DNA of 47,595 nucleotides. It comes from Microtetraspora niveoalba (GTDB lineage: Bacteria; Actinomycetota; Actinomycetes; Streptosporangiales; Streptosporangiaceae). The DNA lies in contig NZ_BBYM01000018.1 in assembly GCF_001570405.1 (NCBI RefSeq), positions 231,523 through 279,117 of the forward strand, written 5' to 3'. The translations under genes were made by a program, and so were the position numbers. This document shows, piece after piece, positions 1-47,595 of this stretch (its first letter is position 1; each line of letters begins with the position of its first letter). Under the pieces are notes generated by a model. That model made no database searches. It was not told the origin of the DNA and saw nothing but the letters and a program-made list of their open reading frames with translations.

Positions 1-1
1 C

Positions 2-1657
2 CGCCGCGCCTGGCACCTGGCCGGAGCCGCCCTGGGGCAGGACGAGCAGGTCGCCGCCGCGCTGGTGGCCGCCGCGGAGCGGGCGCGCGACCGCGGCGGG
101 TACGGCGCCGCCGCCACCGCCCTGGCCAGGGCCGCCGAGTTGACCCCCGAGCCGCGCGCCCGTGCCGTCCGCCTGAAGGACGCCGCCGTCGCCGCCTGGC
201 TCGGCGGCCGCCCGGGACAGGCGGAGTCGCTGCTGGCCGAGGCGCGCGAACGGGCCGACGGGGACGCCGTGCTCGCCATGGAGATCGCCCAGCTCCGGGG
301 CCGGTTCGAGCTGAACTCGGGCAACGCCGCCGAGGCCGTGCGGATCCTGGCGGCGGGCGACAGCCTGGACATGCTGGCCGATGCCGTGGAGGCCGCCTCG
401 TACGTCGGCGACACGGCGGCCATCGCCGAGCTCGGCCGACGGGCGGCGGCACACCCCGAGGGGTTCTTGCGGGACACGGTGGCCGGGATCGGCCTGACCC
501 TGGACGGCGACGCCGCCGGGCCGGGTCTGTTGCGGCGGGCACTGGCGCGCTCCGACGATCTGGAGGATGCGGCGGGGTACCTGTGGGCGACGGCCGCGGC
601 CAGCGCTCTGGGCGAGTCGGATCTGGCCGCCGAGATGGCCGAGCGGGCCGGGCGGGTGGCCAGGGTGTCGGGGATGACCGGGCAACTGCCCGTCGTGCTG
701 GAGTTCGTGGCGACCGCCGAGCGCATCGCCGGGAGGCTGGCGCGCAGCCAGGCCGTCTCCGAGGAAGGCCTGGCGCTGGCGCGGGAGGCCGGGTACGAGA
801 ACACGGTGGCCGCGCACCTGGCCAACCTCGCGGTGCTGGCGGCGCTGCGGGGCGAGGAGGAGCCCTGTGAGCGGCAGGCCCGCGAGGCGCTGGCCATCGC
901 CATCCCGCACCGGGTGGGGTTGCGCGCGGGCGTCGCGGCGTACGCGCTGGCCATGCTCGACCTGTGCCTGGGCCGCTACGGGTCGGCGCACGACCGTTTC
1001 ACGGCCATCGCCGCGGCGGGACCGGGCGCCGGGCACCCGACCGTGGTGTGGCGGATGGCGCCGGACCGCGTCGAGGCGGCCGTGGGCGTGGGCGACGAGG
1101 CGGGCGCCCGGGCGGCGCTGCGGGCGTACGAGCGGTGGTCGGCGCACGCCGCGACGTCCGAGTCGCGCGCGCTGCTGGCCCGCTGCCGGGGCCTGGTCGA
1201 CTTGTCCGAGGAGGCCTTCGGCGAGGCGCTGCGGCTGCACACCAACCCGTTCGACGCGGCCAGGACGGCCCTGCTGCTGGGGGAGCGCCTGCGCCGGACG
1301 CAGCGGCCGGGCGAGGCGCGGGCGCATCTGCGGATGGCGTGGGAGACGTTCGAGCAGGCGGGCGCCCGGCCATGGGCACGGCGCGCGCAGGACGAGTTGC
1401 GGGCGGCGGGCGAGAGCGGGCAGGCTCCGCCCGTGGCCGTGCTCGACGCGCTGACCCCGCAGGAGCTGCGCATCGCGGGCCTGGTCGCCGACGGGTTGTC
1501 GAGCAAGCAGATCGCCGCCCGGCTCTTCCTGAGCCCGCGCACGGTCGAGTACCACCTGTACAAGATCTATCCGAAGCTGGGCATCGGCTCCCGTACGGAA
1601 CTGGCGCGGCTGGTAGTTCTACAGAAGGCGCCCGTAGCCGACGACGACATGCTGTGA
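2..1657 (+). CDS. LuxR-family transcriptional regulator, C-terminal part (5' end outside window)
   Basis: The frame is open from base 2 with no start that must be used, so the gene begins upstream. What is visible is about 550 residues of alanine/leucine-rich helical hairpins, like the TPR-like sensor region of large (LAL/MalT-type) LuxR ATPases, then a classic LuxR helix-turn-helix at bases 1451-1618 (start LTPQELRIAGLVADGLSSKQ, then SPRTVEYHLYKIYPKLGI). The AAA-type ATPase with Walker motifs expected at the N terminus would lie outside the window. Family knowledge says such proteins activate nearby genes after binding a ligand. The ATG of the next gene lies 3 bases past the stop, so the hydrolase that follows is probably cotranscribed. 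The ligand cannot be inferred. Confidence 0.9.
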   Translation, partial: RRAWHLAGAALGQDEQVAAALVAAAERARDRGGYGAAATALARAAELTPEPRARAVRLKDAAVAAWLGGRPGQAESLLAEARERADGDAVLAMEIAQLRGRFELNSGNAAEAVRILAAGDSLDMLADAVEAASYVGDTAAIAELGRRAAAHPEGFLRDTVAGIGLTLDGDAAGPGLLRRALARSDDLEDAAGYLWATAAASALGESDLAAEMAERAGRVARVSGMTGQLPVVLEFVATAERIAGRLARSQAVSEEGLALAREAGYENTVAAHLANLAVLAALRGEEEPCERQAREALAIAIPHRVGLRAGVAAYALAMLDLCLGRYGSAHDRFTAIAAAGPGAGHPTVVWRMAPDRVEAAVGVGDEAGARAALRAYERWSAHAATSESRALLARCRGLVDLSEEAFGEALRLHTNPFDAARTALLLGERLRRTQRPGEARAHLRMAWETFEQAGARPWARRAQDELRAAGESGQAPPVAVLDALTPQELRIAGLVADGLSSKQIAARLFLSPRTVEYHLYKIYPKLGIGSRTELARLVVLQKAPVADDDML

Positions 1658-1660
1658 GAC

Positions 1661-2539
1661 ATGCAAAACGTGACCATCTGGAGTGAAGAGTTCGGCGCCG
1701 AGACGGACGCGCCGATCCTGCTGATCATGGGGTCGATGTCGCAGGGCATCCTGTGGCCGGACGAGCTCGTCGGCCGCCTGACCGCGGGAGGCCGCCGGGT
1801 GATCCGGTACGACCACCGCGACACCGGCATGTCGGGCACCGTCGACTTCGCGGCGGAGCCGTACACGTGGGACGACATCAAGAACGACGTCTACCGTGTG
1901 ATGGACGCCCACGGACTGGAGAGCGCGCACCTGGTCGGCCACTCGGCGGGTGGGCTGCTCGGCCAGTTCGTCGCCGTGGAGCGGCCGGAGCGGGTGCGCT
2001 CGCTGACCGTCGTCGCCTCGTCGCCGCTCGGCGGCGGCGAGGGCCAGGTGCTCGTGCGGGCCCTGACGGGGCAGCCGCAGCCCGAGGGGAGCCTGCCCGA
2101 GCCGGCGCCGGAGTTCGTGGCCTTCTACCGCGCGCTGATGGCCGCCCCGCCGCCGCAGGACCGGCGCGCGCAGATCGACGGCATGATCGCCGAGCAGCGC
2201 GTGCTGCACGGCACCGGGCTGCCCTTCGACGAGGACGCGGCCCGCCGGCTGCAGGAGCGGATCTACGACCGGGCCCGCGACCTGTCAGCGGTGGCCAACC
2301 ACCGGCTGGCCGCCATGGCCAGGCCCGACTTCGAGCCGGTGGGCGTGCTGCACCAGGTGAAGGCGCCCACCCTGGTCATCGAGGGCAGCCACGAGCCGGT
2401 CAAACCGGGCCACGGCGCGATCATCGCCGAGCGGATCCCGAGGGCGCGGCTGACGATCGTCGCGGGCATGGGGCACACACTGCCGCCGGAGGCACACGAG
2501 GAGCTGGCCGCCGCCGTCCTCGCGCACACAGCGGAGTGA
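1661..2539 (+). CDS. alpha/beta hydrolase, RdmC (aclacinomycin methylesterase)-like
   Basis: A 292-residue alpha/beta hydrolase. The nucleophile elbow GHSAGG places Ser95 as nucleophile, an RYDHRDTGMSG stretch follows strand 4, and the late GMGH gives His272. The overall pattern (N-terminal WSEEFG, LLIMG, WPDELV, DHRDTG, C-terminal GMGHTLPPE) matches my memory of RdmC/DnrP-like methylesterases from anthracycline pathways, but such proteins are common in actinomycetes outside those clusters. Odd point: where RdmC has the acid in an HDP motif this protein has HEP, so the triad acid would be Glu245. There is no signal peptide, so it is cytoplasmic. It follows the LuxR gene by 3 bases. The substrate is unknown; an ester is most likely. 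Confidence 0.85.
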   Translation: MQNVTIWSEEFGAETDAPILLIMGSMSQGILWPDELVGRLTAGGRRVIRYDHRDTGMSGTVDFAAEPYTWDDIKNDVYRVMDAHGLESAHLVGHSAGGLLGQFVAVERPERVRSLTVVASSPLGGGEGQVLVRALTGQPQPEGSLPEPAPEFVAFYRALMAAPPPQDRRAQIDGMIAEQRVLHGTGLPFDEDAARRLQERIYDRARDLSAVANHRLAAMARPDFEPVGVLHQVKAPTLVIEGSHEPVKPGHGAIIAERIPRARLTIVAGMGHTLPPEAHEELAAAVLAHTAE

Positions 2540-2547
2540 CGCCGGTT

Positions 2548-2563
2548 CCCGATCGACGTCGGG
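2548..2563. terminator. weak hairpin between convergent genes
   Basis: Arms cccga (2548-2552) and tcggg (2559-2563) form a short stem in the 119-base gap between the hydrolase and the molybdoenzyme, which face each other. The stem is only 5 bp with no T-run, so the terminator call is tentative. Confidence 0.25.
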
Positions 2564-2658
2564 AGTGCGAGCCGGTCGCGGACGGCGCCGCCGACGCGGG
2601 CCGGGTCGAGGTGCGGCACCGTACGGCCGGCACCGTCACGCCCGTCGCCCGGGCGGAG

Positions 2659-3747
2659 TCAGCGGCGGCAGGTGAGGTGGAGGCGCCCCCAGGAGGTGTT
2701 GCCGTAGCCCTTGGGGTTCCACAGCGCGGCCGGCGTCTCGGGGTGCGTGGCGCCCGCCGTGTCCCAGGCGCGGGCGAGGACGTCCGCCTCCCCCTCGGAG
2801 AGGACGACGACGGCGCGCCAGAGCCGCCAGGCCCAGGGGTGCGCCGGGGCGTCCAGCTCCGCCTGGCTCCAGGTACGCCCCGCGTCCGATGAGACGTCCA
2901 CGCGCGCGACGCCGTGGCCGCCGCCCGCGAAGGCGTACCCGGTGATCTCGGTCGGCCCCGGGGGCACGCGGGAGCCGTCCTCCGGGCTCAGGATGTCGCA
3001 GGTGAGAGCGACCGGCCCGAGGGGGATGCCGGTCCCCGGGCCGGATCGGGACGGGTCGGCGCCGGGAGGCGACATGCGGTACGCGACGGCCTGGAAGTAG
3101 TTGCCCGAGGGGTCGGCCCGGGCGGTGACGCGTTCGAGCCATTTCACGCTGCGGGCGCCGATCCAGCCCGGCACCACCACCCGCAACGGCGCGCCGTGGA
3201 CGGCGGGCAGGGGGTGGCCGTTCATCGCCCACGCCAGCAGCACCTCCCCCGCGACGGCCTTCGCCGCGGGGATGGAGCCGCCGTACGGCTGGGGCGGGTC
3301 CGCCTCCCGCGCCACGTCGGGGGCCGTGAAGGAGACGTGCGCCGCCCCCGGGCGCAGGCCCGCCCCGGCGAGCACGTCGGCGAGGCTCACCCCGGTCCAG
3401 CGGGCGGTGGAGACGGCGCCGGACCGCCACGGGTCCTCCCCCGGGATGTCACGGACCTCGATCAGCTCGGCGCGGCGGTTGCCCGCGCACTGCAGGGTCG
3501 CGACCACCTCGCGCTCGGGGAAGCGGGAGCGCAGTTCCTCCAGTGAGAGCCGCAGCCGCCGTTCGACCAGCCCGTCCACCTCCAGCCGCCAGGCGGCGGC
3601 GTCGATCCGCGGGACGGGACCGTGGTTGCGGCTGTAGAAGGCGTCAAGCGGCGTGAGGAACCGCCCCGCCAGGGCGCCCGTGGGCGGCTCGGCGTTGAAC
3701 GGCTCCTCTTCGTGGACGAGCATGTCGTCCCGTTTGCCCCATTTCAT
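2659..3747 (-). CDS. sulfite oxidase-family molybdopterin oxidoreductase
   Basis: A 362-residue protein from the ATG at 3747 (MKWGKRDDMLVHEEEPFNAE). A later ATG at 3723 is the alternative start; an upstream in-frame extension to 3843 has no family-like residues. The oxidoreductase molybdopterin domain carries the motif LQCAGNRR, whose Cys87 is the expected molybdenum ligand. A C-terminal Mo-co dimerisation (Ig-like) domain follows. The length matches haem-free, plant-type sulfite oxidases. No signal peptide is visible, so it acts in the cytoplasm, probably oxidising sulfite or a related small oxoanion. The electron acceptor is not evident. It lies downstream of the M64 peptidase gene but is separated from it by a strong terminator, so it likely has its own promoter. 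Confidence 0.88.
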   Translation of the reverse strand: MKWGKRDDMLVHEEEPFNAEPPTGALAGRFLTPLDAFYSRNHGPVPRIDAAAWRLEVDGLVERRLRLSLEELRSRFPEREVVATLQCAGNRRAELIEVRDIPGEDPWRSGAVSTARWTGVSLADVLAGAGLRPGAAHVSFTAPDVAREADPPQPYGGSIPAAKAVAGEVLLAWAMNGHPLPAVHGAPLRVVVPGWIGARSVKWLERVTARADPSGNYFQAVAYRMSPPGADPSRSGPGTGIPLGPVALTCDILSPEDGSRVPPGPTEITGYAFAGGGHGVARVDVSSDAGRTWSQAELDAPAHPWAWRLWRAVVVLSEGEADVLARAWDTAGATHPETPAALWNPKGYGNTSWGRLHLTCRR

Positions 3748-3806
3748 AATGCTTGTCGGGTACCCCGGCGCGAGGGCGGTGATGCCCGCGGGTGGGAGAT
3801 GGGACA

Positions 3807-3837
3807 CCCGGCCGGGGAACGGTCGTCCCCGGCCGGG
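3807..3837 (-). terminator. strong GC-rich terminator after the M64 peptidase gene
   Basis: Perfect 12-bp inverted repeat: cccggccgggga at 3807-3818 and tccccggccggg at 3826-3837, with a 7-base loop. It begins 10 bases past the peptidase stop on the minus strand. There is no T-run, as is usual for actinomycete terminators. Confidence 0.75.
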
Positions 3838-3846
3838 CGCCACCCG

Positions 3847-6141
3847 TCACTCGTGCGTGTGCTCGTACGCCGCGGCGGCGCCGCGCACCGCCTCGTACGG
3901 CGCGTCCTTGCCCTTGGCCCGCGGGTCGCCGACGAGCTCGGCGCACTGGCCCGACCCGGTGACGCCGTTCGGCACGCCCGCGTCGGAGGGCGCCGGGGTG
4001 TTGCCGGTGCAGGCGAGCGCCCCGCGCACGGATGTGCCGGTGACGACCAGGGCGTCGGTCGTGGTGTTGCCGGTCAGGGCGGCCGAGCCCCGCAGGTCGG
4101 CGCCCGCGACGACGAGCCGGCCGGTGGTGCCCTGGATCGCGACCGAGCCGTTCACGGTCGCCTTGAGCAGGTGCACCTCGGCGGCGCCGTTCGCGCTCAG
4201 CGCCCCGCTGATCGTGCCACCCTTCACCACCAGGGAGGCGCCGGAGCCGACGGTCACCCCGCCGTTGATCCGCGCGCCGTCCAGGCAGGTGACGCCGGAC
4301 CGCAGGGACAACGACCCGTTCCGCGTGCCGGTGATCGTGGTGGTGCACTCCGGGGGCGCGGCGAGGGTGGTCACGGTGAAGCTCTTCGGCGTCCCGGGGT
4401 TGCCGCTGGGGTCGATCGACCGGTACTCGACGGTGTGCCTGCCGCGCGGCAGCCTGCCGTAGGTGAGGTGGTCGATGACCGTGCCCTTCTCGGTGAAGAG
4501 CCACGGCTCGTCGGCGGAGGTGGGCCAGCCGAAGTAGTTGAACCAGCCGTCGCCGTCCACCCGGGACTCGCGCACCACGTACCCGTCCTGGTCGTCGCCG
4601 CCGGTGAGCCGCATGGTGAACGGGCCGTTGAACACGTAGTTCTCGCCCGACTTCACCAGCGGCTCGGACAGCTCGTACGCGGTGGTGGGCAGGGTGTTGT
4701 CCACGGTCCAGGTGCGCGTGTCGGCTCCGGCGGAGGCGGTCAGCGTGTGGTTCCCGGGGGCGAGGTCGAGCGTGGACAGGTCCAGGCCGGCGCCTGTCTC
4801 GCGGAGCGTCGCGCCGTCCAGGGTCCAGGTGACGGACGGCACGGCGTCGTCGGGGTGGGTGGTCTCGACGTACACGACCTCGTCGCGGGCCACGGCGCGG
4901 CCGGTGGGGGTGGACGAGCGCAGCCCGGGAGCGACCTGGGCGGGCGTGGTGGTCACGGCGGTGTCCACCGTCCAGGTGCGGGTCGCGCTGAGCGCGCCGG
5001 CCCGGATGGCGGGGTCGCGGACGAACTCGGTCGGGTCGGTCACGGTCGCCTTCACCGTGTGGGTGCCGGGCGACAACTTCAGGGCGCGCAGGTCGAGCGC
5101 GGTCGAGTCGCCGGGAACGTCGGCGCCGTCCACGCTCCAGGTGGTGGTCAGGGCGTGGCTGTTGGGGTGCAGCGGCTCCACCCAGAGCACGCGGTCGGCG
5201 CCGACCGCGGCCGCGGTGGGCGTGCTGTCCTGGATCAGGCTGGTCTTGGCGGCGATCCGCTGGGTCATGACCTCGCGGCCGACCTGGTCGTAGTAGTAGC
5301 CCAGCGTCCGCATGATCGAGTGCTCGCTCGGGCGCCAGACCCCGCTGCTGTAGTAGAGGCCGCCCTCGTGCCTGCTGATGGTGCCGCCGGCCTCGCTCGG
5401 CTCGTCGAGCCAGCGCCACCACTTCTTCCGCTGGTCCTTCATCTGCTGCTCGGTCAGCAGGCTGTGGTGCGCCGAGCCCGGCTCGCCGCCGGTGTACGCG
5501 CCGCCTTCGACGCCCCGGGTGTAGTAGGTGTACTCGTCCTGCAGGCCGCCGAGCGAGTGGCCGATCTCGTGCGGGGCGATGAGGGCGGACATCGAGTTGT
5601 GGCCGGAGGAGGTGGCGTACGCGCCGCCCGCCCCGCCGTACGTCCCGCTGTTGGCGAGGGCGAGGATCTGCCGGTTGGCGCTGCTCGTCCCGGCCACCAT
5701 GTTGGCGTACTTGTTGGCCGCGGTGTTGCTCATGGTGATGAGCCGCTGCACGCTGGAGGCGTTGCAGCCGCCCCAGAAGGCCATGCTCAGCGGGGTGTTC
5801 TTCTTGCCGGAGGCCAGGTCGGGGTCGCAGCCGATGCCGGACTCGCCGGACACGATGTCCACGCGGTAGACGTTGAAGTAGTTCCGGTACGACTTGTACG
5901 GCTCGATGGACCACATCACGTTGAGCTGCTGGTCGGTGTCGGCCGCGAACGCGGACAGCTCGTTCTCGGTGTAGCCGTCGCCCATGATGATCAGGTTGAA
6001 CCGCTTGGCGGGATCGCCGGTGACCTGGATGGGGACGACGGTGGCACTGCCGGCGTCGGCGGCGTGCGCGGGCGGGACGGTGATCAGGGCGGCGGCCGCG
6101 GAGAGGGCCGCCAAGGCCGTGAGCGGCCTTCGTGCACGCAT
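3847..6141 (-). CDS. secreted M64-family zinc metallopeptidase with Ig-like repeats and adhesin-like C terminus
   Basis: 764 residues from the ATG at 6141, chosen because GGAGG lies 10 bases upstream and a typical Sec signal peptide follows (MRARRPL..., hydrophobic core, cleavage near AHA-ADA at residue 27). The zinc site HEIGHSLGGLQDEY at residues 191-204 is the HExxH...DEY signature of M64 (IgA-peptidase-like) enzymes. After the catalytic domain come two similar Ig-like modules, each with a WVEPLHP/YVETTHP start and a TWSVDGA/TWTLDGA core. A third module contains YRSIDPSGNPGTPKSFTV. The last ~150 residues are short glycine/valine-rich repeats (VTVGSGASLVVKGGTISGAL and similar) like a bactofilin or polymer-forming beta-helix. 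An exported extracellular protease is likely. The substrate is unknown. Confidence 0.88.
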   Translation of the reverse strand: MRARRPLTALAALSAAAALITVPPAHAADAGSATVVPIQVTGDPAKRFNLIIMGDGYTENELSAFAADTDQQLNVMWSIEPYKSYRNYFNVYRVDIVSGESGIGCDPDLASGKKNTPLSMAFWGGCNASSVQRLITMSNTAANKYANMVAGTSSANRQILALANSGTYGGAGGAYATSSGHNSMSALIAPHEIGHSLGGLQDEYTYYTRGVEGGAYTGGEPGSAHHSLLTEQQMKDQRKKWWRWLDEPSEAGGTISRHEGGLYYSSGVWRPSEHSIMRTLGYYYDQVGREVMTQRIAAKTSLIQDSTPTAAAVGADRVLWVEPLHPNSHALTTTWSVDGADVPGDSTALDLRALKLSPGTHTVKATVTDPTEFVRDPAIRAGALSATRTWTVDTAVTTTPAQVAPGLRSSTPTGRAVARDEVVYVETTHPDDAVPSVTWTLDGATLRETGAGLDLSTLDLAPGNHTLTASAGADTRTWTVDNTLPTTAYELSEPLVKSGENYVFNGPFTMRLTGGDDQDGYVVRESRVDGDGWFNYFGWPTSADEPWLFTEKGTVIDHLTYGRLPRGRHTVEYRSIDPSGNPGTPKSFTVTTLAAPPECTTTITGTRNGSLSLRSGVTCLDGARINGGVTVGSGASLVVKGGTISGALSANGAAEVHLLKATVNGSVAIQGTTGRLVVAGADLRGSAALTGNTTTDALVVTGTSVRGALACTGNTPAPSDAGVPNGVTGSGQCAELVGDPRAKGKDAPYEAVRGAAAAYEHTHE

Positions 6142-6352
6142 GGGGAGGGGACCTCCAGAGCGAAATCGGGGGTGTGCCTGCACTATCGGGGGTCCGCCGC
6201 TCGGAGGGCACATCCCATGTGGGGATAACCCGGGATTTATGCCTGTACTTCGCCACGCAGGCGTGATCTGTCACGCCGTGCGCGATCCGCGGCTCGTCTC
6301 CCCCGCTGACCTGCGGAGTCCGGTGTCCCCGCCGCCGTCCGGAGAAGGCCCC

Positions 6353-6415
6353 CCGTCCCGGAAAGTCCCCCGTTCCGGATGGCCCCCGCCCCGGAAGTCC
6401 CCGTCCTGGAATGCC
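6353..6415. repeat. imperfect ~16-17-bp tandem repeat, about four copies
   Basis: Units ccgtcccggaaagtccc (6353-6369), ccgttccggatggccc (6370-6385), ccgccccggaagtcccc (6386-6402) and a decayed cgtcctggaatgcc (6402-6415). The core is CCGG-A-GTCCCC. They lie just beyond the stop of the iminopeptidase-like gene and 210-270 bases upstream of the M64 start. No function is known; a degenerate repeat or a set of weak protein sites are both possible. Confidence 0.55.
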
Positions 6416-6422
6416 GTACGGC

Positions 6423-7676
6423 TCAGCGGCGGACCATGCCGATCAGACGGTCCAGGGCCGCGGCCCCCTGGCCGAGGCCGTCGTGCGCGTACTCGTTGGT
6501 GATCCAGTACGTCAGGCCGCCCACCGCCCCGGCCGTGCGCAGCGAGTGCTCGCGCTCGACGTACATGTCGTCGTGGTAGATCGCCGCCGCGACGGGCACC
6601 GTGTTGCGGGCCAGCCGGTCCGGGTCGTACAGGCTCGGCCAGCCCGCGTACGCGGCGAGGCCCTCGGCGCACGACCGCAGCGGCGCGAGCGCCGGATCCT
6701 CCTCGAACAGCCAGGGGTAGATCATCTCGCCGGTGAACCGGACCGGCCCGCCGCGGTCCGGGTCGAACTCGGGGAACTCGCCGAGCGCCCGCTGCGCCGC
6801 CCACGCCGACGCCTCGCCCTGGCAGTAGATCGCCTCGTGCAGCACCGCGTACAGCGGGTGCTCGGCGAACGACACCACGGCGTCCACCTGGCGCAGGAAC
6901 GCGTCCGACAACTCGCCGCCGGCGGTGAACGCGTCCTCCAGCAGGTGGTGGAGGAGGTCGAACCGGCGCTGCTGCCCGAAGGTGATCCCGAGCGTCTGGA
7001 AGCGGCGCGGGGTGAGCCGGTCGCCGCCGGGCAGCCGCACGTCGTGGTCCCGCAGGTGGTCCACCACCCGGTCGGCGACCGCCTGGTCCCCCGGATAGCG
7101 CGCGAAGAACCGCTCGTTGTGGGCGAGCACCCGAGGGTAGGCCGCCAGGTAGACCTCGTACGGGGAGGCGGTCAGCGACGGCAGGCCCCCGGCGATCATC
7201 ACCTCGCGCAGCCCCTCCGGCGCCAGCGACAGGTAGGTGAGCGCGCAGAACCCGCCGAAGCTCTGGCCGAGCACGCTCCACGGCCGGTCGCCCGCCAGGC
7301 GCGCGCGGAGCAGCTCGGCGTCCCGGACGATGTTGTCGGCGCGGAAGTGGCGCAGGTAGCCCGCCGGGTCGTCCAGCCCGGCCAGGGTCTGCCGCGTCGC
7401 CGGCGTGCTCAGTCCCGTGCCGCGCTGGTCGAGCAGCACCACCCGGTACTCCCGGCACGCCCGCTCCAGCCAGCCGGGGAGGCCGCGCGGGGCGCGGCAC
7501 CCCGGGCCGCCCTCCAGGTAGACCAGCCAGGGCAGGTCCGCCGCCGCCCGGTCCGCCGCGACCACCTCGCGGGCGAACACCTCGATCGCCGGGCCGCCGG
7601 GGTCGGCGTGGTCGAGCGGGACGGCGATCCGGTGGTCCGTGAGGACGTATCCGGAGTGGCGGTGGGTCACGGGCAT
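6423..7676 (-). CDS. proline iminopeptidase-like alpha/beta hydrolase (S33 family)
   Basis: 417 residues from the ATG at 7676, with GGAGG 8 bases upstream. The S33 features are an oxyanion-hole motif EGGPG (55-59), DQRGTGLS (83-90), nucleophile elbow GQSFGG with Ser139, a long helical cap (residues ~170-330), then YHDDMYV (Asp369/370) and His398 in NEYAHDG. The order and spacing match proline iminopeptidases and tripeptidyl-aminopeptidase-like actinomycete hydrolases, which remove N-terminal proline from peptides. There is no signal peptide, so it is cytoplasmic. It is divergent from a LysR gene across a 113-base gap with a palindromic site, which suggests LysR control. It fits with the other peptidases of the region. 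Confidence 0.87.
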   Translation of the reverse strand: MPVTHRHSGYVLTDHRIAVPLDHADPGGPAIEVFAREVVAADRAAADLPWLVYLEGGPGCRAPRGLPGWLERACREYRVVLLDQRGTGLSTPATRQTLAGLDDPAGYLRHFRADNIVRDAELLRARLAGDRPWSVLGQSFGGFCALTYLSLAPEGLREVMIAGGLPSLTASPYEVYLAAYPRVLAHNERFFARYPGDQAVADRVVDHLRDHDVRLPGGDRLTPRRFQTLGITFGQQRRFDLLHHLLEDAFTAGGELSDAFLRQVDAVVSFAEHPLYAVLHEAIYCQGEASAWAAQRALGEFPEFDPDRGGPVRFTGEMIYPWLFEEDPALAPLRSCAEGLAAYAGWPSLYDPDRLARNTVPVAAAIYHDDMYVEREHSLRTAGAVGGLTYWITNEYAHDGLGQGAAALDRLIGMVRR

Positions 7677-7749
7677 GAAGGGTCCTCCGGTCGCGGGGAT
7701 GTCCCGACAACGATGCGAGAAGCGGAAAAGTCACGCAAATCCTGAAGGG

Positions 7750-7769
7750 CTATAGTGCTGGCGTTATAG
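7750..7769. promoter_or_regulatory. LysR-type operator candidate in divergent promoter region
   Basis: Inverted repeat CTATA (7750-7754) / TATAG (7765-7769) with a 10-base spacer, of the T-N11-A kind bound by LysR proteins. It lies 21 bases before the LysR GTG and 73 bases before the hydrolase start. The left arm is also part of TATAGT (7751-7756), a good -10 box for the LysR gene, so binding here would autoregulate. Confidence 0.55.
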
Positions 7770-7789
7770 GGGTGAAAGGAGTGGCCTGA

Positions 7790-8743
7790 GTGCAGGTAGA
7801 GCTTCGCCACCTCCGTGTGATCTGCGCCGTCGCGGACGCCGGGAGCGTCAGCCGGGCGGCCACCGCCGTCGGCGTGTCGCAGCCCGCGCTCACCGCCCAG
7901 CTCCAGCGGGTCGAGACCGCGCTCGGCGGCCAGATCTTCCGGCGGGGCCGCCTCGGCGTCACCCCGACGCCCTTCGGCCAGTTCGTGCTCACCCGCGCCA
8001 GGTCCATCCTGCTGGCCGTGGACGAGCTGGTCGCGGGCACCGGCCCGCACGACGGCCGGTCCGATCTCGCCCGCATCGGCGGGTACGTGACGCCCGTGCT
8101 GTCCGGCCTGGTCGCCCGGCTCTTCGAGGTGCCCGGCCTGTCCGTCACCGTGCACACCGAATATTCGCCCCGGCTGCTGCTCGACCTGCTGGCCTCCCGC
8201 CGCCTGGACGCGGCCACCCTCGTCGACTATCCGGGCAGCGAACTGCCCGCGCCACCCTCGGTGGGCATGCGCCTGGTCGCCACCGAGCCGGTCTTCGTGC
8301 TGATGAGCAGCACGCACCCGCTGGCCGGGCGGGAGGAGGTCGATCTGGCCGACCTCGCGGGGGACGACTGGGTGATCTCGCCGCCGGACGGGGTCGGCTG
8401 GCCCGAATGCGTCTACGCCGCCTGCCAGAGGGCGGGCTTCACCCCCCGCGTCCCGCACAGCATGACCGAGCAGGCGATGATCAGGCAGTTGGTCGCCGGG
8501 GGCCACGCGGTCTCCCCCTGCCAGGCCACGGTGCAGGACGCACCCGGGATCGTGGTGCGCCCGCTCGCCGGCACGCCGCTGTGGCTGCGGCACCTGGTGG
8601 CCTGGCGGCTGGACGGGCCGCTGGCCCGGCGGGCCGGGGAACTGGCCGGGTTCGCGGCGCGGGCGCACCGCGAGGCCATCGCCGACCGTCCGCACTACGC
8701 CGCCTGGGCCGCCCGGCACGGCGCCGCGCCGACGTCCGGCTGA
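7790..8743 (+). CDS. LysR-family transcriptional regulator
   Basis: 317 residues from the GTG at 7790, with AAAGGAG just upstream. The N-terminal winged helix-turn-helix (residues ~1-60: ELRHLRVICAVADAGSVSRAA, then SQPALTAQLQRVE) is standard for the family. A periplasmic-binding-protein-like effector domain follows (residues ~85-300). It is divergent from the proline-iminopeptidase-like gene and likely controls it and itself through the palindrome at 7750-7769. The effector is unknown; a peptide or amino acid would fit the neighbourhood. The gene stands alone, with 274 bases before the next. Confidence 0.92.
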   Translation: MQVELRHLRVICAVADAGSVSRAATAVGVSQPALTAQLQRVETALGGQIFRRGRLGVTPTPFGQFVLTRARSILLAVDELVAGTGPHDGRSDLARIGGYVTPVLSGLVARLFEVPGLSVTVHTEYSPRLLLDLLASRRLDAATLVDYPGSELPAPPSVGMRLVATEPVFVLMSSTHPLAGREEVDLADLAGDDWVISPPDGVGWPECVYAACQRAGFTPRVPHSMTEQAMIRQLVAGGHAVSPCQATVQDAPGIVVRPLAGTPLWLRHLVAWRLDGPLARRAGELAGFAARAHREAIADRPHYAAWAARHGAAPTSG

Positions 8744-8938
8744 GCCGTCCCTTCGGGCCCGCAGTCGTCGCACTCGGGCCCCGGCGTCACCGTCCGCCGA
8801 CCCGGTTCGCCACCGTCTCCGCACCGCCGGGGAAACCGGGCTCCGCCCGGGCCCGCAGTCGTCGCTCGGGGGCCGGCGGCTCGACATTTGTCGGAAAGCC
8901 CGCGACCGAGACAGAACGGCCGTCCGAAGACATCGGAT

Positions 8939-8960
8939 ACGGACCGCCTTTACGGTCCGT
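8939..8960. promoter_or_regulatory. inverted repeat upstream of the S15 peptidase
   Basis: Arms acggacc (8939-8945) and ggtccgt (8954-8960), 8-base spacer, in a locally less GC-rich stretch and followed by tttaa. It could be a weak terminator for the LysR gene or an operator for the peptidase gene starting at 9018. Confidence 0.4.
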
Positions 8961-8970
8961 TTAACCCCCT

Positions 8971-8988
8971 GGGGCCGCCCCCGGCCCC
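8971..8988 (+). promoter_or_regulatory. GC hairpin in the leader of the S15 peptidase
   Basis: ggggccg (8971-8977) pairs with cggcccc (8982-8988) over a 4-base loop, 29 bases before the start codon. It may belong with the preceding repeat as a terminator or act on the peptidase mRNA. Function not shown. Confidence 0.35.
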
Positions 8989-9017
8989 ATCGCCCTGATT
9001 GCTCGGGAAGGTCTGAG

Positions 9018-10988
9018 ATGTCTTTGTCGCGCCGCCGTGCCGCGCCGGCCCCGCTCCCCAGTCACGGATCAGCACATCACGGCCCGGCACATCACGGCAC
9101 CGCCCGCCGCGGCGCCGCCGCGCTGGGTCTCGCCGCCGCCATGACCCTCGCCGGGGTCGCGGCGGGCCCGGCCCCGGCCGGCGCCGACACCCCCGTGGGC
9201 CCGGTCTTCCAGAACGGCATGGCCCAGCCGGTGTTCTCGTCCAACCGCAACGACTGGATCCGCGAGGAGGTCTGGGTCGAGACCCCGATCGACAGCGACG
9301 GCGACGGGCGCAACGACCGGGTGCACGCCGAGGTCACCCGGTTGCGGGAGACGGAGACGGCCGGCCTCAGGTCGCCCGTCGTGTACGAGGCCAGCCCCTA
9401 CTACGCGGGCGGCAACGCGGTCGCCAACCACGACGTCGACCACGAGCTGCACGAGGCGCGCCGTCCGGGCAAGGGCTGGCTGAACCGCGGCGGACCGGTG
9501 AAGGATCCGGCGGCCGACGAGCGGCTGACCGCCGCCGGAGCGGCGGAGGCGGCCGAGACGGCGGACGCCGCGGCCGGCACCGGCCCGCAGCCCGCCATCA
9601 GCACCAGCCACGAGGCCAACTGGCTTCCCCGCGGCTTCGCGGTGGTCCACGCCGAGTCGCTGGGCAGCGGCAAGTCCGACGGCTGCCCGACCACCGGCGG
9701 GCGCAACGAGACGATCGGCGCGAAGTCCGTGGTCGACTGGCTGAACGGCCGTGCCAAGGCGTACGACGCGTCCGGCAGGGAGGTCGCCGCGACGTGGACG
9801 ACCGGCAAGGTCGGCATGATCGGCACGTCGTACAACGGCACCCTGCCCAACGCGGTCGCGAGCACCGGCGTCGAGGGGCTGGAGGCCATCGTCCCGATCT
9901 CGGCGATCTCGAACTGGTACGACTACTACCGTGCGAACGGCGCCGTGGTCGCCCCCGGCGGCTACCAGGGCGAGGACGCCGACGTGCTCGCGGAGTACGT
10001 CTACACCCGCGCGGACCGGCAGATCTGCCGTGACGTCATCGAGGATCTCGCCGAGGCGCAGGACCGGGTCACCGGCGACTACAACGCCTTCTGGGACGAG
10101 CGCAACTACATGAACGACGTGAGCGACGTCCACGCCGCGGTGCTGGTCGCGCACGGCCTCAACGACTGGAACGTCAAGACCAAGCACGCCGCGCAGTGGT
10201 ACGAGGCGCTGAAGGCGCGCGGTGTGCCGCACAAGATCTACCTGCACCAGGGCGGACACGGCGGCTCCCCCAGCGTCGACGTGCTCAACCGCTGGTTCAC
10301 CCGCTATCTGTGGGGTCAGCAGAACGGCGTCGAGAACGACCCGCGGGCGCTGGTCCAGCGCGAGGACAGGACCCTCGTGCAGTACCCCGAGTGGCCCGAG
10401 CCGTCCGCGGCGGACACCGAGCTCAACCTGGCGCCCGGCGTGGACGGCGCCGCCGGGGCGCTGACCCTCGACCGCACCCGGCAGGGCAAGCCGGTGACCG
10501 AGACGATCGTCGACGACGCGACGAAGCGCGCGCAGGCCCTCGCCGACGCCGCGACGTCTCCCAACCGGCTGGCGTACAAGTCGGGGGCGCTCACCGGCGC
10601 GGTCCGGCTCAGCGGCACGCCGCGGGTGTCGCTGCGGATGTCCTTCGGACGGCCGGCCGCCAACGTCACGGCGCTGCTCGTCGACTACGACCAGAACGGC
10701 AAGGCGAAGATCGTCACCCGGGGCTGGACGGACCCGCAGAACCGTAAGTCGGTCTCGCGTACCGAGCCGGTCAAGCCGGGCACGCCGTACCGGATCGACG
10801 TCGACCTGCAGCCGCACGACTACGTGTTCGCGGCGGGGCACCGCATCGGCGTCGTGCTGCTGTCGAGCGACTACGAGTACACGGTCCGGCCGGCCCCCGG
10901 CACGACCCTGCACCTCGACACGACGAAGAGCACGGTCACGCTGCCGGTCGTCGGCGGAGCGGCCGCGCTGGAGGCGGCGAACGGCTGA
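9018..10988 (+). CDS. secreted Xaa-Pro dipeptidyl-peptidase (S15 family)
   Basis: 656 residues from the ATG at 9018 (gggaagg upstream). The long signal peptide has an extended n-region containing a duplicated AHHG element, then a hydrophobic core and likely cleavage after AGA (about residue 56). The S15 catalytic triad is visible: GTSYNG with Ser271, AHGLNDWNV with Asp383, and QGGHGG with His414. A C-terminal jelly-roll domain (residues ~480-640) is typical of PepX/cocaine-esterase-like enzymes. The enzyme removes X-Pro dipeptides from the N terminus of peptides outside the cell. Next to an intracellular peptide-uptake and peptidase locus it probably supplies importable dipeptides. A strong terminator 51 bases past the stop ends the transcript. 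Confidence 0.9.
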   Translation: MSLSRRRAAPAPLPSHGSAHHGPAHHGTARRGAAALGLAAAMTLAGVAAGPAPAGADTPVGPVFQNGMAQPVFSSNRNDWIREEVWVETPIDSDGDGRNDRVHAEVTRLRETETAGLRSPVVYEASPYYAGGNAVANHDVDHELHEARRPGKGWLNRGGPVKDPAADERLTAAGAAEAAETADAAAGTGPQPAISTSHEANWLPRGFAVVHAESLGSGKSDGCPTTGGRNETIGAKSVVDWLNGRAKAYDASGREVAATWTTGKVGMIGTSYNGTLPNAVASTGVEGLEAIVPISAISNWYDYYRANGAVVAPGGYQGEDADVLAEYVYTRADRQICRDVIEDLAEAQDRVTGDYNAFWDERNYMNDVSDVHAAVLVAHGLNDWNVKTKHAAQWYEALKARGVPHKIYLHQGGHGGSPSVDVLNRWFTRYLWGQQNGVENDPRALVQREDRTLVQYPEWPEPSAADTELNLAPGVDGAAGALTLDRTRQGKPVTETIVDDATKRAQALADAATSPNRLAYKSGALTGAVRLSGTPRVSLRMSFGRPAANVTALLVDYDQNGKAKIVTRGWTDPQNRKSVSRTEPVKPGTPYRIDVDLQPHDYVFAAGHRIGVVLLSSDYEYTVRPAPGTTLHLDTTKSTVTLPVVGGAAALEAANG

Positions 10989-11039
10989 CCGGGGTCCGTC
11001 ACCGTCCGGGTGGGCCGCCTCCGCGTCCCGCCCGGACGG

Positions 11040-11077
11040 CGTTCGTCCGTCCGGTCCCTTGGCCGGACGGACGAACG
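11040..11077 (+). terminator. perfect 15-bp inverted repeat, terminator of the S15 gene
   Basis: cgttcgtccgtccgg (11040-11054) and ccggacggacgaacg (11063-11077) are exact reverse complements with an 8-base loop, two bases of which can extend the stem. It begins 51 bases after the stop and has no T-run. Confidence 0.8.
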
Positions 11078-11275
11078 GCCCGGCGCTCTTCGGGAAAACC
11101 GACGAACTCCCCGGCCCGCCCTTCTCGTACCGTTGCGGTGAACTTCGACCGGAGGGCTGGTACGCGTGTCCGTTGGTCTTCTCCACCGCTCCATGTCCGA
11201 CGCGCGGGCGAGTGCGGCGGCCGGGCCCTCGGGCCCGCGCGCGCCGCACGGCGCAGCGGCGCGGGCGGTACGCGG

Positions 11276-12052
11276 ATGACCGGCGCGCCGCGCGAGCTCC
11301 GTCGCATCGAGGAGTTCGAGGACGTCTTCCGGCTCTTCGACGAGATCTGGCGTCCCGAGCCGGCCGGGGCGCCCATCACCGTCGAGCTGATGCGGGCGCT
11401 GTCGCACGCGGGCAACTACGTGGCCGGGGTCTACGAGGACGGCCGCCTGGCCGGCGCGTCGGTCGGCTTCCTCGCGGCCCCCGCCGGGCGGGTGCTGCAC
11501 TCCCACGTCACCGGCGCGCTGGCCGGCCGGGGCATCGGGTTCGCGCTCAAGCTGCACCAGCGCGCCTGGGCGCTCGACCGCGGCCTGGAGCGCATCACCT
11601 GGACCTACGACCCGCTGGTGCGCCGCAACGCCCACTTCAACCTCGCCAAGCTCGGCGCCCGGCCGGAGGAATACCTGCCGTCCTTCTACGGCGCCATGGA
11701 GGACGCGATCAACGCCGGGGACGAGTCGGACCGGGTGCTCGCCGTCTGGCGGCTGACCGAGCGGCGCGTGCTGGCCGCCGTACGGCGGGAGCCGTACGAG
11801 CCGCCGGTGCCGCGGGACGCGGCGACCGGGCTGGCCGACGTGGACGGGCGGCCGGTGCCCGGCCGGACCGACGCGGAGACGGTGCTCGTGGCGGTGCCGG
11901 GCGACATCGAGAGCCTGCGCAGCACCGACCCCGGCGTGGCGAAGGCGTGGCGGCACGCCGTACGCGAGGTGCTCGGCGGGCTGATGCGCGAGGGGGCCCG
12001 CGTCACCGGTTTTCACCGCAAATCCTGCTATATCGTGCAGCGCACCGCCTGA
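11276..12052 (+). CDS. GNAT-family acyltransferase, probable amino-acid N-succinyltransferase partner of the racemase
   Basis: 258 residues from the ATG at 11276. The frame is open further upstream to 11138, but that part looks non-coding (arginine-rich). The GNAT fold shows in GVYEDGRLAGASVGF (beta strands) and the acyl-CoA-binding turn LAGRGIGFALKLHQRAWAL, then WTYDPLVRRNAHFNLAKLGA. This pattern recalls the COG3375 group of predicted GNAT enzymes. In Geobacillus and others, a GNAT that N-succinylates D-amino acids sits beside N-succinylamino-acid racemase. Here the next gene, 54 bases on, is that racemase type, so the same role is inferred. The ribosome-binding site is weak. The exact acyl group and substrate are not provable here. 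Confidence 0.75.
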   Translation: MTGAPRELRRIEEFEDVFRLFDEIWRPEPAGAPITVELMRALSHAGNYVAGVYEDGRLAGASVGFLAAPAGRVLHSHVTGALAGRGIGFALKLHQRAWALDRGLERITWTYDPLVRRNAHFNLAKLGARPEEYLPSFYGAMEDAINAGDESDRVLAVWRLTERRVLAAVRREPYEPPVPRDAATGLADVDGRPVPGRTDAETVLVAVPGDIESLRSTDPGVAKAWRHAVREVLGGLMREGARVTGFHRKSCYIVQRTA

Positions 12053-12106
12053 GCGCGGCGGCGCTCCGACCGGAAGGGGGGCGCGGCGACCGGGCCGCAC
12101 ACCACC

Positions 12107-13207
12107 ATGAAGATCACTGGAATCGAGCTGCGGCGGATCGCGCTGCCGCTGGTCGCGCCGTTCCGCACCTCGTTCGGCACGGAGACGGCGCGCGACGTGC
12201 TGCTCGTGCGGGTCGTCACACCCGAGGCCGAGGGCTGGGGCGAGTGCGTGGCCATGAACCGGCCGCTCTACTCCCCCGAGTACACGGACGGCGCCGCCGA
12301 GGCGATGCGCCGGTTCCTCGTCCCGGCGCTGCCCGCCCACGCGGACGCCCAGGCGGCGGGCCGGGCGCTGGCGCGGTTCAAGGGGCACCGGATGGCGAAG
12401 GCGGCGCTGGAGACGGCGATCCTGGACGCCCAGCTCCGCGCCCGCCGCGAGTCCCTCGGCTCGTACCTCGGCGCCACCCGGGAGCGTGTCCCGTGCGGGG
12501 TGTCGGTCGGCATCATGGACTCGGTCCCCGAGCTGCTCGACGCCGTCGAGGGCTACGTGGCCGAGGGATACGTCCGGATCAAGCTGAAGATCGAACCCGG
12601 CTGGGACCTCGAGCCGGTCCGCGCCGTGCGCGAGCGGTTCGGCCCCGACCTGCTGCTCCAGGTCGACGCGAACGCCGCGTACACGCTGGCCGACGCGCCC
12701 CGCCTGGCCGGGCTGGACGCCTTCGGCCTGCTGCTCATCGAGCAGCCCCTGGCGAACGACGACATCGTCCAGCACGCGGCGCTCGCCCGCCGGATCTCCA
12801 CCCCGATCTGCCTGGACGAGTCGATCGAGTCGGCCGAGCACGCGGCGGCGGCCATCACGCTCGGCGCGTGCTCGATCATCAACGTCAAGCCGGGCCGGAT
12901 CGGCGGCTATCTGGAGGCGCGCCGCGTCCACGACCTGGCCCGCGCGCACGGCGTCGCCCTGTGGTGCGGCGGGATGCTGGAGACGGGCGTCGGCCGGGCC
13001 GCGAACGTCGCGCTGGCCGCGCTGCCCGGCTTCACCCTGCCGGGCGACACGTCGGCCTCGCGCCGCTACTTCGCGACCGACATCACCCCGCCGTTCGAGC
13101 TGCGCGACGGCCACCTCGACGTCCCCGCCGGTCCCGGTATCGGGGTCGACCCCGTCCCCGAGATCCTGGACGAGGTCACCACCTCCACGGAGTGGATCAC
13201 GAGGTGA
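12107..13207 (+). CDS. N-succinylamino-acid racemase / o-succinylbenzoate synthase-type enolase
   Basis: 366 residues. All enolase-superfamily residues of the MLE subgroup are present: Lys159-x-Lys161 (RIKLKIEPGW), metal ligands Asp187 (VDAN), Glu212 (IEQP) and Asp237 (LDES), and catalytic Lys261 (NVKPGRIGG). The 20s loop (APFRTSFGTE) and GGMLETGVGRA match the NSAR/OSBS subgroup (Geobacillus and Amycolatopsis enzymes). Such enzymes dehydrate SHCHC in menaquinone synthesis and/or racemise N-succinyl amino acids. No men genes are near. A GNAT gene lies just upstream and peptide uptake genes lie tail-to-tail, so racemisation in D- to L-amino-acid conversion is the better guess. The stop overlaps the end of the convergent dppF-like gene by 11 bases. 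Confidence 0.87.
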   Translation: MKITGIELRRIALPLVAPFRTSFGTETARDVLLVRVVTPEAEGWGECVAMNRPLYSPEYTDGAAEAMRRFLVPALPAHADAQAAGRALARFKGHRMAKAALETAILDAQLRARRESLGSYLGATRERVPCGVSVGIMDSVPELLDAVEGYVAEGYVRIKLKIEPGWDLEPVRAVRERFGPDLLLQVDANAAYTLADAPRLAGLDAFGLLLIEQPLANDDIVQHAALARRISTPICLDESIESAEHAAAAITLGACSIINVKPGRIGGYLEARRVHDLARAHGVALWCGGMLETGVGRAANVALAALPGFTLPGDTSASRRYFATDITPPFELRDGHLDVPAGPGIGVDPVPEILDEVTTSTEWITR

Positions 13208-13913
13208 CCTCCGGGGCCGGCCGGCCCCGGCCGAGGCGGGGCACCGCCTCGAGGAGGGAGCGGGTGTAGTCGTGGGCGGGAGCGGCCACCACCCGCTCCG
13301 CCGGACCCGTCTCGACCAGCCTGCCCCGGTGCATCACCGCCACCACGTCGGAGACGTACCGGACCACGGCCAGGTTGTGCGAGATGAACAGCATCGTCAA
13401 CCCGAACTCCTCGCGCAGCGCGCGGATCAGGTTGAGCACCGCGCCCTGGACGGAGACGTCCAGGGCGGAGGTGATCTCGTCGGCGACCAGCAGCGTGGGC
13501 CGCGCGCCGAGCGCGCGGGCGATCGCCACCCGCTGCCGCTGGCCCCCGGACAGCTCCCGCGAGTAGCGCCCGGCGAGCGAGACCGGCAGCGACACCAGCG
13601 ACAGCAGCCGCTCCACCTCCGCCTGGCGGGCGGCCCGCGGCAGGCGGAGTCCCTCGGCCACCGACGCGCCGACGGTCATGCGCGGGTCGAGCGAGGTGAG
13701 CGGGTCCTGGAAGACCATCTGCACTCCGCGCCGGTCCACGCCCTCGACCGCCCCGCTGTACGGCACCAGCCCGCTCACGGCCCGGGCGAGCGTGGACTTG
13801 CCCGACCCCGACTCGCCCACCAGGCCGACGATGGCGCCGTCGGGGATCTCCAGCGTGACGTCGTCCACGGCGGTGAACGCGCCGAACCGCACGGTCAGGT
13901 TCTTGATGATCAC
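13197..13913 (-). CDS. oligopeptide/dipeptide ABC transporter ATP-binding protein (DppF/OppF-like)
   Basis: 238 residues from a GTG that directly abuts the TGA of the upstream gene. Walker [10 protein letters not shown] is at residues 33-41, with signature ELSGGQRQR, Walker [13 protein letters not shown] and a switch His in FISHN. It is shorter than the usual ~320 residues because the C-terminal zinc-cysteine oligopeptide extension is mostly missing; only [10 protein letters not shown] remains. It is the second ATPase of a peptide importer and the last gene of the eight-gene minus-strand operon. Its 3' end overlaps the racemase gene by 11 bases. Confidence 0.92.
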
Positions 13914-15740
13914 TCAGACCTCCCAGCAGGCGACGCGGCGCGCCGTGCCGTACGGGATCAGGGGTGGGCGCTCGGCGGCGCAGCGGGCGGTCGCCAGCTC
14001 GCAGCGGGCGGCGAAGGCGCAACCGTCCGGCACCTCCGCGGGCGGGGGCTGGCGGCCGGGGATGCTCGCCAGCGGCAGCGACCTGTCGGTCTCCATGTCG
14101 GGCAGCGAGGCGACCAGTGCCCGCGTGTAGGGGTGGGCGGCGCCGGAGGCCAGCTCCCCGACCGGCAGCTCCTCGACCACGCGGCCCGCGTACATCACCA
14201 CGACGCGATGGCACAGCTCGCCGACGACGGCGATGTCGTGGGAGATGAACAGGGTGGCCGCGCCGGTCTCCGCGGTCACCTCGCGCAGCAGCCGGAGGAT
14301 CTCCCGCTGCACGGTGACGTCGAGCGCCGTGGTCGGCTCGTCGGCGACGATCAGGCGGGGCGCGCCCATCAGGCCCATCGCGATGACGGCGCGCTGCCGC
14401 ATGCCGCCGGACAGCTCGTGCGGGTGTTGCCGCGCGCGTGTGGCGGGCTCGGGGACGCGTACGTGGTCGAGCCGGTCGACGGCGCGGGCGGCGGCCTCGG
14501 CGCGGCTCGCGCCCTGGTGGACGACCGCCACCTCGGCGAGCTGCCCGCCGACCTTCAACGCCGGGTTGAGCGCGGCCATCGGGTTCTGGAAGACCATGGC
14601 GAGCGACGTGCCGAGCAGCCGGCGGCGCTCCGCCTCCGGCAGCTCGCGCACGTCGGCCCCGCACAGCCGCAGCCGGCCCGCCCTCACCTCCCCGGGGTAC
14701 GGCACCAGCCCGCCGATCGCGGCGGCGGTCAGGCTCTTGCCGCTGCCGGACTCGCCCACCAGGCCGACGATCTCGCCGGGGGCGATGGTGAGCGACAGGC
14801 CGCGCACCGGCGTCACCCCGCCGGGGAAGGCGACCGTCAGGTCGCGCACCTCCAGGACCGCGTCCGGGTCGGGCTCGCCGAGCGCGACGGGCCGCGGGGC
14901 GCCGGGCTCGGCGTCCGTCCCCGGCGGGGCCGTACGGCGGGCCGCGGCGTGCGCCAGCGCGTCGCCGAGCAGGTTGAAGCCGATGCCGGCGAGCGCGATC
15001 GCGGCCGCGGGGCCGAGGGCGACGGCCGGGGTGGCGTAGATCCGTCCGAAGCCGTCGAAGAGCAGCCGCCCCCAGTCGAACGACGGCGGTTGCACGCCGA
15101 GGCCGAGGAAGGACATCCCGGCGAGGGCGAGGAGCGCTCCGCCGAGCGCCTGGGTGAAGTTGAGGATCAGCGGCTCGGCGATGTTGGGCAGGACGTGCCG
15201 CGTCATGACGCGCCACCGGGAGACGCCGAGCATGCGGGCGGCCGACACGTAGTCGGCTCCGGCGACGGAGGCCGCGAGCGTCTGGGTGAGCCGGGCGAAG
15301 CCGGGGGCGACGGCCGTGCCGATGCCGATCACGGCGCCGCGCGCGCCGAGTCCCGCGATCACCGCGGTGAACATCGCGAGCAGCAGGCCGGGGAAGGCGA
15401 CCAGCGCGTTGACCGAACCGGTGACCAGGCGCGCGCCGCGGCGGGGCAGCACCGAGGGAAGCGCGCCGAGGAGGACGCCGGCCGTCGCTCCGACGAGCGT
15501 GGCGAGCAGGGCGAGAGTGAGCGAGAGCCGTCCGGCGACCAGCACGCGGGCGAGGATGTCGCGGCCGAGGTTGTCGGTGCCGAGCGGGTGCGCGGCCGTG
15601 GCTCCCTGGAGGATGGACGCGGAGTCGATGCGTTCGGCCTCGGCGCCCCAGATCGGCGGCCCGGCGACCGCCAGCACCACCATGGCCGTGACCAGCACGG
15701 TCCCGGCGAGCCCGGCGGGGGTCCGCAGCAGGCGGCGCAT
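13914..15740 (-). CDS. fused peptide ABC transporter permease (DppC) and ATPase (DppD)
   Basis: 608 residues from the ATG at 15740, which shares one base with the stop of dppB. Residues 1-~270 are a DppC-type permease: N-terminal membrane segment, [11 protein letters not shown], several hydrophobic segments, and the ATPase-docking loop around 161-186 ([16 protein letters not shown]). A proline-rich linker (~271-293) leads to a DppD-type ATPase: Walker [10 protein letters not shown] 329-337, [20 protein letters not shown], and a C-terminal cysteine cluster ([14 protein letters not shown]) typical of oligopeptide ATPases. Permease-ATPase fusions of this kind are known in actinobacteria. Together with DppB, the lipoprotein and DppF it forms a complete peptide importer. 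Confidence 0.93.
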
Positions 15741-16738
15741 CAGGTCTCCTTCAGCTCGGAGGTGGGGTCGAGCACGCCGAGCAGCAGGTCGACGAGCAGG
15801 TTCACCACCAGCACGATCGCGCCGTAGACGAGGATCACGCCCTGGGCGACCGGATAGTCCTTCTGGGTGATGGACTCCACGATCCGCAGTCCCAGGCCCG
15901 GCCAGGCGAAGACGTACTCGACGAGCACACTGCCCGCGATCAGCGCGGACAGCAGCAGCCCGCCCACGGTCAGCGTCGCGGTGAGCGTGTTGGGCAGGAC
16001 GTGCCGGAAGTACAGCCGGGGAGCGGGCAGCCGCTTGGCGCGGGCCAGCCGGACGTAGTCCGTGCCGAGTTCGCGCAGGGTCTCCGCGCGGGAGATGCGG
16101 GCGATCATCGCCGTCGGCGAGATGGCCAGGGACAGGATCGGCAGGACGTAGGACACGGGGCCCGCCTGGCCCGCGGGAGGGAACCAGCCCAGCCCGATCG
16201 CGAACACGGCGACCAGGGCGATCGAGTAGAGGAACTCCGGCACGGCGACGGCCGTGCCGGTCGCCGAGGTGAAGGCCGCCTCGGTGCCCCTGTTCCGGCC
16301 GTTCTCGGTGCGGATCGCGGCCCACATGCCGAGCGGCACGGCCACGAGCAGCGCCACGACGGTCGCGAGCAGCGCCAGCCCGAGGGTGTTGGGGAGCCGG
16401 GAGGCGATGATCTCCCCGACCGGCTCCCCGCTGAGGAACGACGTGCCGAAGTCCCCGCGGAACACGCCGCGCATGTAGGACAGGAGCTGGGACAGGATCG
16501 GCTCGTCCAGCCCGAGCGCCTCGCGCCTGGCGGCGACCAGTTCGACCGGCGCGGCCGGCCCGAGCGAGGCCCGTACGGGATCGCCCGGGATCAGGTGGAT
16601 CATCGCGAAGGACGCGACGAGCAGCACGGCCAGCGACACCGCGAACCGGACCACCCGCCGCAGCACGAACCCGCCGCGTACCCGGCCGAGTGCCCGCCCC
16701 GGTGCCCGCGGGGCGGGCGGGCGCGGAGACCCCGTCAT
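15740..16738 (-). CDS. dipeptide ABC transporter permease (DppB-like)
   Basis: 332 residues. The ATG directly follows the stop of the binding-protein gene. A basic, proline-rich N terminus precedes the first membrane segment (FAVSLAVLLVASFAMIHLIPGDPVRASLG, the DppB hallmark PGDP). Further hydrophobic segments follow, with the docking loop ETLRELGTDYVRLARAKRL. It ends TSELKET. It is the inner-membrane half of the peptide importer, pairing with the DppC half of the fused downstream gene, and is translationally coupled at both ends. Confidence 0.94.
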   Translation of the reverse strand: MTGSPRPPAPRAPGRALGRVRGGFVLRRVVRFAVSLAVLLVASFAMIHLIPGDPVRASLGPAAPVELVAARREALGLDEPILSQLLSYMRGVFRGDFGTSFLSGEPVGEIIASRLPNTLGLALLATVVALLVAVPLGMWAAIRTENGRNRGTEAAFTSATGTAVAVPEFLYSIALVAVFAIGLGWFPPAGQAGPVSYVLPILSLAISPTAMIARISRAETLRELGTDYVRLARAKRLPAPRLYFRHVLPNTLTATLTVGGLLLSALIAGSVLVEYVFAWPGLGLRIVESITQKDYPVAQGVILVYGAIVLVVNLLVDLLLGVLDPTSELKET

Positions 16739-18325
16739 TCAGCCCGCCTCGGTCAACCGGATCGAGGTCGGCCTGGCCGAGCCCGCCACCACGTCGAACG
16801 TGGCGTTCTTGGTGGCGACCAGCACGGTGTTCTCCACGACCGGCACCAGGTCGGCGGCCTCGAACACCGCGGACTCCGACTCCAGCCAGAGCTTGCAGCC
16901 CTCCTCGCCCGGCTTGCCCATCGCCTCGGTCACGAGCTTCTCGTAGCGGGTGTTCGCCAGATGGGCGAAGTTCGCGCCCTTCGGCGCGGCCGGGCCGGAC
17001 AGGAACCCTTCGAGCTGCGAGGGCAGGGTGACGCCGATCGGCAGCCAGACGACGTCCCAGTCCTGGGTGACGTTGAGCGACTCCGACAGCTTGGTGTCGA
17101 TGACGCCGTTCAGCGTGACGTCGACGCCCGCCTTCTTCCACGCCGCCGCGAGGTACTCCGCCGCGGCCTGCACGCCCGCGCCCTTGGTGGTGGCGTAGAG
17201 CAGGCGCAGGGTCAGCGGGCGCCCGTCCTTGACCCGTACGCCGTCCGGGCCGGGCTTCCACCCGGCCGCGTCCAGCGCGGCGGACGCGGCGGCCTCGTCG
17301 AAGGCCGGGACGTGACCGGTGACGCTGTCGCCGGGGCAGGGGCGCGGGTCCATCACCAGCCCGGTGGCGGGGCGGCCGGTTCCGCTCGACGCGACCCCGG
17401 CGAGCTCCTTGAGGTTGAGCGCCTGGGTGAGCGCCCTGCGCACCGCCGGGTCCCTGGCGGGCCGGTCCTCGCCCTGGTGGTAGAAGAACTGCCCGTTGCC
17501 CCCCGAGATGACCGTCTTGCCGATGCCCGGAGTCGCCTCGAGCCGCGCGCGGTCCGCGCCGTAGATGACCGCGCCGTTGATGCCGCCGGAGATCAGCAGG
17601 TTGGCCGCGGTCTGCTCGTTCGGCACGACCTTCAGCACGATCTTGGCGGGCTGGCCGGACTCCTTCGTGGTGGCGCCGCCGGGTCCCCAGACGTAGTCCT
17701 CGCGCACCTGGAAGGTGTAGTGGTCGCCGGGCACGGCCTCGGTGAGCGTGTACGGCCCCGAACCCGAGGTGCCGCGCGCGAGCAGCGAGCGGTCCTCGGC
17801 CCCCTTGCCGCAGACCACGAACAACACCGGGGCGCTCTCCAGGATGAAGCTGAACGGCTTGGGCGTGGAGAGGGTCACCGTTCCCGCCGCGTCGTCCGCC
17901 TCGGCCTTCATGCCGGCGGGGACGAACACGCCGTTGAGCGGCGACTTGGTGGCGGGGTCGGCGATGTGGTTGACGCTCTCGGCCACGTCGGAGGGGGTGA
18001 GCGGGGACCCGTCGGAGCAGGTGACGTCCTTGCGGAGGGTGAAGGTGACCGCGTCGGGCGTGACGTCCCACTTCTCGGCCAGGCCGGAGACGATCTTCCC
18101 GTCGGTCCCGTAGTGGACGAGCGTGTCGTAGGCGAACGACAACACCGTGTTGGTCACGGAGAGCACGGCCATGGCCGGGTCGAGCACGCCCGGGTCGGCG
18201 CCGATCGCGAAGGTGAAGGTGCCGCCGTCGGCGGGCCGGCCGGATCCGGTGTCGGCGCCGCCGCCGCACGCGGCCGTGAACAGGCTGACGGCGCCCAACA
18301 CGGCCGCCGCTCGTGTGTATCTCAT
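16739..18325 (-). CDS. peptide-binding lipoprotein of ABC transporter (SBP family 5, DppA/OppA-like)
   Basis: 528 residues from the ATG at 18325 with GGAG upstream. The lipoprotein signal peptide ends TAAC, so Cys20 would be lipidated. The mature part is a family-5 solute-binding protein: FAIGADPGVLDPAMAV, then SGLAEKWDVTPDAVTFTLRKDVTCSDGSPLTPSDV, and an RRALTQALN core. It captures peptides outside the membrane for the DppB/DppCD/DppF importer that follows without gaps. A 95-base gap separates it from the PucR gene upstream, so an extra promoter there is possible. Ligand specificity is not readable from sequence. Confidence 0.93.
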   Translation of the reverse strand: MRYTRAAAVLGAVSLFTAACGGGADTGSGRPADGGTFTFAIGADPGVLDPAMAVLSVTNTVLSFAYDTLVHYGTDGKIVSGLAEKWDVTPDAVTFTLRKDVTCSDGSPLTPSDVAESVNHIADPATKSPLNGVFVPAGMKAEADDAAGTVTLSTPKPFSFILESAPVLFVVCGKGAEDRSLLARGTSGSGPYTLTEAVPGDHYTFQVREDYVWGPGGATTKESGQPAKIVLKVVPNEQTAANLLISGGINGAVIYGADRARLEATPGIGKTVISGGNGQFFYHQGEDRPARDPAVRRALTQALNLKELAGVASSGTGRPATGLVMDPRPCPGDSVTGHVPAFDEAAASAALDAAGWKPGPDGVRVKDGRPLTLRLLYATTKGAGVQAAAEYLAAAWKKAGVDVTLNGVIDTKLSESLNVTQDWDVVWLPIGVTLPSQLEGFLSGPAAPKGANFAHLANTRYEKLVTEAMGKPGEEGCKLWLESESAVFEAADLVPVVENTVLVATKNATFDVVAGSARPTSIRLTEAG

Positions 18326-18420
18326 CCTGGCTCCAGGAAGCTGGGGGTGATGCCCCACATTCGCCCCTTCCGGAGCATCCTGCTTCGTCGCCGCGGACGA
18401 AAACCCGGTGATCTCTCGTG

Positions 18421-20013
18421 CTAGCGCCCGAAGATCCGCATCTGGAGCATCACGGCCAGCCGCGCCTCGGGGTCGGCCAGGTCCAGGCCGCTGATCCGGA
18501 CCAGCCGCTTCAGTCGGTAGCGGAAGGTGTTGGGGTGGACGTGGACCCGGGCCGAGGCGGCGTTCACGTCGCCGAAGGCGTCCAGGTACGCCCGCAGGGT
18601 GGAGACCAGCTCGCTGCCGTGCTCGGCGTCGTACGCCAGGAGCCGCTCGTAGGGCCCGGTGGGCGTCTGCTCCTCGGCCTGGGCCAGGTCCGAGAGCTGG
18701 AGCAGCAGCGACTCGAAGTGGACGCCGGTGTAGCAGGCGACCGCTCCCGACGCGTCGCGGGCGCGCAGCACCCGCAGCGCCCGGTCGGCGTCCGCCCGGG
18801 ACATCGCCACCTCGGCCAGGTTGCGCGCCATGCGCCCCACGCCGATGTTGGCGGCGTGCCGCGGCCCGACCCGCGCGAGGAAGCTCTCCGCGACCCGTAC
18901 GGCCCTGGCCTCCTCGTCGCCGGCGGCGTGCATCGGCAGGACGGCGTACGCGACCGAGCCGACCAGCGCGGCGGCGGCCTTGGGGTGGATGGCGCCGACG
19001 TGCAGGGCGAGCGCGTCGCAGAACCGCTGCCGGTCGCTCTCCAGGCGGGCCGCGTCGGGGTCGGACCGTCCGCTGAGCTGGGCGGCGAGCACGCACAGGC
19101 GTTCGCTGGCGACGCCGAGCCGGCCCGCGGCCTCGGCGGCGTCCCCGCCGCCGGCCAGCACGGTGGACAGCAGGTCGGCGCGGAGCCGTCGCCGGGTGTC
19201 GGCCCCGGCGCGCTGGCGCAGCATCTGCAACGCGACGATCTTGGCGGCGTCGGCGAGCGCCTGCCGGCGCGGGCCGCTCAGCGGCTCGCGCACCGCGGCC
19301 CAGATGGAGCCGAGGATCTCGTCCCCCGAACGCACGGCCACCGCGGCCCGGTTGATGCCGTCGTACTCTTCCAGCTCGATGTGGATGGGCTCCCGGCTCT
19401 GGTAGAGCTGCCGGAAGACCCCGCGCTCCTCCAGCATCCGCCGGTAGCGCTCCGGCACCTGCCGTCCGAGCACGGTCGCGATCCGGCCCGCGTCGGCCTC
19501 GTCCTGCCGCCCGGAGTAGGCCAGGACCCGCGATGAGCGGTCCTCGATGGTGACCGGCGCGTCCAGCAAGGCGCACACGGCGTTGGCCAGCGCGAACAGG
19601 TCGTCGGGCGGGGCGCCCTCCCCCGGTTCGGCGAGGTCGCCCTCGGCCAGCAGTGCGCGCAGCAGGGCGGCGACCTGCGCCCACGAGGCGGCCCGGGTGA
19701 GCCCCAGCACCGTCACGCCGGTCTCGCGCACCTTCGCGTGGACGCGCCCGTCGACGTCCACCGGCTGCTTGACGACGACGCCCGCCGCCGGGCCCGCCGC
19801 GTCGAGCAGGGCGCAGATCTGCTCGGCGCGGTCGACCCCGACGGCGAGCACGATGCTCCCGGCGGGCAGGTGCGGCTCGTCCAGCGGGTCGTAGATGTGG
19901 ACGCCGGTGACCTCGGCGTCGAGGAGGTCGCCCGCGGAGGCGGCCACGTCCAGCACGGTGCTGCCCAGATCCTCCAGGATGCGCCGCACGCTGGCACGTG
20001 GCCGTTCACTCAT
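18421..20013 (-). CDS. PucR/CdaR-family transcriptional regulator
   Basis: 530 residues from the ATG at 20013. I prefer this to the ATG at 20046 because a -10 box TATCGT (20025-20020) sits exactly 6 bases upstream, as in leaderless actinomycete transcripts. The N-terminal half resembles the PucR purine-catabolism sensor region. The middle has a GAF/GGDEF-like segment (residues ~130-400). The C-terminal helix-turn-helix contains AYLDAFGDVNAASARVHVHPNTFRYRLKRL, the signature of PucR/CdaR proteins. It lies between the peptidase genes and the transporter genes on the same strand, so it probably controls this peptide-use operon in response to a peptide or amino-acid signal. Confidence 0.9.
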   Translation of the reverse strand: MSERPRASVRRILEDLGSTVLDVAASAGDLLDAEVTGVHIYDPLDEPHLPAGSIVLAVGVDRAEQICALLDAAGPAAGVVVKQPVDVDGRVHAKVRETGVTVLGLTRAASWAQVAALLRALLAEGDLAEPGEGAPPDDLFALANAVCALLDAPVTIEDRSSRVLAYSGRQDEADAGRIATVLGRQVPERYRRMLEERGVFRQLYQSREPIHIELEEYDGINRAAVAVRSGDEILGSIWAAVREPLSGPRRQALADAAKIVALQMLRQRAGADTRRRLRADLLSTVLAGGGDAAEAAGRLGVASERLCVLAAQLSGRSDPDAARLESDRQRFCDALALHVGAIHPKAAAALVGSVAYAVLPMHAAGDEEARAVRVAESFLARVGPRHAANIGVGRMARNLAEVAMSRADADRALRVLRARDASGAVACYTGVHFESLLLQLSDLAQAEEQTPTGPYERLLAYDAEHGSELVSTLRAYLDAFGDVNAASARVHVHPNTFRYRLKRLVRISGLDLADPEARLAVMLQMRIFGR

Positions 20014-20017
20014 CCGC

Positions 20018-20029
20018 TCACGATAGTGA
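20018..20029 (-). promoter_or_regulatory. -10 box and overlapping palindrome for the PucR gene
   Basis: TATCGT (20025-20020, minus strand) is a TAnnnT -10 element 6 bases before the ATG, implying a leaderless mRNA. It is embedded in TCAC-gata-GTGA (20018-20029), a short palindrome that could be an autoregulatory site. Confidence 0.45.
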
Positions 20030-20088
20030 ACATAAAGCGACTTCATTCACGAAGGTGATCGATCCGGTCGAACGCCTCCCGGACGGGG

Positions 20089-21429
20089 TCACACACGGCG
20101 CAGCGCCCGGCTGTTGTGGATGTAGGCGGCCCGGCCGTCCTCGACGACGAAGGTGACGGTCGGGTGCACGCCCTCCTCCGGCTCGGTCGCGATGAAGGTG
20201 TGGCCGTCGTAGTGGACGTAGCGGGTGGTGATCCGTTCGCCGCCCACCCGCGCCATGAACTCGCCGGGGATCACGGTGATGTCCAGGCCGCCGTCCGCCC
20301 CGGCCACCTCGTACGACATCGCGGGGCCGTCGTACCTGCCGGGGTAGGGGGCGACGTCCACGGACCGCGGCGACGCGGGCGGGACGGGCATGTCGGGGAC
20401 GGGAAGCCCGGTGGCCTCCCGGATCAGCGGCAGGGCCACGTCGGTGAGCAGTCCCAGGTAGCCGGGGCCGTTCCCGCTCATCGCGACGGCGAAGTCCGCG
20501 CCGGGCACGACCCGCCAGAACGTGCTCTGCCCGACGGTGCCGCCGTCGTGCCCGAAGACCTCGCCGCCCCAGTCGAACAGCTCGAACCCGAGCCCCCAGC
20601 GGCCGGCGAGCAGCCCGCCGACTCCGGGCACCTCCACCTGCGCGGTCCGCATCGCGGCGACCGACTCCTCCGACAGCAGCCGGGTGCCGTCCTCGGCCAC
20701 GCCTCCGGCGAGGAACATCCGGCCGAAGCGGACCAGCTCGCGCGGGGCCAGGCACAGGGTGGAGCCCGCCGGGGCGTTGGACCGCGGCATCTGCCACGAG
20801 GGATACACGGCGCCCTCGGGGCCGACGTGCCCGGCCGAGGCCCGGAACAGGACGGCCTCCTCGGGCAGCAGCGCCCAGTGCGTGGCGCCGAGCGGCTTGA
20901 GAAGGCGCTCGCGCATCGCCTCCTCCCAGGTGGTGCCGCGCACCCGCGCGACCAGCGCCCCGAGGACGCAGTAGCCGGCGTTGCAGTAGGAGAAGAGCGC
21001 GCCCGGCTCGTGGACGTGACCCGCGCCGCGCAGGTAGTCGACGAACGCGTCCAGGCAGTCGTCCCCGCGCCCGGTGTCCTCGAACAGGTCGCCGTCGAAC
21101 CCGCCCGTGTGGGTGAGCAGGTGCCGTACGGTGATGGCCTTCTCCGCGCCGTCGGCGACGGCGAACCCGGGCAGGTGGTCGCGGACCGGCCGGTCCAGCT
21201 CGACCAGCCCCTCCTCGACGAGCTGCATGACCAGGGCCGCGGTCCAGACCTTGGTGGTGGAGCCGACCTGGAACACGCTGTCCGTCGTCGTCTCCACGCC
21301 GGTGTTCCTGTTCACCACCCCGGTGGCGACCTCGACGAGCTCGCCGCCCGTCCACACCGCCAGCGCGGCGCCCGGCACGCCGTGCCGCGCCGCCGCCTCC
21401 TCGAAACGCTCTCGCAGGTCCTCACGCAT
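20089..21429 (-). CDS. S12-type serine hydrolase (beta-lactamase/D-aminopeptidase superfamily), copy 1
   Basis: 446 residues from the ATG at 21429 with GAGGAG upstream. The catalytic motifs are Ser57-TT-Lys60 (SxxK), Tyr148-Cys-Asn150 (YxN) and His294-Asp-Gly296 (the HxG equivalent of KTG). A small beta domain (~360-446) follows, ending VEDGRAAYIHNSRALRRV. There is no signal peptide, so unlike a beta-lactamase or DD-peptidase it should act in the cytoplasm. It is clearly paralogous to the adjacent upstream gene: both share ETTTDS-FQ-GS-TKVWTA and LLTHT-G-DGDLF-DTGRGDDC. Family members include D-aminopeptidase, D-esterases and DD-carboxypeptidases. In a peptide-uptake operon a peptidase for D-residue-containing peptides is a reasonable inference. 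It starts 9 bases past copy 2. Confidence 0.85.
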   Translation of the reverse strand: MREDLRERFEEAAARHGVPGAALAVWTGGELVEVATGVVNRNTGVETTTDSVFQVGSTTKVWTAALVMQLVEEGLVELDRPVRDHLPGFAVADGAEKAITVRHLLTHTGGFDGDLFEDTGRGDDCLDAFVDYLRGAGHVHEPGALFSYCNAGYCVLGALVARVRGTTWEEAMRERLLKPLGATHWALLPEEAVLFRASAGHVGPEGAVYPSWQMPRSNAPAGSTLCLAPRELVRFGRMFLAGGVAEDGTRLLSEESVAAMRTAQVEVPGVGGLLAGRWGLGFELFDWGGEVFGHDGGTVGQSTFWRVVPGADFAVAMSGNGPGYLGLLTDVALPLIREATGLPVPDMPVPPASPRSVDVAPYPGRYDGPAMSYEVAGADGGLDITVIPGEFMARVGGERITTRYVHYDGHTFIATEPEEGVHPTVTFVVEDGRAAYIHNSRALRRV

Positions 21430-21438
21430 TCCGGCTCC

Positions 21439-22764
21439 TCAGGCGGTCTTGGGCGTGGCGCGCACGCCGAGGTGAACGTACGGCGAGCCGTCGGCGAGCT
21501 CGTAGAAGACCGCCGACATCCACTGCGGATCGTCGTCCGGACGGCCGACGAAGGTGGTGTCGTCCACCGGGACGAGGTCGAACTCCATCGGCGGCTGCAT
21601 GTCGGCGAGGGCGCCGGTCGTCTCGCCGTACAGCGAGAGCCGGCCGTCGCGCACCGACAGCGTGAACCGGACGCCCGCCCGCTCGTACACGCCGGCGTAC
21701 CGCTCGACGTCGGTCTCGTACGGCTCGGCGGGAGGGCCGAGCACGGGCGGCACGGCCAGGCCGAGCAGCTCGTCGAACAGCTCGGTGGCGAGGGCGTGCT
21801 GGAAGGCGGCGGTGTGGCCGCCGTTGGCCAGCAGGCACACGGCGGTCTCGGCGTCGGGGACCATCCAGAGCATGGCGGCCTGGCCGATGGTGTTGCCGCC
21901 GTGGAAGACGACCCGGCGGCCCTGCCACTCGTCCAGGATCCAGCCGATGCCCCACTGCTTGCCGAGGGTGTGCGGGTTGGGGATGTCCACCTGGGGCTCC
22001 CACATCACCCGCGGGTCGGCGAGGAGCCCGTCACCCAGGTGGGCGCGGGCGAAGGCGACGACGTCGGCCGGGCGGGCGCAGATCAGTCCGGCCGGCCCGC
22101 AGGAGCGCATCAGGCCCCACGCGGGGGCGGGCTCGCCGCCCATGTGGCCCATCGCGCCGCGGAAGCGCAGGACGTCCTCCGGCAGGGTCCAGGTGTGGGT
22201 CAGGCCGAGCGGCTCGATGATCTGCTCGCGCAGCGCCGCGTCCCACACCTTGCCGGTGAGGCGCTCGACCACCCGTCCGGCGACGATGAAGCCGGAGTTG
22301 CAGTACGACTGGGTGGCGCCGAGGGGGTGGTTCTGCGCGAGGTCCGCGCAGGCCCGCACGTACTTCTCCACGCAGTCGTCGCCCCGGCCCGTGTCGAGGA
22401 ACAGGTCGCCGTCGATGCCGGACGTGTGCGTGAGCAGGTGCCGGATCGTGACGGACTTGCTCACCTCGGGATCGGCGACCCGGAACTCCGGCAGCACCTC
22501 GACGACCGGGGTGTCGAGGGTCAGCTCGCCCCGCTCGGCGAGCATCATGATCTGGGTGGCCGTCCACACCTTGGTGACGGAGCCGATCTGGAAGAGGGAG
22601 TCGGTGGTCGTCTCCACGCCGGTGGCCGTGTTGAGCACACCGGCGGCGAACTCGTGCACCTCGCCCTCGTGCAGGAAGGCCAGGTTGGCCCCCGGCACCT
22701 CGAACCGGGCGGTCAGCTCGGCGAGACGGGTGTGCCATCGACCGGGATCCACTGCTGTAGCCAC
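21439..22764 (-). CDS. S12-type serine hydrolase, copy 2
   Basis: 441 residues from the GTG at 22764 (AAAGGA 8 bases upstream); this start overlaps the end of the S9 peptidase gene by 52 bases. A shorter GTG at 22752 is possible. Motifs are Ser62-VT-Lys65, Tyr154-Cys-Asn156 and FHGGNTIGQ, followed by a C-terminal beta domain (~345-441) with ERYAGVYERAGVRFTLSVRDGRL. There is no export signal. It is a tandem paralogue of the next gene, and the pair was probably formed by duplication and divergence. Likely substrates are small D-amino-acid peptides, amides or esters. Exact specificity is unknown. Confidence 0.85.
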   Translation of the reverse strand: MATAVDPGRWHTRLAELTARFEVPGANLAFLHEGEVHEFAAGVLNTATGVETTTDSLFQIGSVTKVWTATQIMMLAERGELTLDTPVVEVLPEFRVADPEVSKSVTIRHLLTHTSGIDGDLFLDTGRGDDCVEKYVRACADLAQNHPLGATQSYCNSGFIVAGRVVERLTGKVWDAALREQIIEPLGLTHTWTLPEDVLRFRGAMGHMGGEPAPAWGLMRSCGPAGLICARPADVVAFARAHLGDGLLADPRVMWEPQVDIPNPHTLGKQWGIGWILDEWQGRRVVFHGGNTIGQAAMLWMVPDAETAVCLLANGGHTAAFQHALATELFDELLGLAVPPVLGPPAEPYETDVERYAGVYERAGVRFTLSVRDGRLSLYGETTGALADMQPPMEFDLVPVDDTTFVGRPDDDPQWMSAVFYELADGSPYVHLGVRATPKTA

Positions 22765-24620
22765 GCGACGATCCTTTCGTTGTAGTCGAACCGGTGGGAC
22801 GGGCGGCCGTTGAGGATGAACAGGTGGGAGCCGCCCGGGTAGCGGACCAGCCGTACCGGCACGCCCTGTTCGCGCAGGGCGGCGAACCACTGCTCGGCCT
22901 GGCCGACGGGACAGCGGTCGTCGTCCTCCCCGTGGAGGAGCAGCGTCGGCGTGGTCACCCGGGCGACGTGCGTCATGGGGGACTGCGCCGAGAGGTCGCC
23001 GCGGCACTCGTACACCTTGAGCAGGTGGCCCGCGTCGGAGGTGCCGGCCAGGCTGAGGAGGTCGCTGACGCATCCGCCGGGGATCGCCGCCTTGAACCGG
23101 CCGGTCCTGGTGGGCAGCCAGCAGGAGACGTACCCGCCGTAGCTGTAGCCGGTCACCGCGAGCCGTTCGGGGTCGGCGATCCCCTCGTCGACCAGCTCGT
23201 CGATCGGGTTGAGGAAGTCGCCGGTGTCGGCGATGCCCCAGGCTCCGGTCAGGGCCGTGTAGAACGCCTCGCCGTACCCGTCGCTGCCGCGCGGGTTGAC
23301 GGTCAGCACGGTCCAGCCGCGCGCGGCGAGCACCTGGTGGTAGAGGTGCACGCCGTCGAACACCGGCGCCCACGCGTTGTGCGGGCCGCCGTGCGCGTCG
23401 AGCAGCAGCGGTCCCGGCCCGGTGAGCGTCTCGTCCCGCAGGACGAAGCCCTCCACCGGCGTCCCGTCGGGAGCGGTGAATGTGCGGGCGCGCGGTACGA
23501 ACAGCTCGACGTCGGGGAGCGCGTGATCGGTGAGCCGCGTGACGGCCGGCGGGGTCTCGTCGCCGGTCGCGGGCAGGTCCGCGATGTAGACGTCCCCCAC
23601 GCTGTACGGCGTCGCCGCGACGTAGGCGATCCTGCGCCCCGCCGCGCTGACGCCCGAGATCGTCAGGTCCCCGCCGACGATCTTCTCGCCGGGGGCGCGG
23701 TAGAGGTGGGTGAAGCCGCCGTCGCGGGCGCAGAAGAGCAGGTCGTCCCCCGCCATCTGGGGCACCGCCCCGGGATAGCCGGGTGCGCCCATCATGATGT
23801 TGCGGTCGAGCCCGGTCTTGACCTCCGCGAGCCCGTCCGCGCCCAGTTCGAACAGGCGGGCGTGGCCCACCGGATCGCCCGCGTACCCGACGACCAGCGG
23901 CCGCTCGCCCGGCCACCACACGCCCGCGCAGAGCACCTCCGCGCCGGTGAGCCGCTCCGGTTCGCCGCCGGAGGCGTCCACGGAGTAGACGGCGCCGCCG
24001 GCGACCAGGTCGCGGTCGGCCTCCATGTCCGCGGTGAAGAGGAGCCGGCCGCCGTCGTGCGACCAGGACGGCTCGCCCGCGTGGAAGTCGCCCGAGGTGA
24101 CCTGCCGGACCTCTCCCGTCCCTGCCTGCGCCGTCTCGACCCGCAGCACGAAGACCTGCATGGTCAGGCCGCGGAGCAGGCCCGTTCCGTCGGCCTTGTG
24201 GTCCAGGCGGTCGGCCACGACCGGGGCGTGCGGGTCGAGGTCGCCGCACGGCCCGCTGTACGCGATCGAGCGGCCGTCGGGCGACCAGACGGCAGGGCCC
24301 GCGCCGAGGGGCGCGGCGGTGAGGACGCGGGGCTCGCCGCCGTCCATGGGGAGGAGGTGGAGCTGCGGCCTCCCGTCCACGGGGCGGAGGAAGGCGAGCG
24401 AACGCCCGTCGGGCGACCAGCGCGGGGAGGAGTCGTGCGGGCCGCCCGTCAGGCGTCGCGGCCCGGCGCCGGGAGCGGCGAGCCAGATCTCGGACCGGTT
24501 CTCGTCGGAGTCCCGGTCGGCGGTGGTGACCGTGTAGGCCACGGCGCTCCCGTCAGGGCGCAGCCGGGGATCTCCCGGGACCGTGATTCGGTATATGTCG
24601 CTGAGGGAGAGGCGAGACAT
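22713..24620 (-). CDS. S9-family serine peptidase (acylaminoacyl/prolyl oligopeptidase-like)
   Basis: 635 residues from the ATG at 24620. A -10 box TAGTGT (24632-24627) lies 6 bases upstream, so the mRNA is probably leaderless and this is the first gene of the eight-gene operon. Residues ~1-370 form a seven-blade beta-propeller with repeated WSPDGRSLAF-type blades. Residues ~375-635 are the alpha/beta hydrolase with Ser493 (GYSYGGY), Asp567 (HGEDDDRCP) and His599 (YPGGSHLF). S9C peptidases release acylated or free N-terminal residues from short peptides inside the cell. It would feed on peptides brought in by the importer downstream. No signal peptide is visible. Confidence 0.92.
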   Translation of the reverse strand: MSRLSLSDIYRITVPGDPRLRPDGSAVAYTVTTADRDSDENRSEIWLAAPGAGPRRLTGGPHDSSPRWSPDGRSLAFLRPVDGRPQLHLLPMDGGEPRVLTAAPLGAGPAVWSPDGRSIAYSGPCGDLDPHAPVVADRLDHKADGTGLLRGLTMQVFVLRVETAQAGTGEVRQVTSGDFHAGEPSWSHDGGRLLFTADMEADRDLVAGGAVYSVDASGGEPERLTGAEVLCAGVWWPGERPLVVGYAGDPVGHARLFELGADGLAEVKTGLDRNIMMGAPGYPGAVPQMAGDDLLFCARDGGFTHLYRAPGEKIVGGDLTISGVSAAGRRIAYVAATPYSVGDVYIADLPATGDETPPAVTRLTDHALPDVELFVPRARTFTAPDGTPVEGFVLRDETLTGPGPLLLDAHGGPHNAWAPVFDGVHLYHQVLAARGWTVLTVNPRGSDGYGEAFYTALTGAWGIADTGDFLNPIDELVDEGIADPERLAVTGYSYGGYVSCWLPTRTGRFKAAIPGGCVSDLLSLAGTSDAGHLLKVYECRGDLSAQSPMTHVARVTTPTLLLHGEDDDRCPVGQAEQWFAALREQGVPVRLVRYPGGSHLFILNGRPSHRFDYNERIVAWLQQWIPVDGTPVSPS

Positions 24621-25020
24621 GACCGAACACTAGGCGCGCGTTCGTCCCGCCTTCTTCGGCCTCCCCGACGAATCCGCCCCGGTCCGTTGTGCTTTTCGCC
24701 AAAACGGCGCCGCGGACGAGATCCGGCGTCGCGGCGCCCCCTTCTCCGGTGGAAGGACTCCCCGAGCGCGGGGCCCGGGGCGGGCTGCCGGCCGAACGCC
24801 CCTCCGCGCCGTGGGGGGCCGGCACGGGCTCCGGAGAGCCGGCGGGCCGGGGCCACCGGCCCCCCGAAATATGAAATTCCGGATTTCGGATTTGTGCGGT
24901 CAACTGGTGAAACTGACAGCGTGTATTCGCCCCCCGCTTTTCTTTTACATACCCGTTCTTGTCGGCATATCGGCGGCGTGCTTGACTCCACGCCAATCCC
25001 CCCACGATCAAGGAGTTGCC
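24621..25020. other. 400-base divergent intergenic region
   Basis: No gene is seen. The first ~240 bases are GC-rich and hold the leaderless promoter of the S9 gene (-10 at 24627-24632, minus strand). Bases ~24862-24985 are unusually AT-rich for this window and carry an inverted repeat (24864-24889) and T-rich runs (ttttcttttacat). This is likely the promoter region of the flavoprotein gene at 25021. Confidence 0.6.
24864..24889. promoter_or_regulatory. inverted repeat, operator candidate for the flavoprotein gene
   Basis: ccgaaat (24864-24870) and atttcgg (24883-24889) are exact reverse complements around a 12-base spacer that itself holds gaaattccgg. It lies ~130 bases before the GTG at 25021, in an AT-rich island. 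Confidence 0.4.
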
Positions 25021-26874
25021 GTGTTCTCCGATCGCGAACTTGGCATGGATCGGGCCATCAACCGCCGGGACTTCCTCAACGGCGTCGTCTTCACCGCCGC
25101 GGCCGGGCTGACGGCCGGCGCCGCGACCGGCCCGGCCGCCGCCGCCGCCGGAACCCCGGCCGCGGCCGCGGCCGCCGCGCCGTACCCCCCGGCGAGGAAG
25201 GGGCTTCGCGGCCAGACCGACGCGATGCTGAAGGTGCCGCACGCGCTGCGCGACGGCACGTTCGACATGGGCGAGCCCGACCCGACCGGAGAGCGCTACG
25301 ACCTGGTGGTGGTCGGCGCCGGCATCAGCGGCCTCGCCTCGGCGTTCTTCTACCGCCAGAAGCACGCGGGCGCCCGGATCCTGCTGCTGGAGGTGGGCGA
25401 CGACTTCGGCGGCCACGCCGTACGCAACGAGTTCGAGGTGCGCGGCCGGAGGCTGATCGGCTACGGCGGCTCGCAGTCGCTGGACAGCCCCTCCACCTTC
25501 TCCCGGCAGGCGAAGGGCCTCCTGAAGGACCTCGGCATCGAGCTGAAGCGGTTCGAACGCTACTTCCACGAGGAGACGTACAAGGGCCTGGGCCGGGCGA
25601 CGTTCTTCGACAAGGAGACCTTCGGCCGCGACCACCTGGCCCTCGGCAAGGACGGCCTGGCCAAGGCGCCGCTGCACAAGGAGGCGCTGAAGGACCTGGC
25701 CGGGATCGACTCCCACGACTGGCTGAAGGGGCTCTCCGACGAGGAGAAGAAGCTCCGGCTGGCCGAACTGACCTACGCCGGTTACCTGCGCACGGTCGTC
25801 AAGGCGCACCCCGACGTGATCAGGTACCTGCGGAACGTGCCGAGCGGCAACTGGGGCTACGACGCGGAGGCGGTCGGCGCGCTGGACGCGTGGGCGGACG
25901 GCTACCCCGGCTTCGGCGGGCTCAAGCTCGTGCCCAAGGCGCACCCGCTCATGGCGCCGACCGAGGCGCGGTTCTGGGACGCCGAGGACGAGTACATCTA
26001 CCACTTCCCCGACGGCAACGCCGGGGTGGCCAGGGCGCTCGTCCGCGCGCTGATCCCCGGCTCGGTCCCCGGGCACACGATGGAGGACCTGGTCCCGGCG
26101 AGGGTCCGCTACGACCGGCTCGACCTGAAGGGCGCGAAGGTGCGGCTGCGCCTGTCCAGCCCGGTCGTCCGGGTCACGGGCGACGGCGAGGTCTCCTACG
26201 TCCAGGGCGGCAGGCTCCGCTCGGTCGCCGGCGGCAAGGTGATCCTCGCCTGCCAGCACCAGATGATCCCCTACCTGGTGCCGGACCTGCCCGAGGACCA
26301 GCGCCTCGCGCTGAAGGAGGCGGTGCGGCTGCCGCTGCTCTACACCAACGTGGTGCTGCGCGACTGGAAGGCGTTCGAGCGGCTCGGCATCCAGAGTGTC
26401 CGCTACCCCGGCGCGTACTGGCTGGGCGCGTCGCTGGACTTCCCGGTCAGCATGGGCGGCTACCGCCACCCGCGCTCCCCCGACGATCCGATCGTGCTGC
26501 ACCTCAACCGGTCCTGCTCGACGTCCGGCCCGGACCCGCGCGTGGGCGCGGTGAAGGGGCGGGTCGAGCTGATCAGGACGCCGTTCGAGCAGATCGAGCG
26601 CACCACCAGGGAACTGCTGCTGCGCAGCCTCGGTCAGGGCGGCTTCGACCCGGCACGCGACATCAGGGCGATCACGGTCAACCGCTGGGCGCACGGCTAC
26701 GCCCTGGAGTACGGCAGGCCGTGGGCGACCTTCTTCCCGGACGGGCCGCTGCCCAGCGAGACGGCCCGTCAGCCGTACGGGAACCTGGCGTTCGCCAACA
26801 CGGACGCGCTGCCCCGCGCGTACGCGGACGCGGCCATCGACGCGGCCTGGCGGGCGGTCAGGGACCTCGACTGA
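25021..26874 (+). CDS. Tat-exported FAD-dependent oxidoreductase, spermidine dehydrogenase-like
   Basis: 617 residues from the GTG at 25021, fixed by AAGGAG at 25010-25015. The frame is open upstream to 24811 but without family-like residues. A twin-arginine motif NRRDFLNG (14-21) and alanine-rich hydrophobic stretch (22-54) predict Tat export. The Rossmann FAD site is YDLVVVGAGISGLASAFFYR (GAGISG 99-104) ending in a conserved Glu. The order APYPP, GLRGQ, VPHALRDG, FGGHAVRNEF, LIGYGGSQS, GLLKDLGIE and FDKETFG matches my memory of bacterial spermidine dehydrogenases (spermidine to 1,3-diaminopropane and 4-aminobutanal). It stands alone. A role in extracytoplasmic polyamine or related amine oxidation is inferred, not proved. 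Confidence 0.78.
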   Translation: MFSDRELGMDRAINRRDFLNGVVFTAAAGLTAGAATGPAAAAAGTPAAAAAAAPYPPARKGLRGQTDAMLKVPHALRDGTFDMGEPDPTGERYDLVVVGAGISGLASAFFYRQKHAGARILLLEVGDDFGGHAVRNEFEVRGRRLIGYGGSQSLDSPSTFSRQAKGLLKDLGIELKRFERYFHEETYKGLGRATFFDKETFGRDHLALGKDGLAKAPLHKEALKDLAGIDSHDWLKGLSDEEKKLRLAELTYAGYLRTVVKAHPDVIRYLRNVPSGNWGYDAEAVGALDAWADGYPGFGGLKLVPKAHPLMAPTEARFWDAEDEYIYHFPDGNAGVARALVRALIPGSVPGHTMEDLVPARVRYDRLDLKGAKVRLRLSSPVVRVTGDGEVSYVQGGRLRSVAGGKVILACQHQMIPYLVPDLPEDQRLALKEAVRLPLLYTNVVLRDWKAFERLGIQSVRYPGAYWLGASLDFPVSMGGYRHPRSPDDPIVLHLNRSCSTSGPDPRVGAVKGRVELIRTPFEQIERTTRELLLRSLGQGGFDPARDIRAITVNRWAHGYALEYGRPWATFFPDGPLPSETARQPYGNLAFANTDALPRAYADAAIDAAWRAVRDLD

Positions 26875-26903
26875 TCCCGGGCGGTGTCCCCCGCCCGCCG
26901 GAC

Positions 26904-26940
26904 GGCCCGCCCGAGGCGTCGAACGAGGCCCGGGCGGGCC
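26904..26940. terminator. terminator between convergent flavoprotein and dedA genes
   Basis: ggcccgcccg (26904-26913) and cgggcgggcc (26931-26940) are perfect 10-bp arms with a 17-base loop, 30 bases after the flavoprotein stop. The symmetric stem could serve both strands. Confidence 0.65.
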
Positions 26941-26974
26941 CCTTCCGCGCGGCGGCCGCCGGAGGGGCACAGGG

Positions 26975-27013
26975 GGTCAGACGGTGTGGTCAGACGGTGG
27001 GGTCAGACGGAGG
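26975..27013. repeat. three tandem copies of a 13-bp unit at the dedA 3' end
   Basis: ggtcagacggtgt, ggtcagacggtgg and ggtcagacggagg run head to tail. The core ggtcagacgg is identical in all three. Read on the minus strand each copy contains the TGA used as the dedA stop, so the last codons and stop of dedA have been triplicated. Slippage is the simplest cause. Confidence 0.85.
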
Positions 27014-27638
27014 TGTCCGCGGGGACACGCTCGGGCGTCTCCGGGGTCTCCGGCGTCACCCGCGCCACCCGCCGCTTCCTGACGAAACGCACGCCCTCGA
27101 CCACACCGGTGATGGTGAGCGCGATGCCGAGGCCGAGCAGCAGCCCCTTGATCGGGTCGTTCTCGAAGGCCATGCCGCCGAAGAAACCGATCAGGCCCGA
27201 GTAGACCGCCCACGAGCACGCGGCGATCGCGTCGAAGAGGCTGAACGAGCGCAGCGGGTAACGGATCGCGCCCATGGTGAGGGTCGTGGCCGTGCGCCCG
27301 CCCGGGATGTAACGGGCGACCACGAGCACCAGCCCGCCGCGCTCGGCCAGGGCCCCGCGCGCCCACACGAACGCCTTGCGCTCGCGCAGCCTGCCGCCCG
27401 CCTTGCGGCCGATCAGGTAGGAGATGTGGTCGCCGGCGAAGGCGCCGAGCGCCGCGACCAGCATCACCGCCGCCAGGTTCGTCTCGCCGCTCGCGGCGAA
27501 CACCCCGGCGGTGATCACACCCGTCTCGGCCGGGACGACGGGGAAGAACCCGTCGAGCACCGCCAGCGCGAACAGCGCCAGGTAGAGCCAGGGCGAGGTC
27601 ATCACCTGCTGGAGCAGGTCGAGGATCGCGTGTGACAT
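27003..27638 (-). CDS. DedA-family membrane protein
   Basis: 211 residues, ATG at 27638. It has several hydrophobic segments and the DedA/VTT signature: PVVPAETGVITAGVFAA, GAFAGDHISYLIGRKAG, then RYIPGGRTATTLTMGAIRYP with the arginine and glycine essential in the family. The C-terminal tail is basic and then rich in T, P and E (VRKRRVARVTPETPETPERV). DedA proteins are membrane lipid-carrier or proton-linked transporters (undecaprenyl phosphate flipping in some members). The gene is alone, convergent with the flavoprotein gene, and its stop lies in a 13-bp triplicated repeat. Confidence 0.92.
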   Translation of the reverse strand: MSHAILDLLQQVMTSPWLYLALFALAVLDGFFPVVPAETGVITAGVFAASGETNLAAVMLVAALGAFAGDHISYLIGRKAGGRLRERKAFVWARGALAERGGLVLVVARYIPGGRTATTLTMGAIRYPLRSFSLFDAIAACSWAVYSGLIGFFGGMAFENDPIKGLLLGLGIALTITGVVEGVRFVRKRRVARVTPETPETPERVPADTSV

Positions 27639-27805
27639 GTCCGAGCACTCCGAATCTTCAGGAAGCCCCCCAACCTTGGCGGAGAAGGGGATCTTGCGCC
27701 ATCGGGCCTCGACCCCGGCAGGGCACTGGCGGATCCCCGATCCGCCTCAGGGACCGACCCTGACGACGGTAGGGATCGCGGCCGGTCACGCGCATCGGAC
27801 GATCG

Positions 27806-30520
27806 TTACGACCGGCCCCCTACTTTCGTCGGTGCCTCCGCGGTCAGCAGGTCGTGCAGGCGTCGTGCCTGCCGTACCAGCTCGCTCCCCCGGGTGCGGG
27901 CGGCGATCCGCGCGACCACGGCCAGCTCGCCGCGCGCGCCGGCCCACTCCGCGGCGTCCGCGGCGAACCGCATCAGCCGCGTGTGCGTCGTCGTGGCTCG
28001 CCCGTCCGGCCCCGGCAGGCAGGCGGGCAGCAGACCGCGCATCACCTGCCACACCTCTCGGTGCGCGCCCCGCTCGGCCGCCGCCCGCAGCGCCGCGACG
28101 ACCTCGCCGGGACCGTCCCCGTCGCGTGCGAGCAGGTCGGCCAGCCGCCTGCCGAGCTCCTCTCCGGGCAGGTCGCCGGCGGCGGCCAGGTGCAGCAGCG
28201 GGAGCACGGCTTCGCCGTCCGGCCCTTCCAGCAGGAACTGGGCCAGCAGCAGGCACAGGCCGGGCCCCGCCGGGCCGTCCGCGCTCACCAGCAGCCGGAG
28301 GTCCTCCGCCGACGGCTTGTTCAGCGGCCAGTACGTCCGCAACGTGTAGGCGGACCGGGCGGCGGCCAGCTCCCGGTGCCCGGCCAGCACGGCGAGCAGC
28401 CGCCCGCACGACTCGTCGTGCATCCGGGGGACGAGCAGATCGCCGAGCACCTCGCGGTACTCCGGACCCGACACGAATTCGGAGGTGATGCGGGTGTCCC
28501 CCTCATACGTCCCCCAGGTCAGCACAACGCGCGGCTCCTCCGGCCGGTCGGTGAGCCAGCGGGCGACCGTGCGCCCGGCCTCCCCGTTCAGGCGCGCCGC
28601 GCGTTCGGCGACCTCGTCCGTGACCGTACGGCCCAGCCGCAGCAGCGCCTGCCGCAGGTCCAGCGGCAGCGCCGCGACGCCGTCGCGCTCGTATCCCTCC
28701 AGCCGCTCCACCAGCGTCTCGGCGTCGAGCAGCCCGTTCGCGCGGGTCGGCGTGCCCAGCAGGTACGGCGGCAGCGTCCCCTCCACCAGCGCCTCGTACA
28801 CCTCGGCGTACCGGAAGAGCGGCATGAGCTTCCCGAGGCCGGCGTGCGTCATCCCCGGCACGCGCTCGGCCACGGTGAGGCGGCCCTCCGGGTGGGCGCG
28901 GCGCTCCGCTCCCGGTTCGGCGAGTTCCCTCGCCATCGCCGCGGCCCAGTCGCCGGTGCCCCACCACGGCCTCCAGCGGAACCGCCTGTCCGGGCAGCGC
29001 GCGGCGAGCGGGGCGAGCGCCGCGGCCAGCCGGGCCCGCTCCGGGCCGTCCGGGCATCCGGCCGCCAGCCGGACGAACCCGTCCAGCCACCTCTCGGAGC
29101 TCATCCAGTCGAACTCCGAGAGCTGGAGCGAGAGCCGGACCAGCGTCTCCGGGGCCTCCACCCGCGGCGGCATCGGCGCGGGCGGCGGGACGTCGGGCAG
29201 CGGCACGGGAACGAACCGCGCGCATTCGGGTGCGGGTTCGGGTTGGGGCGCGGGCTCGCCGCCGAAGACCTCGGCCAGCTCCGCCCCCTGGCCGGCGGGC
29301 AGCAGGGCGACGACCTCCCTGATCGTCTCGGCGCCCGGCGGGCCGAACCGCGGCGCGTGCTTGACCGCCAGCTTCACCGCGCGGTCCCGCGCGTCGCCCG
29401 ACTCGCACACCAGCGCCGCGGCCAGCGCGGGCGCGTAGGCGTCCAGGTCGCCCGCGGGATCCTTCAGGAGCCGGTCGAGCCAGGCCAGCCCGGCCCGCAC
29501 CAGCCTGCCCTCGCCGCGGAACAGCAGCCCCTCGACGGCTTCCCCGGCCCGCTCGGGCGGGACGGGGCCGGCCCGCCTGACCTGCTTGAGCGCGAGGCCG
29601 GCCACGTTCGCCGGGGCGGAGGCGAGCAGCGCCAGGTAGTCGCCGGTGTGCGGGGCGACCTCGTCGGGGGCCGGGTCGAGCAGCTCGTACAGGCGGACGA
29701 AGAAACGCTGGTCGACGGCCTCGCCTCCGCGCAGGAACCGGGCGCGGCACCCGTCGAGCAGGGCCGCGCGCCGGATCCGCCCGGAGTCGGCGAGCCCGGC
29801 CAGGGCGGCGGGCCACTCCCGGTCGGCGCGCAGGAGCCTGCCCACCCCCTCGGCCTCGAACAGCCTCGGCGTCATCGCGTCCAGCAGAGGGTCGCCGGCC
29901 AGCTCTCCCGGCGTGGAGGCCGCGATCCAGGCGAGCGTGAGCGGGTCGTGCTCGGGCGGCTCCGCCCCCGTGCGGCGCAGCAGTTCCAGCGTCAGCCGCA
30001 CCCGCCGGTCGGGCTCCGGGCGGCGCGCCGCCCGCAGCCGCAGCGCCATCCGCACCGCGAGGTCCCGCTGCCAGGCGGCGGGCCTGGCCGCCACGACCTG
30101 GAGGATCGGCGCGGTGTCGTCGATCTCGTCGGGCTCCCAGAAGCGGGTGAGGTCGCGCTTGTTGAGCCAGGTGACCACGGCGGCGGCGCCGGCGATGGTG
30201 CCCGCCCCCGCGACGCGCATCGGCTCCATCCAGAGGCTGTCCACCCGCGTGGCGTACAGGCCGTGCACCTCGGGGAACCAGTGGACGGACCGGCCGCTGC
30301 GCTCCGCCCGCCGGTCGAGCTCCAGCCACCGGGCCCGCCACTCCCGTTCCCGTTCCTCGTCCCTGCGCCGCCCGGCCTCCCGCGCGACCGGCAGGTGTCC
30401 GGGCAGCTCGCGGGCGACCTCCCGGCGCCGCTCCTCGTCGAAGCCGGCCACCAGCGCCGCCACGGCGGCGGCGTCCTCCGCGTCGATCGCGGCGCGGACC
30501 TCATCCCAGGCGTTCGTCAT
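27806..30520 (-). CDS. large helical-repeat protein, DUF6493-like
   Basis: 904 residues from the ATG at 30520 (MTNAWDEVRAAIDAEDAAAV). No catalytic motif or signal peptide is seen. The sequence is made of leucine/alanine helical pairs (HEAT/ARM-like), with a charged N-terminal zone (DEERRREVARELPGHLPVAR, REREWRARWLEL), a proline-rich joint near residue ~465 (FVPVPLPDVPPPAPMPPRVE) that splits it in two, and a mid-C-terminal stretch RLTVAERVPGMTHAGLGKLMP. I associate this organisation with the DUF6493 proteins of actinomycetes, from memory. Function unknown; a scaffold or interaction role is plausible. The stop TAA (27806-27808) is unusual in such GC-rich DNA. Confidence 0.75.
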   Translation of the reverse strand: MTNAWDEVRAAIDAEDAAAVAALVAGFDEERRREVARELPGHLPVAREAGRRRDEEREREWRARWLELDRRAERSGRSVHWFPEVHGLYATRVDSLWMEPMRVAGAGTIAGAAAVVTWLNKRDLTRFWEPDEIDDTAPILQVVAARPAAWQRDLAVRMALRLRAARRPEPDRRVRLTLELLRRTGAEPPEHDPLTLAWIAASTPGELAGDPLLDAMTPRLFEAEGVGRLLRADREWPAALAGLADSGRIRRAALLDGCRARFLRGGEAVDQRFFVRLYELLDPAPDEVAPHTGDYLALLASAPANVAGLALKQVRRAGPVPPERAGEAVEGLLFRGEGRLVRAGLAWLDRLLKDPAGDLDAYAPALAAALVCESGDARDRAVKLAVKHAPRFGPPGAETIREVVALLPAGQGAELAEVFGGEPAPQPEPAPECARFVPVPLPDVPPPAPMPPRVEAPETLVRLSLQLSEFDWMSSERWLDGFVRLAAGCPDGPERARLAAALAPLAARCPDRRFRWRPWWGTGDWAAAMARELAEPGAERRAHPEGRLTVAERVPGMTHAGLGKLMPLFRYAEVYEALVEGTLPPYLLGTPTRANGLLDAETLVERLEGYERDGVAALPLDLRQALLRLGRTVTDEVAERAARLNGEAGRTVARWLTDRPEEPRVVLTWGTYEGDTRITSEFVSGPEYREVLGDLLVPRMHDESCGRLLAVLAGHRELAAARSAYTLRTYWPLNKPSAEDLRLLVSADGPAGPGLCLLLAQFLLEGPDGEAVLPLLHLAAAGDLPGEELGRRLADLLARDGDGPGEVVAALRAAAERGAHREVWQVMRGLLPACLPGPDGRATTTHTRLMRFAADAAEWAGARGELAVVARIAARTRGSELVRQARRLHDLLTAEAPTKVGGRS

Positions 30521-30616
30521 GATCGCGACAATAGGGCGGCCCGCCGACAATCCGGTGAGATCCACCCGCGCCGACCGTATGCCCTCCGCGTACGCGCGGG
30601 GGCGACGTCTCGCGAG

Positions 30617-30645
30617 CCCCCGCCCGGCGGGAGGCCGGGCGGGGG
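30617..30645 (-). terminator. terminator after panB
   Basis: A 12-bp GC stem, cccccgcccggc (30617-30628) with gccgggcggggg (30634-30645), loop gggag, beginning 6 bases past the panB stop on the minus strand. It separates panB from the large gene downstream. Confidence 0.75.
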
Positions 30646-30651
30646 GCGGGG

Positions 30652-31515
30652 TCAGCGGTAGGAGTACTCGGGGGTGGGGAAGGCGCCGCTCACGACCTCG
30701 TCCGCGTACGCGCGCGCGGCATCGCCGAGCACGGTCGCGAGGTCGGCGTACTTCTTGACGAACCTGGCGGTGTGCGGGGTGAGGCCCGCCATGTCCTGCC
30801 AGACCAGCACCTGGGCGTCGGTGCGGTTGCCGCCGCCGATGCCGACGGTCGGGATCGACAGGGACGCGGTGACACGGGCGGCGAGGTCCTCGGGCACGCA
30901 CTCCAGCACGACCGCGAACGCGCCGGCCGCCTCCAGCGCCCTGGCGTCGTCCATGAGCGCGTCGCCGGCGTCGCCCCGCCCCTGCACCCGGTAGCCGCCG
31001 AGGACGTTCACCGACTGCGGGGTGAGGCCGAGGTGCCCCATCACGGGGACGCCGGCGGCGACCAGGGCCTCGATCTGCGGGACGATCCGCCGGCCGCCCT
31101 CCAGCTTGATCGCGTGCGCTCCGGCCTCCTTCATGAAGCGGGCCGCCGCGGCGAGCGCCTGCGGCGCCCCGGCCTGGTAGGAGCCGAACGGCAGGTCGGC
31201 GACGACCATGGCCCTCGTGGTGCCGCGGACGACGGCCGCGGCGAGCGGGAGCAGGTCGTCCACGGTGACGGGGACCGTGGTGTCGTGGCCGTAGACGACG
31301 TTCGCGGCGGTGTCGCCGACGAGCAGCACGGGGATGCCGGCCTCGTCGAAGACCCGCGCGGTGAGGGCGTCGTAGGCGGTGAGCATCGGCCACTTCTCGC
31401 CCCGCTGCTTGGCGGCGGCGATGTCGCGGACGGTGACCCGCCGCCCGCTCGCGCCGCCGTACAGGGTGGCCGGTGCGGCGGACGAGCGCTCGGTCGGGGG
31501 GACAGACGCGGACAT
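30652..31515 (-). CDS. panB: 3-methyl-2-oxobutanoate hydroxymethyltransferase
   Basis: 287 residues from the ATG at 31515 with a strong AGGAGG. PanB motifs are all present: [25 protein letters not shown], the metal-binding Asp in [42 protein letters not shown], and [17 protein letters not shown]. It makes ketopantoate from alpha-ketoisovalerate and methylene-tetrahydrofolate, the first committed step to pantothenate and CoA. The usual motif reads IGAG where this reads IGGG, a mild change. It stands alone and is followed by a strong terminator; panC and panD are not in the window. Confidence 0.97.
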
Positions 31516-31700
31516 GGTGAAACCTCCTGTCTCGAGGCGCCACGGTGGCGTACCCGGACGGAAGTGATCGTGTCACGCCTGCGGCCCCTCCGGTAGCCCC
31601 GCTCCAAGGAGGCATCGGGGCGATTCGGAGGGGGCGCGCCCGGCCCCGTACGCCGATGGGGGATCATCGTCCGGGGTGCCCGGCACCCTTCACATCACCA

Positions 31701-31718
31701 AGACGGAACGGTCCGTCT
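31701..31718. promoter_or_regulatory. TetR operator candidate
   Basis: AGACGGAACGGTCCGTCT: arms agacgga (31701-31707) and tccgtct (31712-31718) around acgg. It covers the -35 zone of the TetR gene, 24 bases before its ATG. Its size and symmetry are typical of TetR-family sites, so autorepression is likely; it might also affect panB 186 bases away. Confidence 0.65.
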
Positions 31719-31727
31719 CGCATGGAT

Positions 31728-31735
31728 GCTAGGCT
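31728..31735 (+). promoter_or_regulatory. extended -10 promoter of the TetR gene (leaderless)
   Basis: TGC-TAGGCT: an extended -10 (TAGGCT 31730-31735) lies 6 bases before the ATG at 31742, so transcription would begin at or beside the start codon. Confidence 0.5.
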
Positions 31736-31741
31736 GAGCCC

Positions 31742-32341
31742 ATGCCACAGGCCAGGAAGCCCGATCCCGCCCGTCGCAGCGAACGATCGCGGCGGGCGAT
31801 CCTCGACGCCGCCCGCGAGCTGATCGGCGAGGTCGGGTACGCGAAGCTCTCGGTCGAGGCCATCGCGGCCCGGGCGGGCGTGGGAAAGCAGACGATCTAC
31901 CGGTGGTGGCCGTCGAAGGGCGCGGTGATCTTCGACTCGTTCCTGGCGCTCAGCGGAGGCGCCGACGAGGAGGCGATCGCCCTGCCCGACACGGGCGACA
32001 TCGAGGCCGATCTCAAGCTGGTCATGCGCGCGACGGTGGCCGAGTTCGCCGACCCGGAGTTCGAGGCGCCGGTCCGCGCCCTCAACACGGAGATCAGCAA
32101 CGATCCCGGCCTCGCCGCGCAGTACCGGGAGCGGCTGGCGGGCCCGGTGGACGAGGCCAAGAAGGCGCGGCTGCGCAGCGCCCAGCGGGCGGGCCAGCTC
32201 GCGGCCGACGCCGACCTCGACCTGGTGCTCGAGGTGCTCTACGCCCCGCTCTACCAGCGGTGGCTGCTCCGCTCCGGCCCGCTGACCGACGAGTACGCCG
32301 ACGCGCTCGTCGACGTCGCCCTCAGGGCGTTCCGCCCCTGA
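31742..32341 (+). CDS. TetR/AcrR-family regulator
   Basis: 199 residues. The N-terminal helix-turn-helix (residues ~15-60: RRAILDAARELIGEVGYAKL, then VEAIAARAGVGKQTIYRWWPSKGAV) is classic. The C-terminal ligand domain resembles the TetR_C_11/C_16 type common in actinomycetes (ALNTEISNDPGLAAQYRERL). An 18-base palindrome overlaps its promoter. No adjacent same-strand partner gene is present; divergent panB is the nearest candidate target, but a remote efflux gene is as likely. Confidence 0.93.
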   Translation: MPQARKPDPARRSERSRRAILDAARELIGEVGYAKLSVEAIAARAGVGKQTIYRWWPSKGAVIFDSFLALSGGADEEAIALPDTGDIEADLKLVMRATVAEFADPEFEAPVRALNTEISNDPGLAAQYRERLAGPVDEAKKARLRSAQRAGQLAADADLDLVLEVLYAPLYQRWLLRSGPLTDEYADALVDVALRAFRP

Positions 32342-32353
32342 CAGAGGCTCGGA

Positions 32354-32394
32354 CGCCCTCCCCGCGAAACCGTGGTCCGGACGCGGGGAGGGCG
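32354..32394. terminator. bidirectional terminator, perfect 13-bp stem
   Basis: cgccctccccgcg (32354-32366) and cgcggggagggcg (32382-32394) with a 15-base loop, centred between the convergent TetR and GyrI-like genes. Confidence 0.8.
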
Positions 32395-32400
32395 GCGACG

Positions 32401-32778
32401 TCAGGCGGGGCGGACCGGCTGGCGCAGGACGGTGCGCAGCGTGGACGGGTCGGCGGTGGGGTCGACGCCGGACAGGTAGATCTCGTGGTGGAGCCCGTTC
32501 GGCACGAGGCCGTGCTCGTCCATGAACGCCCCCATCTTGCCCAGCGACAGGTGCTCGTCGGCGAAGGACCCGTGGTGCGTGATCTGCACGCAGCGGCCCT
32601 CGGTGAACGTCGCGAGCTGCACCCGGTCCACCGGAGCGGCGCCGTCGCGGGCGGCCTCGCGCGCCCGGTCGGCCCACTCCGGGTCCATCCCGTCGGGCAC
32701 CCGCAGGAACAGGAGCCGCGCGCCCTCCTCCCCGCACGGGGCCGGACGCACCGGCGGCGCGGCGGCCGCGCAGGTCAC
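32401..32778 (-). pseudogene. truncated GyrI-like (small-molecule-binding) protein, N-terminal half missing
   Basis: 125 residues from a GTG at 32778, only 4 bases after the stop of the GntR gene. The sequence from RLLFLRVPDGMD through RVQLATFTEGRCVQITHHGSF, LSLGKMGAFMDEHGLVPNGLHHEIYLS and LRTVLRQPVR is the C-terminal half of the ~200-residue GyrI-like family. The N-terminal half (pattern DYRAKRGEFRxVxVP...YxVMPLEGLW) is absent, and the upstream bases code for the GntR regulator in another frame. So the gene was probably cut by a deletion that joined it to the regulator. It may be dead, or may make a half-domain protein; the reading frame itself is intact. Confidence 0.6.
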
Positions 32779-32782
32779 GGGT

Positions 32783-33523
32783 CTAGCCGATCCCGATGCC
32801 CGTGTTCAGCGACATGGCCTCGATCGACTCCAGCACGATCGCGCGCATCGCGGTCTCGGCCTCGCGGGTGTGCCCGAGCTGGACGGCCTCGGCCACGTCG
32901 CCGTGCAGCCGGATCGCGGCGGTCTCGGGCTCGGCGGGCATCAGGTTGTGGTGGGTGCGGCCGGCCAGGACCTCCGCCACGACCTGGGCCAGGCCGGAGA
33001 ACATCTCGTTGCCGGACGCCTCCAGGATCGTGCGGTGGAAGGTGATGTCGTGCTCCAGGTAGGCGTCCAGGTCACCGCGCTTCGCGGTCACGGACATGCC
33101 GATCACCGCGGCGGTGAGCGTGCCGCACTGCTCGGGGGTGCAGCGGGTCGCCGCCAGTGACGCGGCGACCGGCTCGATGCCGCAGCGGAGCTGGCTCAGG
33201 GATTCGAGCTGGGCCATGCGGTCGGGGCCGGCCAGCCGCCAGCGGATGATCCGCGGGTCGAAGAGGTTCCACTGCGAACGCGGCAGCACGGTGACGCCGA
33301 TGCGCCGCCTGCTCGCGACCAACTGCATCGACTCGAGCACGCGTACGGCCTCGCGCATGACCGTGCGCGACACCCCGAGGTCCTCCTCGAGCCGCTCGAT
33401 CCGCAGCACCTCTCCTTCGGGGGTCTCTCCGGAGACGATCGCCAGGCCGAGCTGGTCGAGCACACGATCGTGCAGCCCTCCGGAGCGGTCGCTCGGCTGC
33501 TGTCTGTCCGGCACGCCGGGCAT
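32783..33523 (-). CDS. GntR-family regulator, FadR (FCD) subgroup
   Basis: 246 residues from the ATG at 33523 (gagaggcgg upstream); the ATG at 33538 has no ribosome-binding site. The winged helix-turn-helix (residues ~18-80: LGLAIVSGETPEGEVLRIERLEEDLGVSRTVMREAVRVLESMQLV) is followed by an FCD domain with the metal/ligand histidines (EHDITFHRTILEASGN, RTHHNLM, LHGDVAEAV). It is divergent from the gluconokinase-like kinase and Pot-type operon, with an AT-rich 102-base gap containing paired half-sites. It is thus the likely repressor of that operon, released by a sugar acid or a related effector. Confidence 0.92.
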   Translation of the reverse strand: MPGVPDRQQPSDRSGGLHDRVLDQLGLAIVSGETPEGEVLRIERLEEDLGVSRTVMREAVRVLESMQLVASRRRIGVTVLPRSQWNLFDPRIIRWRLAGPDRMAQLESLSQLRCGIEPVAASLAATRCTPEQCGTLTAAVIGMSVTAKRGDLDAYLEHDITFHRTILEASGNEMFSGLAQVVAEVLAGRTHHNLMPAEPETAAIRLHGDVAEAVQLGHTREAETAMRAIVLESIEAMSLNTGIGIG

Positions 33524-33538
33524 GCGTCCGCCTCTCAT

Positions 33539-33580
33539 AAGTATGCTTTTTTCTCTGATGTCTTGCCTTGGATCATACTT
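33539..33580. promoter_or_regulatory. AT-rich divergent promoter with AAGTATG/CATACTT half-sites
   Basis: AAGTATG (33539-33545) and CATACTT (33574-33580) are exact reverse complements 28 bases apart. On the minus strand the second reads AAAGTATGATCC. The whole 33536-33650 stretch is strikingly AT-rich. These are good candidates for binding by the FCD-type GntR protein encoded next to them. Confidence 0.5.
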
Positions 33581-33625
33581 TTACTTCAAGATGCTCAGAC
33601 ATCATCTCATCGGGGACCTGATCGC

Positions 33626-34168
33626 GTGAGTTCTTCACTTTTTGTAGCACCTTTGGTTGTCGTCATGGGCGTGACAGGCGCCGGCAAGACGACCGTGGGA
33701 CACGCCCTCGCCGACACGCTCGGAGCCGACTACGCCGACGCCGACGCGTTCCACAGCGAGGGCAACGTCGCCAAGATGAGCGCGGGCGAGCCGCTCGACG
33801 ACGCCGACCGCGGGCCCTGGCTCCACGCGGTCGGCGACTGGCTCGCCGCGCGCGGCCCGGCCGGAGGCGTCGTGTCCTGCTCGGCGCTCAAGCGGACCTA
33901 CCGCGACATCCTGCGCGAGCACGGCCCGTCGGTCTGGTTCCTCCACCTGGCCGGTCCCCCCGACGTCGCCGCCGCCAGGGTCGGCGGGCGCGAGGGGCAT
34001 TTCATGCCGGTCTCCCTGGTCACCGCGCAGTACGCCGCGCTCGAACCGCTCGCGGACGACGAACCCGGGCTCACCGTCGAGTTCGTCCTTCCCCCCGAGC
34101 GGATCGTCGAGCGGGCGCTGCGCGCCCTCGCGGACATCCAGGCCGATTCCTCCAAGGAGGTCGTATGA
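33626..34168 (+). CDS. gluconokinase-like carbohydrate kinase (GntK family)
   Basis: 180 residues from the GTG at 33626; the open frame extends upstream to 33470 but over the GntR gene. Walker A is GVTGAGKT (15-22), followed by [34 protein letters not shown], then [14 protein letters not shown], and [23 protein letters not shown], all diagnostic of GntK (175 residues in E. coli). It phosphorylates gluconate or a similar sugar acid. The stop overlaps the next ATG (ATGA), tying it to a polyamine-type ABC transporter, an unusual partner. The true substrate may therefore differ from gluconate. Confidence 0.9.
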
Positions 34169-35343
34169 GCAGCTCCCCCACCCGGAACGCCGTGGCGTCC
34201 GGCCGGCGGGCGGACGCCGGCGACGGGAAAGGCTCCGTCGAGCTCCGCTCGGTCAGCAAGTCCTTCGGCGGCGTCACCGTCGTCAAGGACCTCGACCTCT
34301 CGGTGAACCCCGGGGAGTTCCTCTCCCTGCTCGGCCCGTCCGGGTGCGGCAAGACGACGACCCTGCGCATGCTCGCCGGCTTCGAGCAGCCCGACAGCGG
34401 CGAGGTCCTCATCTCGGGCGCCGCCGTGCAGCACCTGCCGCCGCACAAGCGCGACGTCAACACCGTGTTCCAGTCCTACGCGCTCTTCCCGCACATGACC
34501 GTCGCGGCGAACATCGCGTACGGGCTGCGCCAGCGGCGCGGGATCGACCGGGCGGAGATCCGGTCGCGCGTGGCCGAGGCGCTCGACATGGTGCAGATGA
34601 CGCGCTTCGCCGACCGCAAGCCGAACCGGCTCTCCGGCGGCCAGCAGCAGCGCGTCGCCCTCGCCCGCGCCCTGGTCAACCGGCCCGGCGTGCTGCTCCT
34701 CGACGAGCCGCTCGCCGCGCTCGACCGCAAGCTCCGCGAGGACATGCAGGTCGAGCTCAAGCTCCTGCAGAGCCGTCTCGGCACGACGTTCGTCTTCGTC
34801 ACCCACGACCAGGAGGAGGCCCTGTCGATGAGCGACCGGGTCGCGGTGATGCTGGACGGCCGGATCGAGCAGATCGCCGACCCCTACACGGTCTACGAGC
34901 GGCCGGCCACCGCGTTCGTCGCCGGCTTCATCGGCCAGCAGAACTTCTTCGACGGCACCGTCGCCGACGCGGGCCGCGCGATCGAGATCGACGGTGGAAC
35001 GGTCCTTCCCGCCGAGCCGGTCACGATCCACGGCTCCGGAGCCGCCGCGGTGCGCGTCGCCGTACGGCCCGAGGCCGTCACCGTGGCCGAGGCGGCGCCG
35101 GCCGGGCCCGACGGCTCGGCCAACGCCCTGCCCGGCGCCGTCGCCGCGGTCTCCCTGCTCGGCGACGTCCTGCAGTACGTCGTGCACGCCGACGCCGGTC
35201 ACGAGCTGCTGGCCCGCGTGCCGCGCCGCCAGGCGGGCCGTCTCGCCGAGGGCGCCCGCGTGTGGTGCTCCTGGGCCCCCTCCGACGTCCACGTCTTCCC
35301 CGCTGAAGTCACTCCCCGAGCCCCGATTGGAAGCGCCAAGTGA
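34165..35343 (+). CDS. ABC transporter ATPase, PotA-type
   Basis: 392 residues; AAGGAGG at 34154-34160. Walker [18 protein letters not shown] signature, LLLDEP Walker B and a [13 protein letters not shown] switch region, then a TOBE domain (~290-385) typical of spermidine/putrescine and Fe3+/thiosulfate importers. The N-terminal ~25 residues are an unstructured leader. It overlaps the kinase (ATGA) and the binding protein (GTGA). It energises uptake through the two permeases downstream. Confidence 0.93.
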
Positions 35344-36494
35344 ACCACCACGACCACACACCCCGCCTTCTCGCGCCCGCGGCACGCGTGGCCGGCCTGC
35401 CCCGCCGCACGTTCCTCGCCGGGCTCGCGGCCGCCGCCGGGGCGCCCCTGCTCGCGGCCTGCGGCGGGTCCTCGGGCTCCGGCGGCTCCGGCGCGGCCGC
35501 CCAGCTCCGCGCGTACTCCTGGAGCGCGTACGACGACCCGAAGGTGCTGGCGGAGTTCACCGCCAAGCACGGCCCCAAGGTGATCGTCGACTCCTACAGC
35601 TCCAACGAGGAGATGATCGCGAAGCTCGCGGCGGCCAAGGGGACGAGCGGCTACGACATCGTCATCCCGACCGGGGTCTTCGTCCCGCAGATGGCCGCGA
35701 ACGGGCTGCTGCAGGAGCTGGACCACGGCAAGCTGCCCAACCTCGCCAACCTGGACAAGGCCTTCCAGAACCAGGAGTGGGACGAGGGCAACAAGTACAC
35801 GGTGACGAAGTACTGGGGGACCACCGGCTTCGTCTACGACACCGGGGTCGTCAAGCGCGACCTGAAGACCTGGGACGACTTCTTCGACGCCGCCCAGAAG
35901 GAGGCCAGCGGCAAGACCTCGCTGGTCGACGACCCGGGCGAGATCTGCGCCATGCTGTGTTTCGCCAGGGGGTGGCACCAGAGCACCACCGACAAGGCCC
36001 AGCTCGACCAGATCGAGACGTTCCTCGTCGACACGCTCGCCCCGCACATCGCCGCCTTCGACTCCTCGCCCGGCAGCAGCGCGATCCCGCAGGGCACGCA
36101 CGTCCTCATGCACTGCTGGAACGGCGACGCCCGGCGCGGCATCCTCGCGAGCAGCGAGCAGGACCGCTGGAAGTGGGTGCTGCCCGGCCCCAAGACCAAC
36201 CTCTGGATGGACAACTGGGCGATCGTGAAGGGCAGCGCCAACGCCGACGCCGCGCACGAGCTCATCAATTACGTGCTCGACCCGGCCGTCGCGATCAAGC
36301 AGGTGGACTTCGTCGGCTACGGCAGCGGCGTCACCGGCAGCGAGGAGGAGGCGCGCAAGCTCAAGCTCGGGCTGATCGACATGATCTTCCCGTCCGCCGA
36401 GCAGGTCGCCACGATGTACACCGGGGTCATCAACGAGGGCCAGGAGCGGCGGATGGCCATCGTCAACAAGATGAAGGCCAAGGCCGGCGCATGA
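35340..36494 (+). CDS. ABC transporter substrate-binding lipoprotein, PotD-type
   Basis: 384 residues from a GTG. The leader has twin arginines (PRRTFLAGL, Arg22-Arg23) and a lipobox LLAAC, Cys41, so it is likely exported by Tat and lipidated. The mature protein follows the PotD pattern: [93 protein letters not shown]. In PotD, acidic and aromatic residues bind polyamines; here EEM, WGTTG and MDNWA are kept. The ligand may be a polyamine, but the kinase and amidohydrolase neighbours leave this open. Confidence 0.9.
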
Positions 36495-37426
36495 CCTCCG
36501 ACCGCCGCGTCCCGCGCGCGGCGCGGCGAGCCGTCCCGCCGGGGCTGCTCGCCACGCCCGCCCTGGCATGGCTCGCCCTGTTCTTCGTGGCCCCGGTCGG
36601 GCTGGTGTTCTGGTACTCCCTCGGCCGCAAGCCGGGGCTGTACCAGACCCACGCCAACGACGTGCTGACGCTGGACCGCTACCGGGAGGCGCTCGGCGAC
36701 ACGTTCCTGACGAGCTTCTCCGGGACCCTGCGCATCGGCGTGACCGGCACCGCGCTCTGCCTGGCGATCGGCCTGCCGTTCGCGTACTGGCTGGCGGTCA
36801 AGGTGCGGCCGCACCGGCGCTTCGTCGTGCTGGCCCTCGTGCTCGTGCCGTTCTGGACGAACTTCCTGATCCGCACGATCGGCTGGCAGGTCGTCCTGTC
36901 GCCCGAGGGCTTCGCCTCCCGGGCCATGCAGAGCCTCGGGCTGATCGACGCGCCGTTCTCGATGCTCTTCACCCGGGGCGCCGTGCTGCTCGGCGTCGTC
37001 TACAACTACCTGCCCATGATGATCCTCCCGCTCTACGTCGCCCTGGACCGGATCGACGGATCGTTGCGCGAGGCGAGCAACGACCTGGGCGCCAACCGGT
37101 GGCGTACGGCGCTGCAGGTCACGCTGCCGCTCGCCCGGCCGGGCATCGCGGCCGGGCTGCTCCTCGTGTTCATCCCGCTCATGGGCGACTACGTCACCGC
37201 GGCGGTCCTCGGCGGCGCGCGCGGCAACATGGTCGGCCAGCTCGTCGCCAGCCAGTTCCAGCAGGCGCAGAACTGGGCGCTCGGCTCGGCGATGGCCGTG
37301 GTGCTGATCGTCGTCATCGCCCTGACGATCCTCGCCACGGCGGCGGCCGGCGCCGTCTGCACCTGGTTGCTCACCCACCGGCGGCGCCGCGAGCTCGCCG
37401 GGATCGCGGAAGGGAGCGCCGCATGA
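36491..37426 (+). CDS. ABC transporter permease, PotB-type
   Basis: 311 residues; ATG overlaps the potD-like stop. It has six hydrophobic segments, LALFFVAPVGLVFWYSLG at the start and the docking loop GSLREASNDLGANRWRTALQVTLPLARPGI. YNYLPMMILPLYVALDRID is characteristic of PotB. The first permease of the importer, translationally coupled to both neighbours. Confidence 0.94.
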   Translation: MTSDRRVPRAARRAVPPGLLATPALAWLALFFVAPVGLVFWYSLGRKPGLYQTHANDVLTLDRYREALGDTFLTSFSGTLRIGVTGTALCLAIGLPFAYWLAVKVRPHRRFVVLALVLVPFWTNFLIRTIGWQVVLSPEGFASRAMQSLGLIDAPFSMLFTRGAVLLGVVYNYLPMMILPLYVALDRIDGSLREASNDLGANRWRTALQVTLPLARPGIAAGLLLVFIPLMGDYVTAAVLGGARGNMVGQLVASQFQQAQNWALGSAMAVVLIVVIALTILATAAAGAVCTWLLTHRRRRELAGIAEGSAA

Positions 37427-38268
37427 GATCGCGGCCGATCGTGGACCGGCTCCTGGGCGTGTGGGGCCTTCTCGTGATCGCGTTCCTCTTCACGCCGATC
37501 GCCGTCATCGTCGTCTACTCCTTCAACAGCGGGCGGCTGCTGGCCTCCTGGGAGGGGTTCGGGCTCGACGCCTACTCCGCGGCGCTGTCCAACGACGACA
37601 TCCTGTCCGCCGTGTCCGTGTCGGTGCGGGCCGCGGCGGGCGCGGCGGTGATCGCCGTGGTGCTCGGCACCCTGTGCGGGTACGCGCTGGCCCGCCATCC
37701 GGGAGGGCGGATCGGGCGGCTGGTCACCACGCTGCTCGCGCTGGTGCTGGTGACGCCGGAGATCGTCTCCGGTGTGGCGCTGCTCCCGTGGTTCGTCTCC
37801 CTCGGCGTGGACCAGAACCTCACGCTCTTCAACAGCGGATGGGTCCGGCTCGTGGTCGCCCACTCGTTGTTCGCGACGGCTGTGGTGACCTTCCTCGTCC
37901 GCGCCCGGATGCAGGGGATGGACTCCTCTCTGGAGGAGGCGGCGGCCGACCTGTACACGCCGCCGCTGCGCCGCTTCCGGTCGGTCACCCTGCCGCTGCT
38001 GCTGCCGTCCGTGCTGGCCGGCGCGCTGATGGCGTTCACGCTGAGCCTCGACAACACGATCATCTCCGCGTTCGTGCAGGTCTCCGGCTCGACGTCCTGG
38101 CCCGTCTACGTCTTCAGCGCGGTGCGGGCGGGGCTGCGCCCCGAGCTCGCGGCGATGTCGGCGGTGATGCTGCTGCTCACCCTGGCCGCGCTGGCGGCGG
38201 TGGCGCTCGTGTTGCGGCGCGCCGGCGGCTCCAAGGAGACCGTCGGCGCCCTGTCCGGCGTCCGCTGA
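37423..38268 (+). CDS. ABC transporter permease, PotC-type
   Basis: 281 residues; ATGA overlap with the potB-like gene. It starts with a membrane segment (LLVIAFLFTPIAVIVVYSFNSGR), has TPEIVSGVALLPWFV, the docking loop SSLEEAAADLYTPPLRRFRSVTLPLLLP and FTLSLDNTIISAFVQVSGSTSWPVYVFS, the usual PotC pattern. It completes the importer. A 49-base gap follows before the amidohydrolase. Confidence 0.94.
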   Translation: MRSRPIVDRLLGVWGLLVIAFLFTPIAVIVVYSFNSGRLLASWEGFGLDAYSAALSNDDILSAVSVSVRAAAGAAVIAVVLGTLCGYALARHPGGRIGRLVTTLLALVLVTPEIVSGVALLPWFVSLGVDQNLTLFNSGWVRLVVAHSLFATAVVTFLVRARMQGMDSSLEEAAADLYTPPLRRFRSVTLPLLLPSVLAGALMAFTLSLDNTIISAFVQVSGSTSWPVYVFSAVRAGLRPELAAMSAVMLLLTLAALAAVALVLRRAGGSKETVGALSGVR

Positions 38269-38317
38269 CCCCTTCCCTCGTTCCCATCCCCCGTTCCCCA
38301 TCCCCGCAGAAAGCGAG

Positions 38318-39958
38318 ATGTGCGTCCCGATGGCGGGAAACCTGTTGATCCGCAATGCCCACCTGCCGCTGGCCGGGCGGGAGGACGTGTCGTGGTCGAT
38401 CCGGGTCGCGGACGGCCTGATCGCCGAGGTCGTCCCGGACGACGCCGGGGTCCCCGCGGTCCCGGCCGGGACGGACACGCTGGACGCGGAGGGGCGGTCC
38501 GTCCTGCCCGCCTTCGCCGACTCCCACGTCCACGTGCCCGAGTCCGGAGTCGAGCTCCTGCGGTGCGACCTCACCGGCTGCGAGAGCCGGGACGAGGTGC
38601 TGCGGGCGGTCGCCGACTACGCGCGCGCCCATCCCGGCGAGGAGTGGATCCTCGGCCGGGGCTGGGCGCTGCCCCATTTCTCCGAGCGTCCTCCGACCCG
38701 TGAGGAGCTCGACGCCGTCTGCGGCGGGCGTCCCGCGTACCTGGCCAACCGGGACGGCCACAGCGCCTGGGTCAGCACGGCGGCGCTCGACCGGGTGGCG
38801 CCTGAGCTGCTCCGCGACCCGCCGCCCGGCGGCCGCGTGGACCGGGACGCCGACGGCGCGCCGACCGGGCTGCTCCACGAGTCGGCAATGCAGCTCGTCT
38901 CCGACCTGGTCCCGCCGGTCGGCCCGGAGGACCTGCGGCGCGGCCTGCTGGAGGCGCAGCGGCGGATGTTCTCCTACGGGGTGACGTCGTGGCAGGACGC
39001 CATCGTCGGGCCGTTCGTCCCCACCACCGACATCTACGACGTCTACCGCCGCGCCGCCGCCGACGGCAGCCTGCGCGCGCGGGTGACCGGCGCCCTGTGG
39101 TGGCCGCGCGACGCCTCGGAGAGCACCCTCGCCGAGCTGGTCGAGCAGCGTCGGGGCTGCCCGCCGGACTCCCGGTTCTCCTGCACCGCGATCAAGATCA
39201 TGTACGACGGGGTGTGCGAGACCCACACGGCCGCGCTGTCGCGCCCGTACGTCGGCGTCGCCGGCGCGGGCACCGGCCTGACCTTCTTCGACCCCGCCGG
39301 TCTGGCCCGGGCGGTGCCGGAGATGGACGCCGCGGGGTTCGACCTCCACTTCCACGCGATCGGGGACCGCGCGGTCAGCGAGTGTCTCGACCTGGTGGAG
39401 GCGGCGCACCGCGCCAACGGCCCGCGCGACCGGCGGCACCAGCTCGCGCACCTGCAGATCGCGGACGACCGCAGCGTGGCGCGCATGGCCGCGCTCGGCG
39501 TCATCGCGAACGTCCAGCCGTACTGGGCCCAGGCCGACGCGCAGATGCTCGACATGACGATCCCGTACCTGCCCGGCGACCTGGCCGCGCTGCAGTACCG
39601 CTTCCGCACGCTGGAGGACGCGGACGTCCGCCTCGCCTTCGGCAGCGACTGGCCGGTGAGCACGCCCGACCCGATGGACTGGATCCACGTCGCGGTCAAC
39701 CGGAGCCACCCCGGCGAACCGGACGCGCCGCTGTTCGCCCCGGACGAGGCGATCAGCCTGCGCTCCGCGCTGCGGGCCGCCACGGCGGGCTCGGCGTACG
39801 CGCTGCGCCGCGAGCACGAGGCGGGCCGGCTGGAACCGGGCCTCCGCGCGGACGTGGTGGTCCTGGACCGCCGTCTCGACGAGACCGTGCGCGAGGAGAT
39901 CAGCGAGACGCGGGTCGACGTGACCCTGGTCGACGGCGAGCCGGTCTGGACGAGGTGA
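38318..39958 (+). CDS. amidohydrolase family protein, YtcJ-like
   Basis: 546 residues from the ATG at 38318 (alternative ATG 38330). The metal-binding amidohydrolase pattern is His70-x-His72 (ADSHVHV), a lysine-containing strand AIKIMYDGV, HFHAIGDRAV, HQLAHLQI and FGSDWPVSTPDP, in the order of the YtcJ/AepA group. The N- and C-terminal strands make the composite beta-sandwich. Relatives hydrolyse N-substituted amides, formamides or cyclic amides. It is the last gene of the kinase/Pot operon, so it probably acts on the imported compound or a product. Cytoplasmic; no signal peptide. Confidence 0.9.
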   Translation: MCVPMAGNLLIRNAHLPLAGREDVSWSIRVADGLIAEVVPDDAGVPAVPAGTDTLDAEGRSVLPAFADSHVHVPESGVELLRCDLTGCESRDEVLRAVADYARAHPGEEWILGRGWALPHFSERPPTREELDAVCGGRPAYLANRDGHSAWVSTAALDRVAPELLRDPPPGGRVDRDADGAPTGLLHESAMQLVSDLVPPVGPEDLRRGLLEAQRRMFSYGVTSWQDAIVGPFVPTTDIYDVYRRAAADGSLRARVTGALWWPRDASESTLAELVEQRRGCPPDSRFSCTAIKIMYDGVCETHTAALSRPYVGVAGAGTGLTFFDPAGLARAVPEMDAAGFDLHFHAIGDRAVSECLDLVEAAHRANGPRDRRHQLAHLQIADDRSVARMAALGVIANVQPYWAQADAQMLDMTIPYLPGDLAALQYRFRTLEDADVRLAFGSDWPVSTPDPMDWIHVAVNRSHPGEPDAPLFAPDEAISLRSALRAATAGSAYALRREHEAGRLEPGLRADVVVLDRRLDETVREEISETRVDVTLVDGEPVWTR

Positions 39959-39977
39959 CCGCCCGCCGGCACTCCCG

Positions 39978-39998
39978 GCGCGGGCCCTCACCCCGCGC
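39978..39998. terminator. hairpin between convergent amidohydrolase and ABM genes
   Basis: gcgcggg (39978-39984) pairs with cccgcgc (39992-39998) over 7 bases, in the 55-base convergent gap. It can serve both directions. Confidence 0.5.
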
Positions 39999-40013
39999 GG
40001 CGGCGGGGGCGGA

Positions 40014-40307
40014 TCAGGGGTCGAGGGGCTCGTAGGCGGCGACCTCCCGGGAGGCGAGACGGGCGAGGCCGTCGCCGACGACGTACTTCTGGAAGTGCTC
40101 GGAGGCCCGGTGTGCCTCGAAGGCGGCGGCGTCGACGTACCGTTCGTAGATCATGAACCGCCGGGGGTCGTCGGCGGAGACGTGGGCCTCGTAGACGAGG
40201 TTGCCCGGCTCCCGGCGGGACAGCGGGGTGATGGTCCGGATGATGTCGGCGACGGCGTTCTCCTCGCCGTCGCGCGCGGTCCAGACGGCTTGCACGACAT
40301 AGGCCAT
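40014..40307 (-). CDS. small antibiotic-biosynthesis-monooxygenase (ABM) fold protein
   Basis: 97 residues, ATG at 40307. The dimeric ferredoxin-like ABM pattern is present: VVQAVWTARDGEENAVADIIRTITPLSRREPGNLVYEAHVSADDPRRFMIYERYVDAAAFEAHRASEHFQKYV. Relatives are quinol monooxygenases (YgiN), haem-degrading proteins or accessory proteins. The single-domain size and the conserved EPGN and Y-R-V positions give the fold but not the reaction. It is divergent from the glycerol-type operon. Confidence 0.85.
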   Translation of the reverse strand: MAYVVQAVWTARDGEENAVADIIRTITPLSRREPGNLVYEAHVSADDPRRFMIYERYVDAAAFEAHRASEHFQKYVVGDGLARLASREVAAYEPLDP

Positions 40308-40359
40308 GCCGGGGCACTTTAGGGTGAATGTCCTGAAATGTCACGCCAACTTTGGGTGC

Positions 40360-40389
40360 TTGACATATCGCACGGCCTGGGAATAACGT
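40360..40389 (+). promoter_or_regulatory. promoter of the MFS-kinase-GlpD-GlpP operon
   Basis: -35 TTGACA (40360-40365) and -10 TAACGT (40384-40389) with an 18-base spacer, one of the best promoters visible in the window. Transcription would start near 40396-40399, a few bases before the terminator stem. This puts the terminator in the leader of the mRNA rather than at the end of another gene. Confidence 0.7.
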
Positions 40390-40399
40390 CCCGTCAACC

Positions 40400-40427
40400 G
40401 ACAGGCACAGACGAAGACATCCCTGTC
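40400..40427 (+). promoter_or_regulatory. alternative (antiterminator-like) leader hairpin
   Basis: gacagg (40400-40405) is the exact reverse complement of cctgtc (40422-40427), which lies in the terminator loop. This pairing would enclose the left arm of the terminator and compete with its folding. It may be the form stabilised when GlpP binds. Inferred from base pairing only. Confidence 0.45.
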
Positions 40428-40450
40428 AGTGGTCTTCGTCTGTGCTTTTT
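40405..40450 (+). terminator. leader intrinsic terminator, probable GlpP antitermination target
   Basis: gcacagacgaagac (40405-40418) and gtcttcgtctgtgc (40432-40445) form a perfect 14-bp stem with a 13-base loop and are followed by TTTTT (40446-40450). It lies between the operon promoter and the MFS start codon at 40504, with no gene upstream to terminate on this strand. In Bacillus, GlpP with glycerol-3-phosphate prevents termination at such leader hairpins before glpFK and glpD; a GlpP gene ends this operon. Confidence 0.85.
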
Positions 40451-40503
40451 GTCGTTCCCGGACCGCTGGCTAGGGACTCAACCCCCCTGAAAGGCGGCTG
40501 GGC

Positions 40504-41940
40504 ATGAACGACGGCCCTGCGAACACGAGAACGGCGGTCATCCGCGACGCGGGAGACGCGGCCGGCCTCATCGACACCCTCAAGCGCCTGAGCGGCAGGG
40601 CGAACTGGATCTGGTTCCTCGCCCTGGCGGGACTGTTCCTGGACGCCTACTCCAACGCGGCGCTGGGTGCCGGCCTGTCCCCCATGGTCAAGCAACTGGA
40701 CCTCTCCCCCACCGAGGTCGGCGTGCTCACCGCCATGGCCCCGGCTATCGCGATCGTCTCCAACCCCTTCGGCGGCTGGCTCGCCGCGCGCGTCGGCCGG
40801 GTCAGGCCGCTGCTGATCACGAAGGTCGTCTTCGCGGTCGGCGCGCTGCTGACCGCGGCTGGTTCCGACTTCCAGACGGTCTTCGCCGGCCGGGGCCTGG
40901 TCGGCATCGCGTACGGCATGGACTTCGCCGTCGCGATGGCGCTGCTCGCCGAGTACACCCCCGCCTCCCTCAAGGGCAGGCTCAACTTCTGGCAGGGCGT
41001 CTGGTACACGGCCACGACCGTGAACCTCCTGCTCACGCTCGCCTTCTACCGGTTCGACGTCGGCGCCGACATCTGGCGCTGGTCCGTCGGCTCCTCCGCC
41101 GTCTTCGCGCTCGCCCTGCTCGCCCTGCAGCTCGCCTTCCTGGTGGAGAGCCCGACCTGGCTCGCGTCCAAGGGCCGGCTGAGCGAGGCCGCCGCCAACC
41201 TGCGCCGCATGTACGGCTTCGCCGCGGAGGCGGGGGAACGGGAGCCCGGACAGGCCGGCGGGACCGCCCGCCCGGTCGGGCTGGGGGACGCCGGCGTGCT
41301 CTTCCGCGCCCCCTACCTGCCCCGGACCGTGTTGTCGACCGTCATCTCCCTCACCCAGGCCATGCAGTACTTCGCGGTGGGCTGGTACCTGCCGGTGATC
41401 AGCCTTGAGCTGTTCGGCGAGGAGTTCGAGAAGGCCACCCTCGGCTCCATGGCGTTCAACGCGGTCGGCATCGTCGGCGGCTGCCTGTCGGCGTACGCCG
41501 GCCGCCGGCTCGGCCTGCGGGTCAGCTCGATGGCCGGGTACGCCATGGTGTTCGTCGCCCTGCTGGTCATGGGCGCGACGTTCAAGGAACTGCCCGTCGC
41601 GATCGCCGCGCTGCTGCCGGTCGTGTTCATCTTCTGCCACTCCGCGGGCCCGGGCCCGAACGGCAAGTCGATCGCGGCGCTGTCGTACCGCAGCGACATC
41701 CGCACGCTGGGCACCGGCGTGACCGGGATGCTCGGCAGCCTCGGATCGGTCGCCGGCCTGTACCTGTTCCCGCAGCTCCAGGCGGGCATCGGCGTGGGCG
41801 GCAGCCTGATGGCCCTGTCGGTGGTGCCCCTGGTCGGCCTGCTGACCTGCGTGGCGATCAAGTGGGACCCGACCCGCGTCGCCGTGAACCTCGAAGAGGA
41901 GGCGATCCGCCTCCAGCCCCGTACGCCGGTGTCGGCCTGA
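40504..41940 (+). CDS. MFS transporter, sugar-porter-like
   Basis: 478 residues, ATG at 40504 with gaaaggcgg upstream. Twelve hydrophobic segments are readable. Motif A-like AARVGRVRPLLITKVVF follows segment 2, GRGLVGIAYGMDFAVAMALLAEYTP in segment 4 and the central loop VESPTWLASKGRLSEAAANLRRM resembles PESPRWL of sugar porters. A second-half CLSAYAGRRLGLRVSS repeats motif A. It would import the polyol or glycerol derivative used by the following kinase. It is the first gene behind the leader terminator. Confidence 0.9.
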   Translation: MNDGPANTRTAVIRDAGDAAGLIDTLKRLSGRANWIWFLALAGLFLDAYSNAALGAGLSPMVKQLDLSPTEVGVLTAMAPAIAIVSNPFGGWLAARVGRVRPLLITKVVFAVGALLTAAGSDFQTVFAGRGLVGIAYGMDFAVAMALLAEYTPASLKGRLNFWQGVWYTATTVNLLLTLAFYRFDVGADIWRWSVGSSAVFALALLALQLAFLVESPTWLASKGRLSEAAANLRRMYGFAAEAGEREPGQAGGTARPVGLGDAGVLFRAPYLPRTVLSTVISLTQAMQYFAVGWYLPVISLELFGEEFEKATLGSMAFNAVGIVGGCLSAYAGRRLGLRVSSMAGYAMVFVALLVMGATFKELPVAIAALLPVVFIFCHSAGPGPNGKSIAALSYRSDIRTLGTGVTGMLGSLGSVAGLYLFPQLQAGIGVGGSLMALSVVPLVGLLTCVAIKWDPTRVAVNLEEEAIRLQPRTPVSA

Positions 41941-41943
41941 ACG

Positions 41944-41959
41944 GTGTCCGCCCGGACAC
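41944..41959 (+). promoter_or_regulatory. intercistronic hairpin
   Basis: gtgtcc (41944-41949) and ggacac (41954-41959), loop gccc, just past the MFS stop. A 6-bp stem is too short for a strong terminator; it may tune transcript stability between the transporter and the kinase. Confidence 0.35.
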
Positions 41960-41978
41960 GACGAAAGGACCTTCGCGG

Positions 41979-43538
41979 ATGACCAGGGAACGCCGGCGAG
42001 GCGTACTCAGCATCGATGAGGGCACCACGGGCACCCGCGCCGCCGTCGTCCTCGACGACGGTGGCGCCGCCCCGGCCGCGTACCTGCCCATCTCCGTCCG
42101 CTCGCCCGACCATCTGCGCGTCGAGCAGGACGGCACGGAGATCTGGCTGAACACCGTCCAGGTGTCCCGTGAGGCGCTGGACTGGGCGGCCGCGAACGGC
42201 GTGGAGATCACCGGGGTGTCGATCTCCACCCAGCGGGCCACGGTCCTGCTGTGGGACACGGTGACCGGCGCGCCGCTGAGCCAGGCCGTGGTGTGGCAGG
42301 ACCGCCGGTACGCCGCCCGCCTGCGGGAGTGGGAGCCGGACTGGGACGCCCGCCTCGTCGAGCACACCGGCCGCCCGGTCGGCTCCCGGGCGCCGCTGCT
42401 GTGGGCGGCGGAGGAGGCCGCCGGGAACGAGGCCGCCCGGCGGGCCCACGCCGAGGGGCGGCTCGCGTTCGGATCGGTGGACACCTGGCTGGTCTGGAAG
42501 CTCACCGGCGGCGCCCGCCACGTCATGTCCGCCACGAACGCCGTCGCGGCCGGCGCGTACGACCTGCGGACCGGGGACTGGCACGAGCCGTGGGTGACGT
42601 TCCTCGGCTGCCCGCCCGACCTGCTGCCGCGGATCGTCGACGAGGACGGCGACTTCGGCTTCACCGACCCCTCGGTCCTCGGCGCGCGGCTGCCCATCCT
42701 GTCCGTGATGGGCGACCAGCACGCGGCGATGATCGCGCTCGGCGCCCACCGGGCCGGCCAGGCGACGTGCGTCCACGGGACCGGCACGTTCGTCGACGCC
42801 GTCGCCGGCGACCGGCCGCCCGCCCACGTCCGGCAGGTGCCCGGGGTGCTCACGCTGGTCGGCTGGCGGTCCCGCGGCACGTCCGTGTTCAGCCTGGAGG
42901 GCTACGCCCCGACGACCGGCTCCGCGACCCGCTGGTTGTGCGAGCAGATCGGGCTGTTCGAGTCTCCGGCCGCGCTGGCGCGGCTCGCCCGCGAGCACAC
43001 CGGGCCGACCCGGGTGCGGTTCCTGCCCGCGCTCGCGGGCCTGCGGACCCCGGTCTGGTCGCCGGAGGCCACGGGGGTCCTCACCGGGCTCAGCCTGTCC
43101 ACCACCCGGGCGGAGCTGGCCCGTGCCGTCCTCGACGGTTTCGCCCACTCGGTCTGCGACCTGCTGGACGGAGTGGAGGAGGCCGTGGGCCGCCCCGTCA
43201 CCGACCTGTTCTGCGGCGGCGGGCTCGCCACCAGCGACGTGCTGATGTCCAGTCAGGCGGACCTGATCGGCCGGCCCGTACGGCGGGCCCTCGGCAACGA
43301 GACCGCCAGCCTCCGCGGGGCCGCCTACCTTGGCGGCGTGCGGGCCGGGTTGTGGCCCGCCGTCTCCGCGGCCGTCGCCGGGCTCCCCGCAGGCCCCGTC
43401 TTCGAACCCACCATCTCCGACGGCGAGCGCCGCGAGGCCCGCGCCGAGTGGCGCGACCTGCTGGCCCGCCACATCGCCGCCGCCGGCCCCGGCCCGCGCG
43501 GCACCGAACCCGACTCACAGGAGGAACCACCGTCGTGA
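41979..43538 (+). CDS. FGGY-family kinase, glycerol kinase-related with altered substrate pocket
   Basis: 519 residues from the ATG at 41979 (AAAGGA upstream). FGGY features are ATP-loop SIDEGTTGTR (11-20), VVWQDRR, FGSVDTWLVWKLTGG, VMGDQHAAM (Asp246-Gln247), HGTGTF, SLEGYAPTTGSATRWL and FCGGGLATSDVLMSSQADLIG. The closest template I know is glycerol kinase. Two glycerol contacts of E. coli GlpK are changed: Arg83-Glu84 reads Arg86-Ala87, and the segment holding Tyr135 (PYFSGTK) is shortened to GSRAP. Asp/Gln of GDQ are kept. So it likely phosphorylates a larger or substituted glycerol or another polyol. Its GTGA end overlaps the dehydrogenase gene. Confidence 0.88.
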   Translation: MTRERRRGVLSIDEGTTGTRAAVVLDDGGAAPAAYLPISVRSPDHLRVEQDGTEIWLNTVQVSREALDWAAANGVEITGVSISTQRATVLLWDTVTGAPLSQAVVWQDRRYAARLREWEPDWDARLVEHTGRPVGSRAPLLWAAEEAAGNEAARRAHAEGRLAFGSVDTWLVWKLTGGARHVMSATNAVAAGAYDLRTGDWHEPWVTFLGCPPDLLPRIVDEDGDFGFTDPSVLGARLPILSVMGDQHAAMIALGAHRAGQATCVHGTGTFVDAVAGDRPPAHVRQVPGVLTLVGWRSRGTSVFSLEGYAPTTGSATRWLCEQIGLFESPAALARLAREHTGPTRVRFLPALAGLRTPVWSPEATGVLTGLSLSTTRAELARAVLDGFAHSVCDLLDGVEEAVGRPVTDLFCGGGLATSDVLMSSQADLIGRPVRRALGNETASLRGAAYLGGVRAGLWPAVSAAVAGLPAGPVFEPTISDGERREARAEWRDLLARHIAAAGPGPRGTEPDSQEEPPS

Positions 43539-45217
43539 TCCGGCTTCCCGAACGCAAGGCGAGGTCAGAGACGAGGAGCGCCATCCGCCGAACCGCGCTG
43601 AGGCTCGACCGCCAGGGCCAGATCGAGCGGCTCGCGTCGCGACCCGTCGACGTGCTCGTCGTCGGCGGCGGCGTCACCGGCTGCTACACCGCGCTGGACG
43701 CCGTCACCCGCGGCCTCACCGTGGCGCTGGTGGAGCGGGACGACTTCGCGTCGGGCACGTCCTCCAAGTCGTCCAAGATGGTCCACGGCGGCCTGCGGTA
43801 CATCGAACAGGGCAACCTGCCGCTGGTCCGGCGCTCGCTGCTGGAGCGGCAGCGCTTCCGCCGCAACGCGCCGCACCTGGTGCAGCGGTTGCCGTTCGTC
43901 TTCCCCGTGCTCTCGCAGGACGGCGTCTTCGACGCGCGCATCGCCACGGCCTTCGAGGGCCTGCTCTGGACCTACGACCTCGCCGGGGGATGGCGCATCG
44001 GCAGGCTGCACCAGCGGCTCAGCGTCCCCGAGGTCCTCGCCCGCGCGCCGCGGCTGCGCGCCGACCGGCTCAAGGGCGGGCTGCTCTACTACGACAGCCG
44101 CACGGACGACGCCCGGCTCACCCTGACCATCGCGCGGACCGCCGCGCACTTCGGGGCGACCGTGCTCAACGGCGCCGCCTGCCGCGCCCTCATCCGCGAG
44201 GGCGGCCGGGTGCGCGGCGCGACCGTCGAGGTGGACGGCCGTGAGATCGACGTGCGCGCGGGCGTGGTGATCAACGCCACCGGCGTCTGGTCGGACACGC
44301 TCGACGCCATGTCGGACCCCGGCCACCGGCCCCGGATCCGCCCCGCCAAGGGGGTGCACATCGTGGTGCCGTGGACCAGGCTGCCGATCGACGGCACCGT
44401 CACCGTGCCCATCCCCGGACGGGCGCGCCGCGCCACCTGCACCCGCTGGGGGGACGTGGTGGTCGTCGGCACGACCGACACCGACTACGACGGCTCCCTG
44501 GACGAGGTGCTGTGCACGGGCGCGGAGATGCGGTACCTGCTCGACGGGGCCAACACCGCGTTCGACGCCGGCCTCACCCCCGGCGACGTGGTCGGCTCGA
44601 TCGCCGGACTGCGCCCCCTGGTCGGCGGCAAGGACGGCAAGGAGGGCGCCACCCTCGACATGAGCCGCGACCACCGCGTCTCGACCGACGCGTACGGGCT
44701 GGTCACCGTCACCGGCGGCAAGCTCACCACCAGCCGCCACATGGGCGAGCTCGTGGTGGACGAGGCGCTGAAGGCGCTCGGCCGCCAGGCCCGCTGCCGC
44801 ACCGTCCGCCTCCCCCTCCTCGGGGGCGCGGGGTACGACGCGGAGGCCACCTCGGCCACCGGCGGGCTCGGCGCCCACCTGGGCGGCCGGTACGGCACCG
44901 AGGCCCGCTTCGTCGCCGACCTCTTCAACGAGGACCCCTCCCTCGCCGAGCCCGTCGTCGAGGGCGCCGCCCACCTGCGGGCCGAGGTGGTCTACGCGGC
45001 CCGGTGCGAGCTGGCGCGGAACGTCGACGACGTGCTGTCCCGCCGCACCCGGATGCGGGTGTTCGCCCGGGACCTGTCGGTCGAGGCGGCCCCGGAGGTG
45101 GGCCGGCTGCTCCAGAGGGAGCTCGGGTTGTCCGACGACGAGGTCGCCCGGCAGGTCGACGACTACATCTCCGGCATCGAGCGCGAGAAGACCGTACTGA
45201 TGGAGGGAATTTCATGA
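43535..45217 (+). CDS. FAD-dependent glycerol-3-phosphate dehydrogenase-like (GlpD family)
   Basis: 560 residues from a GTG overlapping the kinase stop; AGGAGG at 43519-43524. FAD site VLVVGGGVTGCYTALDAVTRGLTVALVERDDFASGTSS (GGGVTG 44-49), then SSKMVHGGLRYIEQGNLPLVRRSLLER, NATGVWSD, KGVHIVVP, GTTDTDYDG and VTGGKLTTSRHMGE, the GlpD series. The C-terminal helical cap (~430-545) is present (LRAEVVYAARCELARNVDDVLSRRTRM). GlpD oxidises glycerol-3-phosphate to DHAP with quinone as acceptor at the membrane. With the altered kinase it may oxidise a substituted glycerol phosphate. It ends ATGA with the next gene. Confidence 0.92.
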   Translation: MIRLPERKARSETRSAIRRTALRLDRQGQIERLASRPVDVLVVGGGVTGCYTALDAVTRGLTVALVERDDFASGTSSKSSKMVHGGLRYIEQGNLPLVRRSLLERQRFRRNAPHLVQRLPFVFPVLSQDGVFDARIATAFEGLLWTYDLAGGWRIGRLHQRLSVPEVLARAPRLRADRLKGGLLYYDSRTDDARLTLTIARTAAHFGATVLNGAACRALIREGGRVRGATVEVDGREIDVRAGVVINATGVWSDTLDAMSDPGHRPRIRPAKGVHIVVPWTRLPIDGTVTVPIPGRARRATCTRWGDVVVVGTTDTDYDGSLDEVLCTGAEMRYLLDGANTAFDAGLTPGDVVGSIAGLRPLVGGKDGKEGATLDMSRDHRVSTDAYGLVTVTGGKLTTSRHMGELVVDEALKALGRQARCRTVRLPLLGGAGYDAEATSATGGLGAHLGGRYGTEARFVADLFNEDPSLAEPVVEGAAHLRAEVVYAARCELARNVDDVLSRRTRMRVFARDLSVEAAPEVGRLLQRELGLSDDEVARQVDDYISGIEREKTVLMEGIS

Positions 45218-46776
45218 TCAGCAGGCAGACCGTCACCCACCCGTTCAACCGGGGCGACTACGTCGTGGGCGCGCCCACCCCGCCGCGCTGGGCCGCGGAC
45301 TGCCCGCCGGGGAAGGGGAAGGCCAGCCTGCAGGGCGACGTGGTCCCCGTTCCCGACGCGGTCGTCGCCGAGTTGCGCGCGGTCGCCGCCGCGGTCCACA
45401 CGGACCGGGACGAGGTGATCCGGCGCACCCGCGACTGGTGGGCGGGCACGTCCATCGGGGAGACCGACGGCGACCCCGCCACCCCGGACGCCGTGATCGT
45501 CGAGGCGGCCGACGAGGAGCAGGTGGCCGCGGTCGTCCGCGTCTGCCACGCGCACGGCATCCCGCTGACGGTCTCGGCCGGCCGCAGCAACGTCCTCGGC
45601 GCCGCCCTGCCGGTGTTCGGCGGGGTCGTGCTGGACGTCTGCCGGCTCAACCGGATCGTCTCCTTCGACGCCGAGTCGATGATCGTCGAGGTGCAGGCGG
45701 GCATGTTCGGCGACCTGTTCGAGAAGGAGCTGCAGGAGGTCCACGGCGCCACCACCGGGCACTGGCCGTCCGCCTTCGCCATCTCCACGGTCGGCGGCTG
45801 GGCGGCCTGCCGCGGCGCCGGCCAGCTCTCCACCCGGTACGGGAAGATCGAGGACATGGTCGTCGGGCTGGACGTGGTCCTCCCCGACGGGAGCACCGCC
45901 ACGTACGGCGCCTATCCCCGGGCGGCGGTCGGCCCGGACCTCCGCCAGCTCTTCATCGGCTCCGAGGGCACCCTGGGCGTGATCACCCGGCTGCGGCTGC
46001 GCACCCACCGGCTGCCCGAGTACGCGGCCGGTCTCGCGTACGGGTTCGAGACGTTCGCGGCGGGGCTGGACGCCTGCCGGGAGATCCTCCAGCGCGGGGC
46101 GACCCCCGCCGTGCTGCGCCTGTACGACGCGCACGAGAGCGGCACCCACTTCGGCGAGCCGGGCACCAACCTGCTGCTCATCGCCGACGAGGGGGACCCC
46201 GTCCTGGTGGACGCCGCCATGGCCGTGGTCGAGGAGGTCTGCCGGGAGCGGGCGTCGGTGACGCTCGACGGCGACGCCGTCCTCGCCCGCTGGCTGGACG
46301 AGCGCATGCTCGTCGGCAAGTCCGGCGACGGTTTCGCCAAGGGCCCCGGCTTCGTCGCCGACACCTGTGAGATCGCCGCGCCGTGGTCGTCGCTGGCGGC
46401 GATCTACGACGACGTGGTCGCGGCGATCGAGGCGGTGCCGGGGACGCTGCGCGCGTCCGCCCACCAGTCGCACGCGTACACCGACGGAGCCTGCCTGTAC
46501 TTCTCGCTGCGCGGCGACGTGGAGCGGCCCCGCCGCCGCGAGTGGTACCGGGCCGCCTGGGACGCCGCCAACGAGGTGCTGATCCGGCACGGCGCGGCGA
46601 TCAGCCACCACCACGGGGTCGGGCTGCTGCGCTCGCCGTACGTGGAGCGCTCGCTGGGCAGCGGATTCGCCACCCTGGTGGCGGTCAAGCAGGCTCTCGA
46701 CCCGGCCGGGATCATGAACCCCGGGAAGCTGGGGCTGCCCAGCCGCTTCGGGGCCGGACCGTCCGAGCAGCGCTGA
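45214..46776 (+). CDS. FAD-binding oxidase, alkyl-dihydroxyacetonephosphate synthase-like
   Basis: 520 residues, ATG overlapping the GlpD-like stop, ggaggg upstream. The VAO/PCMH FAD domain reads VIVEAADEEQVAAVVRVCHAHGIPLTVSAGRSNVLGAA, then GHWPSAFAISTVGGWAACRGAGQLSTRYGKIEDMV and GSEGTLGVITRLRLRTHRLP. The C-terminal part has the alkyl-DHAP synthase hallmarks: Tyr429 in CLYFSLRG and the triple histidine His465-467 in AISHHHGVG. In AGPS these residues exchange the acyl of acyl-DHAP for a fatty alcohol to make ether lipid precursors. Coupled to a kinase and GlpD-like enzyme, it suggests alkylglycerol or glycerol-ether metabolism. An unrelated oxidase role cannot be excluded. Confidence 0.85.
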   Translation: MISRQTVTHPFNRGDYVVGAPTPPRWAADCPPGKGKASLQGDVVPVPDAVVAELRAVAAAVHTDRDEVIRRTRDWWAGTSIGETDGDPATPDAVIVEAADEEQVAAVVRVCHAHGIPLTVSAGRSNVLGAALPVFGGVVLDVCRLNRIVSFDAESMIVEVQAGMFGDLFEKELQEVHGATTGHWPSAFAISTVGGWAACRGAGQLSTRYGKIEDMVVGLDVVLPDGSTATYGAYPRAAVGPDLRQLFIGSEGTLGVITRLRLRTHRLPEYAAGLAYGFETFAAGLDACREILQRGATPAVLRLYDAHESGTHFGEPGTNLLLIADEGDPVLVDAAMAVVEEVCRERASVTLDGDAVLARWLDERMLVGKSGDGFAKGPGFVADTCEIAAPWSSLAAIYDDVVAAIEAVPGTLRASAHQSHAYTDGACLYFSLRGDVERPRRREWYRAAWDAANEVLIRHGAAISHHHGVGLLRSPYVERSLGSGFATLVAVKQALDPAGIMNPGKLGLPSRFGAGPSEQR

Positions 46777-46792
46777 CGAATAAGGTGGATCG

Positions 46793-47404
46793 GTGAACCC
46801 TCGTCCCAAACGTCCCGTGGATCGGCGGCTGCTTGCCGCACTGGCGGAGCATCCGGTGATGGCGTCGCTCGTCGGTGCCGAGATGGCGGACCGGTTCACC
46901 ACGACCTCGACCCCGCTCGGCATCCTCGCCTCGGTCCCGCTCGGCGACCTGGAGGCGACGGTCCGGCGCACGGCCGCCGCCGGGAAGATCGTGTTCGTCA
47001 ACATGGACTCGACCCCCGGCCTGGGCCACGACCCCGGCGCCCTGACGTACCTCAAGGGCATCGGGGCGGTCGGGGTCTGCTCCACCCGGGCGGCGATCGT
47101 CGAGCGGGCGGCCGGCCTGGGCCTGCTCGCCATGCAGAAGGTGTTCGTGACCGACCGCTCCAACCTGCAGCGCAGTTTCCAGTCCATCGCCCGGTCCCAC
47201 CCGGACCTGGTCCAGCTCATGCCGGCGGTCGTGCTGCCCTACGTGGAACGGCAGGCCAAGGAGCTGGGGGTGCCCTACCTCGCGGCCGGATTCGTCCAGA
47301 GCCCGGCGGACGTGGCGGGGGCGCTCGCCCACGGCGCCGCCGGGGTCTGCACCTCGGACGAGGACCTGTGGGAGCTGCGCCGGTCGGCCCTGCGTGCCTT
47401 CTGA
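46793..47404 (+). CDS. GlpP-family glycerol-3-phosphate-responsive antiterminator
   Basis: 203 residues from the GTG at 46793 (aaggtgg upstream), 16 bases past the previous stop. The family pattern is clear: LLAALAEHPVMASL, FTTTSTPLGILASVPLGDLEATVRRTAAAGKIVFVNMDSTPGLGHDPGALTYLKGIGAVGVCSTRAAIVERAAGLGLLAMQKVFVTDRSNLQRSF, then PDLVQLMPAVVLPYV, LGVPYLAAGFVQSPADVAGALAHGAAGVCTSD. B. subtilis GlpP (~190 residues) is a TIM-barrel-like protein that binds leader RNA when glycerol-3-phosphate is present and stops termination. Here it is the last gene behind its likely target at 40405-40450, so its own synthesis would be under the same control. Confidence 0.92.
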   Translation: MNPRPKRPVDRRLLAALAEHPVMASLVGAEMADRFTTTSTPLGILASVPLGDLEATVRRTAAAGKIVFVNMDSTPGLGHDPGALTYLKGIGAVGVCSTRAAIVERAAGLGLLAMQKVFVTDRSNLQRSFQSIARSHPDLVQLMPAVVLPYVERQAKELGVPYLAAGFVQSPADVAGALAHGAAGVCTSDEDLWELRRSALRAF

Positions 47405-47417
47405 TCCCCCCGCCCGC

Positions 47418-47435
47418 GGGCGCGCCTCGGCGCCC
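47418..47435 (+). terminator. candidate operon terminator after the GlpP gene
   Basis: gggcgc (47418-47423) and gcgccc (47430-47435), 6-base loop, starting 14 bases after the stop. It is preceded by the palindrome cgcccgcgggcg (47411-47422). Short stem, no T-run. Confidence 0.4.
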
Positions 47436-47450
47436 CCGTCAGACCACCCC

Positions 47451-47502
47451 GCCTGATCACCCTGCCCGATCTCCCTGCCCGATCACTCCGCCCGATCACC
47501 CT
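47451..47502. repeat. four tandem copies of a 13-bp unit
   Basis: gcctgatcaccct, gcccgatctccct, gcccgatcactcc and gcccgatcaccct run without gaps; consensus gcccgatcaccct. They lie 47 bases past the GlpP stop. No gene is seen from here to the window end. A simple slippage-type repeat is the cautious reading. Confidence 0.8.
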
Positions 47503-47595
47503 GCCCGCGCCGCCGGGCGGCCCTCCCGCGCGTACGGGCGACCCGTGCGCGGCGCTCCCCCGTGTGCCTCCGGCGCGGTGCGCGCGGGGGCCGGC

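Follow-up and report, generated by a model that had tools for sequence, protein, structure and literature searches.

A conserved leader element linked to a distal GlpP-family gene in actinomycetes and betaproteobacteria, and its probable role as a GlpP-operated attenuator

Results

The operon and its leader

The window analysed here, a 47,595-nucleotide stretch of the Microtetraspora niveoalba genome, carries on its + strand five closely spaced genes preceded by a promoter and a hairpin. The first gene encodes an MFS transporter (40504..41940; Pfam Sugar_tr 7.4e-34) and the second a GlpK-related FGGY kinase (41979..43538; assigned by Pfam, with 332 bits against a GlpK cut-off of 590). They are followed by genes for a GlpD-like FAD dehydrogenase (43535..45217; Pfam DAO 3.6e-53, DAO_C 5.7e-24), an alkyl-DHAP-synthase-like FAD enzyme with the SHHHGVG motif present (45214..46776; FAD_binding_4/FAD-oxidase_C; PDB 2uuu, E 5.1e-51) and, last, a GlpP-family antiterminator (46793..47404; G3P_antiterm PF04309, E 2.6e-42). 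Two gene junctions are 4-nt overlaps, and the remaining gaps measure 38 and 16 nt. Against the PDB, the GlpP-family protein matched 3kts (E 9.4e-19) and 1vkf (E 1.3e-12); its NCBIfam search gave no match.

Direct reading of the letters places the promoter at 40360..40389 (+ strand), with TTGACA at 40360-40365, an 18-nt spacer and TAACGT at 40384-40389, the latter matching TATAAT at only three of six positions. The stem downstream is a perfect 14 bp, GCACAGACGAAGAC (40405-40418) pairing with GTCTTCGTCTGTGC (40432-40445), around a 13-nt loop with CTGTCAG (40419-40431); with TTTTT at 40446-40450, letters and folding describe a putative conditional terminator hairpin at 40405..40450 on the + strand. 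Its minimum free energy is -31.5, shuffled sequences giving -16.3 +/- 3.2 (z -4.7), and none of 200 shuffles was as good. Promoter, perfect stem, T5 and the five genes, the last of them of the GlpP family, lie where the initial annotation had put them, while the distance from the -10 box to the stem, given there as about 10 bases, is 15 nt. A simple terminator and promoter scan of the window reported neither the leader hairpin nor the promoter, because the loop exceeds the limit of the scan and the -10 box is too weak. When the whole window was scanned for hairpins (stem of at least 7 bp, loop of at most 20, T4 within 3 nt), that of the leader was the sole + strand match and two weaker matches lay on the - strand, so that the earlier claim of no other T-run hairpin in the window is true of the + strand and nearly, not strictly, right for both. 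Rfam 15 gave no match over the gathering score in the window and, at the leader, only snoRNA and miRNA matches below threshold.

Distribution of the element and its link with GlpP

With GlpP as query, 80 loci were retrieved and 76 kept; two were dropped for being cut by contig ends (L033, L079), one for an internal operon deletion, its leader still being there (L003), and one, L044, in which only GlpP and the end of the fourth gene matched and the element was not found. The same leader element occurs in 77 of 77 readable operon leaders, i.e. the 76 fetched loci, from Actinomycetota and Betaproteobacteria, and the window, a set whose members are not independent because GlpP served as the query that retrieved them and in which one locus (L001) duplicates the DNA of the window. 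The hairpin is thus kept beside GlpP genes, which was the check proposed by the initial annotation, and the self-contained layout it had described, with the hairpin first and GlpP last, recurs in the 76 fetched loci. All 77 share the loop motif CTGTNRG; 75 of the elements were found by pattern, and those of L034 and L046 were added afterwards. The promoter pattern TTG[AC][CA] - 16 to 20 nt - TANNNT is present in 72 of the 77 leaders and in 0.7% of shuffles, the five leaders lacking it being from Streptomyces (L026-L030).

Within the window's family, the element was found in 20 of 21 genomes with GlpP (17 at E<1e-5, three at E 0.002-0.003) as against 3 of 229 without GlpP, these being weak partial matches. 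The three less significant positives (G320, G359, G384) lie on the contig that carries GlpP and precede it; in the one remaining genome, G351, GlpP is present and the element was not found. In one betaproteobacterial family the figures were 12 of 12 with GlpP and 0 of 138 without. Searched on both strands of 1.5 Mb of fetched DNA, the element pattern matched 74 of the 76 fetched leaders and nothing else, and a fixed-spacing pattern had one other match in the window's genome, not above its control. Seven genomes scanned more sensitively had one strong copy each. G402, of the window's family, has an additional copy outside the operon. The leader and GlpP are both retained in L003/L124, although the middle of the operon has been deleted. 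Judged by these sequences, the system is very probably present in scattered actinomycetes and betaproteobacteria, hosts distant from Bacillus-type bacteria.

The T run and the NAG triplets

A T run of at least 5, measured as the longest one between 10 and 40 nt downstream of where the CTGT motif begins because the automatic tail count frequently mistook an outer pair for the end of the stem, is found in only 15 of the 77 leaders and in none of the 38 betaproteobacterial ones; most of the Micrococcales/Nocardia group have a T-tailed hairpin. Since the T run is not conserved, intrinsic termination cannot be the entire mechanism. The individual leaders do fold when folded singly, and RNAalifold returned no consensus pairs on a MAFFT alignment of the leaders (A1), in which the variable loop length shifts the register; the leader model, R1, is therefore sequence-only.

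What the leaders do share, next to the loop, is an array of NAG triplets. In the window, CAG, CAG and AAG begin at 40402, 40408 and 40414, six nt apart, and run on into the hairpin's 5' arm (40402..40418, + strand), and this triplet pattern marks the strand as the probable GlpP binding site. The pattern NAG-N3-NAG-N3..5-NAGA, written after the leaders were seen, matches 75 of 77 leaders as against 0.5% of shuffles. In Bacillota, 5 of 6 glp leaders (those of B. subtilis not among the six) have a GAGA-type repeat at the 5' arm of the terminator, as against 3.2% of shuffles; this pattern, too, was post hoc. Together, at the level of sequence, the near-exclusive co-occurrence with GlpP and the NAG array strongly support a link between GlpP and the leader element. 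The proposal of the initial annotation that the leader terminator is the GlpP target is accordingly backed in its link by conservation and co-occurrence, while the T run, central to its case, is not conserved.

A review in which GlpP is said to bind 'the antiterminator' (PMC7430163) would fit a structured target better than a single strand. A classical antiterminator, suggested by the apparent complementarity of CAGG/CAGAT at the stem foot (P) to the loop, was rejected: 4 of 53 unique pairs reached p<=0.05 in a test whose betaproteobacterial segment was cut short by its own window, a corrected window gave no lineage preference, and the true pairing ranked 431 of 720 permutations. CAGG/CAGAT fits better as the first NAG triplet.

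A downstream element that can pair with the loop or with the ribosome-binding site

Downstream of the hairpin lies a conserved element, D (ACCGCTGGCTAGGGA, 40462..40476, + strand), for which duplex and fold tests point to either of two partners. One is a switch strand made up of the loop and the start of the 3' arm (40420..40433, + strand; duplex tests); the other is the ribosome-binding site region of the first gene (AAAGGCGG, 40490..40497, + strand), which folding pairs with D by default. Both D and its overlap with the ribosome-binding site had been overlooked in the initial annotation, whose account of the leader is to that extent incomplete. The fold and duplex tests were run with one locus, L056, excluded because its start was not placed.

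Measured against single-base shuffles, the loop:D duplex reached p<=0.05 in 64 of 66 unique pairs; a first shuffle test had given z >3 in only 39 of 77. Across six lineages, one of which is a single leader, D favours its own loop in all 6, and among 720 permutations the true combination of lineages comes first. The loop favours its own D in only 4 of the 6, Pseudonocardiales loops scoring better with the D of Streptosporangiales. The loop:D complementarity changes together between lineages. For pairing of D with the ribosome-binding site, the true lineage combination ranks 2 of 720, with p<=0.05 in 46 of 68 pairs, and all six groups fold this way by default (means 8.4-12.5 bp). In transcripts that stop short of the ribosome-binding site and have the 5' arm blocked, loop:D pairing of at least 5 bp formed in 76 of 76 leaders, the mean rising from 0.9 to 9.9 bp in folds run without a shuffle control.

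Folding of the complete site gave a less uniform picture. In transcripts ending at start+4, the unpaired fraction of the ribosome-binding site went from 0.28 to 0.47, and was 0.28 again with the whole hairpin removed. A comparison with controls whose loops had been shuffled, made at start+4 only, was passed by 57 of 74 unique leaders (Streptosporangiales 17/17, Pseudonocardiales 4/7, Streptomycetaceae 5/9, betaproteobacterial 28/35, Micrococcales/Nocardia 3/5, Nocardiopsis 0/1). A first mask opened the site by >0.05 in 21 of 76 leaders (start+18). With a fuller mask, opening of >0.1 was seen in 49, 22 and 12 of 76 leaders at start+4, start+20 and start+40, and closing in 0, 3 and 4; a shorter mask gave opening in 45, 19 and 15 of 76 at the same three ends. 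The window's own site went from 0.33 to 0.53 with the first mask, an outcome that varies with the mask and the 3' end; it also switched in part of a further series of folds, and showed no switch under a second mask version or with at least 27 nt of coding sequence folded. Folding supports the translational step in part, the switch at equilibrium being weak and dependent on the coding length folded. As the 3' boundary decides the equilibrium outcome, we treat a translational output as no more than plausible. The argument left for it is the order of synthesis, since loop:D pairing had formed in 76 of 76 leaders ahead of the site's transcription.

The operon kinase

The glutamate of the glycerol-contact QRET motif is missing from the operon kinase in 73 of 73 aligned sequences, four of the 77 having been left out for stops in the translated match. 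By its sequence, then, the operon kinase is not an ordinary glycerol kinase, and given this kinase the operon does not carry the genes expected of a GlpP-system target (glycerol uptake, kinase and dehydrogenase). A canonical GlpK (C9, 736 bits) is encoded elsewhere in the genome, away from the operon, with no match to the leader element near it. Since the operon kinase lacks the glycerol-contact glutamate, the inducer may be other than plain glycerol-3-phosphate.

Discussion

From computation come the element itself and its tight association with GlpP, as well as the NAG array and the complementarity of loop and D that changes together between lineages. On the strength of these sequence features, the leader hairpin is very probably an on/off switch worked by the RNA-binding protein of the last gene, and we consider it likely that the leader is a GlpP-operated attenuator with the terminator as one output and translation, probably, as another. 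GlpP binding, antitermination, the translational output and feedback are what we infer, along the following lines. In the absence of ligand, the hairpin would fold at once on transcription, and RNA polymerase would halt at the T run in the window and in certain other actinomycetes; in transcripts that read through, D would be free to mask the first gene's ribosome-binding site. GlpP with a phosphorylated ligand would capture the NAG-triplet strand, i.e. the 5' arm of the hairpin, such that the terminator could not form. The freed loop and 3' arm would then pair with D while D emerges, and the ribosome-binding site, made last, would stay open. Expression of the operon would yield more GlpP from its last gene, making induction self-reinforcing.

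Plain antitermination in the Bacillus style, where GlpP only prevents the terminator and the pairing of D with the ribosome-binding site is incidental or affects mRNA stability only, is a possible reading that we think improbable. The window has the T5 and the stem for it, as some other leaders have the T run, equilibrium translational switching is weak, and PMC9604022 and PMC7430163 report GlpP antitermination and glpD mRNA stabilisation in B. subtilis; it does not account for a loop:D complementarity that is kept, and changes together between lineages, even in the betaproteobacterial leaders that have no T run. We regard as equally doubtful that control is mainly translational, or by translation-coupled Rho, with the hairpin hiding the loop strand from D and T-run termination a local addition in some actinomycetes. 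The presence of hairpin loop and D, and not of the T run, throughout the 77 leaders speaks for this, as does the default pairing of D with the ribosome-binding site in every group, while the hairpin of the window is unusually long and T-tailed, T tails are found in most Micrococcales/Nocardia, and equilibrium folds give no robust release of the site. Very improbable, in our estimate, is a constitutive attenuator or 5' stability hairpin without GlpP contact, the GlpP link reflecting operon co-transfer. The element and the GlpP gene do lie at opposite ends of an operon moving as a block, but this would leave unexplained the NAG spacing and loop sequence conserved across phyla and the similar repeat in Bacillota glp leaders, and it sits poorly with the retention of leader and GlpP despite the deleted operon middle in L003/L124.

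Several known systems resemble the proposed GlpP-operated attenuator in part. LicT, SacY and GlcT stabilise an antiterminator hairpin (RAT) and so block a leader terminator; blocking by a protein is common to both, whereas the corresponding upstream pairing (P:loop) is here no better than chance. GylR is a DNA-binding repressor and not an RNA switch, which sets it apart from the switch proposed here. The Streptomyces glycerol operon that PMC9732521 places under GylR control is similar in its glycerol-type genes, substrate control and actinomycete host. For Bacillus subtilis, PMC9604022 describes GlpP antitermination at the glpD, glpFK and glpT promoters, and the likeness lies in a GlpP-family protein and a leader terminator right after the promoter, and perhaps, with Bacillota leaders, in the purine-rich repeat of the 5' arm. 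In contrast to B. subtilis, GlpP is here the last gene of the controlled operon, which is not a canonical glycerol operon; D, sought outside Bacillota leaders only, can cover the loop strand or the ribosome-binding site; the T run is often missing; and the hosts lie outside Bacillota. HutP of B. subtilis, in the account of PMC7430163, binds NAG triplets and prevents the hut terminator, and has in common with our proposal the spacing of the triplets and the blocking of terminator formation by a protein loaded with a metabolite. The HutP protein is unrelated, and its two clusters 20 nt apart differ from three triplets within ~20 nt on one hairpin arm; a Pfam search of the window found no HutP-family protein, the antiterminator match being to G3P_antiterm PF04309 alone. 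Among the matches listed for the open-licence PMC literature, no paper described an RNA target of GlpP from either Actinomycetota or Proteobacteria, or the five-gene operon, and the glpP of PMC11223650 is an ABC permease with the same name only.

A bolder reading, which we hold to be unlikely, would make the leader an RNA switch of three strands and two outputs, worked by a protein and shared across phyla. In it, a single GlpP binding event would both block the terminator and pass the strand thus freed on to an anti-ribosome-binding-site element, and in many hosts the switch would act on translation alone. Its ligand would be the phosphate of a larger glycerol derivative and not glycerol-3-phosphate, and the operon would degrade glyceryl ethers: a widened kinase, C2 oxidation by the GlpD-like enzyme, and the alkyl-DHAP-synthase-like enzyme in reverse, yielding DHAP and an alcohol. 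Should D act in the way suggested here, a single metabolite-sensing protein would govern transcription and translation via strand release, offering a portable protein-gated switch for GC-rich hosts. GlpP regulation, described for Bacillus subtilis, would have reached actinomycetes and betaproteobacteria together with an operon, and the 77 leaders, with their sharply defined element, offer a direct, testable recognition code for GlpP. The unusual kinase and the alkyl-DHAP-synthase relative point to a glycerol-derivative pathway.

Conservation of the leader hairpin

Read directly from the window, the promoter, stem, T5 run and five genes lie where the initial annotation had placed them. A hairpin with a perfect 14-bp stem and T5 (40405-40450, + strand) stands downstream of the promoter and is followed by tightly packed genes for an MFS transporter, an FGGY kinase, a GlpD-like dehydrogenase, an alkyl-DHAP-synthase-like FAD enzyme and GlpP. 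The predicted fold of the hairpin is much more stable than those of shuffled sequences (z -4.7). Its T run had been called exceptional in the window, which holds for the + strand, where the hairpin was the sole match with a T run in a whole-window scan, but not for the - strand, where the same scan gave two weaker matches. A small divergent - strand frame, antibiotic-biosynthesis-monooxygenase-like by eye, starts near 40307, some 50 nt before the promoter. Further upstream, an amidohydrolase-like gene (38318-39958, + strand; by eye), preceded by ABC-transporter-permease-like genes, does not obviously belong to the operon.

A search of genome contigs with GlpP yielded 80 loci out of 106 relatives, and the operon's own MFS gene was readable in 76 of the 80. 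Going by record titles, these 76 span Streptosporangiales, Pseudonocardiales, Streptomycetaceae, Nocardiopsis, Micrococcales, one Nocardia and Burkholderiales. All 76 fetched leaders and that of the window share one element, made up of NAG triplets, an arm with AGA, a loop reading CTGTNRG and a second, complementary arm, AGA and CTGT..G being invariant among 58 aligned leader sequences. The initial annotation had staked its reading on conservation of the hairpin beside GlpP genes, and the hairpin is present in all 77 leaders.

Co-occurrence with GlpP

GlpP proper, counted at E<1e-30, was found in 21 of the 250 genomes of the window's family, and 20 of these 21 carry the element, 17 of them at E<1e-5. 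The other three (G320, G359 and G384) have it at E 0.002-0.003; in each it shares a contig with GlpP and lies upstream of that gene, and reading two of them (G320 and G384) placed it directly before the MFS gene. The only GlpP-bearing family genome without the element, G351, has a GlpP of another subfamily, and no other operon gene was matched in the 12 kb read there. The 229 family genomes without GlpP gave three weak partial matches (E 0.003-0.008), about chance level. Similarly, among 150 genomes from the family of a Cupriavidus locus (L064), the element occurs in 12/12 with GlpP versus 0/138 without. Of 296 genomes of the window's class, the window's own is the only one with GlpP and the only one with the element, so the system is scattered rather than common.

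In 1.5 million bases, read on both strands, the sequence pattern of the element matches 74 of the 76 fetched leaders and has no other match; a fixed-spacing form has one other match in the window's genome, not above its control. A sensitive scan of seven genomes found one strong copy in each. In G402, of the window's family, there is a second copy elsewhere in the genome (L123:4029), a complete leader without the operon and with no MFS match downstream, where the next + strand gene identified encodes a zinc alcohol dehydrogenase and a phospholipase-C-like gene lies beyond it. At L003 / L124 (Microtetraspora malaysiensis; G333), a deletion in the operon runs from early in the MFS gene into the fourth gene, the leader and GlpP nevertheless being retained about 1 kb apart. 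In Pseudoclavibacter helvolus (L044), the matches were confined to GlpP and the last part of the alkyl-DHAP-synthase-like gene, and no leader element was found; here GlpP may have persisted after the loss of its target.

The proposal that the leader is the target of the GlpP encoded at the distal end of the operon seems right in its core and wider than first supposed. The mechanism is probably richer than the plain antitermination envisaged.

Termination, translation and the candidate GlpP site

The conserved core consists of the hairpin, its loop and a second element, D, but not the T run. Defined as five or more T located 10 to 40 nt downstream of where the CTGT motif begins, a T run is present in 6/17 Streptosporangiales, 3/7 Pseudonocardiales, 2/9 Streptomycetaceae and 4/5 Micrococcales/Nocardia leaders, in 0/1 from Nocardiopsis and 0/38 from betaproteobacteria, and even the window's close relatives differ in it. 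D (window positions 40462-40476), downstream of the hairpin, shows complementarity to the loop together with the first part of the 3' arm. An initial shuffle test gave this complementarity a mean z of 3.2, exceeding 3 in 39/77 leaders, and in a duplex-energy test p<=0.05 was reached in 64 of 66 unique pairs. With one group being a single leader (Nocardiopsis) and another the Micrococcales joined with a Nocardia, the D of each group has its best partner in the loop of that group (6/6 columns), the loop prefers its own D in 4/6 rows, and the own-group total is the best of all 720 permutations. At group level, loop and D covary.

The ribosome-binding-site region is a second complement of D (46/68 pairs; own-group pairing rank 2 of 720), and by default all groups fold with these two paired. 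When the 5' arm was made unavailable in folding, the loop paired with D in 76/76 leaders if the transcript ended before the ribosome-binding site. With the start codon included, the site opened in 49/76, and when the transcript ran 20 or 40 nt into the coding sequence this fell to 22/76 and 12/76, respectively. In the window's leader, opening varies with the mask and the 3' boundary, occurring under some settings and not once the coding sequence included reaches 27 nt. It may be that the leader works as a translational switch dependent on the order of synthesis, or that D serves something else.

The strand of NAG triplets is the natural candidate for the GlpP binding site. The spacing NAG-N3-NAG-N3..5-NAGA occurs in 75/77 leaders versus 0.5% of shuffled segments, and a GAGA-N-GAGA type repeat at the terminator 5' arm in 5/6 Bacillota glp leaders versus 3.2% of shuffles, rates that flatter both patterns, as both were written after the sequences were viewed. 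The six are glpF and glpD of Cytobacillus (annotated) and, by similarity, glpF and glpD of Listeria, glpD of Paenibacillus and glpF of Acetoanaerobium. By holding the 5' arm, GlpP would prevent the hairpin from forming. HutP, a protein unrelated to GlpP, binds NAG triplets according to excerpts of PMC7430163. In B. subtilis, GlpP binds glycerol-3-phosphate and disrupts leader terminators at the glpD, glpFK and glpT promoters, a GlpP-binding site being mentioned for these leaders (excerpts of PMC9604022), and it also stabilises glpD mRNA (excerpts of PMC7430163; PMC3997798). Among the excerpts of open-licence PMC papers listed as matches, no GlpP target outside Bacillota is visible; the glycerol regulator named for Streptomyces is GylR (PMC9732521, in excerpt).

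Operon function and other GlpP subfamilies

A canonical glycerol kinase (736 bits) is encoded elsewhere in the window's genome, and the operon kinase scores 332 bits against a GlpK cut-off of 590. The glutamate of the QRET motif, whose residues contact glycerol in the E. coli enzyme, is A, C or S in all 73 aligned operon kinases, with the arginine kept, and the ten operon rows printed lack three residues in the loop after the motif. The closest solved relatives of the fourth gene product are alkyl-DHAP synthases, and it retains the SHHHGVG motif. It is a reasonable guess, but only a guess, that the pathway encoded by the operon acts on some derivative of glycerol, possibly a glyceryl ether, and the ligand of its GlpP may be the corresponding phosphate.

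Other GlpP subfamilies have other neighbors: an SDR, an FAD oxidoreductase and an FGGY kinase downstream of GlpP on a Streptomyces clavuligerus plasmid (L085); an SDR, an ABC transporter, an FAD oxidoreductase and an electron transfer flavoprotein in Enterococcus gilvus (L086); and an MFS gene in G351 (L120). These suggest further GlpP regulons that are not about glycerol.
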